From NCBI RefSeq assembly GCF_007049795.1, contig NZ_SCFY01000008.1:62001-126000 (forward strand): a DNA stretch of 64,000 bases, in the 5' to 3' direction. Numbering within the stretch: position 1 is the first letter of the stretch; each line of letters opens with the position of its first letter. The notes beneath the pieces were generated by a model. The model saw nothing but the letters and a program-made list of their open reading frames with translations. It did not search any database and was not told the origin of the DNA. This document shows positions 1-64,000 of the stretch, piece after piece. This DNA is from Ectopseudomonas mendocina. GTDB lineage: Bacteria > Pseudomonadota > Gammaproteobacteria > Pseudomonadales > Pseudomonadaceae. The position numbers and the translations under genes were made by a program.

Positions 1-240
1 CCGAGCGAAGAGGGTCAGACCCTGCGCGGCGCCGTGGAGAAGGCGCTGCACAATTACTTCGCCCACCTCGAGGGCGCGGACGTCACCGACGTGTACAACC
101 TGGTGCTCACCGAAGTCGAAGCGCCGCTGCTGGAAACCGTCATGAATCACGTGAAAGGTAACCAGACCAAGGCTTCCGAGCTGCTCGGCCTGAACCGTGG
201 CACGCTGCGCAAGAAGCTCAAGCAGTACGATCTGCTGTAA
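1..240 (+). CDS. fis: DNA-binding protein Fis (5' end outside window)
   Basis: The window opens inside this gene. The frame is open from base 1 and gives 79 residues to a TAA stop; roughly 25-30 N-terminal residues are missing. Fis is a small homodimeric nucleoid protein that bends DNA and tunes transcription, recombination and replication. The C-terminal helix-turn-helix is intact ([19 protein letters not shown]), preceded by the helical dimerisation region ([20 protein letters not shown]). A GTG at 34 is an internal valine, not a start. A terminator follows 14 bases after the stop. In pseudomonads fis usually follows dusB and precedes purH, as here. Identification is very secure. Confidence 0.95.
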
Positions 241-253
241 CCCCGAACTCCCG

Positions 254-284
254 AAAAGGGCGGCCCGCATGAGCCGCCTTTTTT
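254..284 (+). terminator. Rho-independent terminator after fis
   Basis: A GGCGGC/GCCGCC stem (259-264 with 273-278) has an 8-base loop, an A tract on its left and a run of six T on its right. It lies between fis and purH, so purH probably has its own promoter or depends on read-through. Confidence 0.85.
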
Positions 285-314
285 GCTGATATCCCCGCTC
301 TGATGGATAGTGAA

Positions 315-1922
315 ATGACCGACCAGACCACCCTTCTGCCCGTGCGCCGCGCGCTGATCAGCGTTTCCGACAAGACTGGCGTCCTCGAATTCGCTCGCGA
401 ACTGGCCGCCCTCGGTGTCGAGATTCTCTCCACCGGTGGTACCTACAAGCTGCTCAAGGACAACGGCGTAGCCGCAGTGGAAGTGGCTGACTACACCGGT
501 TTCCCGGAGATGATGGACGGCCGCGTGAAGACCCTGCACCCGAAGATTCACGGCGGCATCCTCGGTCGTCGCGCCCTGGACGGCGCAGTGATGGACGAGC
601 ACGGCATCAAGCCGATCGACCTGGTGGCGGTCAACCTCTATCCCTTCGAAGCCACCGTGGCCAAGCCTGATTGCGACCTGGCCGACGCCATCGAGAACAT
701 CGACATCGGCGGCCCGACCATGGTGCGTTCGGCGGCGAAGAACCACAAAGACGTGGCCATCGTGGTCAACACCGGCGACTACGCCGGCATCGTCGCCTCC
801 CTCAAGGCCGGCGGTCTGAGCTACGCCCAGCGCTTCGACCTGGCCCTGAAGGCCTTCGAACACACCGCGGCCTATGACGGCATGATAGCCAACTACCTGG
901 GCACCATCGACCAGGCGGCAGGCACCCTGTCCACCGAAGGCCGCGGCGCCTTCCCGCGTACCTTCAACAGCCAGTTCGTCAAGGCGCAGGAGATGCGTTA
1001 CGGCGAGAACCCGCACCAGAGCGCGGCTTTCTACGTCGAAGCGAAGAAGGGCGAAGCCAGCGTTTCCACCGCCGTTCAACTGCAAGGCAAGGAACTGTCG
1101 TTCAACAACGTCGCCGACACCGACGCCGCGCTGGAATGCGTGAAGAGCTTCGTCAAGCCGGCCTGCGTCATCGTCAAGCACGCCAACCCCTGCGGCGTCG
1201 CCGTGGTACCGGAAGACGAAGGCGGCATCCGCAAAGCCTACGACCTGGCCTACGCCACTGACACCGAGTCGGCCTTCGGCGGCATCATCGCCTTCAACCG
1301 CGAACTGGACGGTGAAACCGCCCAGGCCATCGTCGAGCGTCAGTTCGTCGAAGTGATCATCGCCCCGAAAATCAGCGCTGCCGCTCGTGAAGTGGTGGCA
1401 GCCAAGGCCAACGTGCGCCTGCTCGAATGCGGCGAATGGCCGGCCGAGCGCGCTGCGGGCTGGGACTTCAAGCGCGTCAATGGCGGTCTGCTGGTACAGA
1501 GCCGCGACATCGGCATGATCAAGGCAGAAGACCTGAAGATCGTCACCCAGCGCGCGCCGAGCGAGCAGGAAATCCACGACCTGATCTTCGCCTGGAAAGT
1601 GGCCAAGTTCGTCAAATCCAACGCCATCGTCTACGCCAAGAACCGTCAGACCGTGGGTGTCGGCGCCGGCCAGATGAGCCGCGTCAACTCCGCGCGCATC
1701 GCTGGCATCAAGGCCGAGCACGCTGGCCTGCCGGTACCGGGCGCGGTGATGGCCTCGGACGCCTTCTTCCCCTTCCGCGACGGCATCGACAACGCTGCCA
1801 AGGCCGGCATCACCGCGGTGATCCAGCCGGGCGGTTCGATGCGCGACAACGAGGTAATCGCGGCGGCCGACGAAGCGGGCATTGCCATGGTGTTCACCGG
1901 CATGCGCCACTTCAGGCACTAA
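315..1922 (+). CDS. purH: Bifunctional AICAR formyltransferase / IMP cyclohydrolase PurH
   Basis: Catalyses the last two steps of de novo IMP synthesis in the cytoplasm: formylation of AICAR with 10-formyl-THF, then ring closure. The protein has 535 residues, the normal size. The N-terminal MGS-like cyclohydrolase domain begins [12 protein letters not shown] and contains STGGTYKLL and [13 protein letters not shown]. The C-terminal transformylase carries the KHANPCG catalytic motif near residue 295 and the late [11 protein letters not shown] segment. An in-frame ATG at 303 would add four residues; 315 (MTDQTT) matches the start I know from pseudomonads. Neither start has a strong Shine-Dalgarno. 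purD follows after 199 bases on the same strand. Confidence 0.96.
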
Positions 1923-2054
1923 AATCGGCCGCACTGAAACCGGCATCTGCGTTGTTGCCCCAGGTTCCGCCAATGCTCATTGCCAATAGGCAACTCCGCT
2001 TGTCGAAACCCGGGGCGCCTAGCATCTACCGGCTTCATCGCGACCTCGGAATTT

Positions 2055-2084
2055 GTAGGGTGGATAGCGCTTTTCCTATCCACC
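2055..2084. repeat. GTAG-headed short palindrome (GTAGGGTGGAT type)
   Basis: GTAG is followed by a GGTGGATAG / CTATCCACC hairpin between purH and purD. It is a diverged relative of the REP elements seen throughout this window; a similar copy lies at 15988-16050. Confidence 0.6.
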
Positions 2085-2121
2085 AAACGGGCCACCGGCC
2101 CGCCTCCATTGGGAGAGACTT

Positions 2122-3411
2122 ATGAACGTATTGATCATCGGCAGCGGCGGTCGTGAACACGCCCTGGCCTGGAAAGTGGCGCAGGACAAACGCGTCGAGA
2201 AGGTCTTCGTCGCCCCGGGCAACGCCGGCACTGCGGTGGAAGCCAAATGCCAGAACGTCGCCATCGACGTGCTGGCCATCGAAGAGCTGGCCGATTTCGC
2301 CGAGAAGAACGTGCAGCTGACCATCGTCGGCCCGGAAGCGCCGCTGGTCAAAGGCGTGGTCAACCTGTTCCGCAGCCGCAAACTGGACATCTTCGGCCCC
2401 ACCGCTGCCGCTGCCCAGCTGGAAGGCTCCAAGGCGTTCACCAAGGACTTCCTGGCGCGCCAGCAGATCCCCACCGCCGACTACCAGAACTTCACCGAGA
2501 TCGAGCCGGCGCTGGCTTACCTGCGTGAGAAAGGCGCACCGATCGTGATCAAGGCCGATGGCCTGGCCGCAGGCAAGGGCGTGATCGTCGCCATGACCCT
2601 GCAGGAAGCCGAAGACGCCGTGCGCGACATGCTCGCCGGTAACGCCTTCGGTGAAGCCGGCTCGCGTGTGGTGATCGAGGAGTTCCTCGACGGCGAAGAA
2701 GCCAGCTTCATCGTCATGGTCGACGGCGAGAACGTACTGCCGATGGCCACCAGCCAGGACCACAAGCGCGTCGGCGACGGCGACAGCGGCCCGAATACCG
2801 GCGGCATGGGCGCCTACTCGCCAGCCCCGGTAGTCACCGCCGAAGTACACAAGCGCGTGATGGACGAGGTGATCTACCCCACCGTGCGCGGCATGGCCAG
2901 CGAAGGCAACGTCTACACCGGCTTCCTCTATGCCGGCCTGATGATCGACAAGGCTGGCAAGCCCAAGGTCATCGAGTTCAACTGCCGCTTTGGCGACCCG
3001 GAAACCCAGCCGATCATGTGCCGCCTGGAGAGCTCCCTGGTGCTGCTGGTCGAGGCCGCACTGGCCAAGGCCCTGGACAAGGTCGAAGCCACCTGGGACC
3101 CACGTCCGACCGTGGGCGTGGTACTGGCTGCCGGTGGCTACCCGGGCGACTACGCCAAGGGCGACGTGATCGAAGGCCTGGATGAAGCCGCCAAGCTCGA
3201 CGGCAAGGTGTTCCACGCCGGTACCGCACTGAAGGACGGCCAGATCGTCACCGCCGGTGGCCGCGTTCTATGCGCCACTGCCATCGGCGCCAGCGTCGCC
3301 GATGCCCAGCAGCAAGCCTACCGCCTGGCCGAGAAGATTCGTTGGAACGGCATGTTCCATCGTAACGACATCGGCTATCGGGCCATCGCCCGCGAGCGCG
3401 GCGAGAGCTGA
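2122..3411 (+). CDS. purD: Phosphoribosylamine--glycine ligase PurD
   Basis: GAR synthetase, the second step of purine synthesis: ATP-dependent ligation of glycine to phosphoribosylamine. The 429 residues are family length. The N-terminal Rossmann-like segment starts [18 protein letters not shown]. The ATP-grasp core has the [15 protein letters not shown] nucleotide-binding segment near residue 145-160 and the metal-binding [12 protein letters not shown] motif near residue 287. The ATG at 2122 is preceded by GGGAGAG at good spacing. It sits between purH and retS, the order known from P. aeruginosa. Confidence 0.97.
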
Positions 3412-3417
3412 TCGTTT

Positions 3418-3471
3418 GAGCGAAAATGCGGCACAAACAAGGCAAAATCGCTGTTTGTGCCGTATTCGCTC
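3418..3471. promoter_or_regulatory. Long inverted repeat between purD and retS
   Basis: GAGCGAA (3418-3424) plus CGGCACAAACA on the left arm pairs with TGTTTGTGCCG plus TTCGCTC on the right arm, ending at 3471. This gives a stem of about 20 bp with small bulges and a loop of about a dozen bases. It starts 6 bases after the purD stop and has no T tract. It could terminate purD transcription by structure, or act as an operator, because its right arm overlaps the predicted retS -35. Confidence 0.5.
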
Positions 3472-3492
3472 GAGCAAATGCTTGGCTATAAT
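3465..3492 (+). promoter_or_regulatory. Predicted sigma-70 promoter of retS
   Basis: A perfect TATAAT -10 lies at 3487-3492, with a weak TTCGCT -35 at 3465-3470 and a 16-base spacer. Transcription would begin near 3499, about 23 bases before the GTG start. The -35 falls in the right arm of the inverted repeat. Confidence 0.55.
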
Positions 3493-3521
3493 CCGGCCAC
3501 TCATTTAGAAGGATTTTGCCC

Positions 3522-6302
3522 GTGCGCCGGCTCAGGATTGCCATCGGACTACTCGCCAGCTTGCTGCTGCTTGGCCTTGCCCTGACAGCCACGGCGAACA
3601 CAGCCCCTACCGGCACGCACAGCTGGTCCTATCTGGTCGACGCCAGCGCCCGCCTGGGCCTGGAAGAAGTCCGCGCCCAGCGCCAACAGTTCAAACCCCT
3701 CAGCAAACAGTCCTTTACTTTCCCACCCAGTGATCACGCTGTCTGGCTGCGTGCCGAGTTCGCGCCGCAGCAGCAACCCGCCTGGCTGTGGATTTTTTCA
3801 CCACGGGTGCAGTACCTCGATTACTACCTGCTGAGAGAGGGTGTGCTGGAGCAGAACCTGCACACCGGCGAGGCCATGCCGCTGGATTCGCGACCGCTGC
3901 AGTCGCGCTTCTACCTGATGCCGTTGCCGAATGACGGCCAGGCCCGCGTCGCCTATGTCCGCCTGACCTCCAACCACCCGCTGATGACCTGGTTCAAGGT
4001 CATGGATCAGGCCGAGCTGGTCAGCCTGGAAAAGCCCGCCTACCTCTATGGCATGCTGTTCGGCGCCCTGCTGCTGTTGACCTTGTACAACCTCATCCGC
4101 TTCATCTACAGCCGCAGCGCCAGTGGCCTGTGGCTGGCCGGGGTGAACATCGGCCTGGCCGTGTGCTCGTCGGCCAACCTCGGCATCTTCGCCCAATGGC
4201 TGCCTAGCCTGGGCTACAACCAGTCCCTGATCGCCGATCTCTCTGCCCTGTTCGCCGCCTTCAGCGCCCTGGCCTTTGGCCTGAGCTTCATGCACGGCAC
4301 GCCAGTACAGCACAGCCCCCTGAACCGTCTGCTGCGGGGTAATGCCCTACTGCTCCTGGCCTATGCGCTGTGCATCGTCGTCACCGGTCTGTTCTGGTAC
4401 AGCTCGCTGGTCTACCTGCTGGTGGCTCTGAGCGCGATCAACCTGCTGCTGGTGAGCGGCCTGCACTGGCGCGCCGGTTACCAGCCGGCACGCCTGATCG
4501 CCTTGGGCATGCTGGTGTTCAACCTGGGCTTCGGTTTCTTCGTGCCGGTGCTGCTCGGCTTCGATCAGCTCAATCCGGGCTGGCTGGTGCTGGGCGTATT
4601 CAGCGTTGCTACGCTGGCCGGCCTGATCCTCAGCGTGTCGCTGACCGAGCGGCAGCGGCAGATCCAGCGCGACACGCTACAGGAAAGCACCGCCCTCGCT
4701 GCCAGCAGTGCCGAGCTGAAAGCCAAGGCCGAGTTCCTGGCCAAGATCAGCCACGAGATCCGCACGCCGATGAACGGCGTACTGGGTATGACCGAGTTGC
4801 TGCTGGGCACGCCGCTGTCGGCCAAGCAGCGTGACTACGTGCAGACCATCCACAGTTCGGGCAACGAACTGCTCACCCTGATCAACGAAATCCTCGACAT
4901 TTCCAAGCTCGAGTCCGGACAGATCGAACTGGACGATGTGCAGTTCGACCTCGGCGCGCTGATCGAAGACTGCCTCGACATCTTCCGCGCCAAGGCCGAA
5001 CAACAGCGCGTGGAGCTGATCAGCTTCATCCAGCCGCAGGTGCCACGAGTGATCAGCGGTGACCCGACGCGCCTGCGCCAGGCTCTGTTGAGCCTGCTGG
5101 ACAACGCCTTCAAGCAGACCGACGAGGGCGAGATCCTGCTGGTCGCCGCCCTCGACAGCAGCGACGGTCAACATCGTCTGCGCGTTGCCGTACAGGACAG
5201 CGGTCGTCCGCTGCTGCCAGAGGAACGCGACGCCCTGCTCAACGCCGAACTGCAGAGCCGCGACTTCCTCTCTGCCACCCGACTGGGCGGGCGCCTCGGC
5301 CTGATCATCGCGCGCCAGTTGGTGCGTCTGATGGGCGGCGAGTTCGGCATCCAGGGCAGCGGCAACCAGGGCACAACCCTGTGGCTGACCCTGCCGTTGG
5401 ATGCCGCCCGCCTGGAACAGCCGGAAGCCGACCTCGACAGTCCACTGCAGGGCGCGCGCCTACTGGTGGTGGACGACAACGACACCTGCCGCAAGGTGCT
5501 TATGCAGCAATGCAACGCCTGGGGCATGCAGGTCAGCGCAGTGCCCTCCGGCAAGGAAGCCCTGGCGCTACTGCGCACCAAGGCGCACATGCGCGAATAT
5601 TTCGACGCGGTGCTGCTCGACCAGGATATGCCCGGCATGACCGGCATGCAGCTGGCCGCCAAGATCAAGGAAGATCCGAGCCTCAATCACGACATCCTGA
5701 TCATCATGCTCACCGGCATCAGCAACGCGCCGAGCAAGGTGATTGCACGCAACGCCGGGATCAAGCGCATCCTGGCCAAGCCGGTGGCCGGCTACACGCT
5801 CAAGACCACCCTGGCCGACGAACTGGCCCAGCGCCCCAACGACACCCCCGCCCAAGCAGCACCAACTCCGGTGAGTACGCCGCTGAACGTGCCGGCCGAT
5901 TTCCGCATTCTGGTGGCCGAAGACAACAGCATCTCGACCAAGGTAATTCGCGGCATGCTCGGCAAGCTCAACCTCAAGCCGGACACCGCCAGCAACGGCG
6001 AGGAAGCCCTCAGCGCAATGAAAGCGCAGCCCTACGACCTGGTACTGATGGATTGCGAAATGCCGGTGCTCGACGGTTTCTCCGCCACCGAACAGCTGCG
6101 CGCCTGGGAAAAGAGCGAGAAACGCCCGCGCACACCGGTGGTGGCACTGACCGCGCATATCTTGAGCGAACACAAGGAACGTGCGCGTGCTGTCGGCATG
6201 GACGGCCATATGTCCAAGCCGGTGGAGCTGTCACAACTGCGCGAGCTGATCGAGCACTGGATTGCCGAGCGCGAGCTGCGTCGCCAGCGTGAAGTGTCGT
6301 AG
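3522..6302 (+). CDS. retS: RetS-type hybrid sensor histidine kinase / response regulator
   Basis: In P. aeruginosa RetS is an inner-membrane sensor that blocks GacS and so switches between acute virulence and biofilm/type VI secretion. This 926-residue protein shows that layout: N-terminal hydrophobic anchor, periplasmic DISMED2 domain (about 35-170), a seven-helix 7TMR-DISM block (about 175-385), HisKA with SHEIRTPMNG (His411), an ATPase domain, then two receiver domains with predicted phospho-aspartates D700 (LLDQDMPG) and D844 (LMDCEMP). The ATPase glycine boxes are degenerate. The GTG at 3522 has AGAAGGA 8 bases upstream; the in-frame TTG at 3516 is too close. Position right after purD supports the name. 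The TAG stop lies within a REP. Confidence 0.88.
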   Translation: MRRLRIAIGLLASLLLLGLALTATANTAPTGTHSWSYLVDASARLGLEEVRAQRQQFKPLSKQSFTFPPSDHAVWLRAEFAPQQQPAWLWIFSPRVQYLDYYLLREGVLEQNLHTGEAMPLDSRPLQSRFYLMPLPNDGQARVAYVRLTSNHPLMTWFKVMDQAELVSLEKPAYLYGMLFGALLLLTLYNLIRFIYSRSASGLWLAGVNIGLAVCSSANLGIFAQWLPSLGYNQSLIADLSALFAAFSALAFGLSFMHGTPVQHSPLNRLLRGNALLLLAYALCIVVTGLFWYSSLVYLLVALSAINLLLVSGLHWRAGYQPARLIALGMLVFNLGFGFFVPVLLGFDQLNPGWLVLGVFSVATLAGLILSVSLTERQRQIQRDTLQESTALAASSAELKAKAEFLAKISHEIRTPMNGVLGMTELLLGTPLSAKQRDYVQTIHSSGNELLTLINEILDISKLESGQIELDDVQFDLGALIEDCLDIFRAKAEQQRVELISFIQPQVPRVISGDPTRLRQALLSLLDNAFKQTDEGEILLVAALDSSDGQHRLRVAVQDSGRPLLPEERDALLNAELQSRDFLSATRLGGRLGLIIARQLVRLMGGEFGIQGSGNQGTTLWLTLPLDAARLEQPEADLDSPLQGARLLVVDDNDTCRKVLMQQCNAWGMQVSAVPSGKEALALLRTKAHMREYFDAVLLDQDMPGMTGMQLAAKIKEDPSLNHDILIIMLTGISNAPSKVIARNAGIKRILAKPVAGYTLKTTLADELAQRPNDTPAQAAPTPVSTPLNVPADFRILVAEDNSISTKVIRGMLGKLNLKPDTASNGEEALSAMKAQPYDLVLMDCEMPVLDGFSATEQLRAWEKSEKRPRTPVVALTAHILSEHKERARAVGMDGHMSKPVELSQLRELIEHWIAERELRRQREVS

Positions 6303-6351
6303 GGCGGGTGAAACCCGCCTGACTGTCGATGGCGGGTTGCACCCGCCCTAC
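6299..6351. repeat. Inverted pair of REP elements overlapping the retS stop
   Basis: A GTAGGGCGGGTG... hairpin (6299-6319) faces its inverted copy (6331-6351) ending in CCCGCCCTAC, with an 11-base spacer. This is a REPIN-type arrangement. The TAG inside the first GTAG is the retS stop codon. The same family flanks the RAYT gene at 26.7 kb. Confidence 0.85.
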
Positions 6352-6368
6352 TCTCAAACGAGCGCCCC

Positions 6369-6962
6369 ATGTCCGAGTTGTTCAGTCTGTACCTGAAGAT
6401 GCTGGTGCTCTACAGCCCCTTCTTCGTCCTCTCCTGCTTCATCGGCCTCAGCCGCGGCTACACCCTCAAGGAGCGCAAGCGCCTGGCCTGGAAAGTGGCG
6501 CTGGCCACACTGATCGCCAGCGTGCTGCTGTACCTGTTCGGCAAACACATCTTCACCCTGTTCGGCATCACCATCGACGCCTTCCGTATCGGCGCAGGCA
6601 GCGTGCTGTTCATCTCCGCCCTGGGCATGGCCCAGGGCAAATCGGCGGTGCAGAGCGATAACGTACAACAGGACGTGACCATCGTCCCGCTGACCATCCC
6701 CCTGACCGTCGGCCCCGGCACCATCGGTGCCCTGCTGCTGATGGGCGCCAGCCAGCCGCACTGGGACGACAAACTGGTGGCCGTGGCAGCGATCTTCCTC
6801 GCCAGCCTCACCGTGGGCGTGGTGCTGTACCTGTCCAACCAGTTCGAGCGCCTGCTCGGCGACCAGGGCCTGCAGATCGTCAGCCGTTTGATGGGGCTGT
6901 TCGTTTGCGCCCTGGCGGCGCAGATCATCTTCACCGGGGTGAAGAACTACCTGGTGCTCTGA
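6369..6962 (+). CDS. MarC family integral membrane protein
   Basis: A 197-residue protein with about six hydrophobic segments and the MarC/NAAT signature TIVPLTIPLTVGPGTIG near residue 98-115. The family was first linked to multiple antibiotic resistance, later disputed; some archaeal members carry neutral amino acids, but no substrate is established for proteobacterial forms. The ATG follows a weak upstream site just after the REP pair. The gene stands alone before the urea transporter. Family assignment is firm; function is not. Confidence 0.85.
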   Translation: MSELFSLYLKMLVLYSPFFVLSCFIGLSRGYTLKERKRLAWKVALATLIASVLLYLFGKHIFTLFGITIDAFRIGAGSVLFISALGMAQGKSAVQSDNVQQDVTIVPLTIPLTVGPGTIGALLLMGASQPHWDDKLVAVAAIFLASLTVGVVLYLSNQFERLLGDQGLQIVSRLMGLFVCALAAQIIFTGVKNYLVL

Positions 6963-7102
6963 AACCCCGGTACCTGACGAACGCCTGCACCAACGTCCAG
7001 GGCAGGCTGTTCGCAGCAATCGTGTCTAACACTCCCCCGGCAATCCGCAAACGAGCAGCGATGCGCCCTGCATCGCCTGCAACGCGAAGATTTTCTCCAG
7101 GC

Positions 7103-7117
7103 GCACTTAGGCCGTGC
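7103..7117. promoter_or_regulatory. Possible weak NtrC site
   Basis: GCACTTAGGCCGTGC keeps the GCAC-N7-GTGC core of the NtrC consensus (GCACC-N5-GGTGC) but misses the inner bases. It lies about 130 bp upstream of the stronger site and may be chance. Confidence 0.3.
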
Positions 7118-7233
7118 CTGGCAGGGTCGTCTGCGGATATTCGCCCGGTTCGACGCGCTCGAACTCGAAGCGGCGCGCCGTCCCTGCTAGCGCCCCACGA
7201 ATGAACACCTGCCTGCACCGCAGGCGCTGATTC

Positions 7234-7248
7234 GCACCTGGATGGTGC
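7234..7248. promoter_or_regulatory. NtrC-type enhancer box upstream of urtA
   Basis: GCACCTGGATGGTGC matches GCACC-N5-GGTGC exactly and extends to an 8-bp-arm palindrome (7231-7251, TTCGCACC/GGTGCGAA). It lies roughly 225 bp upstream of the predicted urtA start site, a distance acceptable for a sigma-54 enhancer. Confidence 0.65.
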
Positions 7249-7441
7249 GAAAGACGGGGCATCGGCGTTGCCGCCTCACCCTCGGCGCAACCGTTCACGG
7301 CCAATCACCGGCAATCACGAAAAGCCCCGCGTACACCACAAAATCCACGCGCAGGCGCGTATTGCGGGGCGGCTGCACCGCGTCCAGACGCAGCGTATCG
7401 AGCTGAGCGGCGCCGGCGATCCTGACTCATCGTACGGAAGA

Positions 7442-7456
7442 GGCACAGCAATTGCT
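7442..7456 (+). promoter_or_regulatory. Sigma-54 (-24/-12) promoter for urtABCDE
   Basis: GGCACAGCAATTGCT has GG (7442-7443) and GC (7454-7455) separated by exactly 10 bases, and the GGCAC / TTGCT elements of the RpoN consensus. Transcription would start near 7467. Confidence 0.65.
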
Positions 7457-7625
7457 GAAGGGCCTTATAGAGGTCAGCAAGGCAGGGGGCATTTACTCGA
7501 CTTGCACAGGCGACACGGCGCTTACCGGCGCGTAGAGCCGATGCCGGTGCAGCCAGGCCATGACCTTAACGCATGACCAATAACAACGCTGTCCACTTAC
7601 TCAAAATGAGAATGGAGAACGCACC

Positions 7626-8891
7626 ATGCAACGTCGCAGCCTGATCAAGGCCTTTACCCTTTCCGCTTCCATCGCCGCCATGGGCCTGAGCTGGTCCATC
7701 CAGGCCGCCGAGACCATCAAGGTCGGCGTCCTGCACTCGCTGTCCGGCACCATGGCCATTTCCGAAACGTCGCTGAAAGACATGGCGCTGATGACCATCG
7801 ACGAGATCAACGCCAAAGGCGGCGTACTCGGCAAGCAGCTTGAAGCAGTGGTGGTTGACCCGGCATCGAACTGGCCGCTGTTCGCCGAGCGTGGCCGCCA
7901 ACTGCTGACCCAGGACAAGGTCGCGGTGACCTTCGGCTGCTGGACCTCGGTATCGCGCAAATCCGTGCTGCCGGTCTATGAAGAGCTCAACGGCCTGCTG
8001 TTCTACCCGGTGCAGTACGAAGGCGAAGAGATGTCGCCGAACGTGTTCTACACCGGTGCAGCGCCAAACCAGCAGGCGATCCCGGCGGTGGAATACCTGC
8101 TCAGCGAAGACGGCGGCGCCGCCAAGCGTTTCTTCCTGCTCGGCACCGACTACGTCTACCCGCGCACCACCAACAAGATCCTGCGCGCCTTCCTCAACAG
8201 CAAGGGCATCGCCGACAAGGACATCGAAGAGGTCTACACCCCCTTCGGTCATAGCGACTATCAAACCATCGTCGCCAACATCAAGAAGTTCTCCGCTGGC
8301 GGCAAGACTGCTGTGGTCTCCACTGTGAACGGCGACTCCAACGTGCCGTTCTACAAGGAACTGGCCAACCAGGGTCTGGAAGCCACCGAAGTGCCGGTGG
8401 TGGCCTTCTCCGTAGGTGAAGAAGAACTGCGCGGCATCGATACCAAACCGCTGGTCGGCCACCTGGCGGCCTGGAACTACTTCCAGTCCGTGGAGAACCC
8501 GGTCAACGAGAAGTTCGTCGCCGACTGGAAAGCCTACGCCAAGGCCAAGAAGCTGCCGAACGCCGACACCGTGGTGACCAACGATCCGATGGAAGCCACC
8601 TACGTGGGCATCCACATGTGGGCGCAGGCGGTCGAGAAAGCCGGCACCACTGATGTCGACAAGGTGCGTGAAGCCATGGCTGGCCAGGAGTTCGCGGCGC
8701 CGAGCGGCTTCACCCTGAAGATGGACGAGAAGAACCACCACCTGCACAAGCCGGTAATGATCGGCGAGATCCAGGATGACGGTCAGTTCTCCGTGGTCTG
8801 GGAAACCGAAGGCCCGATCCGCGCCCAGCCGTGGAGCCCGTACATCGAAGGCAACGACAAGAAAGCCGACACCCCGGTTAAGTCGAACTAA
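7626..8891 (+). CDS. urtA: Urea ABC transporter, substrate-binding protein UrtA
   Basis: Periplasmic receptor that captures urea (or short amides) for the UrtBC permease. It has 421 residues, the usual UrtA size. The signal peptide runs to about residue 28 (LSWSIQA-AET) and the mature protein begins with KVGVLHSLSGTMAISETSLKD, the hallmark of the UrtA branch of the LivJ/AmiC fold. GGAGAA lies at good spacing before the ATG. It heads urtABCDE, downstream of a sigma-54 promoter. The nearby urease genes make urea the best substrate; a guanidine or amide role is less likely. Confidence 0.94.
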   Translation: MQRRSLIKAFTLSASIAAMGLSWSIQAAETIKVGVLHSLSGTMAISETSLKDMALMTIDEINAKGGVLGKQLEAVVVDPASNWPLFAERGRQLLTQDKVAVTFGCWTSVSRKSVLPVYEELNGLLFYPVQYEGEEMSPNVFYTGAAPNQQAIPAVEYLLSEDGGAAKRFFLLGTDYVYPRTTNKILRAFLNSKGIADKDIEEVYTPFGHSDYQTIVANIKKFSAGGKTAVVSTVNGDSNVPFYKELANQGLEATEVPVVAFSVGEEELRGIDTKPLVGHLAAWNYFQSVENPVNEKFVADWKAYAKAKKLPNADTVVTNDPMEATYVGIHMWAQAVEKAGTTDVDKVREAMAGQEFAAPSGFTLKMDEKNHHLHKPVMIGEIQDDGQFSVVWETEGPIRAQPWSPYIEGNDKKADTPVKSN

Positions 8892-8954
8892 GGCAAAAGC
8901 CCCTCTCCCGCATGCGGTAACCACAGCTCGTCAATGAGTTGCAGTGCCGCTTAT

Positions 8955-9049
8955 CTCCCCTCTCCCGCTTGCGGGAGAGGGGCGGGGGAGAGGGTCGCCG
9001 TAGCCCGGATGCAATCCGGGAAGCTCGCCCCGGACGTCATCCGGGCTAC
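8955..9049. repeat. Two adjacent intergenic palindromes between urtA and urtB
   Basis: First, CCCCTCTCCCGC and GCGGGAGAGGGG form a perfect hairpin (8957-8982) followed by more GGGGAGAGGG. Second, GTAGCCCGGATG... pairs with ...CATCCGGGCTAC (9000-9049). Both families recur in the window or in pseudomonad genomes. They sit inside the urt operon, where such hairpins could reduce read-through to urtB. Confidence 0.75.
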
Positions 9050-9064
9050 GCCAAGGACACCCTT

Positions 9065-10633
9065 ATGCCCACTGCCCTTACCCGAATTCTCCTGAGCCTG
9101 CTGCTGTTGCTGCCACTGGCCGCGCAGGCTGGCGACGCCGACGATTTCGTCGCTGCCAACGCCAGCAAACAGGCCAAACTGCTGCAGGACTGGGCCGCCA
9201 CGCCCAGCACCGAACGTATGTCACTGCTGCAAGCTCTGCAGCAGGGCCGCGTCGGCAGCGATGCCGACAAACGTGCCTTCATTGAACAGGACGGCACCTG
9301 GCAAGCCGCTGATGGCAATACCCAAGCCAACGGCACACCACGCAAACTACGCCTGAACAACCGCCTTCGCGGCTTGGTCACCTTCGCCGTGGCGAGCCAT
9401 CAATTGCTCGATGACGATGCCGCCGTGCGCCTCGCTGCCGCCAAGCAACTGCAACGCAACACGCCGCCAGCGTTGCTGCCCTTGCTGGAAAGCCGCCTGA
9501 GCATGGAAGCCGACGAGAACGTGCGTGACGCCATTACCCTGGCCCTGGCCAATCTGCAGCTGGAGGCCAGCGATCCAGCCGTGCGCCTGGCTGCCGTGGA
9601 GCGTCTGGGCAAGACCGGCGACCCGCTGGCCCGCACGCGCCTGCAAAGCCTGCTCGATGGCGAAGAAAGCGATGCCACCGTGCGCGACGCTGCCGAGCAG
9701 AGCCTGGCCCAGGTGAAGAACAAACTGCTGATCGGCGAACTGCTCGGCCAGGCCTTCAGCGGCCTGTCGCTTGGCTCGATCCTGCTGCTCGCAGCGCTGG
9801 GCTTGGCCATCACCTTCGGTCTGCTCGGGGTGATCAACATGGCCCACGGCGAAATGCTGATGCTGGGCGCCTACACCACCTACGTGGTGCAGCTGAGCTT
9901 CCAACGCCTGGCTCCCGAATACCTCACGCTCTACCCACTGGCCGCGTTGCCGATCGCCTTTCTGGTCACGGCCTGCATCGGCATGGCCCTGGAGCGCACG
10001 GTGATCCGCCATCTCTACGGTCGCCCGCTGGAAACCCTGCTGGCCACCTGGGGCATCAGCCTGATCCTGATCCAGCTGGTACGCGTCACCTTCGGTGCGC
10101 AGAACGTCGAAGTGGCCAACCCGGCCTGGCTGTCTGGCGGCATGCAGGTGCTGCCGAACCTGGTGCTGCCGTACAACCGCATCGTCATCATCGGCTTCGC
10201 CTTGTTCGTCGTGGTACTGACCTGGCTGCTGCTGAACAAGACGCGCCTGGGCCTGAACGTGCGTGCAGTGACGCAGAATCGCAACATGGCCGCCTGCTGC
10301 GGCGTGCCCACCGGGCGTGTGGACATGCTGGCCTTCGGTCTCGGCTCGGGCATCGCCGGCCTCGGCGGCGTGGCCCTGAGCCAGATCGGCAACGTCGGCC
10401 CGGACCTTGGCCAGAGCTACATCATCGACTCCTTCCTGGTGGTGGTACTCGGCGGCGTCGGCCAACTGGCCGGTAGTGTGCTGGCCGCCTTCGGCCTGGG
10501 CGTGGTGAACAAATTCCTCGAGCCGCAGATCGGTGCCGTACTCGGCAAGATCCTCATCCTCGCGCTGATCATTCTGTTCATCCAGAAACGCCCGCAAGGC
10601 CTCTTCGCTCTCAAAGGACGGGTGATCGACTGA
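9065..10633 (+). CDS. urtB: Urea ABC transporter permease UrtB
   Basis: Inner-membrane permease of the LivH family, 522 residues. The ATG at 9065 begins a clear signal-like segment (RILLSLLLLLPLAAQA), so upstream in-frame codons in the repeat are not used. Residues about 25-215 form a periplasmic region with HEAT-like helical repeats (AVRLAAAKQL, NVRDAITLALANL, AVRLAAVERLG, TVRDAAEQSL). From about residue 222 come the permease helices, including GVINMAHGEMLMLGAY and the cytoplasmic-loop motif CCGVPTGRVDM. The extension distinguishes UrtB from LivH. The stop overlaps the urtC start by one base (TGATG). Confidence 0.93.
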   Translation: MPTALTRILLSLLLLLPLAAQAGDADDFVAANASKQAKLLQDWAATPSTERMSLLQALQQGRVGSDADKRAFIEQDGTWQAADGNTQANGTPRKLRLNNRLRGLVTFAVASHQLLDDDAAVRLAAAKQLQRNTPPALLPLLESRLSMEADENVRDAITLALANLQLEASDPAVRLAAVERLGKTGDPLARTRLQSLLDGEESDATVRDAAEQSLAQVKNKLLIGELLGQAFSGLSLGSILLLAALGLAITFGLLGVINMAHGEMLMLGAYTTYVVQLSFQRLAPEYLTLYPLAALPIAFLVTACIGMALERTVIRHLYGRPLETLLATWGISLILIQLVRVTFGAQNVEVANPAWLSGGMQVLPNLVLPYNRIVIIGFALFVVVLTWLLLNKTRLGLNVRAVTQNRNMAACCGVPTGRVDMLAFGLGSGIAGLGGVALSQIGNVGPDLGQSYIIDSFLVVVLGGVGQLAGSVLAAFGLGVVNKFLEPQIGAVLGKILILALIILFIQKRPQGLFALKGRVID

Positions 10634-11720
10634 TGACCATGCCACTCAATCAAACGTTGCTGGCCCGCGCCAGCGCCAAACTCGGCCCGCAGGTATCCAT
10701 CGCCATCGGCCTGGTGGTGCTGGCGATCCTGCTGGCCATGCCGTTGCTGCACCTGCTGCCGGCCGACCATGCCCTGCACGTCTCGGCATACAGCCTGACC
10801 CTGGTGGGCAAGATCCTCTGCTACGCCATCGTCGCACTGGCGCTGGACCTGGTCTGGGGCTACGCCGGCATGCTGTCGCTGGGCCACGGCCTGTTCTTCG
10901 CCCTCGGCGGCTACGCCATGGGCATGTATTTGATGCGCCAGTCGGCGGGTGACGGGCTGCCGGCCTTTATGAGCTTTCTGGCCTGGAACGAGCTGCCCTG
11001 GTACTGGTACGGCACCTCGAGTTTTCTCTGGGCGATGTGCCTGGTGGTACTGGCGCCCGGCCTGCTGGCGCTGGTATTCGGCTTCTTCGCCTTCCGTTCG
11101 CGGATCAAGGGCGTGTACTTCTCGATCATGACTCAGGCGCTGACCTTCGCCGGCATGCTCCTGTTCTTCCGCAACGAAACCGGCTTCGGCGGCAACAACG
11201 GCTTTACCGGTTTCACCCGCATCCTCGGCTTCGACATAACGGCGCAGAGCACCCGCGCCGTGCTGTTCTTCGCCACCGTGGTGTTGCTGGTCGGTAGCCT
11301 GTACCTGGGCTTTCGCCTGGCACGCAGCAAGTTCGGCCGGGTGCTCACCGCCCTGCGTGACGCCGAGAACCGCCTGATGTTCTGCGGCTACGACCCACGC
11401 GGCTACAAGCTGTTCATCTGGGTGCTGAGTGCAGTGCTGTGCGGCCTGGCCGGCGCGCTGTACGTGCCGCAGGTGGGCATCATCAACCCCAGCGAAATGG
11501 CACCGACGCAGTCCATCGAAGCCGCCGTATGGGTCGCCCTGGGCGGTCGCGGCACGCTGATCGGCCCGCTGCTTGGTGCCGGGCTGGTCAATGGCATGAA
11601 GAGCTGGTTCACCGTGGCCTTCCCGGAATACTGGCTGTTCGCCCTGGGCGCACTGTTCATCGTCGTCACCCTGTATCTACCGCGTGGCGTGGTGGGCTTG
11701 CTGCGCAAGGAGAAGGATCA

Positions 11721-11724
<4 letters not shown>
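10633..11724 (+). CDS. urtC: Urea ABC transporter permease UrtC
   Basis: Second membrane subunit of the urea transporter, LivM family, 363 residues with about ten hydrophobic segments. Family motifs include DLVWGYAGMLSLGHGLFFALG near residue 75 and SRIKGVYFSIMTQALT near residue 155. The start overlaps urtB (TGATG) and the stop overlaps urtD (ATGA), so the three are translationally coupled. An internal ATG at 10639 is a possible alternative start. It pairs with UrtB around the UrtD/UrtE ATPases. Confidence 0.93.
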
Positions 11725-12563
<839 letters not shown>

Positions 12564-12566
12564 AGA

Positions 12567-12643
12567 GCCCCTCTCCCCCGGCCCCTCTCCCGCAAGCGGG
12601 AGAGGGGAGAAGGCTGGCGCTCCGTAGGGTGCGCCGCGCGCAC
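12567..12643. repeat. Palindromes between urtD and urtE
   Basis: A CCCTCTCCC-family hairpin (CCCCTCTCCCGC ... GCGGGAGAGGGG, to about 12610) is followed by a GTAGGGTGCGCCGCGCGCAC half-element (12624-12643) related to 18640-18702. They again interrupt the urt operon. Confidence 0.65.
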
Positions 12644-12664
12644 CGCATGCTTAAGGACATCGAT

Positions 12665-13363
12665 ATGCTGCAAGTCCAACAACTCCACCAGTATTACGGC
12701 GGCAGCCACATCCTCCGTGGCCTGTCGTTTGACGTGAAGGTCGGCGAAGTCACCTGCCTGCTCGGCCGCAACGGCGTGGGCAAGACCACCCTGCTCAAAT
12801 GCCTGATGGGCCTGATTCCGGCCAAGGACGGCAGCGTGCAATGGGAAGGTAAGGCCATCACCGGCTTCAAACCGCACCAGCGCGTACACGCTGGTATCGC
12901 CTACGTGCCCCAGGGCCGCGAGATCTTCGGCCGCCTCACGGTGGAAGAGAACCTGCTGATGGGCCTGTCACGTTTTCCCGGCAGCCAGGCCAAGGCCGTG
13001 CCGGAATTCATCTACGAGCTGTTCCCGGTGCTGCGCGAAATGAAGCATCGCCGTGGCGGCGACCTGTCCGGTGGCCAGCAGCAACAGCTGGCCATCGGTC
13101 GCGCCCTGGCCAGCCAGCCGCGCCTGTTGATCCTCGACGAGCCCACCGAGGGCATCCAGCCCTCGGTGATCAAGGAGATCGGCGTGGTGATCAAGAAGCT
13201 CGCCGCCCGTGGCGACATGGCCATCCTGCTGGTGGAGCAGTTCTACGACTTCGCCGCCGAACTGGCCGACCAGTACCTGGTAATGAGCCGTGGCGAGATC
13301 GTCCAGCAGGGCCGTGGCGAGAACATGGAAACCGAAGGCGTACGCGGGTTGGTGGCGATCTGA
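12665..13363 (+). CDS. urtE: Urea ABC transporter ATP-binding protein UrtE
   Basis: LivF-type ATPase, 232 residues, the second nucleotide-binding subunit. Walker A is GRNGVGKTT near residue 36, the signature is LSGGQQQQLAIGRAL, and Walker B is LLILDEPTEGIQPS, the EGIQPS tail being typical of LivF/UrtE. The ATG at 12665 has TAAGGA at good spacing. In-frame codons upstream (12629, 12647) lie partly in a repeat and are unlikely starts. It closes the urt operon; a REP cluster follows. Confidence 0.94.
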   Translation: MLQVQQLHQYYGGSHILRGLSFDVKVGEVTCLLGRNGVGKTTLLKCLMGLIPAKDGSVQWEGKAITGFKPHQRVHAGIAYVPQGREIFGRLTVEENLLMGLSRFPGSQAKAVPEFIYELFPVLREMKHRRGGDLSGGQQQQLAIGRALASQPRLLILDEPTEGIQPSVIKEIGVVIKKLAARGDMAILLVEQFYDFAAELADQYLVMSRGEIVQQGRGENMETEGVRGLVAI

Positions 13364-13371
13364 TGCGGAAC

Positions 13372-13498
13372 GTAGGGCGGGTGTAACCCGCCTGATCCAT
13401 CCAGGGAGCGTCAATTGGTGGGCTGAAGCGGAGCGCCGCCCGGCCCACCCTACGGCAGGCGAGCGATTTGTAGGGTGGGCGACGCCTCACCCGCCCAC
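13372..13498. repeat. REP cluster between urtE and the convergent aldolase gene
   Basis: One GTAGGGCGGGTG-type REP (13372-13392) is followed by an inverted pair of GTAGGGTGGGC-type elements, left one reading to CCCACCCTAC (13417-13453) and right one starting GTAGGGTGGGC (13470-13498). They fill the space between convergent genes. Confidence 0.7.
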
Positions 13499-13505
13499 CA
13501 ACCAG

Positions 13506-14291
13506 TTACTCGGCGAAATCCGAACCCTCGCGCAGCAACTGGCGCTTCACACTCTCAAGGTGCAGGTACGCGCTTTCGGCGTTGCCCTGCAGCATCTGCC
13601 GGCACGCCGCACTGGCAATCGCAGGTGCCACGGCCTTCAGCGGCCGACCGCTGGCCATGGCCTTGAGCTGCACCTCGGCGGCGCGCTCCAGGTAGTAGAG
13701 GTCGTCCCAGGCTTCGGCAATGCTCGGCCCCAACACCAACGGGCCATGGTTCTTCAGCATCACCACATCGGCGTCACCTGCCGCGCGGGCGATGCGCTCG
13801 CCCTCGGCATCATTCAGCGCAAGGCCCTGGTAATCCTCATCCACGGCCAGGCGCTCATAGAACTTCAACGCCGTCTGCCCGGCCCAGACAAAGGGCTCGC
13901 CCTCCAGCATGCACAGCGCCGTGGCATTGGGCATGTGCGTGTGGAAGGCTGCCGTGGCGCGTGGGTTGAGACGGTGCAACTGGGCGTGAATAAAGAACGC
14001 CGTGGCCTCCGGGCGGCCCTCGCCCAGCACCACGCGCCCATCGAAATCGCAGATCAGCAGCGACGAGGCCGTGACCTCGGCAAAGGCCAGACCATAGGGG
14101 TTCACCAGAAACAACTCAGGCCGCCCCGGCACAACCACGGAAAAGTGATTGCAGATGCCTTCGCCCATGCCGAGCCGTGCCGCCATGCGAAAGCAGGCGG
14201 CCAGGTCGATACGCGCCTGGGCGATCGCGGGGCTATCAAGGCCCTCAGTGGACATCAGCGGGGCGGTGTTGATCTCGAATGCGTGGGCCAT
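13506..14291 (-). CDS. Class II aldolase/adducin family protein
   Basis: A 261-residue class II aldolase-fold protein. This family holds zinc-dependent sugar-phosphate aldolases, epimerases and decarboxylase-like members. Visible zinc-site elements are HTHMPN (near residue 119) and KNHGPLV (near 178), with MGEGICNHFSV near the N-terminus where the family has the substrate loop. The ATG at 14291 is preceded by AGGAGT. It is divergent from an aminotransferase gene, 182 bases apart, so the two may share regulation and a pathway. The exact substrate cannot be read from sequence. Confidence 0.8.
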   Translation of the reverse strand: MAHAFEINTAPLMSTEGLDSPAIAQARIDLAACFRMAARLGMGEGICNHFSVVVPGRPELFLVNPYGLAFAEVTASSLLICDFDGRVVLGEGRPEATAFFIHAQLHRLNPRATAAFHTHMPNATALCMLEGEPFVWAGQTALKFYERLAVDEDYQGLALNDAEGERIARAAGDADVVMLKNHGPLVLGPSIAEAWDDLYYLERAAEVQLKAMASGRPLKAVAPAIASAACRQMLQGNAESAYLHLESVKRQLLREGSDFAE

Positions 14292-14473
14292 GGTTTCACT
14301 CCTGAAAACGGATGCCTCCAGCCTAGCCTGTGCACACCAGGCGCCTAGGGACAGTTGCCCGATGTAGTCGAGCCAGACGCGCTGACCCAGCCACTTCCGG
14401 CATCTGGCCCTACGGCACACGGCCGCTTTGTTCCTATGGTGCAGCCATCCGCAACGGCCAGCCCGAGGTCATC

Positions 14474-15793
14474 ATGAGCACACCGATCAGCAACCAGTAC
14501 GTCCACGATCTGGATCGCCAGCACGTCTTCCATTCCTGGTCGACCCAAGGCGCCCTCAACCCGCTGGTGATTGCCGGCGGCGAGGGCTGCACGCTGTGGG
14601 ACTACGACGGCAAACGCTACCTCGACTTCAGCAGCCAACTGGTCAACACCAACATCGGCCACCAGCACCCGAAGGTGATCGCCGCCATTCAGGAACAGGC
14701 CGGCAGCCTGGTGACCATCGCCCCAGCCACCGCCAACCTGATGCGTGGCGAAGCGGCCAAGCGCATTCTCGCCCGCGCGCCGGCCGGTTTCTCCAAGGTG
14801 TTCTTCACCAACGCCGGGGCCGATGCCAACGAGAACGCCATGCGCATGACGCGCCTGTACACCGGCCGCGACAAGATCCTCTCTGCCTACCGCTCCTACC
14901 ATGGCAGCACCGGCGCAGCCATCGTTGCCACCGGCGACCCACGCCGCGTGCCCAACGAATACGCCCGTGGCCATGTGCACTTCTTCAACCCCTACCTGTA
15001 CCGCAGCGAGTTCAATGCGGCGAACGAGGAAGAGGAATGCGCGCGCGCCCTGCAGCACCTGCGCCGGGTCATCGAGTGCGAGGGGCCGGGCGCCATCGCC
15101 GCGATACTGCTGGAGAGCATTCCCGGCACCGCCGGCATTCTGGTGCCGCCGAAAGGCTATATGCAGGGCGTGCGCAAGCTGGCCGACGAGTTCGGCATCA
15201 TGCTCATCCTCGATGAAGTCATGGCCGGTTTCGGCCGCACCGGCAGTTGGCTGGCGCTCGAGCATTTCGACGTGGTGCCGGATCTGATCGTCTTCGCCAA
15301 GGGCGTCAACTCCGGCTATGTGCCGGCCGGTGGAGTGATGATTTCCAAGCCGATCTGCGAGCACTTCGACACGAACTTCTTCCCCGGTGGGCTGACCTAT
15401 TCCGGCCACCCGCTGGCCATGGCCGCCATCGTCGCCACGCTGGATGCGATGAGCGAAGAAGGCATGGTGGAGAACGCCCGTGATATCGGCGCCCAGGTGC
15501 TCGGCCCGGGCCTGAAGAAACTGGCCGAACGCTACCCGATGATCGGCGAGGCCCGTGGCGTCGGCCTGTTCTGGGCACTGGAATTCGTCAGCGACGTGCA
15601 GAAGAAGACGCCGATGCCGGCAGCGGTGATGCAGGAAATGAAGACCGCGCTGACCGCCCGCGGGCTGCTCAGCTTCGTGGTGGAGAACCGCATCCATGTG
15701 GTGCCGCCGTGCATCGTCAGCGCCGCCCAGGTAAACGAGGCGCTGGCGATCTTCGATGAAGTGTTCGCCCTGTTCGCGCCGCGCTTTGGCTAG
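14474..15793 (+). CDS. Class III pyridoxal-phosphate aminotransferase
   Basis: A 439-residue fold-type I aminotransferase of the omega-amino-acid/GABA/taurine group. D247 (ILDEVMAGFGRTG) should bind the PLP ring nitrogen and K276 (LIVFAKGVNSGY) forms the internal aldimine; FFTNAGADANENAMRM is the phosphate-site region. Typically such enzymes transfer a terminal amino group to pyruvate or 2-oxoglutarate. The ATG at 14474 is chosen over a long upstream extension that reads through non-coding sequence. Neighbours (class II aldolase, MocR regulator, amino acid importer) suggest catabolism of an amino compound. Substrate unknown. Confidence 0.85.
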   Translation: MSTPISNQYVHDLDRQHVFHSWSTQGALNPLVIAGGEGCTLWDYDGKRYLDFSSQLVNTNIGHQHPKVIAAIQEQAGSLVTIAPATANLMRGEAAKRILARAPAGFSKVFFTNAGADANENAMRMTRLYTGRDKILSAYRSYHGSTGAAIVATGDPRRVPNEYARGHVHFFNPYLYRSEFNAANEEEECARALQHLRRVIECEGPGAIAAILLESIPGTAGILVPPKGYMQGVRKLADEFGIMLILDEVMAGFGRTGSWLALEHFDVVPDLIVFAKGVNSGYVPAGGVMISKPICEHFDTNFFPGGLTYSGHPLAMAAIVATLDAMSEEGMVENARDIGAQVLGPGLKKLAERYPMIGEARGVGLFWALEFVSDVQKKTPMPAAVMQEMKTALTARGLLSFVVENRIHVVPPCIVSAAQVNEALAIFDEVFALFAPRFG

Positions 15794-15797
15794 CTTT

Positions 15798-16050
15798 TCT
15801 CCCCTCTCCCGCTTGCGGGGCGTAAGTGGCAAAAGCGAAGCATGCTTCGCCCGCTGGAGCGCCCTGAGCTCTGCTAAGGGCTGGGGAGCGGAGCGGGGGC
15901 CGGGGGAGAGGGTTTGCTCAACAATGCAGTGCAACCTTCACCACCCTCTCCCATAAATGGGAGAGGGTGCTACAACCCAACCAGTGCGTAGGGTGGATGT
16001 CGCTCTTCACATCCACCAGCGGTGGATCGATAAAGCGCGATCCACCCTAC
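15798..16050. repeat. Block of short palindromic repeats
   Basis: CCCTCTCCC-family material (15798-15970) includes CCCCTCTCCCGCTTGCGGG, a later CCGGGGGAGAGGG, and a CCCTCTCCCATAAATGGG palindrome with right arm GGGAGAGGG. It is followed by a double hairpin from GTAGGGTGGATGT to CGATCCACCCTAC (15988-16050). No gene is visible. It separates convergent aminotransferase and MocR genes. Confidence 0.7.
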
Positions 16051-16053
16051 GAC

Positions 16054-17547
16054 TCATAAACTCGCCAGCACCTCACCCAGCTTCTGCACACCCGGTCGAA
16101 TGCGCTCGGCATCGATAGCATGGAAACCCAGACGCATGAAGTTGGTCGGCGCTGCACCCTCGCCAAGGAAGAACTGCGCCCCGGACTCGATCAGCACGCT
16201 CTGCTGCGCCGCCGCCCAGGCCAGGCGCTGGGTATCGACACCGCGTGGCGCGGCCAGCCAGCAGGCGCTGGCACCGGGGCTGCCCATCGGCTGGCAGTCA
16301 CTCAGGTCACTGCGCAGCGCCTGGTAGAGCAGCTCGCGGCGGCGGCAATGCTCCTCACGAAAACGCCGCAGGTGCGCGTCGTAGTGCCCCTGGGCGAGGA
16401 AGTCGGCGAGCATGCGCTGGTTGTTCAGCGGTGGGTGGCGGTACATCAGCCGGCGCAGGGCGCGGAGCTCGTCGATCAGCTCGGCGTCGGCGACCATGTA
16501 GCCGATGCGCAGCCCAGGTGAGAAGGCCTTGGACAGGCTGCTCAGGTAGATCACCCGGCCGCTGCTGTCGCTGGCCTTGAGCGCCGGCAGTGGGTGGTTG
16601 TCGAGGTTGAATTCGGCGTCGTAGTCGTCCTCGATCAGCACCTGGTCGTGCTCGCGAATCTGCCGCAGCAGTTGTTCACGCCGTGCCGCGCTCATCGCCA
16701 CGCCGGTGGGCACCTGGTGCCCCGGCGTCACGTAGAGGTACTGGCAGTCATCCAGACGCCGGTCCACCACTAGGCCCTGATCGTCGACATCCTGCAGGTG
16801 CACCTTGGCGCCGTGAATGTCGAAGATGCTCGCCGCATCGCGAAAGCCAGGGTTCTCCACGCCAACGCGCACACCGCGCGCCATCAGCAGGCTGGCCAGC
16901 AGATAGAGCGCGTTCTGCGAACCGAGGGTCACCAGAATCTCGTCGGCACGCGCCCAGATGCCGCGCTTGGGCAGCACGCGGGTGCGTAGTTGCTCGATCA
17001 GTTGCTCGTCGTCACGGTCGAAACGGTCGCCCAGCCACAGCTGGTCGCGCTCACCGCTGAGGTTCTTGCGCGACACCTCGCGCCAGCGCTCCAGTGGGAA
17101 CAGTTCGCTGATCGGCTGACCGTAAATGAAGGGGTAGGTGAAACGGCTCCAGTTGCTCGGGCGCAATACGCCGTGCTTCAAACTGGGCTGCATGCGAAAG
17201 CGCGCGGCCCAATCCGGGGCAGTGGCGGCGCTGCTGTCATCGGACGGTTCCGGTTTTCGCAGCGGCGTCATGCGCAGTACGGCATCGGTCTGCCCGCAGT
17301 AATCGGGGTGCAGGTAATAGCCACTGCGCGGGCGGCTGACCAGGTAGCCGTTGTCGAGCAGGCTCTCGTACACCAGCGCCACGGTATTGCGCGAGACCGA
17401 CAACTGCTGGGACAGCTTGCGGCACGACGGCAGTGGCTCGTCGGCCGGGAAACCGCCGCCAAGAATGGCCGATACCAGCGACTCGCGAAGCTGCTCCTGA
17501 AGGCCGCGCTGACGGTCGAAATCAAGATGGTAAAAGTGATCGATCAT
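16054..17547 (-). CDS. MocR/PdxR-type PLP-dependent transcriptional regulator
   Basis: A 497-residue fusion of an N-terminal GntR winged helix (residues about 10-80; FPADEPLPSCRKLSQQL and SVSRNTVALVYESL) with a C-terminal fold-type I aminotransferase domain that serves as ligand sensor. The PLP lysine is in SSLSKAFSPGLRIGYM and the ring-binding aspartate in LIEDDYDAEF. The start MIDHFYHLD at 17547 is supported by position before the DNA-binding domain. It is divergent from the amino acid ABC transporter, 176 bases apart, so it probably controls that transporter and perhaps the aminotransferase. Confidence 0.88.
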   Translation of the reverse strand: MIDHFYHLDFDRQRGLQEQLRESLVSAILGGGFPADEPLPSCRKLSQQLSVSRNTVALVYESLLDNGYLVSRPRSGYYLHPDYCGQTDAVLRMTPLRKPEPSDDSSAATAPDWAARFRMQPSLKHGVLRPSNWSRFTYPFIYGQPISELFPLERWREVSRKNLSGERDQLWLGDRFDRDDEQLIEQLRTRVLPKRGIWARADEILVTLGSQNALYLLASLLMARGVRVGVENPGFRDAASIFDIHGAKVHLQDVDDQGLVVDRRLDDCQYLYVTPGHQVPTGVAMSAARREQLLRQIREHDQVLIEDDYDAEFNLDNHPLPALKASDSSGRVIYLSSLSKAFSPGLRIGYMVADAELIDELRALRRLMYRHPPLNNQRMLADFLAQGHYDAHLRRFREEHCRRRELLYQALRSDLSDCQPMGSPGASACWLAAPRGVDTQRLAWAAAQQSVLIESGAQFFLGEGAAPTNFMRLGFHAIDAERIRPGVQKLGEVLASL

Positions 17548-17723
17548 GGCGCCCTCCAACAGCCAAACAACCCTGTGATGTAGCAAGTAGCGCGCCACTG
17601 TCGCTGGCCAGAACAAAGGCCGGAACTGCCCCTATCGCCGGTTCGTCAGGCGTCTCTATGGTGAAAACCAAACCGCCGCCGAGCGGCCTGGACAACCCTT
17701 GTCGACACCTCTGGAGCACGCCC

Positions 17724-18605
17724 ATGAAACCATCGAAAACCGATTCCAAACCCTTCGGCCTGCTGCGCAAGCTGGCCCTGGCCGGTTGCCTGGTCGGCGC
17801 CTCGCTGAGCGCCCACGCCGACCTCGACGACATCAAGTCCAAGGGCGTGATGACTGTTGCCACCGAGGATGACTACGCGCCGTTCAACTTCATCGTCGAC
17901 GGCAAACCGGAAGGGTTCCACAAGGAGCTGCTCGAAGACCTGAAGACCTATGCCAAGGCCCAGGGCTTCGATGTGAAGCAGGAAATCCTGCCCTGGACCG
18001 GCCTGCTCGCATCGGTTTCGTCCGGCCAGTACGACATGGCCTTCACCGGCGCCCTGGTCACCGACGACCGCCTGCGCGTGTTCAACTTCGCCCCGCCCTT
18101 CGCCTCGGCGCAGCACTTCTACGTCAAGCGCGCAGGCGATGACAGTCTCAGCGATATCGCCAGCCTGTGTGGCAAGACCGTCGGCCTGCAGGCCGGCAGC
18201 GCCCTGCTCGCGCGCCTGCCGGAACTGAAGAAGATGATGGAGGCCGAGGGTTGCAAGATCGGCAAGGTCACCGAATACCCGTCCTACCCGGAGGCCTACG
18301 CTGACCTGGCCAACGGCCGCCTGGACTACGTGATCAACGCGCTGATTTCGGTCAACGACCTGGTCAAGACCCGTGGCGATACCTTCGCCAAGGGCATCGC
18401 CGTATCCGGCGACGGTTTCGCCGCCTGGCCAGTACCCAAGAACAGCCCCGAGCTGCTGGAATTCCTCACCGGCTTCATGACCGAAGTTCGCGACAGCGGC
18501 CGCTTGGCCGAGCTGCAGACCAAGTGGTTCGGCGAAGCCTTCCCGGCCATGCCCAAGGAGCCGATCACCACGGTCGATCAGTTCCACGAACTGGCCGGCA
18601 TGTGA
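17724..18605 (+). CDS. Polar amino acid ABC transporter, substrate-binding protein
   Basis: A 293-residue family 3 (SBP_bac_3) periplasmic binding protein. The signal peptide ends near residue 33 (SLSAHA-DLDD). The mature N-terminus has VMTVATEDDYAPFNFIVDG and FHKELLEDL, and a conserved arginine for the substrate carboxylate lies in the TDDRLRVFNF segment. It is the first gene of an SBP-permease-permease-ATPase operon. Family members bind amino acids or opines; which one is not determinable. GGAG precedes the ATG. Two cysteines (CGKTVG and EGCKIG) may form a disulphide. Confidence 0.87.
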   Translation: MKPSKTDSKPFGLLRKLALAGCLVGASLSAHADLDDIKSKGVMTVATEDDYAPFNFIVDGKPEGFHKELLEDLKTYAKAQGFDVKQEILPWTGLLASVSSGQYDMAFTGALVTDDRLRVFNFAPPFASAQHFYVKRAGDDSLSDIASLCGKTVGLQAGSALLARLPELKKMMEAEGCKIGKVTEYPSYPEAYADLANGRLDYVINALISVNDLVKTRGDTFAKGIAVSGDGFAAWPVPKNSPELLEFLTGFMTEVRDSGRLAELQTKWFGEAFPAMPKEPITTVDQFHELAGM

Positions 18606-18639
18606 CAGCGGGCTGCGGCCAGGTCTCTGACATGACCAC

Positions 18640-18702
18640 GTAGGGTGCGCCGCGCACCAGAGTCAATGGTGCCAGCACCTCGGTGCGCACGGCGCACCCT
18701 AC
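18640..18702. repeat. GTAGGGTGCGCC inverted pair
   Basis: GTAGGGTGCGCCGCGCAC (from 18640) faces GTGCGCACGGCGCACCCTAC (to 18702), between the binding-protein and permease genes. The left half resembles 12624-12643. Confidence 0.75.
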
Positions 18703-18792
18703 ATGCTCATCGCCAACGCACTGCCGTCTATCAGGGCCAGCTCTGGCCCTGACCTTGCTTGCAACACCCCATCCCCTTCCCTGGAGCCCGAC

Positions 18793-19434
18793 ATGAACGG
18801 ACAAGCCTGGTTATTGCTGCTCGAAGGCGCCTGGACGACTCTGTGGATCTCCTCGATCGCCATTGCCCTGGGCGTCGTCATCGGCCTGGGTATCGCCCTG
18901 CTGCGCATGGCGCGCATTCCCTTCGTGGAACAGGCGCTGGTGCTCTACGTCAGCCTGGCTCGCGCCACACCACTGGTCACCCTGGTGCTGTTCATCTTTC
19001 TCTCGGCGCCAACCTTCGGCCTGGCCATGGATCGCAACACGGCAGCGATCCTTGCCCTCACCCTGAATACCGCGGCCTTCAACGCCGAAGTGTGGCGCAC
19101 AGCCTTCATCAGTTTTTCCCGCGAGCAGAAGGAAGCCGCACTGGCCTGCGGCATGACCAACGGCGTGTTCTTCCGCCGCATCATGCTGCCGCAGATGATC
19201 ACCAGCAGCCTGCCCGGCCTGGTCAACGAGATGTCCTTCCTGATCAAGAGCAGCCCGGCCATCGCGGTAATCGGCATCGTCGATCTGACCCGCGTGACCA
19301 ACCGCATCAGCGCCGTGACCTACGAGCCGCTGCCACCGATTCTCGCCGCTGCCCTGCTGTACATGCTGATCATCGGCGTGCTGCTCAAGGTGCAGGCCGT
19401 GGCCGAGAAGAAAGCCAACCGACTGGCCATGTGA
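18793..19434 (+). CDS. Amino acid ABC transporter permease (HisM/GlnP family), first subunit
   Basis: A 213-residue inner-membrane protein with about five helices. The ATP-binding-subunit docking loop is present (EQKEAALACGMTNGVFFRRI). The start at 18793 follows CTGGAG; an upstream ATG at 18703 overlaps the repeat and would add 30 residues unlike the family. The following permease starts 10 bases after its stop. Together they form the heterodimeric channel of the transporter. Confidence 0.88.
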   Translation: MNGQAWLLLLEGAWTTLWISSIAIALGVVIGLGIALLRMARIPFVEQALVLYVSLARATPLVTLVLFIFLSAPTFGLAMDRNTAAILALTLNTAAFNAEVWRTAFISFSREQKEAALACGMTNGVFFRRIMLPQMITSSLPGLVNEMSFLIKSSPAIAVIGIVDLTRVTNRISAVTYEPLPPILAAALLYMLIIGVLLKVQAVAEKKANRLAM

Positions 19435-19444
19435 GGACGCGACC

Positions 19445-20107
19445 ATGACCGAATGGAGCATCATCTGGGAGGCGCGCGACGCCTTCCTCAACGGCGCACT
19501 CAACACGCTGATTCTGTTCGTCCTGTCGGTGTTGGCGGCCTTCGTCATCGGCTGCTTCAGCGTCTACCTGCTGGAGGGCCGCAACTGGCTGTCGACCCTG
19601 CTGCGCGGGGCGATCAACCTGATGCGCATGCTGCCCTTTCTGGTGCTGGCCTACCTGCTCTACTACGGCCTGCCGGCGCTCGGCATCAAGCCCAGCGCCT
19701 GGGGCGCGGGGCTGGTGGCGCTGGCCATCTATCACGCGGCGTACTTCGCCGAGATCCTGCGCGGTGCGCGCCTGGTGCTGCCGCTCGGCCAGGTCGAGGC
19801 GGCCAAGGCCCATGGCTTTCGCCCCGCTCGCCTGTACTGGCGGATCATCCTGCCGCAACTGGTGATCCGCACCCGTCCGCTGCTCGGCAACCAGTTGATC
19901 TACGCACTCAAGGACACCGCCTTTCTCACCATCATCACCGTGCAGGAACTGACCGCTGCGGCCAATTCGGTGCAAGCCACCTACTTCATTCCCAGCGAGG
20001 CGTTCATCGTGGTCATCGCCCTGTACTGGCTCATCAGCATCTGCCTGGAACTGGCGCTCAAATGGGCGAGCCGGTTCGGCGCCAAACGAGGTTTCGAACA
20101 TGCCTGA
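19445..20107 (+). CDS. Amino acid ABC transporter permease, second subunit
   Basis: A 220-residue member of the HisM/GlnP family with about five hydrophobic segments and the EAA loop GQVEAAKAHGFRPARLYWRI. It overlaps the ATPase gene by 8 bases, indicating coupled translation. It pairs with the preceding permease; substrate is set by the upstream binding protein. Confidence 0.88.
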   Translation: MTEWSIIWEARDAFLNGALNTLILFVLSVLAAFVIGCFSVYLLEGRNWLSTLLRGAINLMRMLPFLVLAYLLYYGLPALGIKPSAWGAGLVALAIYHAAYFAEILRGARLVLPLGQVEAAKAHGFRPARLYWRIILPQLVIRTRPLLGNQLIYALKDTAFLTIITVQELTAAANSVQATYFIPSEAFIVVIALYWLISICLELALKWASRFGAKRGFEHA

Positions 20108-20858
20108 CGTACCCGCGGTACAGATCGACAATCTGTCCAAGAGCTTCGACGGTGTCGAGGTGCTACGCGATATCTCGCTGACCGTGAACAAGGGCGAGGT
20201 GGTCAGCGTGCTGGGCTCCTCCGGCTCGGGCAAATCCACCCTGCTGCGCTGCATCAACTGGCTCGAAGAGCCGGATCGCGGCAGCATTCATATCGCTGGC
20301 CAGCGCATCGGCGTCGACACCCAGGGCAAGCGCATGAACAACCGCGACCTGGCAGCGATCCGCGCCCGCACCGGGATGGTGTTCCAGAGTTTCAACCTGT
20401 GGCCGCACCTGAACGTGCTGCAGAACGTCATGGAAGCACCGATGCAGGTGAAGAAGATGCGCAGGGACGAGGCCCGCGCCATCGCCCAGACGCTGCTGGA
20501 AAAAGTCGGCATGGAACAGAAGGCCGAGGCCTTTCCCTACACCCTCTCCGGTGGGCAGAAACAGCGCGTGGCGATAGCCCGTGCCCTGGCCATGAGCCCG
20601 GAGGTGATCCTGTTCGACGAGCCGACCTCGGCACTCGACCCGGAGCGTGTCGGTGAAGTGCTGACAGTGATGAAGAACCTCTCCAGCGAGGGCTACACCA
20701 TGATCGTGGTCACCCACGAAATGGAATTCGCCCGTGCGGTGTCGGATCAGGTGGTATTCCTGGAAAAGGGCCTGCTGATCGAGAAATCCGCGCCGGAGAA
20801 GTTCTTCACCAACCCGGAAACCGAACGCGTGCGCAAGTTCCTCGAACTGTCCGCATGA
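20100..20858 (+). CDS. Amino acid ABC transporter ATP-binding protein
   Basis: A 252-residue ATPase of the GlnQ/HisP family. Walker A GSSGSGKST is near residue 38, the Q-loop is TGMVFQSFNLWPH, the signature is LSGGQKQR, and Walker B with D-loop is VILFDEPTSALDPE. H-loop VVTHEMEFA is present. It is the last gene of the importer operon. The ATG overlaps the permease gene. Confidence 0.92.
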   Translation: MPDVPAVQIDNLSKSFDGVEVLRDISLTVNKGEVVSVLGSSGSGKSTLLRCINWLEEPDRGSIHIAGQRIGVDTQGKRMNNRDLAAIRARTGMVFQSFNLWPHLNVLQNVMEAPMQVKKMRRDEARAIAQTLLEKVGMEQKAEAFPYTLSGGQKQRVAIARALAMSPEVILFDEPTSALDPERVGEVLTVMKNLSSEGYTMIVVTHEMEFARAVSDQVVFLEKGLLIEKSAPEKFFTNPETERVRKFLELSA

Positions 20859-20948
20859 ATCCGCAGCCAGCTGTGGAGCGCGGCCTTTAGGCCAGGGTTT
20901 TACACTGGCGCACCGCAGCAAAAGGACTGCTCCAGCTGCGCCCGATAG

Positions 20949-21755
<807 letters not shown>

Positions 21756-21768
21756 AGGACGCCACTCA

Positions 21769-21789
21769 GTAGGGCGGGTGCAACCCGCC
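21769..21789. repeat. REP element (GTAGGGCGGGTG family)
   Basis: Single copy of the hairpin family linked to the RAYT gene, between the convergent SDR and TauE/SafE genes. Confidence 0.8.
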
Positions 21790-21819
21790 AGACCAACCGT
21801 GTCTGGTGATGCCCCAGCC

Positions 21820-22533
21820 CTACGCGCACAACACCCGCAACAGACTCCCCAGCGACAACAGCACCAGCAACCCTCCGATCAGCACCCGCAACGACAACGG
21901 CTGCCAGCGCGGATGCAGCCACTGGCCGAGCAGGTTACCGGCCAGCGCCGGCAATGCCAGCTCCAGCGCTAGCCGCCACAGCGCGCCGTTCAGCACACCC
22001 GCAAGCCCCAACCCGATCAGCGCAGCGCTACTGCTGGCGAGGAAGAACAGCACCGCCGTGCCGCGTAACTGGCGTGTATCGAGGCCACTGCGCAACAGGT
22101 AGATCATCAATGGCGGGCCGCCGGCCGAGGCCAGGGTGGTCGCCAGACCGGATGCCAGTCCTGCCAACCAGGCCATGCCCTGGCCCACCGGCGTGGCAAC
22201 GGACGGACGCCACAACACCAGCAAGCCACCGCATAAACAGAGCACCGCCACCAGCGGTGCCATGATGTGGACCGGCAGCCACAGCAACAACCAGGCGCCC
22301 AGCGGCACGGCCAGCAGCATGCCTATCAGCAGGCGCCCCAGCACACGCCCATGAACGGCACGCAACGCCGCCGGCCATAACGTCACGCTGCAGGCCACAT
22401 CGAGAATCAGCGCCACTGGCACCGCTTCCGCGGGCGGCAGTCGCAGCATCAGCCCGAGCGCCATCAACATGGCGAAACCGAAGCCGCTGTAGCCGCGCAC
22501 CAACCCGGCGGTAAAGGCGATAAAAGTGAACAT
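21820..22533 (-). CDS. TauE/SafE family sulfite/anion permease
   Basis: A 237-residue protein, almost entirely hydrophobic (seven to eight helices), with the family pattern [15 protein letters not shown] at the N-terminus and a second half beginning [19 protein letters not shown], showing the usual inverted-repeat design. Members export sulfite, sulfoacetate or related anions. The ATG at 22533 is preferred to a long upstream extension. It is divergent from ureD with 178 bases between them. Function in this setting is unknown. Confidence 0.82.
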
Positions 22534-22638
22534 AAGCGCTCCGCACGAATCGACGCCCCACTCTAGAGCCGGCCAGGCACGAGAAGGCAGAGCCAGATAC
22601 GGCAGTGCGACTGGCCACCGTCGCAGACAGCGTAATGC

Positions 22639-22670
22639 GCACCGAATTGGTTCAGGGCACGCCTCTTGCT
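22639..22670 (+). promoter_or_regulatory. Sigma-54 promoter of ureDABC with adjacent NtrC-like box
   Basis: GGCACGCCTCTTGCT (22656-22670) has GG and GC exactly 10 bases apart and matches the RpoN consensus from -24 to -12 nearly perfectly. GCACCGAATTGGTTC (22639-22653), one base off GCACC-N5-GGTGC, sits just upstream. The start site would be near 22681, about 31 bases before ureD. Confidence 0.7.
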
Positions 22671-22711
22671 TGCCCACTCGGTCAACTATCCTGCGGAACC
22701 GCTGCCTCGAC

Positions 22712-23548
22712 ATGAATCTGCCTGCCGCCCTGTTCACGCCAAGCTGGCCTGCCGAGCTGGAGCTGGCCTACGCGCGCCACGGCGAACGCACCACACCAGT
22801 GCAAAGACGCCACCTAGGCCCACTAAGAGTGCAGAAGCACCTGTATGCCGAAGGGCCGGAAGTCTGCCAGCACATCATCGTTCACCCGCCCGGCGGCATT
22901 GCCGGCGGCGACGTTCTGGATATCTCGGCTCACGCTGGCGAAAACACCTGGGTGCAGCTCACCAGCCCAGGCGCGGCCAAGTGGTATCGCGCGGCCGGTG
23001 TCGCTCGGCAGGATCTGCGCCTGCGCCTCGACGCCGGCGCCACCCTGGAATGGCTGCCGCAGGAAACCATCATCTATGCCGGTGCCCAGGCCGAACTGCA
23101 CACGCAGATCGACCTGCACGGCGATGCTCGTCTGTTCTACTGGGACATCGTCGCCCTCGGCCGCCCCGCCGCCGACGAGCGCTTTGCCAGCGGCCACTTC
23201 CAGGCCGCGCTGGATGTCCGCCGCGATGGCAAGCTGCTCTGGCACGAGCGCCAGCGCGTGAGCGGCGGCGATGGCCTGCTCGACTCACCCATCGGCCTCG
23301 ACGGCCAGCCGGTGTTCGCCACCCTGCTGATCAGCGCCGATGTAGACAGTGATTTACTGGAACGCTGCCGGGAGCTGAAGATCGACGGCGTACGCGGTGA
23401 CCTCAGCCAGATTTCAGGCCTGCTTGTAGCGCGCTGCCTGGCCAGTGAAGCACTCAAGGCACGTGCCTGGTTGATCGAGCTCTGGCGCCTGCTGCGCCCG
23501 GCGTTGCTGGGGCGTGAAGCACGCCCACCCCGTATCTGGAGCACATGA
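22712..23548 (+). CDS. ureD: Urease accessory protein UreD
   Basis: A 278-residue chaperone (UreH in other systems) that binds the apo-urease UreABC and recruits UreF and UreG for nickel insertion. Characteristic motifs are [27 protein letters not shown] near residue 40-65 and the [10 protein letters not shown] segment near 88. The ATG at 22712 lies 31 bases after the predicted sigma-54 start. ureA follows after an 82-base gap with a small hairpin. The partner genes ureE, ureF and ureG are at 51-53 kb. Confidence 0.95.
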
Positions 23549-23549
23549 C

Positions 23550-23575
23550 GGCGGATGTAAAAAGCGACATCCGCC
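23550..23575. repeat. Hairpin between ureD and ureA
   Basis: GGCGGATGT pairs with ACATCCGCC around an 8-base loop. No T run follows, so it is more likely an mRNA stability or attenuation hairpin, or a REP remnant, than a terminator. Confidence 0.5.
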
Positions 23576-23630
23576 CTCCCCCACGACGCATTCCGGCGAT
23601 GCCAGGCATACGCCCCAATGGAGTAACACG

Positions 23631-23933
23631 ATGGATCTGAGTCCACGCGAGAAAGACAAGCTGCTGATCTTCACCGCCGGCCTGGTGGCCGAGCGCCGCC
23701 TGGCGCGCGGGGTCAAGCTGAATTACCCGGAAGCCATGGCCTATATCTCTGCCGCCCTGCTCGAAGGCGCACGCGACGGCCAAACGGTCGCCGAATTGAT
23801 GCACTTCGGCACCACCCTGCTGAGCCGCGATCAGGTGATGGAGGGCGTACCGGAGATGATCCCGGAGATCCAGATCGAAGCCACCTTCCCTGACGGCACC
23901 AAGCTGGTGACCGTGCATCAGCCGATTGCTTAA
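23631..23933 (+). CDS. ureA: Urease gamma subunit UreA
   Basis: The 100-residue small subunit of the (UreABC)3 enzyme that hydrolyses urea to ammonia and carbamate. Begins [20 protein letters not shown] and includes [20 protein letters not shown], both diagnostic. GGAG precedes the ATG. The GNAT gene starts three bases after its stop. Confidence 0.97.
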
Positions 23934-23936
23934 GTC

Positions 23937-24437
23937 ATGACCTATTCGATTCAAGACGCCGGTGAGGCCGACCTGCCCGGCATCCTCGCCATCTACAACG
24001 ACGCCGTGCAGCACACAACGGCAATCTGGAACGAGACCCTGGTGGATCTCGACAACCGCCGCGCCTGGCTGGCCGAGCGCAGTGCAGCGGGTTTTCCCGT
24101 ACTGGTCGCCCATGACGCCGCCGGCGAGGTAGTCGGCTACGCCAGCTACGGCACCTGGCGCACCATCGAAGGCTTCCGTCAGACCGTCGAGCACTCGGTC
24201 TACGTGCGTGCCGACCAACGCGGCCAAGGCCTAGGCCCAGCGCTGATGCAGGCGCTGATCGAGCGCGCCCGCGCCGCCAACCTGCACGTCATGGTCGCCG
24301 CCATCGAGTCGGAAAATGCCGCCTCGATTCGCCTGCACCAACGCCTCGGCTTCGTCACCACCGGGCAGATGCCCCAGGTCGGCCGCAAGTTCGGCCGCTG
24401 GCTGGATCTGACTTTCATGCAACTGATTCTGGAGTGA
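23937..24437 (+). CDS. GNAT acetyltransferase, phosphinothricin/methionine sulfoximine type
   Basis: A 166-residue GNAT protein with the acetyl-CoA loop [19 protein letters not shown] near residue 88 and the C-terminal [17 protein letters not shown] segment. It resembles P. aeruginosa PA4866, which as I recall acetylates methionine sulfoximine and sulfone, glutamine-synthetase inhibitors. The gene lies between ureA and ureB, spaced 3 and 7 bases, so it belongs to the urease transcript. Protecting glutamine synthetase would fit a nitrogen operon; that role is inference. Confidence 0.85.
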
Positions 24438-24444
24438 GCACCCC

Positions 24445-24753
24445 ATGATTCCCGGCCAATACCAGATTGCCGACGGCGAGATCGAGCTCAACGCCGGTCG
24501 CCGCACCCTGACCCTGTCCGTGGCCAACAGTGGCGACCGGCCGATCCAGGTCGGCTCGCACTACCACTTCTTCGAAACCAACGACGCCCTGCTGTTCGAC
24601 CGCGCCAGTACTCGCGGTATGCGCCTGAATATCCCGGCCGGCACTGCCGTACGTTTCGAACCGGGGCAGAGCCGTGACGTGGAGCTGGTCGATCTGGCCG
24701 GCGCACGCCGGGTGTTCGGCTTCGCCGGCCGGGTGATGGGCGACCTGGATTGA
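24445..24753 (+). CDS. ureB: Urease beta subunit UreB
   Basis: A 102-residue structural subunit. It starts [19 protein letters not shown] and contains the diagnostic [18 protein letters not shown] segment and [13 protein letters not shown]. It is separate from UreA, as in most gammaproteobacteria. A GTAG-headed inverted repeat separates it from ureC. Confidence 0.97.
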
Positions 24754-24763
24754 GGTGACGCTT

Positions 24764-24815
24764 GTAGGAGCGGCTTTAGCCGCGATAACGGCTTCGCGGC
24801 TAAAGCCGCTCCTAC
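24764..24815. repeat. GTAGGAGCGGC inverted repeat between ureB and ureC
   Basis: GTAGGAGCGGCTTTAGCCGC faces its inverted copy GCGGCTAAAGCCGCTCCTAC around a 12-base centre. This is the classic Pseudomonas REP type, here inside the urease operon between subunit genes. Confidence 0.85.
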
Positions 24816-24886
24816 AGAAGAGCCGCAGCGCCTCATCCCCTGACAGACAAACACGCGCCAGCCTTCGCGCCACAAGGGAAGCGAAT

Positions 24887-26587
<1,701 letters not shown>

Positions 26588-26610
26588 CATCCCTGGCTGA
26601 AACGACAAAT

Positions 26611-26682
26611 GGCGGGTTTCACCCGCCCTACGGGTAGGTGATTGATCATCTGCGCAAACCTGTAGGGCGGGTGCAACCCGCC
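26611..26682. repeat. REP pair on the ureC side of the RAYT gene
   Basis: An inverted copy ending CCCGCCCTAC (26611-26631) and a direct copy starting GTAGGGCGGGTG (26662-26682), 30 bases apart, lie just past the stop of the transposase gene. Confidence 0.85.
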
Positions 26683-26697
26683 AATTCATTCACCGGT

Positions 26698-27243
26698 TCA
26701 CTCCCCGACACCCAGCTCATCAAGGCTCGCATCCCCTCCCCAATCGATGGGGTAAACGCCCTGCTTCACCCAGCGGTGAAACGACGACCAGGGCCAATCC
26801 TGCACACGCGTCACCAACCCATGCTTGAGCGGGTTGCCATGCAGGTAATCAAAATGCCGGGCGTAGTCGCACTCATCGCGGATCAGGTGTTCCCAGAAGC
26901 GTTGCTGCCAAAGCGTGCCCTGCCCCTTTGCCTGACGACGCTCGCTCAGCAGATCGGCACGTAGGTAAGTCTTACCGCACGCATGGGTGACATGCCGCTT
27001 GATCAGTCGCCAGCGATTGGAGAAATCCATGTCATCGGGCGGTAAACGCCAAATGGCATGCAGGTGATCCGGCAACAATACCCAGGCGTCGATGACGAAG
27101 GGCTGGGTCAGGCGTACCACCTGGATCGCCTCGCGCAAAGCCTGGCGAATATCGGGATGGGTGAGGATTGGCTGGCGCCGCTCGCTGACCAAGGTGAAGA
27201 AATAGATGCCACCAGCAATGGCGGCGCGACGGTAGTCGGGCAT
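26698..27243 (-). CDS. REP-associated tyrosine transposase (RAYT)
   Basis: A 181-residue Y1-type HUH nuclease domestically linked to REP sequences. The metal-binding HUH motif is H60-L-H62 in LLPDHLHAIW; the catalytic tyrosine is Y133 in DYLHGNPLKHG; WQQRFWEHLIRDE (112-124) is the RAYT-specific motif. RAYTs bind and cut REP hairpins next to a GTAG tetranucleotide. Here the gene is enclosed by four REP copies of one family (two each side), and further copies lie elsewhere in the window. Intact, with no frameshift. The ATG at 27243 is preferred over upstream in-frame codons within the REP. Confidence 0.93.
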   Translation of the reverse strand: MPDYRRAAIAGGIYFFTLVSERRQPILTHPDIRQALREAIQVVRLTQPFVIDAWVLLPDHLHAIWRLPPDDMDFSNRWRLIKRHVTHACGKTYLRADLLSERRQAKGQGTLWQQRFWEHLIRDECDYARHFDYLHGNPLKHGLVTRVQDWPWSSFHRWVKQGVYPIDWGGDASLDELGVGE

Positions 27244-27273
27244 GGCAACGTCCTTGTTGCAGATGTGATAGGT

Positions 27274-27323
27274 GGCGGGTTTCACCCGCCCTACGGTCAT
27301 GTGTAGGGCGGGTGAAACCCGCC
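27274..27323. repeat. REP pair upstream of the RAYT gene
   Basis: An inverted copy ending CCCGCCCTAC (27274-27294) and a direct copy starting GTAGGGCGGGTG (27303-27323), 8 bases apart. With 26611-26682 they bracket the transposase. Confidence 0.85.
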
Positions 27324-27345
27324 GTTGCCATTGAGGCTAGCCCAT

Positions 27346-27789
27346 TCAGGACGCCTGCTTCATCTCGTCGTAGGCGTTCAGGTAATCACCAGCCAGTTGC
27401 TGCTTCTCCTTGTCGCGAAGCAGCTTGCCGGCCATCTGGAAGAAGGTGTGCTCCTCCTCCTTGAGGTGATGTTCGACCTTTTCCGCAAGGGCCTTGGCTT
27501 GCGCCAGCCAGCTGGGGCTGCTGGGGTCAGTTTCTTCCAGGTCCTCGATCATTTCGTCCATCTGGTGATGCTCGGCAATCGCGTGGCGCGACAGGTCGAC
27601 GCCTGCGTCCTGCTGCATCAGGGGAATGTAGAAATGGCGTTCTTCGGCCACCGAATGCACAGCCAGTTCCTGCTTGAGCTGAGAGAACAAGGCGTGGCGC
27701 TCGGCGCTGTCGCCTTGGGTAGCGATCAGTTTCTGCGCCAGTTCGCGCTGGATGTCGTGGCTGATGCGTAAGGCTTCGAAAATCGTCAT
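27346..27789 (-). CDS. Hemerythrin domain protein
   Basis: A 147-residue four-helix hemerythrin-like protein. Candidate diiron ligands are the first-helix His (RISHDIQ), HSVAEERHFY, AEHHQMDEMI and KVEHHLKEEEHTFF. Single-domain bacterial hemerythrins bind oxygen or take part in iron, NO or redox sensing. No companion sensor domain is present. It is followed on the same strand by a DksA-like gene further upstream, but they are probably separate units. Confidence 0.85.
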   Translation of the reverse strand: MTIFEALRISHDIQRELAQKLIATQGDSAERHALFSQLKQELAVHSVAEERHFYIPLMQQDAGVDLSRHAIAEHHQMDEMIEDLEETDPSSPSWLAQAKALAEKVEHHLKEEEHTFFQMAGKLLRDKEKQQLAGDYLNAYDEMKQAS

Positions 27790-27864
27790 GCAAGCACCTC
27801 TTCCTGAGTCACGGTCGTAGTAGCACTAGACCAGCAGGAGGCGAATAGGTGCCGTACCGCTTGC

Positions 27865-28131
27865 TCAGCGCAACTGACTGTCCTTGCTGCCACGACGGTT
27901 ATAGGCGCTGAACGCCGCGCTCTCACGGTCGTGCTCGGCCTGGCAGTTCACGCACAAGCGCACACCAGGAATTGCCTGGCGACGGGCCTCGGGTATCACC
28001 GCGTCGCACTCTTCGCAATGATGCAGGCTCTCGCCTTTCGGCAGTTGGCTGCGAGCACGCGCGACGGCGTCCTCGATGCTGCTGTCGATCTGTTCCTGCA
28101 CTGCGTCGTCGCTTGCCCAACCACCTGCCAT
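27865..28131 (-). CDS. Small DksA/TraR-type zinc-finger protein
   Basis: An 88-residue protein with a C-terminal C4 zinc finger (HCEECDAVIPEARRQ ... LCVNCQAEHD), similar to E. coli YbiI. Full DksA has a long coiled coil that enters the RNA polymerase channel; here only a short N-terminal helix (about 30 residues) precedes the finger, so a polymerase role is uncertain. The zinc cysteines are complete. Confidence 0.82.
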   Translation of the reverse strand: MAGGWASDDAVQEQIDSSIEDAVARARSQLPKGESLHHCEECDAVIPEARRQAIPGVRLCVNCQAEHDRESAAFSAYNRRGSKDSQLR

Positions 28132-28207
28132 GTTCGACCTCCTCGCACTCTCCGAACAGATATGCGCCCGGAGAATGCGAAGTGCAAGTGCAGCCGGTCG
28201 CGACAGG

Positions 28208-29080
28208 CTACTCGCGGACTTCCATGAACTCCTTGGCCCAAAGGATGTAGTCCTCGGGCATGGTGTACTTGTGGGTCAGCTCGGTGGCATTGAGGTCGCA
28301 CGGCTGCGCACCGCGCTGTTCGCGCAGGCAGTCGTAGGTGGCCTTGATCGCGGCGAAGTAGGCAGCGTGGCCGTTGACCACGATGCGTACGCCGAGGCGC
28401 GCCAGGCGCTGGTTGCCGCGCAGTTCAGGGTTACCGTAGGTGACCAGCATCAGCGGCACCTTCAGGCCTGCGGCGATCTGTTCCAGGTGGGCGAAATCCT
28501 TGATCCCGACCAGGCAGATGCCGTCGGCACCGGCGGCCTCGTAGGCGCGTGTGCGGCGGATCACTTCGTCCACCTCCAGCACGCCGGCATGGGTACGGGC
28601 GATGATCGCCAGATCCGGATCGACGCGGGCTTCCAGTGCAGCGAGGATCTTGCCGACACCTTCCTCGATGGAGATCAGATCAGTGGACTTGCGGCCGAAC
28701 TGGGCCGGCAGCAGGGTATCTTCGATGGTCAGCGCGGCAACACCGGCGCGTTCCAGCTCGACCACGGTGCGCATCACGTTGAGCGCGTTGCCGTAGCCGT
28801 GGTCGGCATCGGCGATTACCGGCAAGCGCGAGACGCGGCCGATACGCGCCGCCTGCTCGACGAATTCGCTCAAAGTGATCAGGGCGAAGTCCGGCGCACC
28901 GAGTACCTGCAGGGAGGCGACGGAGCCGCCAAGAATACCGACCTCGAAGTCGAGATCAGCGGCGATGCGGGCGGACATGGGATCGAAGACCGAAGCAGTG
29001 TGATAGCAGCGGTCGGAAGCCAGCAGGGCACGAAAGGCGCTGCGTAGCTCATGGTGGGATGCACGTTGCAGGATGGGCAT
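28208..29080 (-). CDS. Oxaloacetate decarboxylase, PEP mutase/isocitrate lyase family
   Basis: A 290-residue member close to P. aeruginosa PA4872, which as I recall decarboxylates oxaloacetate to pyruvate using Mg2+. Motifs: [37 protein letters not shown], the metal-site [12 protein letters not shown] near residue 94 and the [12 protein letters not shown] loop near 121. The lack of the isocitrate-lyase KKCGH loop agrees with the decarboxylase branch. The ATG at 29080 is chosen; a longer frame upstream runs into non-coding sequence. Confidence 0.88.
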
Positions 29081-29208
29081 GGGGCGTATTCCAAAGTCGG
29101 TTGAATCGCTTTTTTCTCTTTTTAGTAATGGCGTAGACGTGACGAATGCTAGCGCAAGGCACTTGCTGCCAGCTTTCAAACGAAGCGCCGTGGTCGATAA
29201 CCAGCAAA

Positions 29209-30210
29209 TTATCGGCCAGCCAGCTCCGCGGGCAGCGCCGGGAAGAAACCGCCACCGGTCAGCAGGCCGTATGCCATCCATATGGCGACCGCCAAATAGA
29301 ACAGGCGTGGCGCCCAACTCGCCAGCATCTGTTGACTCGCAGCCAGCTGCTGCGCCTGCAGGCGGGCGAAACGCAGCAGCGCCTCACCGGGTCGACCGGT
29401 GGCTTCACCGGTGTTGAGCACGCCGATCAACATGGCTTTGCCGTGAAAGCTCAGCCCATCGAAAGCGCGCAGCAACGACTGTCCAGCCGCAACCCGTGGC
29501 GCCAGGCTGGCGAAATCCCGCCGCAGCCGCGCGCCGCTCACCGCACTGCAGGCGCGCGGCAGGGCGTCGAGCACAGGCATCCCGGCCTCCAGCAGCAGCC
29601 CGAGGCTGTCGCAGAAATTACGGATATCCGCCCGGCGCTGCAGACTGCCCAACACCGGCAGAGCCAGCAGCAAGTCGTCCAAAGGGCCCGGTTGATCGGC
29701 TCGCCGCTGTTGCCAGCGCCGCCACAACGCGCGTGCGCCGAACAGCAATGCCGACAGCCACAAGATCGGCAGCAGCACGGCCGCCAGGTAACCCGCACCA
29801 CTCAGATTCCCCGCGACCAGAGCAGGCAAGGGTTTGACCGCCAGAGCCAGTATCAGCACGCCGGCCGGCAGCAGCAGCCGTGACCTCAGCTCTGCCATAT
29901 GCCGTGCCTGCTCTTCGTAGCGCTGTGCCAATTGTTCGTAGATGTGCGCCAATGCCCCGGCCTCCTGTGCGGCCCGCACCAGGCCACTTTCCAGTGGCGT
30001 GAACACGCCACTCAACTGGCCGGAAGTCGCCAGGTCGCGTCCGCCGCCGACCATCTGCCGCAGGCGCTTAACGGCGGCCTCGTGGCGTGTACCGAGATCC
30101 AGACTGGCCAGCGCGCGGTCGACGGGCACGCCCGCGCGCTCCATCGCGCCAAGGTGAGCGAACAAGCCGGCGCGACTGCGCAGATCGAGGGTGAGATGAC
30201 GACGCGACAT
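29209..30210 (-). CDS. Orphan GspF/PilC-like type II secretion inner-membrane protein
   Basis: A 333-residue protein with the duplicated T2SSF domain: first copy (about 8-125; [39 protein letters not shown]), second copy (about 195-310; [40 protein letters not shown]), with membrane helices after each. GspF/PilC proteins are platforms of type II secretion and type IV pilus machines. No ATPase, secretin or pseudopilin gene lies nearby, so it must work with a system encoded elsewhere or be a relic. The frame is intact. Confidence 0.85.
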
Positions 30211-30263
30211 GATCGGACTCGGTGGATTGCAGCGCTCAGGTTAACCAGTCGCCACGCGAGGCG

Positions 30264-31022
30264 CTACGGAGCGATGGGCGGCATCGGTGCATGCGGCAAC
30301 CAGCGTTTCAGGATCGCCTCGAGGCTGCCGTCCTCATGCATCTGCAGTAACGCATGCTGCCAACGCACCACGCGCACCACCGATGTCTGCGGGGAAAAGG
30401 CAATGTAGTAGGCCGAGCGCATGAACGGCACGTGCGCGGTAACGTCCTGTGGTTTGAGGTCGACAGCGGCCAACTCGCCAGCCAGGGTCAAATCCTCAGT
30501 GGCGATCAGATTGACCCGGCCATGCTTGAGCATGGTCATCATCTGCTTCGAACTGGGTACGCCATAGAGGTTGGTGAAGCCCTTCGCGCTGAGGGTTTCG
30601 AAGGTGTACCACTGCTTGGGCAACGCCAGAGGTCCGCTGGCAGCGGCTTGCTCCAACGTGTCGATGACGAGGTTGCGGGACTTGAGCGAGTAGAAACTGG
30701 TAGTGCCGACCACAATGGGGCCGACCCACTGGAACCGGTCCTCACGCTCGGCTGTACGCACAGTGGAGAACAGCGCGATATCTTCCTGTTGCTGAGCCAG
30801 GTACAGCGCTCGCGTCCAGGGCATCAGCTCGATCTGTCCAGTGTCGCCGGTACGCGCCAGCAATGCCCTGACCACCTCGACAGCAAGACCGCTCGGTTCG
30901 CCCTCGCGCATGAAGCTCATCGGCGGCGCATCCTCGGTGAGCAGACGCAGCTGTGCCTGTACCGGAGCGCACAGCGCCAGCAGCAGAACCCATAGCCATC
31001 GATCAATACACTTGGCCATCAT
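30264..31022 (-). CDS. Periplasmic amino-acid-binding-like protein (SBP_bac_3), copy 1
   Basis: A 252-residue secreted protein with signal peptide ending CAPVQA-QLRL. The body has LLTEDAPPMSFMREGEPSGL, VEVVRALLARTG and PWTRALYLAQQ, the pattern of the family 3 binding proteins common in pseudomonads without linked permeases. GGGAGG precedes the ATG at 31022. It is a tandem paralogue of the next gene. Ligand and partner unknown; could be a sensor-feeding binding protein instead of a transporter part. Confidence 0.8.
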   Translation of the reverse strand: MMAKCIDRWLWVLLLALCAPVQAQLRLLTEDAPPMSFMREGEPSGLAVEVVRALLARTGDTGQIELMPWTRALYLAQQQEDIALFSTVRTAEREDRFQWVGPIVVGTTSFYSLKSRNLVIDTLEQAAASGPLALPKQWYTFETLSAKGFTNLYGVPSSKQMMTMLKHGRVNLIATEDLTLAGELAAVDLKPQDVTAHVPFMRSAYYIAFSPQTSVVRVVRWQHALLQMHEDGSLEAILKRWLPHAPMPPIAP

Positions 31023-31072
31023 CGCCCCTCCCGCTTGCAGCCTAGCAAGCCGGGGCGCCCCGTGCAGCCGCT

Positions 31073-31846
31073 TCACTCGCTGCGCAGCAAGTCGACCAAG
31101 GTGCGCTCATCGGCCGCGGGGAACCAGTGGCGGTAGATCCGCTCCAGGCTGCCGTCGTGGCGCATCTGCTGCAGCGCCTGTTGCCAACGTGCCACCAGCG
31201 CCGGATCCGTCTTCAGGGAAAAAGCGATATAGGAGTCGTTGGGCATCAGGTCGAACTGCTCCTGCAGCTGCCCGGCATTCATGCCCTGCTCGGCGAGCAT
31301 GCCGTCGAGAGTCAGGTTGTTGGCCAGCAGCAGCTTGACCCGGCGATGGCGAAACATGCGCAGCATGTCCTGAGGCGTCGACACGCCATACAGGTTATCC
31401 AGGTTCTGTTCGCGCAACAGTTCGTAGCTGTACCACTGTTTGGGAATCGCCAGGGTGCCGAGGCGCCGGACGTCTTCGAGGCTGGCGACTCGAAGCCCAG
31501 CATCCTTGTGCGTGTAGAAACGCGTATAGCCGCGCGCGATCGGTCCGACCCACTGAAACTCTGCTTCGCGCTGCGCCGTACGTACGGTGGAGAACAATGC
31601 CGTGTCGGCCTGATGGCGAGCCTGGTGATAGCCGCGTGTCCAGGGCACCAGTTCGATATGCGCCGTTTCGCCAGTGCGGCGGATCAGTTCCTCGACCACG
31701 GCCACAGCCATACCACTCGGCTTGCCATTCTCGAGATAGCTGAAGGGTCGATAGTCTTCGGTATACAGCCGCAAATCGGCAGCCGCCACATGGGCGCAGA
31801 GGCCGCAAAACAACAACAGAACGGCTACCGGGCACTTCAGATTCAT
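31073..31846 (-). CDS. Periplasmic amino-acid-binding-like protein (SBP_bac_3), copy 2
   Basis: A 257-residue paralogue of the downstream gene, sharing LYTEDYRPFSYLENGKPSG, PWTRGY, ALFSTVRTA and WVGPIARG with its neighbour's equivalent positions. Signal peptide ends CAHVAA-ADLRL. The GTG at 31849 just before the ATG is an alternative start. There is no permease or ATPase gene on either side. The two genes are 50 bases apart in the same direction and probably arose by tandem duplication. Confidence 0.8.
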   Translation of the reverse strand: MNLKCPVAVLLLFCGLCAHVAAADLRLYTEDYRPFSYLENGKPSGMAVAVVEELIRRTGETAHIELVPWTRGYHQARHQADTALFSTVRTAQREAEFQWVGPIARGYTRFYTHKDAGLRVASLEDVRRLGTLAIPKQWYSYELLREQNLDNLYGVSTPQDMLRMFRHRRVKLLLANNLTLDGMLAEQGMNAGQLQEQFDLMPNDSYIAFSLKTDPALVARWQQALQQMRHDGSLERIYRHWFPAADERTLVDLLRSE

Positions 31847-31934
31847 CACACGCCACCGTCTAGAGCGCGCCCTACAGCGAATTCAGGACGGCCAGAACAA
31901 GGATCATAAACCCGCACCTGGCCCATCACCAAGG

Positions 31935-32849
31935 CTATTGCGGGGCTGTCATTTCAGCCAAATCCCTGGCGGTCACTACATTCGGTTCAAGCAGCAGTTG
32001 CAGGCGCGAAATGGCGCGTTCGCCACTCAGGGCCCGGTGCACCAGGCGCACCGCATGATCCCCCATGGCCTGCGGCTGCTGGAGCAACAGGGCATGAATC
32101 TCTCCCTTGCGCACGGCATCGAACAGCAGGTCGCCACCGTCGAAACCGACGAAGTCCAACGTACCGGCCTTGCCCAGTTGGCGCAGCGCCGCGAGGGTTG
32201 CCCGACTACTGGTGCCATTGGGGCTGAACAGGCCGTCGAGCTTGGGTAACTGCTGGCTCAAGGCCTCGGCGATGCGCTGGCGGTCATCCCCCAGGTAGGT
32301 ATCGAACACCACCTGCAACCCAGTCGCCTGCGCCGCCAGCAGAAAGCCGCGCTCACGCTCCTCGGTCGATTGCAGCCCTGGCCGCAAACGCAACATCCCA
32401 ACTCTGCCACCCCGCCCGAGACGCTCGGCCAGTTGTTGCCCGGCCAACTGACCGGCGAGGAAGTTGTCAGTCGCCACCAACGCATAAGCGCCGTCCCCCG
32501 CAACGTCGTGATCGACATAGACAGTGGGGATGCCTTCGGCACGCAAGGCCGTGACCCGAGTATCGACAGCATCGCCAGCCGGGGCGATGATCAGCGCCTT
32601 GCAGCCCTGTGCAAGCACGCGATCTATCAGCTGCAACTGCACCTCGACGCTGCCCTCCTGGGCCGGGGCGCGCGTATAGAGCTCCAATTGCAGCTCACCA
32701 GCGGTGCGTCTCGCGCCGGCCTCCAGTTCGCTCCAGAACGCTGACGTGCCGGCCGGCACCATACCGATGCAGTCACGCGCCCAGGCAGGCGCGGACGTCA
32801 GGGAAAGAGCCGTCAGCAACAGGCAAATGGAAGGAATTATTCTTGGCAT
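31935..32849 (-). CDS. Periplasmic binding protein of the sugar/autoinducer (LacI-fold) type
   Basis: A 304-residue secreted protein with signal peptide ending SAPAWA-RDCIG. The fold is Peripla_BP_4: MVPAGTSAFWSELEAGARRT, GCKALIIAPAGDAVDTRV, YVDHDVAG, ATDNFLAGQLAGQQLA and FVGFDGGDLLFDAVRKG are in family positions. GGGAG precedes the ATG. No ABC permease is linked. Such orphan proteins may serve a distant transporter or a chemoreceptor or sensor kinase. Confidence 0.8.
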   Translation of the reverse strand: MPRIIPSICLLLTALSLTSAPAWARDCIGMVPAGTSAFWSELEAGARRTAGELQLELYTRAPAQEGSVEVQLQLIDRVLAQGCKALIIAPAGDAVDTRVTALRAEGIPTVYVDHDVAGDGAYALVATDNFLAGQLAGQQLAERLGRGGRVGMLRLRPGLQSTEERERGFLLAAQATGLQVVFDTYLGDDRQRIAEALSQQLPKLDGLFSPNGTSSRATLAALRQLGKAGTLDFVGFDGGDLLFDAVRKGEIHALLLQQPQAMGDHAVRLVHRALSGERAISRLQLLLEPNVVTARDLAEMTAPQ

Positions 32850-33015
32850 GTTCAACTCCCGGACCCTGCCATCACTTTAGCATCGCCATGCGGCACTGCG
32901 ACGCCTGTCGGCAAGCTGTCGACTCATACTTTTTCACATTCAAAACCGACGGTCGGGCTAGCCCTGACGCGCCGGGCAGGCGATCATCGGGCTTCCTACG
33001 CAGACTCCAGCTACC

Positions 33016-33744
33016 ATGACCGCCACTACTGACAGCCGTACCCCGACGCACAAGCCCCGCCCGCTGATCGATCTGGCCATCAGCATCCTGATTCCCTCGT
33101 TCATCCTGATGAAGCTGAGTGGCGAGCACCGCCTCGGCGCCGATGGCGCGTTGATCCTGGCCCTGACGTTCCCGCTGGCCTGGGGCGCGTTCGAGCTGAT
33201 CAAATATCGCAAATTCAACTTCATCGCCCTGCTCGGTCTGATCAGCGTCGCGCTGACCGGCGGCATTGGCCTGCTCAAGCTCGACACCCAGTGGCTGGCA
33301 GTCAAGGAAGCGCTGATCCCCGGCCTGATCGGCATCGCCGTGCTGGTTTCCACACGCACCCGCTACCCGTTGATCCGCACTCTGCTGTTCAACAAGACCG
33401 TGCTCAATATCGACAAGATCCACGACCGTCTGGAGCAAGGCGGCCATGTCGAGCACTTCGAGACGCGCCTGATGCGCGCCACCTACTGGCTCAGCGGCAC
33501 CTTCTTTTTCTCGTCATTCATGAACTATGTGTTGGCCAAGTGGATCGTGGTCAGCCCGGCCGGCACCGAGGCGTTCAATGACGAGTTGGGGCGCATGACC
33601 CTGCTCAGCTACCCGATGATCGCCATTCCCTCGATGATCATGCTGATGGCCATCTTCTACTACCTGTGGAAGACCATTCACGGCCTGACCGGCCTGAACC
33701 TGGAAGAGATCATGGCCAACACCGGCCAAGAATCGCAGCCCTGA
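33016..33744 (+). CDS. VC0807-family membrane protein, function unknown
   Basis: A 242-residue protein with about six hydrophobic segments (LAISILIPSFILM, LILALTFPLAWGAFELI, FIALLGLISVALTGGIGLL, LIPGLIGIAVLVS, GTFFFSSFMNYVLA, MIAIPSMIMLMAIFYYLW) and the conserved LLFNKTVLNIDKIHDRL stretch between helices 4 and 5. This pattern is shared by the VC0807 group. No biochemical role is known to me. A tight hairpin separates it from the following YqaA-like gene. Confidence 0.75.
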   Translation: MTATTDSRTPTHKPRPLIDLAISILIPSFILMKLSGEHRLGADGALILALTFPLAWGAFELIKYRKFNFIALLGLISVALTGGIGLLKLDTQWLAVKEALIPGLIGIAVLVSTRTRYPLIRTLLFNKTVLNIDKIHDRLEQGGHVEHFETRLMRATYWLSGTFFFSSFMNYVLAKWIVVSPAGTEAFNDELGRMTLLSYPMIAIPSMIMLMAIFYYLWKTIHGLTGLNLEEIMANTGQESQP

Positions 33745-33749
33745 TCAGC

Positions 33750-33767
33750 GCCGACCTTCGGGTCGGC
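33750..33767. repeat. Tight GCCGACC-TTCG-GGTCGGC hairpin
   Basis: Perfect 7-bp stem with a UUCG tetraloop, 5 bases after the preceding stop and 9 before the next ATG. No T tract follows. It may stabilise the mRNA end or modulate translation of the next gene. Confidence 0.55.
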
Positions 33768-33776
33768 CGTGCTGAC

Positions 33777-34214
33777 ATGCTTGGGCTTTCCGCCTATCCC
33801 GCTCTGTTTCTCTCCGCCTTCGGCGCGGCGACCCTGTTGCCGCTACAGTCCGAAGCGGTACTGGTCGCCTTGCTGCTGGCAGGCCAGCATTCACTCTGGG
33901 CCTTGCTGCTGATGGCTACTCTGGGCAATGTGCTGGGTTCCTGGGTCAACTGGCTGCTGGGCCGCTCCATCGAACACTATCGCGAGCGCCGCTGGTTCCC
34001 GGTCAGCCCGGCTCGGCTACAGCAGGCACAAAGCTGGTACGCGCGCTATGGGCGCTGGTCACTGCTGCTGAGCTGGATGCCGGTGATTGGCGACCCACTG
34101 ACGCTGGTTGCCGGCGTGATGCGCGAGCGCCTGTGGGTATTCCTGGCCATCGTCACCCTGGCCAAAGCGAGCCGCTACGCCGTGCTGGCGGCGCTGACCC
34201 TGGCATGGATATGA
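33777..34214 (+). CDS. YqaA/DedA-like small membrane protein
   Basis: A 145-residue SNARE-associated (VTT/DedA-related) protein. Typical elements are LQSEAVLVALLLAG, GNVLGSWVNWLLGR near residue 50 and SWMPVIGDPLTLVAGVMR near 100, with three to four helices. DedA relatives are linked to lipid (undecaprenyl phosphate or phospholipid) flipping; the short YqaA branch is uncharacterised. It lies 32 bases after the VC0807-like gene and may be cotranscribed. Confidence 0.8.
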   Translation: MLGLSAYPALFLSAFGAATLLPLQSEAVLVALLLAGQHSLWALLLMATLGNVLGSWVNWLLGRSIEHYRERRWFPVSPARLQQAQSWYARYGRWSLLLSWMPVIGDPLTLVAGVMRERLWVFLAIVTLAKASRYAVLAALTLAWI

Positions 34215-34426
34215 ACGTATCGGGACAATCGCTGACACAACTACAAGAGAGGGCGAATGTGCGTGGCAGTTGAGTACAGGCTGCGCCTCCCTGATACTGC
34301 GCAGCGCGCCGCGCGGGCACGATCCGCCACCGGCCGTTGCACAATGGCCGGATGGCCGATGAACAGCTGCCTCCCACAGAGGCATGCGGCCCCACTACCT
34401 CGGGGCCTAGCGAGCGAGGAATTGCG

Positions 34427-35404
34427 GTGTCTGTCGTAGAAGCCAAACCAAAACTGAAGCGCAGCGACCTGATCTGGACGCTGATCGGACTCAGTGCCGT
34501 GGTGCTGTCTGGCTTTCTGCTGTACCGCGAGCTACGCAATATCTCCCTCGACGAGATCAAGGGCAGCATCGAAGCGATCTCCCACATGAACTGGCTGCTC
34601 GCCGCAGCGGCCACCCTCGGCGCTTACTGGGCGCTGGCCTGGTACGACCGCATCGCCGTCGCTCACCTCGGCAAGAAGATTCCCTGGCGCTTCATCACCC
34701 TGTGCTCCTTCACCACCTACGCCCTGGCCCACAACATCGGCGCCTCGGTGTTCTCAGGCGCGGTGGTGCGTTATCGCGCTTATCGCAGCAAGGGCCTGAC
34801 GCCACAGGAGATCGGCATCCTCATCGTTTTCTGCTCCTTTACCTTCGCCCTCGGCACCCTGCTCGCCAGCGGCTGCGTGCTGATCGCCCAGCCCGATCTG
34901 ATCCACCGCGTCGCCAATGTCACTCCTCTGGTCTCGGTAGTCATCGGTAGCGTCTTGCTGTGCCTGGTCGGCCTCTATGTGCTGGGCTCCTGGCGCCAGT
35001 TCAAACCCTGGACGCTGGGCAAGCTACACGTGGAATACCCACGCCTGCCCATCGTCAGCCGCCAGTTGTTGGCCGGGCCACTGGAACTGCTCTGCGCCGC
35101 GGCGATCATCTACTTCGCCCTGCCGGCCGACAATCATCCCGGCTACCTGGTGGTACTCGGCGTGTTCCTCGCCTCCTTCTCTCTGGCGCTGCTGTCTCAT
35201 GCACCTGGCGGCCTGGGCGTGCTGGAAGTGACCTTCCTCGCCGCACTGCCGGAGATTCCCGCTGCCGATGTGCTGGCCGCGCTTATCGTGTTCCGTGTGT
35301 TCTATCTGCTGCTGCCGTTCGCACTGTCACTGCTGGTGGTGTTGGGCTTCGAATGGACGCAGTGGAAGCGCAAGCGCGAAGAGAGCCTTGACCTGCCGTC
35401 CTGA
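34427..35404 (+). CDS. Lysylphosphatidylglycerol synthase-TM-like (UPF0104) membrane protein
   Basis: A 325-residue protein with about eight hydrophobic segments resembling the flippase half of MprF, without its aminoacyl-transferase domain. Family motif AHNIGASVFSGAVVRYRAY is near residue 103 and SHAPGGLGVLE near 258. Start choice: GTG at 34427 has GAGGA six bases upstream; an in-frame ATG at 34352 would add 25 polar residues. Such proteins probably move lipids or lipid-linked compounds, but no role is proven here. Confidence 0.78.
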   Translation: MSVVEAKPKLKRSDLIWTLIGLSAVVLSGFLLYRELRNISLDEIKGSIEAISHMNWLLAAAATLGAYWALAWYDRIAVAHLGKKIPWRFITLCSFTTYALAHNIGASVFSGAVVRYRAYRSKGLTPQEIGILIVFCSFTFALGTLLASGCVLIAQPDLIHRVANVTPLVSVVIGSVLLCLVGLYVLGSWRQFKPWTLGKLHVEYPRLPIVSRQLLAGPLELLCAAAIIYFALPADNHPGYLVVLGVFLASFSLALLSHAPGGLGVLEVTFLAALPEIPAADVLAALIVFRVFYLLLPFALSLLVVLGFEWTQWKRKREESLDLPS

Positions 35405-35466
35405 CGGCTCGCCGTCGCCGCGCCACTGACATAGAATGCGCGGCCGTTTTTCATGGCCTGCGTTTC

Positions 35467-36732
35467 ATGTCTTTCTCCACTCCCGCCCGCGCCTGCGGCA
35501 TCGACTTCGGCACCTCGAACTCCACCGTCGGCTGGCTGCGCCCCGGCCAGGACAGCCTGCTGGTACTCGAAGACGGCAAGATCACCCTGCCCTCGGTGAT
35601 CTTCTTCAACACAGAGGAACGCCGCCCGGTCTACGGTCGCCTGGCCCTGCACGAATACCTGGAAGGCTACGAAGGACGCCTGATGCGCTCGCTGAAAAGC
35701 CTGCTGGGTTCCAAGCTGCTGAAGAGCGAAACCACCGTGCTGGGCAGCGCCCTGCCCTTCAAGGACCTGCTCGGCTTCTTCATCGGTGAGCTGAAAAAAC
35801 GCGCCGAAGCCCAAGCCGAGCGGCCTTTCGAAGAAGTGGTACTGGGCCGCCCGGTGTTCTTCGTCGATGACGACCCAGCTGCCGACCAGGAAGCGCAGAA
35901 CACCCTGGTAGCCGTGGCGCACAAGCTCGGTTTCAAGGACGTGTCGTTCCAGTACGAGCCCATCGCTGCGGCCTTCGACTATGAGTCGAACCTGGATCGC
36001 GAGGAGCTGGTGCTGATCGTCGACATCGGCGGCGGTACCTCGGACTTCTCCCTGGTGCGCCTGGCGCCCGAGCGCCACCACCTGGCCGAACGCCAAGGCG
36101 ACATCCTCGCCACCGGCGGCGTGCATATCGGCGGTACCGACTTCGACAAGCAGTTGTCCCTGGCCGGGGTGATGCCGTTGTTCGGCTATGGCAGCCGGAT
36201 GAAGAGCGACGCCTTCATGCCCACCAGCTACCACCTCAACCTGGCCACCTGGCACACCATCAACGCGCTGTACGCGCAGAAGACCCAGTTGGCCCTGCAG
36301 AACATGCGCTACGACATCGTCGACGCTACCGGCATCGACCGCCTGTTCGGTCTGATCGAACAGCGCGCCGGGCACTGGCTGGCGATGCAGGTGGAAGAGA
36401 GCAAGATCGCCCTGAGCGAACGGGACGCGCGCCCCATCGACCTGTCACGCGTCGAACCAGGCCTGGTCGCCGAGCTGACCCGGCCGCTGTTCGAGAACGC
36501 CATCGAGCCGCTGCTTGAACGCATTCGTGCCAGCCTCACGCAACTGCTCGCCGATGCCGGCGTGGCGGCCGATCAGGTCGACACACTGTTCTTCACCGGA
36601 GGCTCCAGCGGCGTACCGGCGCTGCGCCAGAGCGTGGCGGCGATGCTGCCCAACGCGCGTAGCGTCGAAGGCAACACCTTCGGCAGCATCGGCAGCGGCC
36701 TGGCCATCGAAGCCAAGAAACGCTACGGCTAA
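35467..36732 (+). CDS. Hsp70-like ATPase, YegD type
   Basis: A 421-residue protein with the actin/Hsp70 nucleotide-binding domain: phosphate-1 GIDFGTSNSTVGW near residue 10, phosphate-2 LIVDIGGGTSDFS near 190, and adenosine motif FFTGGSSGVPALR near 377. There is no substrate-binding beta domain or lid, so it ends where DnaK's SBD would begin. YegD-like proteins are putative chaperones of unknown clientele. It stands alone between an LPG-synthase-like gene and a small acidic protein gene. Confidence 0.85.
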   Translation: MSFSTPARACGIDFGTSNSTVGWLRPGQDSLLVLEDGKITLPSVIFFNTEERRPVYGRLALHEYLEGYEGRLMRSLKSLLGSKLLKSETTVLGSALPFKDLLGFFIGELKKRAEAQAERPFEEVVLGRPVFFVDDDPAADQEAQNTLVAVAHKLGFKDVSFQYEPIAAAFDYESNLDREELVLIVDIGGGTSDFSLVRLAPERHHLAERQGDILATGGVHIGGTDFDKQLSLAGVMPLFGYGSRMKSDAFMPTSYHLNLATWHTINALYAQKTQLALQNMRYDIVDATGIDRLFGLIEQRAGHWLAMQVEESKIALSERDARPIDLSRVEPGLVAELTRPLFENAIEPLLERIRASLTQLLADAGVAADQVDTLFFTGGSSGVPALRQSVAAMLPNARSVEGNTFGSIGSGLAIEAKKRYG

Positions 36733-36740
36733 TTTTTTTT

Positions 36741-36804
36741 GGAGGGGCTTTAGCCGCGACGCTGGACTCCCGCCCAGACCACTCGCGGCTAAAGCCCCTC
36801 CTAC
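36741..36804. repeat. GGAGGGGC inverted repeat after the yegD-like gene
   Basis: GGAGGGGCTTTAGCCGCGA faces TCGCGGCTAAAGCCCCTCC, ending CTAC, around an approximately 26-base centre; a run of eight T precedes it. It is a relative of the 24764-24815 repeat. Confidence 0.75.
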
Positions 36805-36906
36805 AGGAATTGATACAGGCCAGAAGCCCGACCTGTTCTCCCGTGCATCGCACAACAGGCTCTGAGTTATGCTTGCCGCCCAACTGAATGACCGAGGAAT
36901 AGCGAG

Positions 36907-37440
36907 ATGAAAGCCCAGCTGGAAGAACTGATCGCCAAGATAAGCTCCGGCTGTCTGCCCGAGGACGAGATCGCCCGTATCGCCGACGAGGCCGCACAAG
37001 CCTATGCCGACCCAGCCGCCTTCCTGGCTTCCAACCCGGACATCAACTACGACGACGAATTCCCCATCCCGCTGGGCGAATGGGTAGTGGTCGGCAGCCT
37101 GCCGGAAACGGTGCTGTTCCAGGCCGACAGCTACGAGGAGCTGTTCCAGCGCATCACCGAGTCCTTCGGCCCGCAGGTGCAGTTCGTGCTCAAGGCCAAG
37201 CAGTTGGCCAAGACCGAGCCACTGAAAGCACTCAACCGTATCCAGGTGCAGCTCTCGGCGCTGTCGCCGGAAACCGGCGGGTACGTGCTGGTAGATTTCA
37301 GCGAGCCGCTGGATGACGAGTTTCAGGCCGTGCTGGTGTACGCCAGCGACTTGCCACGAGTGATGGAGCTGGCCGTGGAAGTCGGCATCTATGCCGCGCC
37401 GGCGCTGGAGGCCTTGCAGGCGGAGCAGGCTGGGGAATAA
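36907..37440 (+). CDS. Conserved hypothetical acidic cytoplasmic protein
   Basis: A 177-residue soluble protein, rich in Asp/Glu, with no signal peptide or membrane segment. Candidate landmarks are PDINYDDEFPIPLGEWVVVG (about 46-65) and ETGGYVLVDFSEPLDDEF (about 122-139). Codon use matches neighbours and an A-rich GAGGAATAGCG site precedes the ATG, so it is a real gene. I do not recognise a family with a function. Confidence 0.7.
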   Translation: MKAQLEELIAKISSGCLPEDEIARIADEAAQAYADPAAFLASNPDINYDDEFPIPLGEWVVVGSLPETVLFQADSYEELFQRITESFGPQVQFVLKAKQLAKTEPLKALNRIQVQLSALSPETGGYVLVDFSEPLDDEFQAVLVYASDLPRVMELAVEVGIYAAPALEALQAEQAGE

Positions 37441-37450
37441 AACACAGATT

Positions 37451-37480
37451 CTCCCCTCTCCCGCGGGGCTGGGGGAGAAG
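37451..37480. repeat. CCCTCTCCC-family palindrome
   Basis: CTCCCCTCTCCCGCGGGG followed by CTGGGGGAGAAGG, between convergent genes. It may double as a transcription end structure. Confidence 0.55.
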
Positions 37481-37486
37481 GCCGGG

Positions 37487-38656
37487 CTACAACGTCCCGC
37501 GCAACGCTTTCTCGAACAATGCGCTGTATTGCGAAGCCGTGTAAGCGATGGGGTTGGTGCCGGCCGATGGATCGACTTCAGCCATACGCCCGACCTGCTC
37601 GATACGCGCATCGTCGATGCCGATATCGCTCAGGCTGTGGGCGATACCCACTTCACTGCGCAACGTCAGCACCCACTCCAGCACCGCATCGAAACCGCCG
37701 CCCGGCAGCGCCAGGTAGCGCGCCATCTTCTCCATCTGCGGCTCGATCACGGCGCGGTTGGCAACCAGCACATAAGGCATCAAAACCGCGTTGAGCAGGC
37801 CATGGTGAGCGTCGTACAGCGCACCCAGCGGATGGGCCAGCGCATGCATCGCGCCAAGACCACGCTGGAAGGCGGTGGCGCCCATGCTCGAGGCCACCAG
37901 CATCTGCAGCCGCGCCTCGACATCACCGCCGTGCGCCACAGCACGCGGCAGATACTGCTGCACCAGGCGCATGCCCTCCAGGGCGATGCCCTCGGCCATG
38001 GGGTGGAACAGTGGCGAGCAGAACGCCTCCAGGCTGTGCGACAGCGCATCCATGCCAGTGGCGGCGGTGATTTTCGCCGGCAGGCCGACGGTCAGCTCAG
38101 GGTCGAGAATCACCAGCGCCGGCAGCATCCGCGCGTGGAAGATGATGCGTTTGATATGCGCGGCGTCGTCGGTGATCACCGAGGCGCGGCCGACTTCCGA
38201 GCCGGTGCCGGCAGTGGTCGGCACCGCCACCACCGGCGCCATGCCGGATACCTTGACCCGGATGGCGTTGTCGCCTACGTCCTCGAAATCCCACAGCGGC
38301 CGATCCTGGCCCACCATAAGGGCAATGGCCTTGCCGGCATCCAGCGCCGAGCCGCCGCCGAAGGCGATCACGCCGTCGTGTCCGCCGGCCTTGAATGCAG
38401 CGACACCGTCCATCACGTTGCTGCCCGTGGGGTTGCCCTTGATCGCCGAGAACAGCCCGGCCTTCAGCCCGGCATCACGACATTGGCGCAGCGCCGCGTC
38501 GATCATCGGCAACGCCGCCAAACCAGGGTCGGTGCACAGCAGCGGCGCGCGCATGCCAAGCAGGCGGCAGGCCTCGGCCAGCTCGGCAATGCGGCCAACG
38601 CCCACGCGCATCGAGGTCGGGTAGTTCCAGTTCATGCGGTACTGATCGAGAATCAT
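37487..38656 (-). CDS. Iron-containing alcohol dehydrogenase
   Basis: A 389-residue family III (Fe-ADH) enzyme. The NAD(P) site GGGSALDAGKA is near residue 99 and VPTTAGTGSEV near 140; the metal motif regions are MDALSHSLEAFCSPLFHPMAEG (with the family Asp/His) and AMHALAHPLGALYDAHHG near 265-282. It would oxidise an alcohol to an aldehyde. The aldehyde dehydrogenase gene lies 10 bases upstream in the same direction, so the pair probably converts an alcohol to an acid. Substrate unknown. Confidence 0.88.
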   Translation of the reverse strand: MILDQYRMNWNYPTSMRVGVGRIAELAEACRLLGMRAPLLCTDPGLAALPMIDAALRQCRDAGLKAGLFSAIKGNPTGSNVMDGVAAFKAGGHDGVIAFGGGSALDAGKAIALMVGQDRPLWDFEDVGDNAIRVKVSGMAPVVAVPTTAGTGSEVGRASVITDDAAHIKRIIFHARMLPALVILDPELTVGLPAKITAATGMDALSHSLEAFCSPLFHPMAEGIALEGMRLVQQYLPRAVAHGGDVEARLQMLVASSMGATAFQRGLGAMHALAHPLGALYDAHHGLLNAVLMPYVLVANRAVIEPQMEKMARYLALPGGGFDAVLEWVLTLRSEVGIAHSLSDIGIDDARIEQVGRMAEVDPSAGTNPIAYTASQYSALFEKALRGTL

Positions 38657-38666
38657 GGCGCGTGCC

Positions 38667-40055
38667 TCACAGCTGAGTCTTGAAGTGGAAGGATTTTGGC
38701 CGGGTCAGTTGCTCGTAGCCGACACGCGACAGGGTGCAGCCGCGCCCGGAGTGCTTAACCCCGGTCCAGGCCAGGCCAGGGTCGAGGTAGTCGCAGCGGT
38801 TGAGAAACACCGTGCCAGCCTCGACCCGATCAGCCAAAGCCATGGCGGCGTCGACGTCGCGGCTAAAGATCGCCGCGGTCAGGCCGAACTCGCTGTCGTT
38901 CATCAGCGCCAGCGCTTCCTCGTCGCTGGCGACCTTCTGAATGCCTACCACCGGGCCGAAGGATTCCTCGGTCATCACGCGCATTTCATGATTGACGTTG
39001 GTCAGCACCTGCGGCGCCAGGTAGGGCGTGCCCGGCGCATCCAGAGGGAATTCGGCCGGGTCGATATGCGCCCTGGCGCCCTGCTCGACCGCCTCGGCGA
39101 TCTGCGCACGGACGAAGTCGGCGGCGTCGCTGCGCACCAGCGGCCCCAGGGTGGTCTTCGGATCATCCGAACGCCCCAGCTTGTACTGGCGCACCAGCGC
39201 CACCGCGCGCTCGACGAACTCATCGAACAATGACTCGTGCACGTAGATGCGCTCGATACCGCAGCACGATTGTCCGGAGTTGAAAAAGGCGCCGTCGATG
39301 GTGGTTTCCACCGCGTGCTGCAGATCGGCGTCGGCGCGGACGTAGGCCGGGTCCTTGCCTCCCAGTTCCAGCCCAACACTGATGAAGCGCCCGGCAGCAG
39401 CGTGCTCGACCATGGCTCCGCCGGGCACCGAACCGGTGAAGGCAACGTGGTCGATACTTGGCGAACGAATCAAGGCTTCGGTCTCGCCATGGCTCAGGTG
39501 CAGGTACTGGAATACGCCTTCGGGCAGACCCGCTTCGGCGAAGGCCTCGACCATGCGTTCGGCGCACAGCGGCGTCTGCGCCGAGTGTTTGAGCAACACC
39601 ACATTGCCTGCCAACAGCGCCGGCATCACCGCGTTGACGGCGGTCAGGTAGGGGTAGTTCCAGGGCGCGATGATCAACGCCAGGCCCAATGGCTCACGGC
39701 GAATGAAACGGGTGAAGCCGGCCTTTTCCGACAGGCGGATGTCGGCCAGCGAGCCCTCGGCGATATCCGCCATATGGCTGGCACGCTCGACGAAGCCACG
39801 GATCTCGCCAGCGGCGTAACGGATCGGTCGGCCCATCATCCAGCACAGCTCTTCGGCCAACTGCGCCTCACGCGCGGCGAAGGCTTCGATGGCGCGCCGA
39901 CCGATGGCGATACGTTCGCGCAGTGGCGTCTGCTTCCAGGCCTGCTGCGCCAGCTCGGCCTTGGCCAACGCCACCAGTACTTCAGGATTGGACGCCAGAT
40001 GACGCTCGACGTAGACCGAGCAGTCGATGGGGGAAACGCATTGCAGCTTGCTCAT
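38667..40055 (-). CDS. NAD(P)-dependent aldehyde dehydrogenase
   Basis: A 462-residue ALDH superfamily member. Catalytic residues are E230 (LELGGKDPA) and C264 (SGQSCCGIERI); the cofactor region IIAPWNYPYL is at 128-137 and the oxyanion asparagine is N133. The C-terminal ESFGPVVGI motif is present. It is shorter than classical 490-residue forms at the N-terminus. It lies between the Fe-ADH and the glutamine-synthetase-like gene, all on one strand, suggesting oxidation of an amino- or glutamyl-aldehyde. Confidence 0.9.
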   Translation of the reverse strand: MSKLQCVSPIDCSVYVERHLASNPEVLVALAKAELAQQAWKQTPLRERIAIGRRAIEAFAAREAQLAEELCWMMGRPIRYAAGEIRGFVERASHMADIAEGSLADIRLSEKAGFTRFIRREPLGLALIIAPWNYPYLTAVNAVMPALLAGNVVLLKHSAQTPLCAERMVEAFAEAGLPEGVFQYLHLSHGETEALIRSPSIDHVAFTGSVPGGAMVEHAAAGRFISVGLELGGKDPAYVRADADLQHAVETTIDGAFFNSGQSCCGIERIYVHESLFDEFVERAVALVRQYKLGRSDDPKTTLGPLVRSDAADFVRAQIAEAVEQGARAHIDPAEFPLDAPGTPYLAPQVLTNVNHEMRVMTEESFGPVVGIQKVASDEEALALMNDSEFGLTAAIFSRDVDAAMALADRVEAGTVFLNRCDYLDPGLAWTGVKHSGRGCTLSRVGYEQLTRPKSFHFKTQL

Positions 40056-40111
40056 AAGGTGCTCCGTAAGAGGAATCGCGACTCACGTGGTGGGCCGCGT
40101 ACCGCGCCTTG

Positions 40112-40200
40112 CTCCCTCGCCCCTCCGGGGAGAGGGTTGGGGAGAGGGGAGAAAACAGCCACCCTCTCCCCCAGCCCCTCTCCCGCAAGCGGGAGAGGGG
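40112..40200. repeat. CCCTCTCCC-family repeat pair
   Basis: Two oppositely ordered elements: CGCCCCTCCGGGGAGAGGG with TTGGGGAGAGGGG, then CCCTCTCCCCCAGCCCCTCTCCC and its arm GCGGGAGAGGGG. They lie between the aldehyde dehydrogenase and glutamine-synthetase-like genes. Confidence 0.7.
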
Positions 40201-40205
40201 AGCGC

Positions 40206-41579
40206 TCAGATGATTTCGAAGTAGCGATCCAGCTCCCAATCGCTGACATGGCGACGGTACTCGCGCTCTTCCCATTCACGGCTGGCGGCGAAGTGCTCAA
40301 CGAAGGCATCGCCGAACATCTCTCGGGCGGCCTGCGATCCCTTCAGCCGTTGCGCGGCGTCCCACAGGGTGCGCGGCAGCGCCAGCTCCTCGGAGTGCTT
40401 GACCGCATAGGCATTGCCGCTGACAGGATCGGTTGGTTCCCACTCGTGCATAACGCCGTAAAGACCAGAGCCAATAGCCACCGACAACGCCAGGAACGGA
40501 TTGCCGTCGGCAGCGCCAAGGCGGTACTCCTGACGCTGCGACTTGTCGCTACCGGGGATCACCCGCAACGCTGCGGTGCGGTTCTCCACACCCCAGGTGG
40601 CGTCGGTGGGCGCCCAGAAGCCGGGAATAAGGCGGCGATAGCTGTTCAGGGTCGGCGCCACCATGCACAGGAATTCCGGCATCAGACGCTGCTGCCCGGC
40701 GAGAAAATGCCGCTGCAGCTTGCTCATGTTGTGCGCCTGGCTGGGGTCGTAGAACGCCGACTTGTCCGTCTTGCGGTCACGCAACGACACATGGATGTGG
40801 CCGCTCTGCCCTGGGTACTTGCCCGACCACTTGGCCATGAAGGTGGCCATCAGCCCGTTACGCTGGGCCAGTACCTTCATGAAGGTTTTGAACAGCGCAC
40901 CCTTGTCCGCTGCGGCTTCGGCATGGTCGTAAGCGATGGCGGCCTCGAGCACGCCCGGGCCGGTCTCGGTGTGCAGGCCTTCGATGGGGAAATCCATCGC
41001 CTCACCCATTTCGAGAATCTGGTGATAGAGCTCGGCATGCACCGAGTTGCGGATCATCGAATAGCCGAACCAGTCCGGGGTGAACGGCTTGAGATCGCGA
41101 AAGCCTTTGGCCCGCGCCGACTCCGGGGTTTCATCGAACATGAAGAACTCGTATTCCAGCGCAGCGAAGGGTTCGAAGCCCATGTCCTGGCAGCGCTGGA
41201 TGACCCGACGCAGCGTGCCGCGCGGACACACTGCCTCGGCTTGCTGGTCGAACTCGGCGAGAAACAGCAACATGCCGTTCTCGAAGGGAATCTCGCGACA
41301 GGTGTGCGGCAGGATACGCACCGGCGCGTCCGGGTAGCCGCTATGCCAGCCGGTGTATTGGGTATTGTCGTAGAGCTGATCCTTGACGTCCCAACCGAGC
41401 ACCACATCGCAGAAGGCGAAGCCGTGCTCGAGAGCGGAGAAGAACTTGCTGCGGCTCATGTACTTGCCGCGCATCACCCCATCGTTATCGAACAGACCGA
41501 CTTTCACGTGGCTAAGACTACGCTCCTGGACGATGCGCCGCGCATCGTCCAGGGTCTTTACATCCCGTGGTTTGAACAT
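40206..41579 (-). CDS. Glutamine-synthetase-family gamma-glutamyl-amine ligase
   Basis: A 457-residue GlnA homologue resembling PuuA/PauA/IpuC, which ligate glutamate to an amine with ATP. The beta-grasp N-terminus (VKVGLFDNDGVMRGKYM) is followed by the catalytic barrel: ALEYEFFMFDE, HTETGPGVLEAA, SGHIHVSLRD, RLIPGFWAP and ENRTAALRVIPG. No adenylylation-site tyrosine region typical of GlnA is evident. Beside aldehyde and alcohol dehydrogenases and a TRAP transporter it most likely starts catabolism of an amine or amino alcohol; the actual amine is unknown. Confidence 0.87.
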   Translation of the reverse strand: MFKPRDVKTLDDARRIVQERSLSHVKVGLFDNDGVMRGKYMSRSKFFSALEHGFAFCDVVLGWDVKDQLYDNTQYTGWHSGYPDAPVRILPHTCREIPFENGMLLFLAEFDQQAEAVCPRGTLRRVIQRCQDMGFEPFAALEYEFFMFDETPESARAKGFRDLKPFTPDWFGYSMIRNSVHAELYHQILEMGEAMDFPIEGLHTETGPGVLEAAIAYDHAEAAADKGALFKTFMKVLAQRNGLMATFMAKWSGKYPGQSGHIHVSLRDRKTDKSAFYDPSQAHNMSKLQRHFLAGQQRLMPEFLCMVAPTLNSYRRLIPGFWAPTDATWGVENRTAALRVIPGSDKSQRQEYRLGAADGNPFLALSVAIGSGLYGVMHEWEPTDPVSGNAYAVKHSEELALPRTLWDAAQRLKGSQAAREMFGDAFVEHFAASREWEEREYRRHVSDWELDRYFEII

Positions 41580-41790
41580 GCTAACCCCTGTGTCTTGTTG
41601 TTATGGCAAGCGGGTCAAGCGCAGGGCTGGGCATCGATGAGCGGCCAGGCAAGGCCGATAACGCACGAGCGCAGCACGACGCTTGGTATAGCGTCCGTTT
41701 CAGGCTCATAGAGTGTGGTACAGGATTGCCGGGATGGCAGGCACACGCAGGAAAAAATCTGACTGGAGCGATGCCGCGCTGGATGGAACC

Positions 41791-41816
41791 GCGCCCGTAC
41801 CGCTCGGTACGGGCGC
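41791..41816. terminator. Perfect GC hairpin downstream of the TRAP operon
   Basis: GCGCCCGTACC and GGTACGGGCGC form an 11-bp stem with a 4-base loop, 20 bases past the dctP stop on the minus strand. No T run follows on that side, so it may be a terminator, Rho-dependent end or processing hairpin. Confidence 0.5.
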
Positions 41817-41836
41817 TCTGGCTCACTCAAATGACA

Positions 41837-42889
41837 TCAACCGCGATAGGGCGAACCGGCCTTGGCCATCAGCGCGTTGTACTTCTTGAAGATGTCCACC
41901 ACCTTGGCGCAGCGCGGGCTGGTCTTGGCGATTTCGTCCCAGAATTTCTGCGCCTCGGCTTCAACCGTGGCCCATTCTTCGGCGGGTATTGAGGTCAGCT
42001 CCAGCTTTCCGCCTTCGACCCGCAGTTGCGCCTCGCCGCCCCAATACCAGTGCTGACGGTAGTAGTTGGAGCTGTCCATGCACAGCTTGAACAACGTCTT
42101 GAGATGTTCCGGTACCTCGGCCCATTTGTCCGAGTTGGCGAAGTAGGAGCCACACCACGCGCCGGAGATGTTGTTGGTCAGGAAGTACTTGGTGACGTTG
42201 GCCCAGCCGACGGTGTAGTCCTCGGTGATGCCTGACCAGGCGATGCCGTCCAGCTCGCCGGTCTGCATCGCCACCTCGACGTCCTCCCAGGGCAGGGTTA
42301 CCGGAATCACACCGAAGCGCGAAAGGAATTTACCGGCGGTGGGGAAGGTGAAGATGCGCTTGCCCTTGAGATCATCGAGTTTCCGAACCGGCTGCACGGT
42401 GGCGAAGTGGCAAGGGTCCCAGGCGCCGGCACCGAGCCAGGTTACGCCCTTGACCTCGCCGTAGGCCTCGGCCCAGATCTCGTTGAGCCCGTACTGCTCG
42501 AACAGCACCGGCACGTCGAGGCTATAGCGGGTGGCGAAGGGGAAGTAACCGCCGAACACCGAGACGTCCACTGGCGCGGCAATCGAGTCGTCATCACTCT
42601 GTACAGCATCGATGGTGCCGCGCTGCATGGCGCGAAATAGCTCGCCGGTCGGCACAAGCTGGTCGGCAAAATATAACTGGATCTCCATCTGGCCATTGGC
42701 AGCCTTGTTGAAGGCGTCAATAGAAGGTTTGATCACATGCTCGGCCAGCGCCGCGCCAGCGTAGGTTTGCAATCGCCAGGTGATTTTCTTCGACTCGGCG
42801 GCATAGATGTGCGACGAACCGAGGGCAGCGGTGCCTACGGCTCCGGTGGTGACCGCGGCGGTCTTGAGGAAATCGCGTCTCGTACTCAT
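41837..42889 (-). CDS. TRAP transporter substrate-binding protein DctP
   Basis: A 350-residue periplasmic receptor. The N-terminus MSTRRDFLKTAAVTTGAVG is a textbook twin-arginine (Tat) signal, cleaved near IYA-AES. The body shows TRAP family segments: GQMEIQLYFADQLVPTGELF, GKRIFTFPTAGKFL and MQTGELDGIAWSGITEDYTVG. It belongs to the DctP branch with larger organic acid ligands. GGAGAG precedes the ATG at 42889. dctM lies 125 bases upstream on the same strand. Confidence 0.9.
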   Translation of the reverse strand: MSTRRDFLKTAAVTTGAVGTAALGSSHIYAAESKKITWRLQTYAGAALAEHVIKPSIDAFNKAANGQMEIQLYFADQLVPTGELFRAMQRGTIDAVQSDDDSIAAPVDVSVFGGYFPFATRYSLDVPVLFEQYGLNEIWAEAYGEVKGVTWLGAGAWDPCHFATVQPVRKLDDLKGKRIFTFPTAGKFLSRFGVIPVTLPWEDVEVAMQTGELDGIAWSGITEDYTVGWANVTKYFLTNNISGAWCGSYFANSDKWAEVPEHLKTLFKLCMDSSNYYRQHWYWGGEAQLRVEGGKLELTSIPAEEWATVEAEAQKFWDEIAKTSPRCAKVVDIFKKYNALMAKAGSPYRG

Positions 42890-43014
42890 GCAGGTCTCTC
42901 CGTAGTGTCGATGCAGATGCAATACAACCGCTCAATGCCGCCAGGACTGACGGCCTTACCAGTGACCGGACGAACCGGCTCGACTGCTGGCGCGCACGCG
43001 CCGATTTCCGTTGA

Positions 43015-44340
43015 TCAGCCGCCGTAATGCAGTTGCGGCAACCACAGCGCCAGCTGTGGGAAGACCATCACCAGGGTCAACGCCAGCACCATGATGATGA
43101 CGAAGGGGATGACCGAGACGTAGATGTCGCGCAGGGACACTTCAGGCGGAGCCATGGCCCGCATGAGGAACAGGTTGTAGCCGAATGGCGGGGTCATGTA
43201 GGCGATCTGGCAGGTGATGGTGTAGAGCACGCCGTACCAGATCAGATCGAAGCCCAGTGCACCGACCAGCGGGATGTAGAGCGGCGCAACGATCACCAGC
43301 ATGGCGGTGTCATCAAGGAACATGCCCATCACGATGAAGGAGATCTGCATCAGGATGAGAATCTGCCATGGCCCCAGGTGCAGGCTGTCGACGAAGAAGC
43401 CTTCGATGGCCCTGACCGCGCCAAGGCCATCGAACACCGCGCCGAAGCACAACGCGGCAAGAATGATCCACATGAACATGCAACTGATGGCCAGGGTCTT
43501 GCGCAGCGTTTCCTCCATCACCTTGCCACTCAGCCGCCCCTTGAACAGCGCTGCCAGGGTCGCTGCCGCTGCGCCGACCGCCGAGCTTTCCACCAGGCTG
43601 GTGTAGCCCATCAGGAACAGCCCGGTCATCGACAGGAAGATGAACACCGGTACCAGCCCGGCACTGAGCAGGCGCAGCTTCTCCTGCATGCTGATCTGCT
43701 CGCGCTCGGCCTGTGACAGCGCTGGGCCGAGCTGCGGCTGCAAGCGGCAGCGAATGGCGATGTAGAGCATGAACATGCCGGCCATCATCAATCCGGGAAT
43801 CGCCCCAGCCAGCCACAACTGGCCCACCGGTTGGCGCGCGATCATGCCGTAGAGCACCAGCACCACGCTGGGCGGAATCAAAATCCCCAGCGAACTGCCT
43901 GCCTGGATCACCCCGGTGATCATGATCTTGTCGTAGCCACGCCTGAGCAGCTCGGGCAAGGCGATGCTGGCGCCAATGGCCATGCCGGCCACACTCAGGC
44001 CGTTCATCGCCGAGATCGCCACCATGAGAAAGATGGTGCCGATGGCCAGGCCGCCCGGCAGCGGCCCCATCCACACATGGAACATCTTGTAGAGGTCTTC
44101 GGCGATGCCCGACTCGGAGAGCATGTAACCCATGAACACGAACATCGGCAGGGTCAGCAGCGGGTACCACTTCATCAGTTTCATCGCCGCGCTGAAGGCC
44201 ATCTCCGAGCCGCCATCACCCCACAACAGCAATGCAGCAGCCGCAGCGACGAAGCCGATGGCGCCGAAGACTCGCTTACCGGTCAGCAGCAACAGCATCA
44301 TCGAGGAGAACATCAGCATTGCGATCAGCTCGTAGCTCAT
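43015..44340 (-). CDS. TRAP transporter large permease DctM
   Basis: A 441-residue membrane protein with about twelve hydrophobic segments. Typical segments are PLLTLPMFVFMGYMLSESG, GAGSSLGILIPPSVVLVLYG-type scoop loop (QAGSSLGILIPPS) and ISFIVMGMFLDDTAMLVIV near residue 350. It carries the sodium-coupled transport path. Its ATG overlaps the dctQ stop by one base (TGATG), so the two are coupled. Confidence 0.92.
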   Translation of the reverse strand: MSYELIAMLMFSSMMLLLLTGKRVFGAIGFVAAAAALLLWGDGGSEMAFSAAMKLMKWYPLLTLPMFVFMGYMLSESGIAEDLYKMFHVWMGPLPGGLAIGTIFLMVAISAMNGLSVAGMAIGASIALPELLRRGYDKIMITGVIQAGSSLGILIPPSVVLVLYGMIARQPVGQLWLAGAIPGLMMAGMFMLYIAIRCRLQPQLGPALSQAEREQISMQEKLRLLSAGLVPVFIFLSMTGLFLMGYTSLVESSAVGAAAATLAALFKGRLSGKVMEETLRKTLAISCMFMWIILAALCFGAVFDGLGAVRAIEGFFVDSLHLGPWQILILMQISFIVMGMFLDDTAMLVIVAPLYIPLVGALGFDLIWYGVLYTITCQIAYMTPPFGYNLFLMRAMAPPEVSLRDIYVSVIPFVIIMVLALTLVMVFPQLALWLPQLHYGG

Positions 44341-44846
44341 CAAAGCGTCTCCCCACGGGCCGCGTACAGATCCTTGAAGAAGGTGGCGATCGCCTGCAGC
44401 AGCATCATGACGATGCCCAAACACATGACGATCTTGATGGGAGCCATGTAGGGCGACCACGCCGAGTAGCTGGTCTCCTTGTATTCAATGGCGTACTCGG
44501 TGGAGGAAATGCCACCGATCAGCAGCATCACCAGGTAGAAGATCAGCATGAACACGGTGATCGCATCGACCACCGCTCGGGTGCGTGGCGACCAGTTGCT
44601 GTAGGCCAGGTCCATGCGCACATGGGCGTCGAGCTGCATGGAGTAGGCGCCGCCGAGCAGGAAGTAGGCGACCATGAGGAATTGGGCGCTTTCCAGGGTC
44701 CAGATAGATGGCGTGAAGAAGGTCTTGCTGATCGAGGAATACAACAGCACCGCCAGCATGGCGAAGATCAGGTACATGGCGAAACGCCCGACCCTCAGGT
44801 TGAATGCGTCCACGACCCGGACGAAAGCTCTAATGCCCTTGCGCAT
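44340..44846 (-). CDS. TRAP transporter small permease DctQ
   Basis: A 168-residue protein with four helices and the DctQ motif SAQFLMVAYFLLGGAYSMQL / HVRMDLAY near residue 55-80. It forms the membrane complex with DctM. It is the first gene of the operon dctQ-dctM-dctP, with a candidate sigma-54 promoter about 80 bases upstream. Confidence 0.9.
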   Translation of the reverse strand: MRKGIRAFVRVVDAFNLRVGRFAMYLIFAMLAVLLYSSISKTFFTPSIWTLESAQFLMVAYFLLGGAYSMQLDAHVRMDLAYSNWSPRTRAVVDAITVFMLIFYLVMLLIGGISSTEYAIEYKETSYSAWSPYMAPIKIVMCLGIVMMLLQAIATFFKDLYAARGETL

Positions 44847-44925
44847 GCAGTTTCCTGCTGTTTTTGTTCGTTATCCCGTCAGCCTAGACGAAGATTCGCC
44901 AAAGCCAACTGCCCCGCCTAGCATT

Positions 44926-44942
44926 AGCAGGAAACGCGCCAG
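44926..44942 (-). promoter_or_regulatory. Candidate sigma-54 promoter of the TRAP operon
   Basis: On the minus strand CTGGCGCGTTTCCTGCT has GG and GC 10 bases apart and two mismatches to TGGCACG-N4-TTGCW. It lies about 80 bases upstream of dctQ. TRAP and Dct systems are often RpoN-dependent, which gives some support. Confidence 0.4.
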
Positions 44943-45004
44943 CCATTAACGGCAAGCCTTTCATCGAACAAAATCAAGCACTTGGAAAGTACCGTGCTAG
45001 AGCC

Positions 45005-45952
45005 TCAGCGCAGCAGAAAAGCAACCAGCACTGCAACGGTGCGCTGGGCGTCCTCTTCTTGGGGCACATGGCCAAGGTCATCGAACAGCACCAGTTGGCT
45101 GCCCTGGATGTCAGCGGCGAAGCGCTCGGCATTGTCCGGAGGAATCAACCGGTCACGCGCGCCCCAGATGATCAGCGTAGGCAATTGCAGTTCGCCGATA
45201 CGCTCGTGCAGCTCACCGCTGGGGGCCTGAGCGAAGCGCTGGCGCAAGGCCTGACGGTTCCCCTCGCGCAACGTCAGTTGGTAGTAACGCTCGACCAGTT
45301 CATCGTCGACTTTGTCCGGATCGCCATAAACGTTGCGCACGCTCGACTCGATCATGCTCCGCGGCAACAAGCGGCTCATCAGCGGCGCCAAAGCCGGGAT
45401 GCCTGCCAGGCGAAAGCCTATCGGTACAGACTCGGCGTTGCGCGGATAGCCGGCCGCGTCCACCAGCACCAGACGTGCACTACGTTCGGGATGGGCCAAG
45501 GCAAAGCGCCAGGCCAACTGGCCACCGAAACTGTTGCCGACCAGCACGACACGCTTCACCCGTAGATGATCGAGCAGGGCGAGGAGAAGCGCCGTGTAGT
45601 GCTCGACGTGGTAATCGCCATCGGCGAATGGCCCGGTGAGGCCGAAGCCGGGCAGATCCACACTAATCACCCGGCGCCGTGGGGCCAGTTCCTTCACCCA
45701 GCCTTCCCAGGTGTGCAGGCTGGCCGACGTGCCGTGCAGCAGCAGGATAGGCTCAGGGTCATCGCGTCGCCCCTGATCACGAAGGTGCACCGACATTCCA
45801 TCGATGTCGACGAACTGTGACGGCGGTGGCGCCCAGCGGGCCTTGAGCTCGTCCAGAGGACGGTCCGGCGCCCAGTTGAGGGCGACGAAAGCGGCGAGGG
45901 TCAGCCCGAATACCAGCAACAGGCCGAGCAGCACACGGGCGAGACGTTTCAT
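45005..45952 (-). CDS. Alpha/beta-fold hydrolase with N-terminal membrane anchor
   Basis: A 315-residue alpha/beta hydrolase. Residues 5-27 (ARVLLGLLLVFGLTLAAFVALN) form an uncleaved signal anchor, so the enzyme is probably periplasmic and tethered. LLLHGTSASLHTWEGW is the oxyanion strand, GNSFGGQLA contains the nucleophilic serine, ARDRLIPPD the acid region, and DLGHVPQEED the catalytic histidine. Substrate (ester, lipid or other) is unknown. Confidence 0.85.
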   Translation of the reverse strand: MKRLARVLLGLLLVFGLTLAAFVALNWAPDRPLDELKARWAPPPSQFVDIDGMSVHLRDQGRRDDPEPILLLHGTSASLHTWEGWVKELAPRRRVISVDLPGFGLTGPFADGDYHVEHYTALLLALLDHLRVKRVVLVGNSFGGQLAWRFALAHPERSARLVLVDAAGYPRNAESVPIGFRLAGIPALAPLMSRLLPRSMIESSVRNVYGDPDKVDDELVERYYQLTLREGNRQALRQRFAQAPSGELHERIGELQLPTLIIWGARDRLIPPDNAERFAADIQGSQLVLFDDLGHVPQEEDAQRTVAVLVAFLLR

Positions 45953-46044
45953 CTGGGCAGTCCTGAACGCAGCGGAAGCACGATGCTAGTCGGCAACTGC
46001 GAACACGCCTATCGCCCGGAAGAGGGAATCGCCAGACAGAGCAA

Positions 46045-46944
46045 TCAGAACCCGACCACCAGCATCCACAACGGCAGTGAAACCGCAGCCAGCAACGTCG
46101 ACAGCGAGATTGCCGCGCTGACACTGCGACTGTCCTCCGCACTGCGGGCAAAAGCCATCACGTTGACCCCGCTTGGACAAGCAGCAAGCAGCACCAACAC
46201 GCTGCGCGCAGTCTCGTTGAGGCCAGGTAGCTGGCCGCTGAGCCACCACACCAGCGCAGGGAAAAGCACCAGCTTGGCCAATGCCACGCCCCAGGCCTCG
46301 CCGGTCGGGCGCAGGCGATAGCGCGACAGGCTGGCGCCGAGCACGATCAGCGCGCAGGGCAGCGCAGCCTGGCCAAGCCAGGTGATCGCCCGCCACAGGC
46401 TCTCCGGTATCGGCAGCGCGGAGACGTTGAGCAGCGCCCCCAGTCCCAGGCCGATGATCATCGGGTTGGCCAGGTTCTTCAGCAGCGCACGACCGTCGAC
46501 GCGTTCCTGGCTGCCAAAGGCGGTGTAGAAACTGTGCAGGGAAAACAGCGTGAGGCTGTGAAACACCAGGATGGCGAACACGTAGAGCAGGCCGTCGTTA
46601 CCCATCAGGCTGGCGATCAGCGGAATGCCCACCAGCACGTTGTTGGAGAACGCCGCCACCAATCCCAGCGGCGTCGCCGTACCACGCCGCCAGTGCGCCA
46701 ACACGTTGACCACGACGAACACCAGCAGTACAGGCAGGTAATAGGCCAACAACAACATCGGCGACAGGCCTTCGGCCAGCGATGCCTTGGCGATACCCGC
46801 GAACAGCAGCGTCGGCATGAACAGCTTGAAGGTGATGTTGGCCAGACCGGCCGCCGACTCGCTGGTGAGCCACTGGCGCCAACCCAATACGTAGCCGAGA
46901 ACGATCAAAGCGAAGATCGGCAAAATGGCCTGTGCCGCGAGCAT
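46045..46944 (-). CDS. AEC (auxin efflux carrier) family transporter
   Basis: A 299-residue ten-helix membrane protein of the AEC/bile-acid superfamily. Typical features are the N-terminal ILPIFALIVLGYVLGW, the mid segment AAFSNNVLVGIPLIASL near residue 110 and the C-terminal VLLAACPSGVNVMAFA near 262, echoing the family's internal repeat. Bacterial members move malate, malonate or other anions. The ATG at 46944 follows GAGGCAGG. Not linked to a metabolic gene here. Confidence 0.85.
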   Translation of the reverse strand: MLAAQAILPIFALIVLGYVLGWRQWLTSESAAGLANITFKLFMPTLLFAGIAKASLAEGLSPMLLLAYYLPVLLVFVVVNVLAHWRRGTATPLGLVAAFSNNVLVGIPLIASLMGNDGLLYVFAILVFHSLTLFSLHSFYTAFGSQERVDGRALLKNLANPMIIGLGLGALLNVSALPIPESLWRAITWLGQAALPCALIVLGASLSRYRLRPTGEAWGVALAKLVLFPALVWWLSGQLPGLNETARSVLVLLAACPSGVNVMAFARSAEDSRSVSAAISLSTLLAAVSLPLWMLVVGF

Positions 46945-47218
46945 TGCTGAACCTGCCTCCAGGAAACTGCAAAAGAGTACGGATCGAACTCGACCCGCGA
47001 GGGGCGCCAAGCATACGCGTGCCGGACGCTTAGCGCGACGTCTCACGAAACATACGCCGCCAAGCTTGACACCCAGCCAGAAGCACCGAGATAGAGCGCC
47101 CCGATCAAGTATTGAGGGGATCGATGTTCACTATCAGGTCAGTCAAGTTCTTATCTTCGCTCATGTCCTCAAGAATTGACTCCGAAGCCACTTATTACTC
47201 CCCAACGGAGACAACGAC

Positions 47219-47842
47219 ATGAAAACTCAACTTAGCCTTGCCGCCCTGGCCCTGAGCCTGATGACCACCAGCGTATTCGCCGCCCCGAGCAGCGCGCCCT
47301 TCCCTCTGGTGGGTGAAGCCAAGGACAGCCAGGTCCAACAACAACCCGTCGCACCGTTGGCCGAGAACGGCTCCGAACGCACTCCGGGCGCGCAACGTAT
47401 TCAACTGGCAGAAGATGGTTACGACCGTACTCCCGGCAGCCAGCGCATTCAGCTGGTAGAAGGTGGATATGAACGTACCCCTGGCGCCCAGCGCATCCAG
47501 CTGGCTGAAGACGGCTCTGACCGCACTCCCGGCAGCCAGCGTATCCAACTGGTAGAAGGCGGATATGAGCGTACCCCTGGTGCCCAACGCGTCCAACTGG
47601 CCGAAGGTGGTTACGAACGTACCCCAGGCGCCCAGCGCATCCAGCTGGCTGAAGATGGCTCTGACCGCACTCCCGGCAGCCAGCGTATCCAGCTGGTAGA
47701 AGGTGGATATGAGCGTACCCCTGGTGCCCAGCGCGTTCAGTTGGCCGAAGGTGGTTACGAACGTACTCCTGGCGCACAGCGTGTACAGCTGGCCGAAGGC
47801 GGCTCTGATCGCCTGATCGAGCAACGTGGACGTACTGCCTAA
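47219..47842 (+). CDS. Secreted 16-residue tandem-repeat protein, function unknown
   Basis: A 207-residue protein. A signal peptide (about 1-21, SVFA-APSS) is followed by a 26-residue linker and then nine consecutive 16-residue repeats (48-191) with consensus AEGGYERTPGAQRIQL, plus a degenerate tenth copy ending the protein. Position 1 alternates A/V, position 3 N/D/G, positions 5-6 Y/S and D/E, position 11 A/S, and position 14 I/V. The repeats are charged and lack Cys and Trp, suggesting an extended or fibrous exported protein, perhaps in the periplasm or cell surface. A ribosome site (GGAG) and strong terminator frame it as a single-gene unit. I do not recognise the family. Confidence 0.8.
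   Translation: MKTQLSLAALALSLMTTSVFAAPSSAPFPLVGEAKDSQVQQQPVAPLAENGSERTPGAQRIQLAEDGYDRTPGSQRIQLVEGGYERTPGAQRIQLAEDGSDRTPGSQRIQLVEGGYERTPGAQRVQLAEGGYERTPGAQRIQLAEDGSDRTPGSQRIQLVEGGYERTPGAQRVQLAEGGYERTPGAQRVQLAEGGSDRLIEQRGRTA
47360..47839 (+). repeat. 48-bp in-frame tandem repeat array
   Basis: Nine full and one degenerate 48-bp units. Units 5-7 and 8-10 show the same V/Y, A/Y, A/S order, so a 144-bp (three-unit) block was probably duplicated. The unit length keeps all three frames open, which creates long but meaningless open frames on the other strand. Confidence 0.9.
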
Positions 47843-47860
47843 GTGTTATCGCAACACCCC

Positions 47861-47885
47861 AAGCCCGGCACAGGCCGGGCTTTTT
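47861..47885 (+). terminator. Rho-independent terminator of the repeat-protein gene
   Basis: AAGCCCGGC and GCCGGGCTT form a 9-bp stem with loop ACAG followed by five T. It also ends opposite-strand transcription weakly. Confidence 0.9.
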
Positions 47886-47933
47886 CATGCCTGCGGTTTA
47901 TAGGCGAGCGCGCACTGGCACGCACGCAGCGAG

Positions 47934-49016
47934 TCACGCCGTCCCTGCAGAGGGCAAGCGGTAGATCCAGATACGTCGCAGCACGGTCGAGAACTGCCCC
48001 AACAAGGTGCCGCAGTTGTAATGCTGGCCATAACGTTTGGCGATCAGGCGCACCTCACGCGCCAGTTCGGCATAGCGCCGCGCGGGCAGATCCGGGAACA
48101 GGTGATGCTCGATCTGATGGCTGAGGTTGCCGGTCAAAATATGCAGCAGCGGTCCACCGGACAGGTTGCTCGAGCCACGCAGTTGCCGCAGATACCAGTG
48201 TCCGCGTGTCTCCCCTTGCAATATTTCGGGCGCAAAGACCGCCGCCTTCTCGGTGAAATGGCCGCAGAAGATCACCAGAAAGGTCCATAGATTGCGCAGC
48301 AGGTTGGCCACCAGATTGCCAGTCAGCACAGCCATGGCATTGGCACCGAGCAGCAAGGCCAGCAGCGGAAACGCCAGATAGTCCTTGCCCCACTGCCGCG
48401 CCAGCTTGGCACCGAACTGACGTGCCAGCGGACGCACCTCCTCCTTGCTGATGCGGCCTTTCACCAGTTTGTCCAGCCGCAGGTGCTGGATCGCCACCGC
48501 GTACTGGAACAGCAGCGCCTGGATCGTCACCCACAGCGGCTGCCAGCGGTAGAAAGGCTTCCAACGCTGCTCCGGGAACAGCCGCACCACGCCGTAGCCA
48601 ACGTCATCGTCCATGCCCAGCACGTTGGTGTAGGTGTGATGCACATGGTTATGGGTGTGCCGCCAGAAGTCAGCGGGGCCGACGATGTCCCATTCATACT
48701 GGCGCCCGGCGAATTCCGGGTCGTTCATCCAGTCGTACTGGCCGTGCATCACGTTGTGGCCCAGCTCCATGTTCTCGAGGATCTTGCCCAGCCCCAGCAA
48801 GAACGTGCCGAGCAGCCAGGTCGGTGGAAACCAGCCAAACATCAGCAGCGCACGGCCAGCCCAGCAGCACAGGCGCACCACGCCACGCACACGGCGGATG
48901 TAGCGCGCATCGGCCTCGCCCAGGTCGGCCAGGGTACGCTGGCGCAACGCATCCAGCTCCTGACCGAAGGCTTCGAGCTCGGCAGGGGTCAACTCACGAT
49001 CGGGACGATGGCTCAC
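47934..49016 (-). CDS. desB: Acyl-CoA/phospholipid delta-9 desaturase DesB
   Basis: A 360-residue membrane diiron desaturase. The three histidine boxes are present: GHNVMHG (HX3H), HTHNHVHH (HX2HH) and NLSHQIEHHLF (HX2HH). Hydrophobic helices flank the first and third boxes. In P. aeruginosa DesB with reductase DesC makes unsaturated acyl chains under DesT control; the same three-gene order is seen here. The start is GTG at 49016, overlapping the desC stop (GTGA) with GGAGA upstream; a Met codon further upstream lies within desC. Confidence 0.9.
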   Translation of the reverse strand: MSHRPDRELTPAELEAFGQELDALRQRTLADLGEADARYIRRVRGVVRLCCWAGRALLMFGWFPPTWLLGTFLLGLGKILENMELGHNVMHGQYDWMNDPEFAGRQYEWDIVGPADFWRHTHNHVHHTYTNVLGMDDDVGYGVVRLFPEQRWKPFYRWQPLWVTIQALLFQYAVAIQHLRLDKLVKGRISKEEVRPLARQFGAKLARQWGKDYLAFPLLALLLGANAMAVLTGNLVANLLRNLWTFLVIFCGHFTEKAAVFAPEILQGETRGHWYLRQLRGSSNLSGGPLLHILTGNLSHQIEHHLFPDLPARRYAELAREVRLIAKRYGQHYNCGTLLGQFSTVLRRIWIYRLPSAGTA

Positions 49017-50098
49017 AGGTCGATCTCCACATCCCCATGCGGGGCGCTGACACATAGACGGATGGGCTGCCCGGGCTCGGCGAACAGCGTACCGCTGCGC
49101 AGATCACGCACCGTGCCGGCCAGCAGCAGACAGGTACAACTGGTGCAGATGCCCTGACGACAGCCATGAGCCGGACGCAGCCCGGCAGCTTCGGCCTGCT
49201 CCAGCAGACTTGCATTGCTGCTGCCAGAGACCTGCTGCCGGCTCCGGGCGAAGCTCAAGCGGACCTCGCCAACCTCCGTTTCGGCCAGCATCGGAAGCGG
49301 ACTGAAGCTTTCCGATTGCACGCTGCTGCCGCGTCCGGCGTCATGCCACCAGCCACACGCCTGCTCGACAAAACCACGCGGGCCACAGACCCGCAGATGA
49401 TCGCCCGGCAACGCGGCCAGCCGTTCAGCCGACAGGCGATCACCCTCGCCACTGAAAACCCGCTGCACCTGGAAGTTGGCATGACGTGCCGACAATGCCT
49501 GCAGCTCTGCGGCAAAAGCCTGCTGCCCCTGATGACGAACCTGATGCAGCAACGTCACCGGCGCAGAGAAGCCACGCGCGAGAGCGTCACGCAACAGGCC
49601 GAGCAACGGGGTGATGCCGCTGCCAGCCGCCAGTAGCAACACGGCGTTGTGCTCCTGCGGCCAGGCGAACTCACCGAATGCCTGACCCAACTCGATCACC
49701 TCACCCACCTCCAGGTGATCGAGCAGCAGATTGGACAGGCGCCCGCCCGGCTGGCGTTTGATCGCAATCTCGATGCACCCGTCGGTTGCCACCGACGTGA
49801 GGCTGTAACTGCGTCCGTGACGCACGCCGTCCTGCTCCAGATACAGCTGGACATGCTGCCCGGCTCGCCAGTCGCGCGCATTGCCATTGCAGCGCAGTTG
49901 CAGCGTCAGCATATCGTCGGCGACCCAGCGGCGCGCCTCGACCTGAGCGAACACCCGATTGAGACGCAGCGCCGCGTGCAACTGACGCAGGCATAGATCG
50001 ACGTCCGCTTCACGCAGCCAGCCGTTCGCACAAAGCTGACGCAGGGGCCGTAGGTAAGCCGCCAACCACCGCGCCCCAGAGAGAGAAAGTAAAGCCAT
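49013..50098 (-). CDS. desC: Flavodoxin-reductase-like 2Fe-2S electron donor DesC
   Basis: A 361-residue oxidoreductase supplying electrons to DesB. An FAD-binding barrel (RSYSLTSVA, near 102) is followed by an NAD-binding domain (LLLAAGSGITPLLGLLRD near 155; VCGPRGFVEQ near 237) and a C-terminal plant-type 2Fe-2S domain (CRQGICTSCTC with a later Cys in RLCVS). It is translationally coupled to desB. The ATG at 50098 is nearest the desT-side operators; the longer frame is not needed. Confidence 0.9.
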   Translation of the reverse strand: MALLSLSGARWLAAYLRPLRQLCANGWLREADVDLCLRQLHAALRLNRVFAQVEARRWVADDMLTLQLRCNGNARDWRAGQHVQLYLEQDGVRHGRSYSLTSVATDGCIEIAIKRQPGGRLSNLLLDHLEVGEVIELGQAFGEFAWPQEHNAVLLLAAGSGITPLLGLLRDALARGFSAPVTLLHQVRHQGQQAFAAELQALSARHANFQVQRVFSGEGDRLSAERLAALPGDHLRVCGPRGFVEQACGWWHDAGRGSSVQSESFSPLPMLAETEVGEVRLSFARSRQQVSGSSNASLLEQAEAAGLRPAHGCRQGICTSCTCLLLAGTVRDLRSGTLFAEPGQPIRLCVSAPHGDVEIDL

Positions 50099-50109
50099 CG
50101 AAGAATTCC

Positions 50110-50168
50110 AGTGAACACTTGTGCACAAGGCTGACAGATAGCCTGCATTTCAGTCAACATTCGTTCAC
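50110..50168. promoter_or_regulatory. Two candidate DesT operators
   Basis: GTGAACACTTGTGCAC (50111-50126) and GTCAACATTCGTTCAC (50153-50168) are imperfect palindromes in the divergent desC/desT promoter region. The GTGAAC / GTTCAC arms resemble the DesT operator as I recall it from P. aeruginosa. Confidence 0.55.
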
Positions 50169-50246
50169 CGAACTAGATCTGCGCGGTTCGACGCTGGCGC
50201 CATGCATTTGCTAGAGTGCGGCATCGCTCAACGACCACGATTTCGC

Positions 50247-50882
50247 ATGACGCCACGCGCCGAACAGAAGCAGCAGACTCGCCAGTCCCTGATGGACGCC
50301 GCCCTCACCCTGATGGAGAGCGGGCGCGGCTTTGGCAGCTTGAGCCTGCGCGAGGTCACCCGCGTCGCCGGCATCGTGCCCACCGGTTTCTATCGCCATT
50401 TCGCCGACATGGACGAACTGGGTCTGGCGCTGGTGGCGGAAGTCGGTGAAACCTTCCGTGCGGCGATCCGCCAGGTGCGCCGCCACGAGTTCGAAATGCG
50501 CGGCATGATCGACGCCTCGGTGCGTATCTTCCTTGCCGAAGTAGCTGCTAATCGCGCTCAGTTTCTGTTCCTCGCCCGCGAGCAGTACGGCGGCTCGCAA
50601 CCGGTGCGCCAGGCCGTTGCGGCCCTGCGCGAACGCATCACCAGCGACCTGGCCGCCGACCTCAAGCTGATGAACCGTATGCCGCACCTCGACGATGCAG
50701 CGCGCGACGTGGTGTCGGATCTGGTGGTCAAGACCGTATTCGCCACCCTGCCCGAACTGATCGACCCACCCGCTGAAACCCTGCCGGCGCACCTCACCGC
50801 AGAAGCCAAGGTCATTCAGCAGCTGCGCTTCATCATGGTCGGTGGCAAGCATTGGCTGGGGCTGGGCAAGCCCTCCGACTAG
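50247..50882 (+). CDS. desT: TetR-family regulator DesT
   Basis: A 211-residue TetR protein. The N-terminal HTH (SLSLREVTRVAGIVPTGFYRHFADMDEL) is at about 34-62; the C-terminal ligand domain has FLFLAREQYGGSQPVR. In P. aeruginosa DesT senses the ratio of unsaturated to saturated acyl-CoA and represses desCB and fabAB. It is transcribed divergently from desCB across 148 bases with two palindromes. The ATG at 50247 is preferred over a start at 50202. Confidence 0.88.
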   Translation: MTPRAEQKQQTRQSLMDAALTLMESGRGFGSLSLREVTRVAGIVPTGFYRHFADMDELGLALVAEVGETFRAAIRQVRRHEFEMRGMIDASVRIFLAEVAANRAQFLFLAREQYGGSQPVRQAVAALRERITSDLAADLKLMNRMPHLDDAARDVVSDLVVKTVFATLPELIDPPAETLPAHLTAEAKVIQQLRFIMVGGKHWLGLGKPSD

Positions 50883-50885
50883 ATC

Positions 50886-50940
50886 GCACCAAAATCGCTC
50901 ACCCCTAACAAAAACGCACCAAATCAAACCTGACCGCCTC
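50886..50940. promoter_or_regulatory. Two NtrC half-site-like boxes upstream of ureE
   Basis: GCACCAAAATCGCTC (50886-50900) and GCACCAAATCAAACC (50926-50940) each have a perfect GCACC left arm, and GCACCAAAAT matches the left half of the enteric NtrC consensus. The right arms are poor. They lie about 100 and 60 bp upstream of the sigma-54 -24. Confidence 0.4.
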
Positions 50941-50946
50941 GCCAAG

Positions 50947-50955
50947 TTATCCACA
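50947..50955 (+). promoter_or_regulatory. Consensus DnaA box TTATCCACA
   Basis: Exact TTATCCACA between desT and ureE. Other exact copies are at 54609, 54958 and 57575, all on the + strand. Confidence 0.5.
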
Positions 50956-50994
50956 ATAGGCTTGAACGCCCCGCCTTGCGCCACTCTCCAGCCT

Positions 50995-51010
50995 TGGCAA
51001 GCCACTTGCA
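50995..51010 (+). promoter_or_regulatory. Sigma-54 promoter of ureEFG
   Basis: TGGCAAGCCACTTGCA (50995-51010) matches TGGCACG-N4-TTGCW with one main mismatch; GG and GC are 10 bases apart. The start would be near 51021, 25 bases before ureE. Confidence 0.7.
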
Positions 51011-51045
51011 CTATTTCCGGGCACATTGCCCCGGAATAGATACGC

Positions 51046-51546
51046 ATGCTGGTGATCCACTCCCGAATCGCGCCGCAGAGCGCCTGCCACGCTGAACTGG
51101 AACTGACCTTCGAAGCCCGCAGCAAGAGCCGCCTGCGCTGTTTCACCACTGACGGTGAAGAGGTAGGCCTGCTCCTCGAGCGCGGCCAACCGGCGCTGGC
51201 TGATGGTGAGTGTCTGCTGGCCAAGGACGGGCGCATCGTCAGGGTACGGGCCAAGGCCGAACCGCTGCTGCATGTCACCTGCGCCAGCCCCTTCGAGCTG
51301 ATGCGCGCCGCCTACCACCTGGGCAACCGCCATGTCGCCCTGCAACTGGGTGACGGCTGGCTGCGCCTGCCTGACGACTACGTGCTCAAGGCCATGCTCG
51401 AACAGCTCGGTGCCACAGTCGAAGCCGTCGAAGCGTCCTATCAGCCCGAGCAGGGCGCCTACGGCGGCGGCCATCACCATTCCCATCACGGCGATGAAGA
51501 ATTCAACTACGGCCCGCGCCTGCACCAATTCGGGGTGCGCAAGTGA
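51046..51546 (+). CDS. ureE: Urease nickel metallochaperone UreE
   Basis: A 166-residue dimeric nickel-binding protein that delivers Ni to urease. The peptide-binding N-terminal domain is followed by the metal-binding domain with the LGNRHVALQL motif near residue 92 and a histidine-rich C-terminal tail (GGGHHHSHHG), which gives extra nickel storage sites. It is the first gene of the ureEFG-hupE unit, 35 bases before ureF. Confidence 0.95.
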   Translation: MLVIHSRIAPQSACHAELELTFEARSKSRLRCFTTDGEEVGLLLERGQPALADGECLLAKDGRIVRVRAKAEPLLHVTCASPFELMRAAYHLGNRHVALQLGDGWLRLPDDYVLKAMLEQLGATVEAVEASYQPEQGAYGGGHHHSHHGDEEFNYGPRLHQFGVRK

Positions 51547-51580
51547 CACCGTCCCCATCGAGCCTGGCAAAGGCAACGCC

Positions 51581-52255
51581 ATGAAACCAGCCTGGGCATT
51601 GTTGCGCCTGGCCAGCCCGCAGCTGCCCATTGGCGGCTACAGCTACTCGCAAGGCCTGGAATGGGCCATCGACAGCGGCCTGATCACTGATGCCGCAAGC
51701 ACCGAGTGCTGGCTGGCCGATCAACTGACGCTCAACCTCGCCCGCTTCGAAGCGCCGCTGCTGCTGGCTCACTGCCGCGCCGCTGACGAGGGCGACTGGC
51801 CGCGCCTGCAGCAACTGGCCGAGCAGCACCGCGCCAGCCGTGAGACACGCGAGCTGGCTCTGGAGAGTCGGCAGATGGGTTACTCGCTGCGGCAACTGCT
51901 CGAAGGCCTGCCCGAACTGGACGAGGCGGCGCGTGAAGCACTTGCAGCCCAGGACGAACCCGGCCTGGCACTGGCCTGGGCCCTGGCCGCACGCGCCTGG
52001 CAGATCAGCCCGGACGACGCCCTGGCCGCCTGGCTCTGGGGCTGGCTGGAAAACCAGCTCGCCGTGCTGATGAAGGTGTTGCCGCTGGGTCAGCAGGCCG
52101 CCCAACGCCTGACCAGCCGCCTGCTACCGCAGCTCGATGCCGCCCAGCAGCAAGCCGCCAACCTTTCCCCTGAACACTGGGGCAGCGCCGCCTTCGGCCT
52201 GGCCCTGGCGAGCATGGCGCACGAGCGCCAGTACTCACGTCTATTCCGCTCCTGA
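51581..52255 (+). CDS. ureF: Urease accessory protein UreF
   Basis: A 224-residue all-helical protein that links UreD to UreG. Diagnostic segments are [21 protein letters not shown] at the N-terminus, [12 protein letters not shown] near residue 50 and the C-terminal tail ending [15 protein letters not shown], which contacts partners. The ATG at 51581 is used; the longer frame runs through ureE in another frame. ureG follows after 16 bases. Confidence 0.95.
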
Positions 52256-52271
52256 CGAGGAACAACAGCAC

Positions 52272-52886
52272 ATGAACAGCCAACCCCTGCGTGTCGGCAT
52301 CGGCGGCCCGGTCGGTTCCGGCAAGACCGCTCTGACCCTGGCCCTGTGCCGCGCCCTGCGTGAGCGCTACAACATCGCCGTGGTCACCAACGACATCTAT
52401 ACCCAGGAAGACGCCCAGTTCCTGGTGCGCAACGAGGCCCTGGAGCCCGAGCGCATCATCGGCGTGGAAACCGGCGGCTGCCCGCATACCGCCATCCGCG
52501 AAGACGCCTCGATCAACCTGGAGGCCGTCGAACAACTCAACCGCCGTTTCCCCGGCCTGGACCTGATCATCGTCGAATCCGGTGGTGACAACCTGTCCGC
52601 CACCTTCAGCCCTGAGCTATCCGACCTGACCCTGTACGTGATCGACGTATCGGCCGGCGACAAGCTGCCACGCAAGGGCGGCCCGGGTATCTGCAAATCC
52701 GACCTGCTGGTGATCAACAAGATCGACCTCGCGCCCATGGTCGGCGCCTCGCTGGAGGTCATGGAGCGCGACACGCTGAAGATGCGCGGCGACAAGCCCT
52801 TTGTCTTCAGCAACCAGAAAGTCGGCCAGGGTCTCGACGAGATCATCGCCTTCATCGAACGCCAGGGCATGCTCACCGCGGCCTGA
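52272..52886 (+). CDS. ureG: Urease accessory GTPase UreG
   Basis: A 204-residue SIMIBI GTPase that powers nickel insertion. P-loop GPVGSGKT is at residues 12-19; [28 protein letters not shown] with the CPH nickel motif, IVESGGDNL and NKIDLA (G4) are all present. No defect seen. hupE follows after 20 bases. Confidence 0.97.
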
Positions 52887-52906
52887 TTCCACTCAAGGAG
52901 AACCTC

Positions 52907-53479
52907 ATGAATCTGCGCAAAACCCTCTACGCCATCGCCCTGTTCTGCACCCCGGCGCTGGCCTTTGCTCACCCCGGGCACGGCGACTCCGGGCTGATGG
53001 CCGGCCTCGCCCACCCGGTGTTCGGCCTGGATCACCTGCTGGCGATGTTCGCCGTCGGCCTGTGGGCCGCGCAACAGAGCGGTGCGGCGCGCTGGGCACT
53101 GCCGGTGACCTTCGTTGGCACCATGCTGCTCGGCGGCCTTCTCGGCTTCGCCGGTGTGGAAATTCCGCTGATGGAGACCGGCATCGCCGGTTCGGTTCTG
53201 GCCTTCGGCCTGCTGGTGGCTGTGGCTGCACGCCTGCCCATGGCGGTATCCGTTGCCCTGACCGCGCTCTTCGCCCTGACCCACGGCGTCGCCCACGGTC
53301 TGGAATTGCCTGATCTGGCCAGTCCCTTCGGTTACGCCATCGGCTTCATCGTCGCCACCGCGGCGCTGCACGCCATCGGCTTCGCCCTGGTGCGCTTCCT
53401 GCCGCAAGCGGCGGCACCGCTGGTGCGTATCGCCGGTGCAGCCTCGGCAGCGACCGGTGTCTGGTTGCTGGCTAGCTGA
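52907..53479 (+). CDS. HupE/UreJ family nickel permease
   Basis: A 190-residue membrane protein with a signal peptide (ALAFA-HPGHG) and about six helices. The family motif HPGHGDSGLMAGLAHPVFGLDHLLAM right after cleavage supplies metal-binding histidines; a second His motif is LFALTHGVAHGLEL. UreJ/HupE proteins bring Ni2+ into the cell. Placement behind ureG supports a urease-linked role. In one transcript with ureEFG. Confidence 0.9.
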   Translation: MNLRKTLYAIALFCTPALAFAHPGHGDSGLMAGLAHPVFGLDHLLAMFAVGLWAAQQSGAARWALPVTFVGTMLLGGLLGFAGVEIPLMETGIAGSVLAFGLLVAVAARLPMAVSVALTALFALTHGVAHGLELPDLASPFGYAIGFIVATAALHAIGFALVRFLPQAAAPLVRIAGAASAATGVWLLAS

Positions 53480-53481
53480 AG

Positions 53482-53523
53482 AGCCGCAGCCAATAGCGGC
53501 TACCGTGGTGCGCGCAGCGCACC
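53482..53523. repeat. Two tandem hairpins after hupE
   Basis: AGCCGC/GCGGCT (53482-53501) is followed by GGTGCGC/GCGCACC (53507-53523). There is no T tract. They are candidate 3'-end structures for the ureEFG-hupE transcript. Confidence 0.4.
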
Positions 53524-53638
53524 GACTCCGACGCGCCCACCGCGAATACTGCTCTGGGCGCTCCCCCTTCAGCCGCAGCGCTTGCCAATGCCTCTGTAGT
53601 GGGGCACAAAGTCCCGAACCGCTTTCGAGACCTGGCCC

Positions 53639-54552
53639 ATGCTGCGCATCACCCGATTTCTGCTCGTCCCGCTGCTGCTGATCGGCGTCGTCGTGCTGGT
53701 GCCACACTGACCAGCCGCCCGGCGAGCACGCCTGCAGTGCTCGAAGACCTTGGCGAACGCCCCCTGGTGATCGCCCATCGCGGTGGCAAGGGGCTGTGGC
53801 CGGAGAACACCCTGTTCGCCTTCGAGCGCGCCACCGCTCTCGGCGTCGACATGCTGGAGATGGATCTGCACCTGAGCCAGGACGCCAAACTGGTGGTGAT
53901 CCACGATGACACCCTGGAACGCACTACCAATGGCCAAGGCCCGGTCGCGCACTTCAGCCTCGCCGAACTACAAGCGCTCGATGCCGGCTACAAATGGACG
54001 GCCGATAGCGGTCAGAGCTATCCCTACCGTGGTCAGGGTACGCGTATTGCCGCACTGGAAGAGGTGTTCGAGCGCTTCCCATTGATCCCCAAGGCGCTCG
54101 AAATCAAGGTGCCCGATGTTGGTATGGAAGCTGTGCTCTGCGAAGTGCTGGCGGCTTACGACCAACTCGATCGGGTCATTGTCGGCAGTTTTCATGAGCG
54201 CAGCCTCAAGCGCTTCAGGGAGCTCTGCCCGGAGGTCGCCACCGCAGCCGGGCCGGTTTCGGTGCGCCTGCTGCTGGCGCTCAACTGGCTGGGACTGAGC
54301 GACCTGCTGTCGCCTTCCTACCCGGTGCTGCAGATACCCCCCGAGCACAGCGGCCTGACCCTGGCCACACCGCGGCTGGTTCGCAACGCACAGGCACGCG
54401 GCCTACAGGTACATCTGTGGACGATCAACGAGCAACCCAGCATGCGCGCGCTGCTGGAGATGGGCGTCAATGGCCTGATCACCGACTATCCGGATCGCGC
54501 CTTGCAGTTGTTGGGGCGCTCCACCCAGCTCGGTGCGCTGACCGAAGACTAA
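53639..54552 (+). CDS. Glycerophosphodiester phosphodiesterase, N-terminus apparently frameshifted
   Basis: The catalytic body (from about 53710 in frame) is a full GDPD domain: PLVIAHRGGKGLWPENTLFA, LEMDLHLSQDAKLVVIHDDTLERTT and the C-terminal LWTINEQPSMRALLEMGVNGLITDYP. It would hydrolyse glycerophosphodiesters to sn-glycerol-3-phosphate. The expected membrane anchor, ATG at 53639 with a hydrophobic run MLRITRFLLVPLLLIGVVVL, lies in the neighbouring frame and stops at 53710. The body frame has only a poor GTG at 53599. Either one base is missing near 53700 (error or mutation) or the anchor is lost. An intact gene would start at 53639. Confidence 0.75.
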
Positions 54553-55066
54553 GCGCACAGCGCGGGCAAACACTGACCCAACGTGAGCTAGCGCGCGCCA
54601 TCACCAGCTTATCCACAGACCCATCAACAGATTCAGGGGATAATCTTCACCCTGCGAGTGATCATCAGAAAAAACACTGGACAAACGCACGTAATCCGCC
54701 CCCTTCGCGGCGCCCACAACGGCCTGATCAAAAAAACGCCAAAGCGCTGAAGCGCTCGCCAGCAAAGGGCTACGACAAGGCTTACAGAAGTTATCAACAA
54801 CATCACCCACAGCTCTCGTGGACAAACGCAAAGCTCGGCTGCTGCTTCCCGAAAACATGTCAAGTCTCTGTGTACTAAGGAAAAATGCCACTGATCAAAT
54901 CTTCATCAGCACCTTGAAAACGGCGCCATTTAAGCCCCACAGAAAGGCACCACCAGCTTATCCACAGTTATTCCCACAGGCTTCGTGGAAAACTTTATTT
55001 TCCCCACCTGGCATGCTGCCTGCTTAGGCGAGTAGCCTTCGTTTCCCTGCCTAGTAAGGACGCTTC
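54553..55066 (+). other. 514-bp gene-free, AT-richer intergenic region
   Basis: No convincing gene. It is richer in A/T runs than its surroundings and contains DnaA-box-like sequences and many CCACAG words. An AAGGA ribosome site for lysE ends it. Confidence 0.6.
54609..54978 (+). promoter_or_regulatory. Cluster of DnaA-box-like sequences
   Basis: TTATCCACA occurs at 54609-54617 and 54958-54966, TTATCAACA at 54791-54799, and a GTTATTCCCACAG variant at 54967-54979. All are on the + strand in one intergenic gap. No dnaA or oriC neighbours are present. Confidence 0.45.
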
Positions 55067-55681
55067 ATGTTCAGTTTCTTCCTCGCCGCCATGCTGCTTG
55101 GTTTCGTGTTCAACGCCGCTCCGGGTGCCGTGTTCAGCGAAACCCTGCGCCGCGGCCTGCGTGACGGCTACAGACCTGCACTGCTGGTGCAGATCGGCTC
55201 GCTGGTGGGCGACGCCACCTGGGCCGCACTCGGCCTCACCGGCCTGGCACTGCTGCTCGACAGCGCACAGATTCGCTACCCGCTGACGCTGGCCAGCGCG
55301 CTCTACCTGGCCTGGCTTGGCTATCAGTCGCTGCGCGACGCCCATCGCCCGCCACAACCCAGCGATGATGGTCAGGTCGCCGCCGGTGGTGCCTTCGCCG
55401 CAGGCGCGGCGTTATCGCTGACCAACCCGCAGAACATCGTCTACTGGGCTGCGATGGGCGGTGCGATGGCCGCCATCGGCGTCGCCCAGCCGACACCCAT
55501 GCATTTGGCGGTGTTCTTCGCCGGGTTCATGGTGTCGTCGATCCTCTGGTGCTTCATCTGCGCCGGCCTGGTGGACTGGTTCCGCCGCGCCGCCTCGCTA
55601 CTCTGGCACCGCCTGACCTATGCAGCCTGCGGCGCGGTGCTGCTGGGCCTGGCCGGGATGAGTGCGCTGGAACTGGTCTGA
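55067..55681 (+). CDS. LysE family amino acid exporter
   Basis: A 204-residue protein with six hydrophobic segments. The family pattern is at the N-terminus (FNAAPGAVFSETLRRGLRDGY) and again in SLTNPQNIVYWAAMGG near residue 121. LysE/RhtB exporters remove excess amino acids or related metabolites. TAAGGA precedes the ATG. Substrate unknown. Confidence 0.85.
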   Translation: MFSFFLAAMLLGFVFNAAPGAVFSETLRRGLRDGYRPALLVQIGSLVGDATWAALGLTGLALLLDSAQIRYPLTLASALYLAWLGYQSLRDAHRPPQPSDDGQVAAGGAFAAGAALSLTNPQNIVYWAAMGGAMAAIGVAQPTPMHLAVFFAGFMVSSILWCFICAGLVDWFRRAASLLWHRLTYAACGAVLLGLAGMSALELV

Positions 55682-55780
55682 TCGCACGGCGGCTATCGCC
55701 ATCATCGAAACAATCTAACGGCGCGGCGCCGGCATCGGGACTAGCCTGAACAGCATGTCCCTGCGTCAGGAAGCCGCGCC

Positions 55781-55858
55781 ATGTACCTCAACGACCTGCT
55801 CAAGCAACTGCTCGCCAGCTACGCCTGCGCTACCTGCGGCATTGATACGCGGCACTGA
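55781..55858 (+). CDS. Possible 25-residue small protein
   Basis: ATG to TGA gives [20 protein letters not shown] plus IDTRH, with AGGA nine bases upstream. An amphipathic helix ([12 protein letters not shown]) precedes a CATC motif. The length is too short to rule out chance. Located between lysE and the LOG gene in a 236-base gap. Confidence 0.35.
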
Positions 55859-55917
55859 CACTTGGTGGCTGCGTAGCGACTGGTTACCCTTGGCGCATTC
55901 AGCCAAGGAATCCGTCC

Positions 55918-56505
55918 ATGTCCCTGCGTAGCGTCTGCGTCTTCTGTGGTGCCAGCCCTGGCGCCAGCCCCATCTACCGAGAAGCTGCCGAAGCGCTGGG
56001 GCAACACCTGGCCGAGCGCGGTATTCGCCTGATCTACGGCGGCGGCGCAGTCGGCCTGATGGGTGTGGTCGCCGATGCGGCACTCAATGCCGGTGGCGAA
56101 GTGATCGGCATCATCCCGCAAAGCCTGGAGCGTGCAGAAATCGGCCACCGCGGCCTGACCTGCCTGGAAGTGGTGGACGGCATGCACGCACGCAAGGCGC
56201 GCATGGCTGAGCTGGCCGACGCCTTCATCGCCCTGCCCGGCGGCCTCGGTACCCTGGAAGAACTGTTCGAGGTCTGGACCTGGGGCCAGCTCGGCTACCA
56301 CGCCAAGCCACTGGGGCTGCTGGAGGTAAATGGCTTCTACAGCAAGCTGGGGGATTTTCTCGATCACCTGGTCGCCGAACGCTTCGTTCGCCCGCAACAC
56401 CGCGAGATGCTGCGGATCGCAGACACCCCGCAGGACCTGCTCGACGCCCTGAACGAGTGGCGTCCCAGCGTGGCGCCGAAATGGGTGGATCGCGCGCCCG
56501 TCTGA
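55918..56505 (+). CDS. LOG family nucleoside 5'-monophosphate phosphoribohydrolase
   Basis: A 195-residue Rossmann-fold enzyme of the Lonely-guy/YgdH group. The diagnostic [16 protein letters not shown] is near residue 106 and [16 protein letters not shown] near 40. LOG enzymes release free bases from cytokinin ribotides, or act on AMP/pyrimidine nucleotides. As I recall, P. aeruginosa has the same family next to azurin (PA4923). Bacterial function is mostly unproven. Confidence 0.88.
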
Positions 56506-56570
56506 GCCTGTACGCAGACATGTAACACAATGCTACGCTCTGCGGCTTCTCTCTCTACGGAAGCCGCAAC

Positions 56571-57506
56571 ATGGCCGGAAGCAGCCTGCTCGCCCTGATC
56601 GACGACATCAGTACCGTACTCGACGACGTCGCCACCATGACCAAGATCGCCGCACGCAAGACCGCCGGCGTGCTGGGTGACGACCTCGCTCTCAATGCCC
56701 AGCAGGTCACAGGCGTGCGCGCAGATCGCGAGCTGCCGGTGGTCTGGGCAGTGGCCAAGGGTTCGCTGTTGAACAAGGCGATTCTGGTGCCGGCAGCCCT
56801 GCTGATCAGCGCCGTGGCGCCCTGGCTGGTGGTGCCGCTGCTGATGCTCGGTGGCCTGTTCCTCTGCTACGAAGGCGCGGAGAAGCTGCTGCATAAGTTG
56901 CTGCATCGGCATGAGCCCGAGGAGCAGCAGGCGCGCCTGGAGGCGATTGCCGACCCTGCGATCGACCTGGTGGCATTCGAGCGCGACAAGATTCGCGGCG
57001 CCGTGCGCACCGACTTCATTCTCTCCGCGGAAATCATCGCCATTACCCTCGGCACCGTCGCCACCGCCAGCTTCCTCAATCAGGTGCTGGTGCTCAGCGG
57101 CATCGCCCTGGTGATGACCGCCGGCGTCTATGGGCTAGTCGCCGGCATCGTCAAACTGGACGATGCCGGGCTCTATCTTAGCCAGCGCGCCAGCGCCTTC
57201 GCCCAGGCTTGCGGACGCGGCATCCTGCGTCTGGCGCCCTGGCTGATGAAGGCGCTATCGGTAATCGGCACCGCAGCCATGTTCATGGTCGGCGGCGGTA
57301 TCCTCAGCCACGGCCTGCCGCCCGTCGAAGCTGCCGTGCATCACGCGGCGCAGTGGGTGGCGCAGGATGCGGGGCAGCTACTTTCTGCGCTAGTGCCGAC
57401 GCTGCTCAATGCGTTGCTGGGCGTGGCCGCCGGTTTGCTCAGCCTGCCGCTGGTGAGCCTCGGTACTCGTCTGTGGCAGTTGCTGCGCCCATCCAGGACT
57501 CGTTGA
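56571..57506 (+). CDS. DUF808 (YedI-type) inner-membrane protein
   Basis: A 311-residue protein starting [20 protein letters not shown], the DUF808 signature, followed by [17 protein letters not shown]. It has about five to six hydrophobic segments and a central polar stretch with conserved [19 protein letters not shown]. Function is unknown across the family. It stands alone. Confidence 0.85.
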
Positions 57507-57574
57507 GCCGGTCATTTCCTGATCAGCCGGCGGTACGCTTCGACAAATGCGGCCGGCAAGCACTTTCCCCAAGC

Positions 57575-57786
57575 TTATCCACAGCTTGCTCCACGCTTTC
57601 CGGGGATAAGCCATGACAGCCCGATGGAAGCCTGCGGATTTTCTCCACCCGCCGCCAATCAATTCATTACAAAGGATTTTTTGCTCGACAGGTGCGCCCT
57701 GAACAAAACCTGACCAGCCACCCAGAAAGGCCGTAGGATCAGGCTCTGGGGCGCCGTTGCAGAGCTTCTCAACAGAGTTACCCACA
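57575..57786 (+). promoter_or_regulatory. Further DnaA-box-like sequences upstream of azu
   Basis: TTATCCACA at 57575-57583 and TTACCCACA at 57778-57786, with GGGGATAAG and GGGATAACC words nearby, which read TTATCCC on the other strand. The 385-base gap between the DUF808 gene and azu holds no gene that I can support. Confidence 0.4.
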
Positions 57787-57891
57787 GATTGTCGGGATAA
57801 CCTCACGTGGCGTTCGGTCGCACCCACGAGTACTGAAAGCTGTGCGAATCTGTCCATACCTGACCGGAAACTCAGAATCTGGAGGATTCAC

Positions 57892-58344
57892 ATGATGTTG
57901 CGTAACGCTGCTCTAATCGCTCTGCTCGGCCTGGCCAGCACCCCGCTGCTCGCTGCCGAATGCTCGGTGGATGTCGAATCGACCGACCAGATGACCTTCA
58001 ACACCCAAGCCATCTCTGTCAGCAAGAGCTGCAAGACCTTTACCGTCAACCTCAAGCACACCGGCTCGCTGCCCAAGACCGCCATGGGCCACAACTGGGT
58101 GCTGAGCAAGACCGCCGACATGCCCGGTATCGCCACCGACGGCATTCCCGCCGGCCCGGACGCCAGTTACCTCAAGGCCGGCGACGAGCGCGTGATCGCT
58201 CATACCGACCTGATCGGCGGCGGCGAGAGCACCTCGGTGACCTTCGACGTGAGCAAACTGGCCGCTGGTGAGGACTACAGCTTCTTCTGCTCCTTCCCCG
58301 GTCACTACTCGATGATGAAAGGCAGCGTGAAGCTGGTCGACTGA
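57892..58344 (+). CDS. azu: Azurin
   Basis: A 150-residue periplasmic blue copper protein carrying electrons, in denitrification and stress respiration. The signal peptide ends at [11 protein letters not shown]. Copper ligands lie in GHNWV (His) and [11 protein letters not shown] (Cys, His, Met), and the disulphide cysteines are C-S-V-D at the mature N-terminus and KSCKTF. GGAGGA precedes the ATG at 57892. I see no clear ANR box. It is convergent with the transglutaminase gene. Confidence 0.96.
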
Positions 58345-58353
58345 GTCATTTCC

Positions 58354-58373
58354 AGGGCTTCAAGCGAAGCCCT
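58354..58373. terminator. Hairpin between convergent azu and transglutaminase genes
   Basis: AGGGCTTC and GAAGCCCT pair around AAGC. The T tract is weak, but position between convergent genes fits a bidirectional terminator. Confidence 0.6.
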
Positions 58374-58382
58374 TCATCCCAT

Positions 58383-59276
58383 CTATCCGAGCGGCAGCAC
58401 CGTGACCTCCACTTCCGGGTCATGGCTGCCGCCCCCCAGGATCACCCCACGCAGCGGCGACACATCGGAGAAATCCCGGCCCCAGGCCAGAGTGATGTGC
58501 TCCAGCGCCGGCCGTACGTTATTGGTCGGGTCGAAATCCACCCAACCCTGACGCGGACAGTACAGCGAGATCCAGGCATGCGAGGCATCCGCACCGATCA
58601 GCCGTGGTTGGCCGGGTGGCGGCTGGGTCAGCAGGTAACCGCTGACATAGCGGGCCGCCAGGCCGCGCGAACGCAGGCAGGCAAGCATCAGGTGGGCGAA
58701 GTCCTGGCAGACGCCGCGTTTTTCTTCCAGCACCTGCAGCAGTGGCGTAGCCACCTGAGTGGCGCCGGCATCGAAACTGAATTCCTCGAAGATCTTCTGC
58801 ATCAGCGCCTGGCACGCCTGCAGCAGCGGGCGCTCCGGCGTGAAGCAATCGTCGCCGTAGTCGGCGAAGACCTGCTTGAGACGCACGTAGGGCGACTCGA
58901 AACGGTAGCGTGCCGCCTCCAGCAGCGCTGGCGCCATCGGCTTGCCGCTGTAGCTGAGGGCAGCGCAGGCCGCCTCCCAGCTCGGCGAATCATCGAGATC
59001 CAGTGGCGCACGTGCCAGCACCTCGATGCGCAAGCGCGCACTAACGCTGAGCTGCTCGTGCGGGCGCTCGAACACCAGGCGCGTCAGCGGGTTGCCGAAC
59101 ACATCCAGTCCGTCACGGCGCTGGCAGGGCTGTGGGTCGATGCGCAGTTCCTGTTCGTGGCAGCGCTGCCAGGGGCATTCGCGCGGCCACAGGTGCGCCA
59201 GTTGCTGGGCCAGGGAAACCGGCGCCGAGTAACGATAATGGGTGTCGTGGAGAACCTGATACAACGCGCTGCTCAT
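58383..59276 (-). CDS. Transglutaminase-like cysteine protease family protein
   Basis: A 297-residue protein with an N-terminal bacterial transglutaminase-like domain (about 4-80) and a catalytic core: C190 (RGVCQDFAHL), H233 (GADASHAWISL) and D249 (WVDFDP). It lies 4 bases inside the stop of the ATP-grasp gene. In known gene neighbourhoods such proteins act with a circularly permuted ATP-grasp and alpha-E domain, predicted to make or trim a peptide. Precise chemistry unknown. Confidence 0.85.
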   Translation of the reverse strand: MSSALYQVLHDTHYRYSAPVSLAQQLAHLWPRECPWQRCHEQELRIDPQPCQRRDGLDVFGNPLTRLVFERPHEQLSVSARLRIEVLARAPLDLDDSPSWEAACAALSYSGKPMAPALLEAARYRFESPYVRLKQVFADYGDDCFTPERPLLQACQALMQKIFEEFSFDAGATQVATPLLQVLEEKRGVCQDFAHLMLACLRSRGLAARYVSGYLLTQPPPGQPRLIGADASHAWISLYCPRQGWVDFDPTNNVRPALEHITLAWGRDFSDVSPLRGVILGGGSHDPEVEVTVLPLG

Positions 59277-61759
59277 GAGGATTGCGTCCGCTGACTGACA
59301 TCGACATGGGCGAAGAAACGCAGCCCGAGGTGATCGGAGACCGCGCCGGCAGCCTCGCTGATGGCCACCAGCAAATCGGCCAGACCTTCGAGCACCGCCC
59401 GGGTGCTGCCAGGGCCGAACAGCGGGTTCTCCAGGCTGGCCAGGCTGAAGGCGGTGAGCTGCTGTTCCAGATAGACCAGGTAGCGCTCGGCCGGCAGTTC
59501 GAAACGCTCATTGAGCCCTTCCAGCGAACGTAGCAAGGTGCGCATCTGGAAAATCACGGCGTGCGGGTTCTGTTCATCGAGCAACAGCAGGTCGAGCACC
59601 GGAATCAACTGCGCCGAAGCCAGGTAACGGGTGCGGTAGGTGATGCTGCTGTTGCCCAGCTCCAGCAACCATTCCAGCGCCGACTGGTCGGTGGCCGAGC
59701 CGCTGCGCAGGAAGCCGGCGAAGCTGTCGCAAAGAAACTGCAAGCGCTCGATGTAACGACCGAGCATGAGGAAGCGCCAGCCGTCGTCGCGCGTCATGTC
59801 ATCGAGGGCAAAGCCCGACAGCGCCGCCAGCGACATCAGCAGGCGGTTGAGGAAATCCAGCAGCTCGCCGAAGTCGGCCGGCTGGCCTTCGAGCAACTGC
59901 GCCTCGCGCTGCAGTTCCACCAGCGCCTGCCAGTTGGCCTGGGACAGCTTGCCGCGCACACTGCCAGCGGCCCACTGCAAGCGCTGCAGATTGGAGCGCA
60001 GGCTGGCCGGCCAGTCGCTACCGAGCAACGCCTGCAACAGACGCTCCGCCAGTTCGCCCTCCTCGGGATCTGCCAGCAGGCCCAATTCCTGCGCCAGCGC
60101 CAGCGCGCTCTGCAGCGCCTGTGGGTCGTCATCGTCATCGACGTAGCGCGCCAGCATGATGCGCAGCAGGCGCGCATTGCCCTCGCAGCGCTCGGCATAA
60201 CGACCGAACCAGTACAGGTTCTCCACCACGCGTGAAGGCAGGAAGGGGTCGCTGCGTACCAGGTCGGCGGTGCCGAGCGTGCGTTGCGTCTGCCAGGGCT
60301 CGCCGCCACTCTGCCGTGTGCCGAGCACCCAGGTATCCTTGCTCGCCCCGCCGCGCTGCATCGACACGACCTCGGCATCGGCCTCGGCGGCCACACGCGT
60401 CAGGCCACCCGGCATCACTCGATAGCCATCGGCGCTGGCCACGGCGAACACGCGCATGCCGATGGCCCGCGGCTGCAAACCGCTGCCGTCCCACACCGGC
60501 GCCTGCGACAGCTTGGCCCGCGCCTGCGCGACATAGGCGTAGGGACGTGCCTGCAAGCGCTCGGCCAGCTTGGCGCGCTGCGCCTCGTCCAGGCCACGGC
60601 CGAACACCGGATTGAAGCTCTGCGAGGGGAAGGCCGGACGCACCAGCAACTGGTCGAGTTTCTCCAGCGCCTCGTCCAGTACCGGCGGCTCGCCGCACCA
60701 CCAGCTGGCTATGGATGGCAGCAGCAGTTCCTCGCCCAACAGGTGCTCGCTGATCGCCGGCAAAAAGCCGGGCAGGCCGGGGGATTCCAGCACGCCGCTG
60801 CCCAGGGCATTGGCCACCAGCACGCGGCCGCGGCGCACCGCCTCGAGCAGGCCAGGCACGCCAAGGGCCGAGTCGGTGCGCAGCTCCAGCGGGTCGCAGT
60901 AGTCATCGTCGAGGCGGCGCAACACCGCATGCACGCGGCGCAGGCCGGCCAGGGTCTTGAGGTAGAGGGTGGCATCGCGCACGGTCAGGTCGCTGCCTTC
61001 GACCAGTGGATAACCGAGCTGGCGCGCCAGGTACAGGTGCTCGAAATAGCTTTCGTTGAAGCGCCCCGGCGTCAGCAGTACCACCAGCGGCGTCTCGCCG
61101 CCACTCGGCGCCTGGCGTGCCAGGGTGTCCTGCAAGGTGCGGAAGAAACCGGCCAGGTACTGCACGCGCAGGTCGCGGTACAGCTCGGGGAAGGCGCGGG
61201 AGACGATCTGCCGGTTCTCCAGCGCGTATCCGGCACCGGAGGGTGCCTGGGTGCGGTCGGCGGTGACCCACCAACGGCCGTCCGGCGCCCGGGCCAGATC
61301 CACTGCGTACAGGTGCAGCCAGGTGCCGCCCGGCGCCTGCATGCCCTGGCAGGGCCAGAGGAAATTGTTGTGGCCGAACACCAGTTCGGTCGGCAGCAAG
61401 CCTTCAGCGATCAGCTTCTGCGGGCCGTAGAGATCAGCCAGCACGCGATTGAGCAGGGTCGCGCGCTGAGCCACGCCTGCGGCGATCTGCTGCCACTCGT
61501 CCGCCGGGATCGGATTGGGCAGCAGATCCAGCTCCCACGGGCGATCCGCACCTTCCGGGTCGGCGTAGACGTTGTAGGTGACGCCGTTTTCCTGGATCTG
61601 CCGGGCCAGCATCGCCTCGCGCTGCGCCAGGTGTTCCGGACGGCTGCGCGCCAGTTGCTCGTACAGGCGGCGCCAGTGCGGGCGCACGTTGCCCTTGGCG
61701 TCGAGCAGTTCGTGGTAGGCCCCGGCAGGGGGCGGGTAATCGGCTAACAGGTCGTGCAT
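59273..61759 (-). CDS. Circularly permuted ATP-grasp / alpha-E fusion protein
   Basis: An 828-residue fusion. The N-terminal part (about 1-470) is the CP-ATP-grasp (DUF404/407) ligase: GVTYNVYADPEGADRPWELD, WVTADRTQAPSGAGYALENR, VLLTPGRFNESYFEHLYLAR and NALGSGVLESPGLPGFLPAI. The remainder (about 510-828) is the helical alpha-E domain (DUF403), beginning SRVVENLYWFGRYAERCE. The ATP-grasp probably forms a peptide bond. It overlaps the transglutaminase gene by 4 bases. The ATG at 61759 is used. Confidence 0.85.
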   Translation of the reverse strand: MHDLLADYPPPAGAYHELLDAKGNVRPHWRRLYEQLARSRPEHLAQREAMLARQIQENGVTYNVYADPEGADRPWELDLLPNPIPADEWQQIAAGVAQRATLLNRVLADLYGPQKLIAEGLLPTELVFGHNNFLWPCQGMQAPGGTWLHLYAVDLARAPDGRWWVTADRTQAPSGAGYALENRQIVSRAFPELYRDLRVQYLAGFFRTLQDTLARQAPSGGETPLVVLLTPGRFNESYFEHLYLARQLGYPLVEGSDLTVRDATLYLKTLAGLRRVHAVLRRLDDDYCDPLELRTDSALGVPGLLEAVRRGRVLVANALGSGVLESPGLPGFLPAISEHLLGEELLLPSIASWWCGEPPVLDEALEKLDQLLVRPAFPSQSFNPVFGRGLDEAQRAKLAERLQARPYAYVAQARAKLSQAPVWDGSGLQPRAIGMRVFAVASADGYRVMPGGLTRVAAEADAEVVSMQRGGASKDTWVLGTRQSGGEPWQTQRTLGTADLVRSDPFLPSRVVENLYWFGRYAERCEGNARLLRIMLARYVDDDDDPQALQSALALAQELGLLADPEEGELAERLLQALLGSDWPASLRSNLQRLQWAAGSVRGKLSQANWQALVELQREAQLLEGQPADFGELLDFLNRLLMSLAALSGFALDDMTRDDGWRFLMLGRYIERLQFLCDSFAGFLRSGSATDQSALEWLLELGNSSITYRTRYLASAQLIPVLDLLLLDEQNPHAVIFQMRTLLRSLEGLNERFELPAERYLVYLEQQLTAFSLASLENPLFGPGSTRAVLEGLADLLVAISEAAGAVSDHLGLRFFAHVDVSQRTQSS

Positions 61760-61797
61760 GGCAAGCTCGGCAGTGGCAAGGCGGTGCGGCTTTAAGC

Positions 61798-61903
61798 TCC
61801 CCTCTCCCATTTATGGGAGAGGGGCCGGGGGAGAGGGCTGAAAACAGTGCGAAGTCGCCCACTCTCCCCTCTCCCTAACCCTCTCCCCAGAGGGGCGAGG
61901 GGA
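61798..61903. repeat. CCCTCTCCC-family repeats between the ATP-grasp and DUF2126 genes
   Basis: Two elements: CCCCTCTCCCATTTATGGG with arm GAGAGGGGCCGGGGGAGAGG, then CTCCCCTCTCCCTAACCCTC with arm GAGGGGCGAGGGG. They lie between the two cotranscribed genes. Confidence 0.7.
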
Positions 61904-61942
61904 CTGATCGCGTTAGCCGACACTCAGGTGAGCAACATGTCG

Positions 61943-64000
61943 TCAAACGCGACGCAGATCCAGGGTCATCGGCAGTTCATTATTATCTATCGGCTGCAAG
62001 ACTGGGCGCTTGCCTGGGCTGTGGCCCAGGCGGAAGAAGCGCGCCAGGCGCCGGCTCTCGGCCTCGTAGGCATTGACCGGCAGGCTGTCGTAGTTGCGAC
62101 CGCCCGGATGCGCGACATGGTACTGGCAACCACCCAGCGAGCGCTGCATCCAGGTGTCGACGAGGTCGAATACCAGTGGTGCATGCACGCCGATGGTCGG
62201 TTGCAGGCAGCTGGCCGGCTGCCAGGCGCGGAAACGCACGCCACCGACGAACTCGCCGACCTTGCCGGTCGGCCGCAACGGCACCGGCACGCCGTTGCAA
62301 GTCAACACATAGCGATCCGGGGCCATGCCGTTCACCTTCAGCTGCAGCCGCTCCAGGGACGAGTCGACGTAGCGTACGGTGCCACCGACCGCCCCCTCCT
62401 CACCCAGCACGTGCCAAGGCTCCAGCGCCTGGCGCACTTCCAGGTCGATACCCTTGACCATGAAGTCGCCGGCCTTGGGAAAGCGGAACTCCAGATGCGG
62501 GGCGAACCATTCGCTGCGTAGGCGATAGCCAAAGGCACCCAGTTCCTGCAGCACATCGGCGAAGTCCTGCTCGATGAAATGCGGTAGCAGGTAACGGTCG
62601 TGCAACTCGGTGCCCCAACGCACCAGCTTCGCCGGCCGATAGGGCTCCTGCCAGAAGCGCGCGATCAGCGCACGCAGCAGCAGTTGCTGAGCCAGACTCA
62701 TCTGCGCATGCGGTGGCATCTCGAAGGCACGCAGCTCGAGCAGGCCGAGTCGGCCGCTGGCCGAATCCGGCGAGTACAGTTTGTCGATGCAGAACTCGGC
62801 GCGGTGAGTGTTGCCGGTAACGTCCACCAGCAGGTTACGCAGCAGGCGGTCGACCAGCCACGGCGGACAATCACGGCCCGGCTCGGGCATCTGCGCGAAG
62901 GCGATCTCCAGCTCGTACAAGGCATCGTTGCGCGCTTCATCCACACGCGGCGCCTGCGAGGTCGGGCCGATGAACAGACCGCTGAACAGATAGGACAGCG
63001 ACGGGTGGTTGTGCCAATAGCTGATCAGGCTACGCAGCAGATCGGGACGGCGCAGAAAGGGCGAATCCCCCGGCGTCGCCCCGCCGAGGACGAAGTGGTT
63101 ACCGCCGCCGGTGCCGGTGTGGCGTCCGTCGATCATGAATTTCTCGCTGGACAGACGCGACTGCCGCGCCGCCTCGTAGAGAAATTCGCAGCGCTCGACC
63201 AGCTCATCCCAACTGGCGGCCGGGTGGATGTTGACCTCGATCACGCCCGGGTCGGGGGTAACGCGGAAATACTGTAGACGCGGGTCCAGCGGCGGCTCGT
63301 AGCCCTCCATCAGCACCGGGCAGTTCAACTCGGCCGCCACCGCCTCGATGGCCGCGACCAGCTCCAGATAGTCCTCCAGATGCGCCAACGGCGGCATGAA
63401 CAGATACAGCCGGCCCTCGCGCGGTTCGGCGCACAGCGCGGTACGCACGATACCGGCCGCCGACTGCCCGCTGGCCGGGCGCGCACTCTGCACGTTGGCA
63501 CTGGCGCCACGCCAGACACCGCGCAGCTGACGCTGGATCTGCGCCGGACTGGGCAACGGCGGCAACGCCTGGCTGGGGTCGACCGGATTGACGTAAGGGT
63601 AGTCGGCCTGACTGACCCAGGGCATGGAATCCAGCGGCAGCCGATAGCCCAGCGCCGAGTCGCCCGGCAACAGACGGCAATGCTCGTCACGCAGGAACCA
63701 GCGCCCACTCTGCCAGCCTTCGCCGACCACCTGACGCGCCAACGGCAACACGTGGCCAACCACCGAGTCGAGCCCTTGATCGAACACCTTGCGCAGGCGC
63801 TCGCGCTCCAGCGGGTCGCTCAGACGTGGGTCATCCGGGGTGACGTTGTCCGGCAGCTTGCGCTCGCGCCACAGGTAGTAGAACCAGTCTTCATAGGCTG
63901 GGAAGACGTTGCCGCCATCCACACCCAAACGCTCGGCCAGGGCGGCGAGGAAGCGCTCGGCGGTTGCGGCGGTGGCGCCATAGCCGCGCTTCTCGTCGGC
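61943..64000 (-). CDS. DUF2126 transglutaminase-family protein (N-terminus outside window)
   Basis: The frame is open to the window edge, giving 685 C-terminal residues of a DUF2126 protein; full members have about 1100 residues with an N-terminal transglutaminase domain that would lie beyond base 64000. Visible signatures are GVDGGNVFPAYEDWFYYLW, DGRHTGTGGGNHFVLGGATP and YKLRKLGFAP-type C-terminal region (RLRSEWFAPHLEFRFP). It is the upstream gene of the transglutaminase / ATP-grasp cluster and probably supplies a second peptide-modifying activity. Strand and frame are certain. Confidence 0.85.
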   Translation of the reverse strand, partial: ADEKRGYGATAATAERFLAALAERLGVDGGNVFPAYEDWFYYLWRERKLPDNVTPDDPRLSDPLERERLRKVFDQGLDSVVGHVLPLARQVVGEGWQSGRWFLRDEHCRLLPGDSALGYRLPLDSMPWVSQADYPYVNPVDPSQALPPLPSPAQIQRQLRGVWRGASANVQSARPASGQSAAGIVRTALCAEPREGRLYLFMPPLAHLEDYLELVAAIEAVAAELNCPVLMEGYEPPLDPRLQYFRVTPDPGVIEVNIHPAASWDELVERCEFLYEAARQSRLSSEKFMIDGRHTGTGGGNHFVLGGATPGDSPFLRRPDLLRSLISYWHNHPSLSYLFSGLFIGPTSQAPRVDEARNDALYELEIAFAQMPEPGRDCPPWLVDRLLRNLLVDVTGNTHRAEFCIDKLYSPDSASGRLGLLELRAFEMPPHAQMSLAQQLLLRALIARFWQEPYRPAKLVRWGTELHDRYLLPHFIEQDFADVLQELGAFGYRLRSEWFAPHLEFRFPKAGDFMVKGIDLEVRQALEPWHVLGEEGAVGGTVRYVDSSLERLQLKVNGMAPDRYVLTCNGVPVPLRPTGKVGEFVGGVRFRAWQPASCLQPTIGVHAPLVFDLVDTWMQRSLGGCQYHVAHPGGRNYDSLPVNAYEAESRRLARFFRLGHSPGKRPVLQPIDNNELPMTLDLRRV

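Follow-up and report, generated by a model that had tools for sequence, protein, structure and literature searches.

A tandem-repeat protein gene of Ectopseudomonas mendocina with a MexT-like promoter box: a probable member of a fast-changing Pseudomonas family of the PA4881 type

Analysis of a 64,000-nucleotide stretch of the Ectopseudomonas mendocina genome (contig NZ_SCFY01000008.1, positions 62,001 to 126,000; hereafter the window) revealed, at positions 47219–47842 of the plus strand (stop codon included), an open reading frame for an exported tandem-repeat protein of 207 aa, which by its position, promoter and repeat type appears to be a member of a fast-changing family in Pseudomonas. 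We place considerable confidence in family membership and in control by MexT, a regulator of chemical-stress and drug-efflux responses, taken jointly. That the product is a Sec-exported, probably disordered, MexT-activated extracytoplasmic stress protein of the PA4881 type is the account that we find rather likely, and a role as a shield of the envelope is put forward tentatively, as a proposal more open to doubt than to assertion.

Residues 1–21 (47219–47281) form, by inspection, a signal peptide with a probable cleavage site between SVFA and AP, in agreement with the export claimed in the first-pass annotation. They are followed by a conserved linker, APSSAPFPLVGEAKDSQVQQQPVAPLAENGS (47282–47374, defined from a 15-ortholog alignment), by nine units of 48 bp or 16 residues (47375–47806, from TRF and unit anchoring) and by a degenerate tenth unit with the C-terminus DRLIEQRGRTA (47807–47839, from unit anchoring and a motif scan), all on the plus strand. 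TRF reported the 48-bp array at 47375–47799 with 8.9 copies, as well as a 144-bp superperiod at 47367–47812 with 3.1 copies (score 624), and the regularity noted at first reading was thus confirmed. The description of the array as nine ERTPGAQR repeats was correct in number but loose in wording: six units carry ERTPGAQR and three DRTPGSQR, and together with the degenerate tenth (DRLIEQRG), which ends AEGGSDRLIEQRGRTA, they make ten units spaced exactly 16 residues. Units 3–5 (47471–47614) and units 6–8 (47615–47758) of the same strand differ at just 8 of 144 bases, against 15–42 differences in the remaining 20 three-unit block pairs, so that the three-unit duplication is indeed recent. Two long antisense ORFs over the array (minus strand, 47195–47824 and 47232–47888; 209 and 218 aa) are by-products of the 48-bp period. 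The ORF layout agrees with the proposed single-gene unit. As to the terminator, a 9-bp stem, a 4-base loop and a T run are evident by inspection at 47861–47885 (plus strand), and an intrinsic terminator is therefore probable there, but the consensus terminator scanner did not list this site among its calls. A scan for a sigma-70 consensus promoter of the repeat gene found none.

The mature protein (from residue 23) comprises 185 aa with a pI of 5.1 and a GRAVY of −0.98, and is devoid of Cys, His, Met and Trp. An explanation of this composition as avoidance of reactive residues owing to electrophiles was dropped, as His, Lys and Met do occur in the proteins at the PA4881 place. Structure prediction, as proposed in the first-pass annotation, was performed with AlphaFold2 on a 15-row ortholog alignment and yielded a mean pLDDT of 37.1, which is weak evidence on disorder given that the 15 rows are closely related; the sole helix (residues 4–17) lies within the signal peptide, and the model is consistent with a mature repeat protein that is probably disordered. 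Among the 36 unit pairs of the window gene mean pS was 0.605 and mean pN 0.100 (pN/pS 0.165), indicating that the protein sequence of the repeat is maintained by selection. A neutral or selfish repeat expansion devoid of function would be in keeping with the drift in unit number described below and with an array frameshift in one ortholog (L049, P. guguanensis); it is, however, largely contradicted by this substitution pattern, the ends and the promoter are conserved as well, and we consider it extremely improbable.

The leader and linker recur in orthologs at 18 named loci (in P. mendocina, P. alcaliphila, P. oleovorans, P. chengduensis, P. toyotomiensis, P. composti and others) and in further genomes. 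Their unit number ranges from 3 to 9 over 29 rows, window included, of which some represent one genome through two collections, two (L012, L050) are truncated where the contig ends and two (L020, L049) have a broken frame. The same-species genome G064 (L014) carries seven units as compared with nine in the window gene, and the suspicion that repeat number varies between strains was thereby substantiated. Such variation, even between two genomes of one species, is what a surface or secreted antigen or adhesin would display if changes in its repeat number served phase or antigenic variation. Neither Pfam nor NCBIfam gave a match to an anchor, autotransporter or adhesin domain, however, and the repeat sequence is kept, as judged from the above pN/pS value, whereas antigenic variation should favour change; we hold this alternative to be quite unlikely. 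Single orthologs showed a frameshift or stop inside the array (L049, a frameshift; L020) or a changed tail motif (SGRLI in L045), possibly reflecting decay of single copies.

When the window protein was used as a query, 170 of 298 genus genomes were matched (E 0.001 or better), so that the search of other genomes suggested at the outset did detect relatives. Unit length differs by group from 13 to 21 residues, with 13-residue units such as VAEGGSDRLIENR, VAEDGFDRTGANR and VAADGSDRLQGNT, a 14-residue unit VAEDGYDRTPQGQT, and 18- and 21-residue units VAENGSSQTVDRLHKQ... and VADNGSERTIDRLHKQ..., and the unit core common to the family is AE[G/D/N]G-x-[D/E]R, from which some units deviate, for instance LAEDGYNNTPQGQ in L026. 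A wider search, whose query started 31 residues ahead of the start codon of the contig C30 gene and took in its signal peptide and about two units, returned 50 of 148 genomes from 7 of 19 genera and serves for locus finding only, not as a family count. In the own genome three family genes were found, namely the window gene, a gene with four 13-residue units (C30:17550–17795, minus strand) and a gene with five units of 13–14 residues (C55:70517–70822, minus strand). Elsewhere, at L118 (G128:C1:5712000–5728000), approximately 7 kb contain three repeat genes that are nearly identical, as are their boxes, but that differ in unit number. Paralogs with 11–16 nearly identical 13-residue units were observed at L074, L071 and L077, and in the latter two the array begins right at the signal peptide.

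A clear match to a known repeat family had been named in the first-pass annotation as what would refute its reading, and this outcome was obtained in part. No Pfam-A family was matched at its gathering cut-off (best 21.4 bits against 27, over an 11-residue stretch) and the NCBIfam PtrA domain fell 0.7 bits short, but a relative that is named and uncharacterised, PA4881, was found. PDB matches were weak (a Dot/Icm substrate at E 0.021 as the best, followed by malate dehydrogenases), a malate dehydrogenase model of NCBIfam scored 31.6 bits against a cut-off of 550, and two Bacillus records from the plasmid collection with approximately 32% identity were taken as low-complexity matches; all of these were rejected. 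Within the openly licensed literature, peptide strings of the family gave no match, a search for Pseudomonas tandem repeats gave, among the matches listed, only typing or other unrelated work, a search for PA4881 together with tandem repeat gave one description, and no paper was found for PtrA under the name ‘co-regulatory protein’. The PA4881-like kind is already known in print and the window gene is probably a further member of it; a genus-wide family with a common promoter, and the module that this family has in common with PtrA-type proteins, were not found described in that literature. A ‘phage infection protein’ that was induced 32-fold in P. fluorescens In5, according to PMC5557065, might be a relative of the family.

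The surroundings of the gene had been called uninformative about function in the first-pass annotation. This was not supported: several aeruginosa-type genomes have repeat genes at the side of the desaturase cluster, at the place of PA4881, and a MexT-like box lies upstream of the window gene. This LysR-type operator box, ATTG-AGGGG-ATCGAT-GTTC-ACTAT (47111–47134, plus strand), starts 108 nt before the start codon. We take the MexT operator to be ATCA-N5-RTCGAT-N4-ACYAT (the first R also being given as G), to which the window box has two mismatches, both within the ATCA part. No openly licensed paper giving the MexT consensus was found and, because the consensus is one that we presume, the box was tested in three ways. 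A perfect match to a family promoter element, RTYGATNNTYACYAT-N10-AASTTYTT, was detected by pattern scan at 47120–47152 (plus strand); this element spans the right part of the MexT-like box plus the downstream AAGTTCTT.

The family genes of the own genome agree in promoter layout, the 33-nt pattern starting 97–99 nt and the 24-nt box 106–108 nt before the start codon in each of the three. Scanning this genome for the 33-nt pattern with up to three mismatches gave nine sites, against one in the reversed control; three belong to the family genes (window 0, C30 1 and C55 3 mismatches), and the other six have no family gene downstream. At 0–1 mismatch the family element occurred 18 times in ten other genomes, 17 of these sites preceding repeat genes (the exception being L088), and weaker sites were mostly placed before or within other genes. 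Of 47 distinct family genes, 39 have the box itself, with up to two mismatches, 100–115 nt before the ATG; of 429 genes that neighbour them at these loci, none does. In this count genes seen via two loci were merged; it extends to loci up to L077 and leaves out L001, the copy from the window itself, and a 295-aa duplicate with a wrong start (L027/L064). Just one of the 429 neighbouring genes had a box anywhere in 147 nt, as did 2 of 9,400 shuffles. Family genes other than direct orthologs of the window gene carried it in 15 of 22 cases. The eight boxless genes comprise L017, with three mismatches at the right place, L071 and L077, with four at the right place, and five with no trace of a box there, which belong to other subfamilies. 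Beyond the 47, the box was present in L156, L157, L158 and L162, and absent from L155 (cut by the contig end), L159 and L161 and from L232, one more repeat gene in G267. When up to three mismatches were allowed, the ATCANNNNNRTCGATNNNNACYAT box gave 411 sites in the own genome and 94 in the control; at this level it is common, so that a site has meaning only as a near match placed at the right distance. Comparison of 23 distinct ortholog upstream regions with the window revealed that 10-nt blocks between −110 and −21 are 88–100% identical and those between −200 and −131 55–81%, with 98% in the block −210 to −201.

Two aeruginosa-type genomes contained seven box sites with at most one mismatch, the reversed control none. 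These sites precede a repeat gene (two sites), a glutathione S-transferase gene with an ABC transporter, an ArsR-type HTH gene with an MFS transporter (presumably PA4354 and PA4355), an OprD-family porin gene and a 44-aa ORF (two sites). PMC3848899 groups PA2811 (permease), PA2812 (ABC transporter), PA2813 (glutathione S-transferase) and PA4354 with mexEF-oprN and PA4881; the MexT table in PMC12607905 contains PA2811, PA2812 and PA4354, and PMC10848761 has PA2811–2813 among pump-connected genes. As the box sites fall before MexT-linked genes, the box picks out genes of the MexT regulon. The 44-aa ORF (MSYSAKSFSALVNAL...) is conserved in both aeruginosa-type genomes, approximately 105 nt after a one-mismatch box (L211 and L214; G305 and G395). 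In the own genome a perfect MexT-like box (C58:29428–29451; L164, L198) stands ahead of two genes, one for a luciferase-like oxidoreductase, 95 nt away, and behind it one for an OsmC-family peroxiredoxin; these are possible further MexT targets, or the site may be due to chance. Two one-mismatch boxes approximately 1.5 kb apart on C4 (139070–139093 and 140572–140595; L165, L166, L193) each lie approximately 100–110 nt before a tiny repeat-free ORF (37 aa and 64 aa), both of which are hydrophobic near the N-terminus.

The regulator itself is encoded in the own genome. A mexT ortholog (C15:54699–55613) has 85% identity over 304 aa to what we take to be the MexT sequence of PAO1, and has as its neighbours a quinone-oxidoreductase-like gene that occupies the mexS position and that we assume to be mexS, a gene for MexE (738.2 against an NCBIfam equivalog cut-off of 714) and one for an RND permease. 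The mexT–mexE gap contains no good box (best 5 mismatches), and on the mexS side of the locus a box with three mismatches was found. A MexT match was obtained in 296 of 298 genus genomes; its presence therefore does not discriminate, and co-occurrence with the repeat gene offers no contrast.

Downstream of the repeat gene lie a fatty acid desaturase gene (47934–49055, minus strand; Pfam FA_desaturase), a ferredoxin reductase gene (49013–50128, minus strand; Pfam FAD_binding_6, NAD_binding_1 and Fer2) and a TetR/FabR-type regulator gene (50202–50882, plus strand; NCBIfam FabR, 153.7 against 151 bits, and Pfam TetR), which we take to be desB-, desC- and desT-like, respectively, and past the regulator is ureE. 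At four aeruginosa-type loci (L151–L154) two repeat genes each adjoin the same desaturase cluster, as judged by eye, and a box precedes the first repeat gene of the pair, the second having none by inspection. At the fluorescens-type loci L064, L065, L068 and L069 the genes in the vicinity of the repeat gene include TetR and urease accessory genes (names assigned by eye). The place of PA4881 was assigned by the gene order around it that we presume for PAO1. On the other side of the repeat gene, in the genome of L151 (L209), a gene matches 8W1D (E 1.6e-97), the PA4880 product according to PMC11150526, and the aeruginosa-type repeat gene therefore occupies the PA4881 place. PA4881 has been described as an uncharacterised tandem repeat protein under the control of MexT, whose promoter is bound by PA2206 and whose mutant did not show raised H2O2 sensitivity in a disk assay (PMC3557286). 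Further papers list it at the top of a MexT regulon table for PAO1 (Table 1) with a log2 value of −6.5 without mexT (PMC12607905), give a log fold of −10.68 without parS (PMC3848899), report its induction by an enynone (PMC10848761), place it within a MexT-linked signature (PMC5700673) and state that these genes are raised in a desB mutant, with data not shown in that source (PMC4521719). The comparison with PA4881 covered position, promoter and repeat type, and it is on these that the kinship rests; at this level of sequence evidence, kinship to PA4881 and regulation by MexT appear to be supported.

A second relationship emerged from the unit core. The AEGGxDR codon pattern, which covers some spellings of the motif only, occurred nine times in the own 5.1-Mb genome and once in the reversed control. 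Three of the nine occurrences fall in PtrA-type proteins encoded on C27 and six in the repeat family. Of these six, the C30 gene accounts for four and the C55 gene for one, and the remaining one closes the window gene, where AEGGS and the degenerate tenth unit together make the AEGGSDR motif common to PtrA-type proteins. Four more genomes contained 21 occurrences (18, 1, 2 and 0) in six ORFs by position, all of which, when translated, were repeat proteins or PtrA-type exported proteins. As the occurrences are confined to these two kinds, the module is close to private to them in the five genomes. The window protein scored 30.3 bits against the NCBIfam PtrA N-terminal domain (NF041599, cut-off 31), through three 11-residue stretches; the own C30 paralog and neighbours exceeded the cut-off (39.2 and 49.5), as did the three C27 proteins (71.5–83.5). 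At C27 (L059, L060) one of the three PtrA-type genes adjoins a response regulator/sensor kinase pair and the others copper-oxidase-like genes, as judged by eye. PtrA is, according to PMC7922089, PMC7744410, PMC8531726, PMC10393844 and PMC11195947, a periplasmic protein induced by Cu/Zn and linked to copper tolerance, and an older claim of a role in type III secretion is disputed in the same sources.

These data could be read to mean that the window protein is itself a periplasmic metal-tolerance protein of the PtrA kind, with AEGGxDR units binding or buffering copper or zinc under the control of CopRS or CzcRS, a reading which the near-private motif, the domain score just 0.7 bits below the cut-off and the reported copper link of PtrA would favour. 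The mature window protein, however, lacks Cys, His and Met, which makes soft-metal buffering by side chains unlikely, its PtrA match consists of three 11-residue stretches, and its promoter bears a MexT-like box, whereas none was found before three PtrA-type genes of other genomes. We therefore regard this reading as unlikely. A broader view, to which we assign a chance somewhat below even, is that one module, AE[G/D]Gx[D/E]R, underlies a genus-wide class of exported proteins, being single in copper-induced PtrA-type proteins and re-copied into arrays in MexT-induced proteins, often with several genes per genome. If this is true, the module would be a common polyvalent part of the envelope-stress response that two regulons deploy at different dosage, and the repeat-array proteins would be a high-output arm of the MexT response.

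For the MexT-activated stress protein that we favour, the biochemical function is one that we infer, and the course of events may be pictured as follows. By analogy with what is reported for P. aeruginosa, MexT would become active under electrophile, disulfide or nitrosative stress, bind the box and turn the repeat gene on strongly. The repeat protein would then presumably accumulate beyond the inner membrane, and the unfolded protein may shield the envelope as a polyvalent binder, each unit providing one AE[G/D]Gx[D/E]R module. What would count in such a binder is avidity, not exact length, and the unit number may therefore drift while the unit sequence stays; the repeat unit is conserved by sequence and not by number. 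The present locus indicates that PA4881-like genes are no curiosity of one species, being a widespread family with a common promoter signature and often several copies per genome. A hypothetical gene is thus turned into a testable question, namely which part the MexT response plays at the envelope beyond efflux, for which the motif common with PtrA-type copper proteins provides a second handle.

Three known systems invite comparison. Multi-core RiPP precursors of the thiovarsolin type (NF033878) likewise consist of repeated short units, and the exact length and strong conservation of the units could suit a precursor of secreted repeat peptides whose array is cut into 16-residue signals or antimicrobials. 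The match to NF033878 is weak, however, at 16.4 bits against a cut-off of 35, the window protein differs in having a signal peptide, and no maturation genes were seen beside the repeat gene among the part of the neighbours tested, so that we consider such a precursor very unlikely. PtrA (PA2808) and PtrA-type proteins are exported and carry the AEGGxDR motif like the window protein, but have it once, at the mature N-terminus, without an array and with a different body; unlike them, the window protein remains below the NF041599 cut-off and was not filed there. The closest resemblance to PA4881 lies in export, short tandem repeats, the position at the side of the desaturase genes, the MexT-like box and the presence of mexT in the genome. 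The aeruginosa-type repeat genes resemble PA4881 in turn, being placed between the PA4880 ortholog and the desaturase genes with a MexT box upstream. Repeat proteins at the PA4881 place have units of 18 or 21 residues, in contrast to the 16 of the window protein, whereas the leader and the core motif are common to both.
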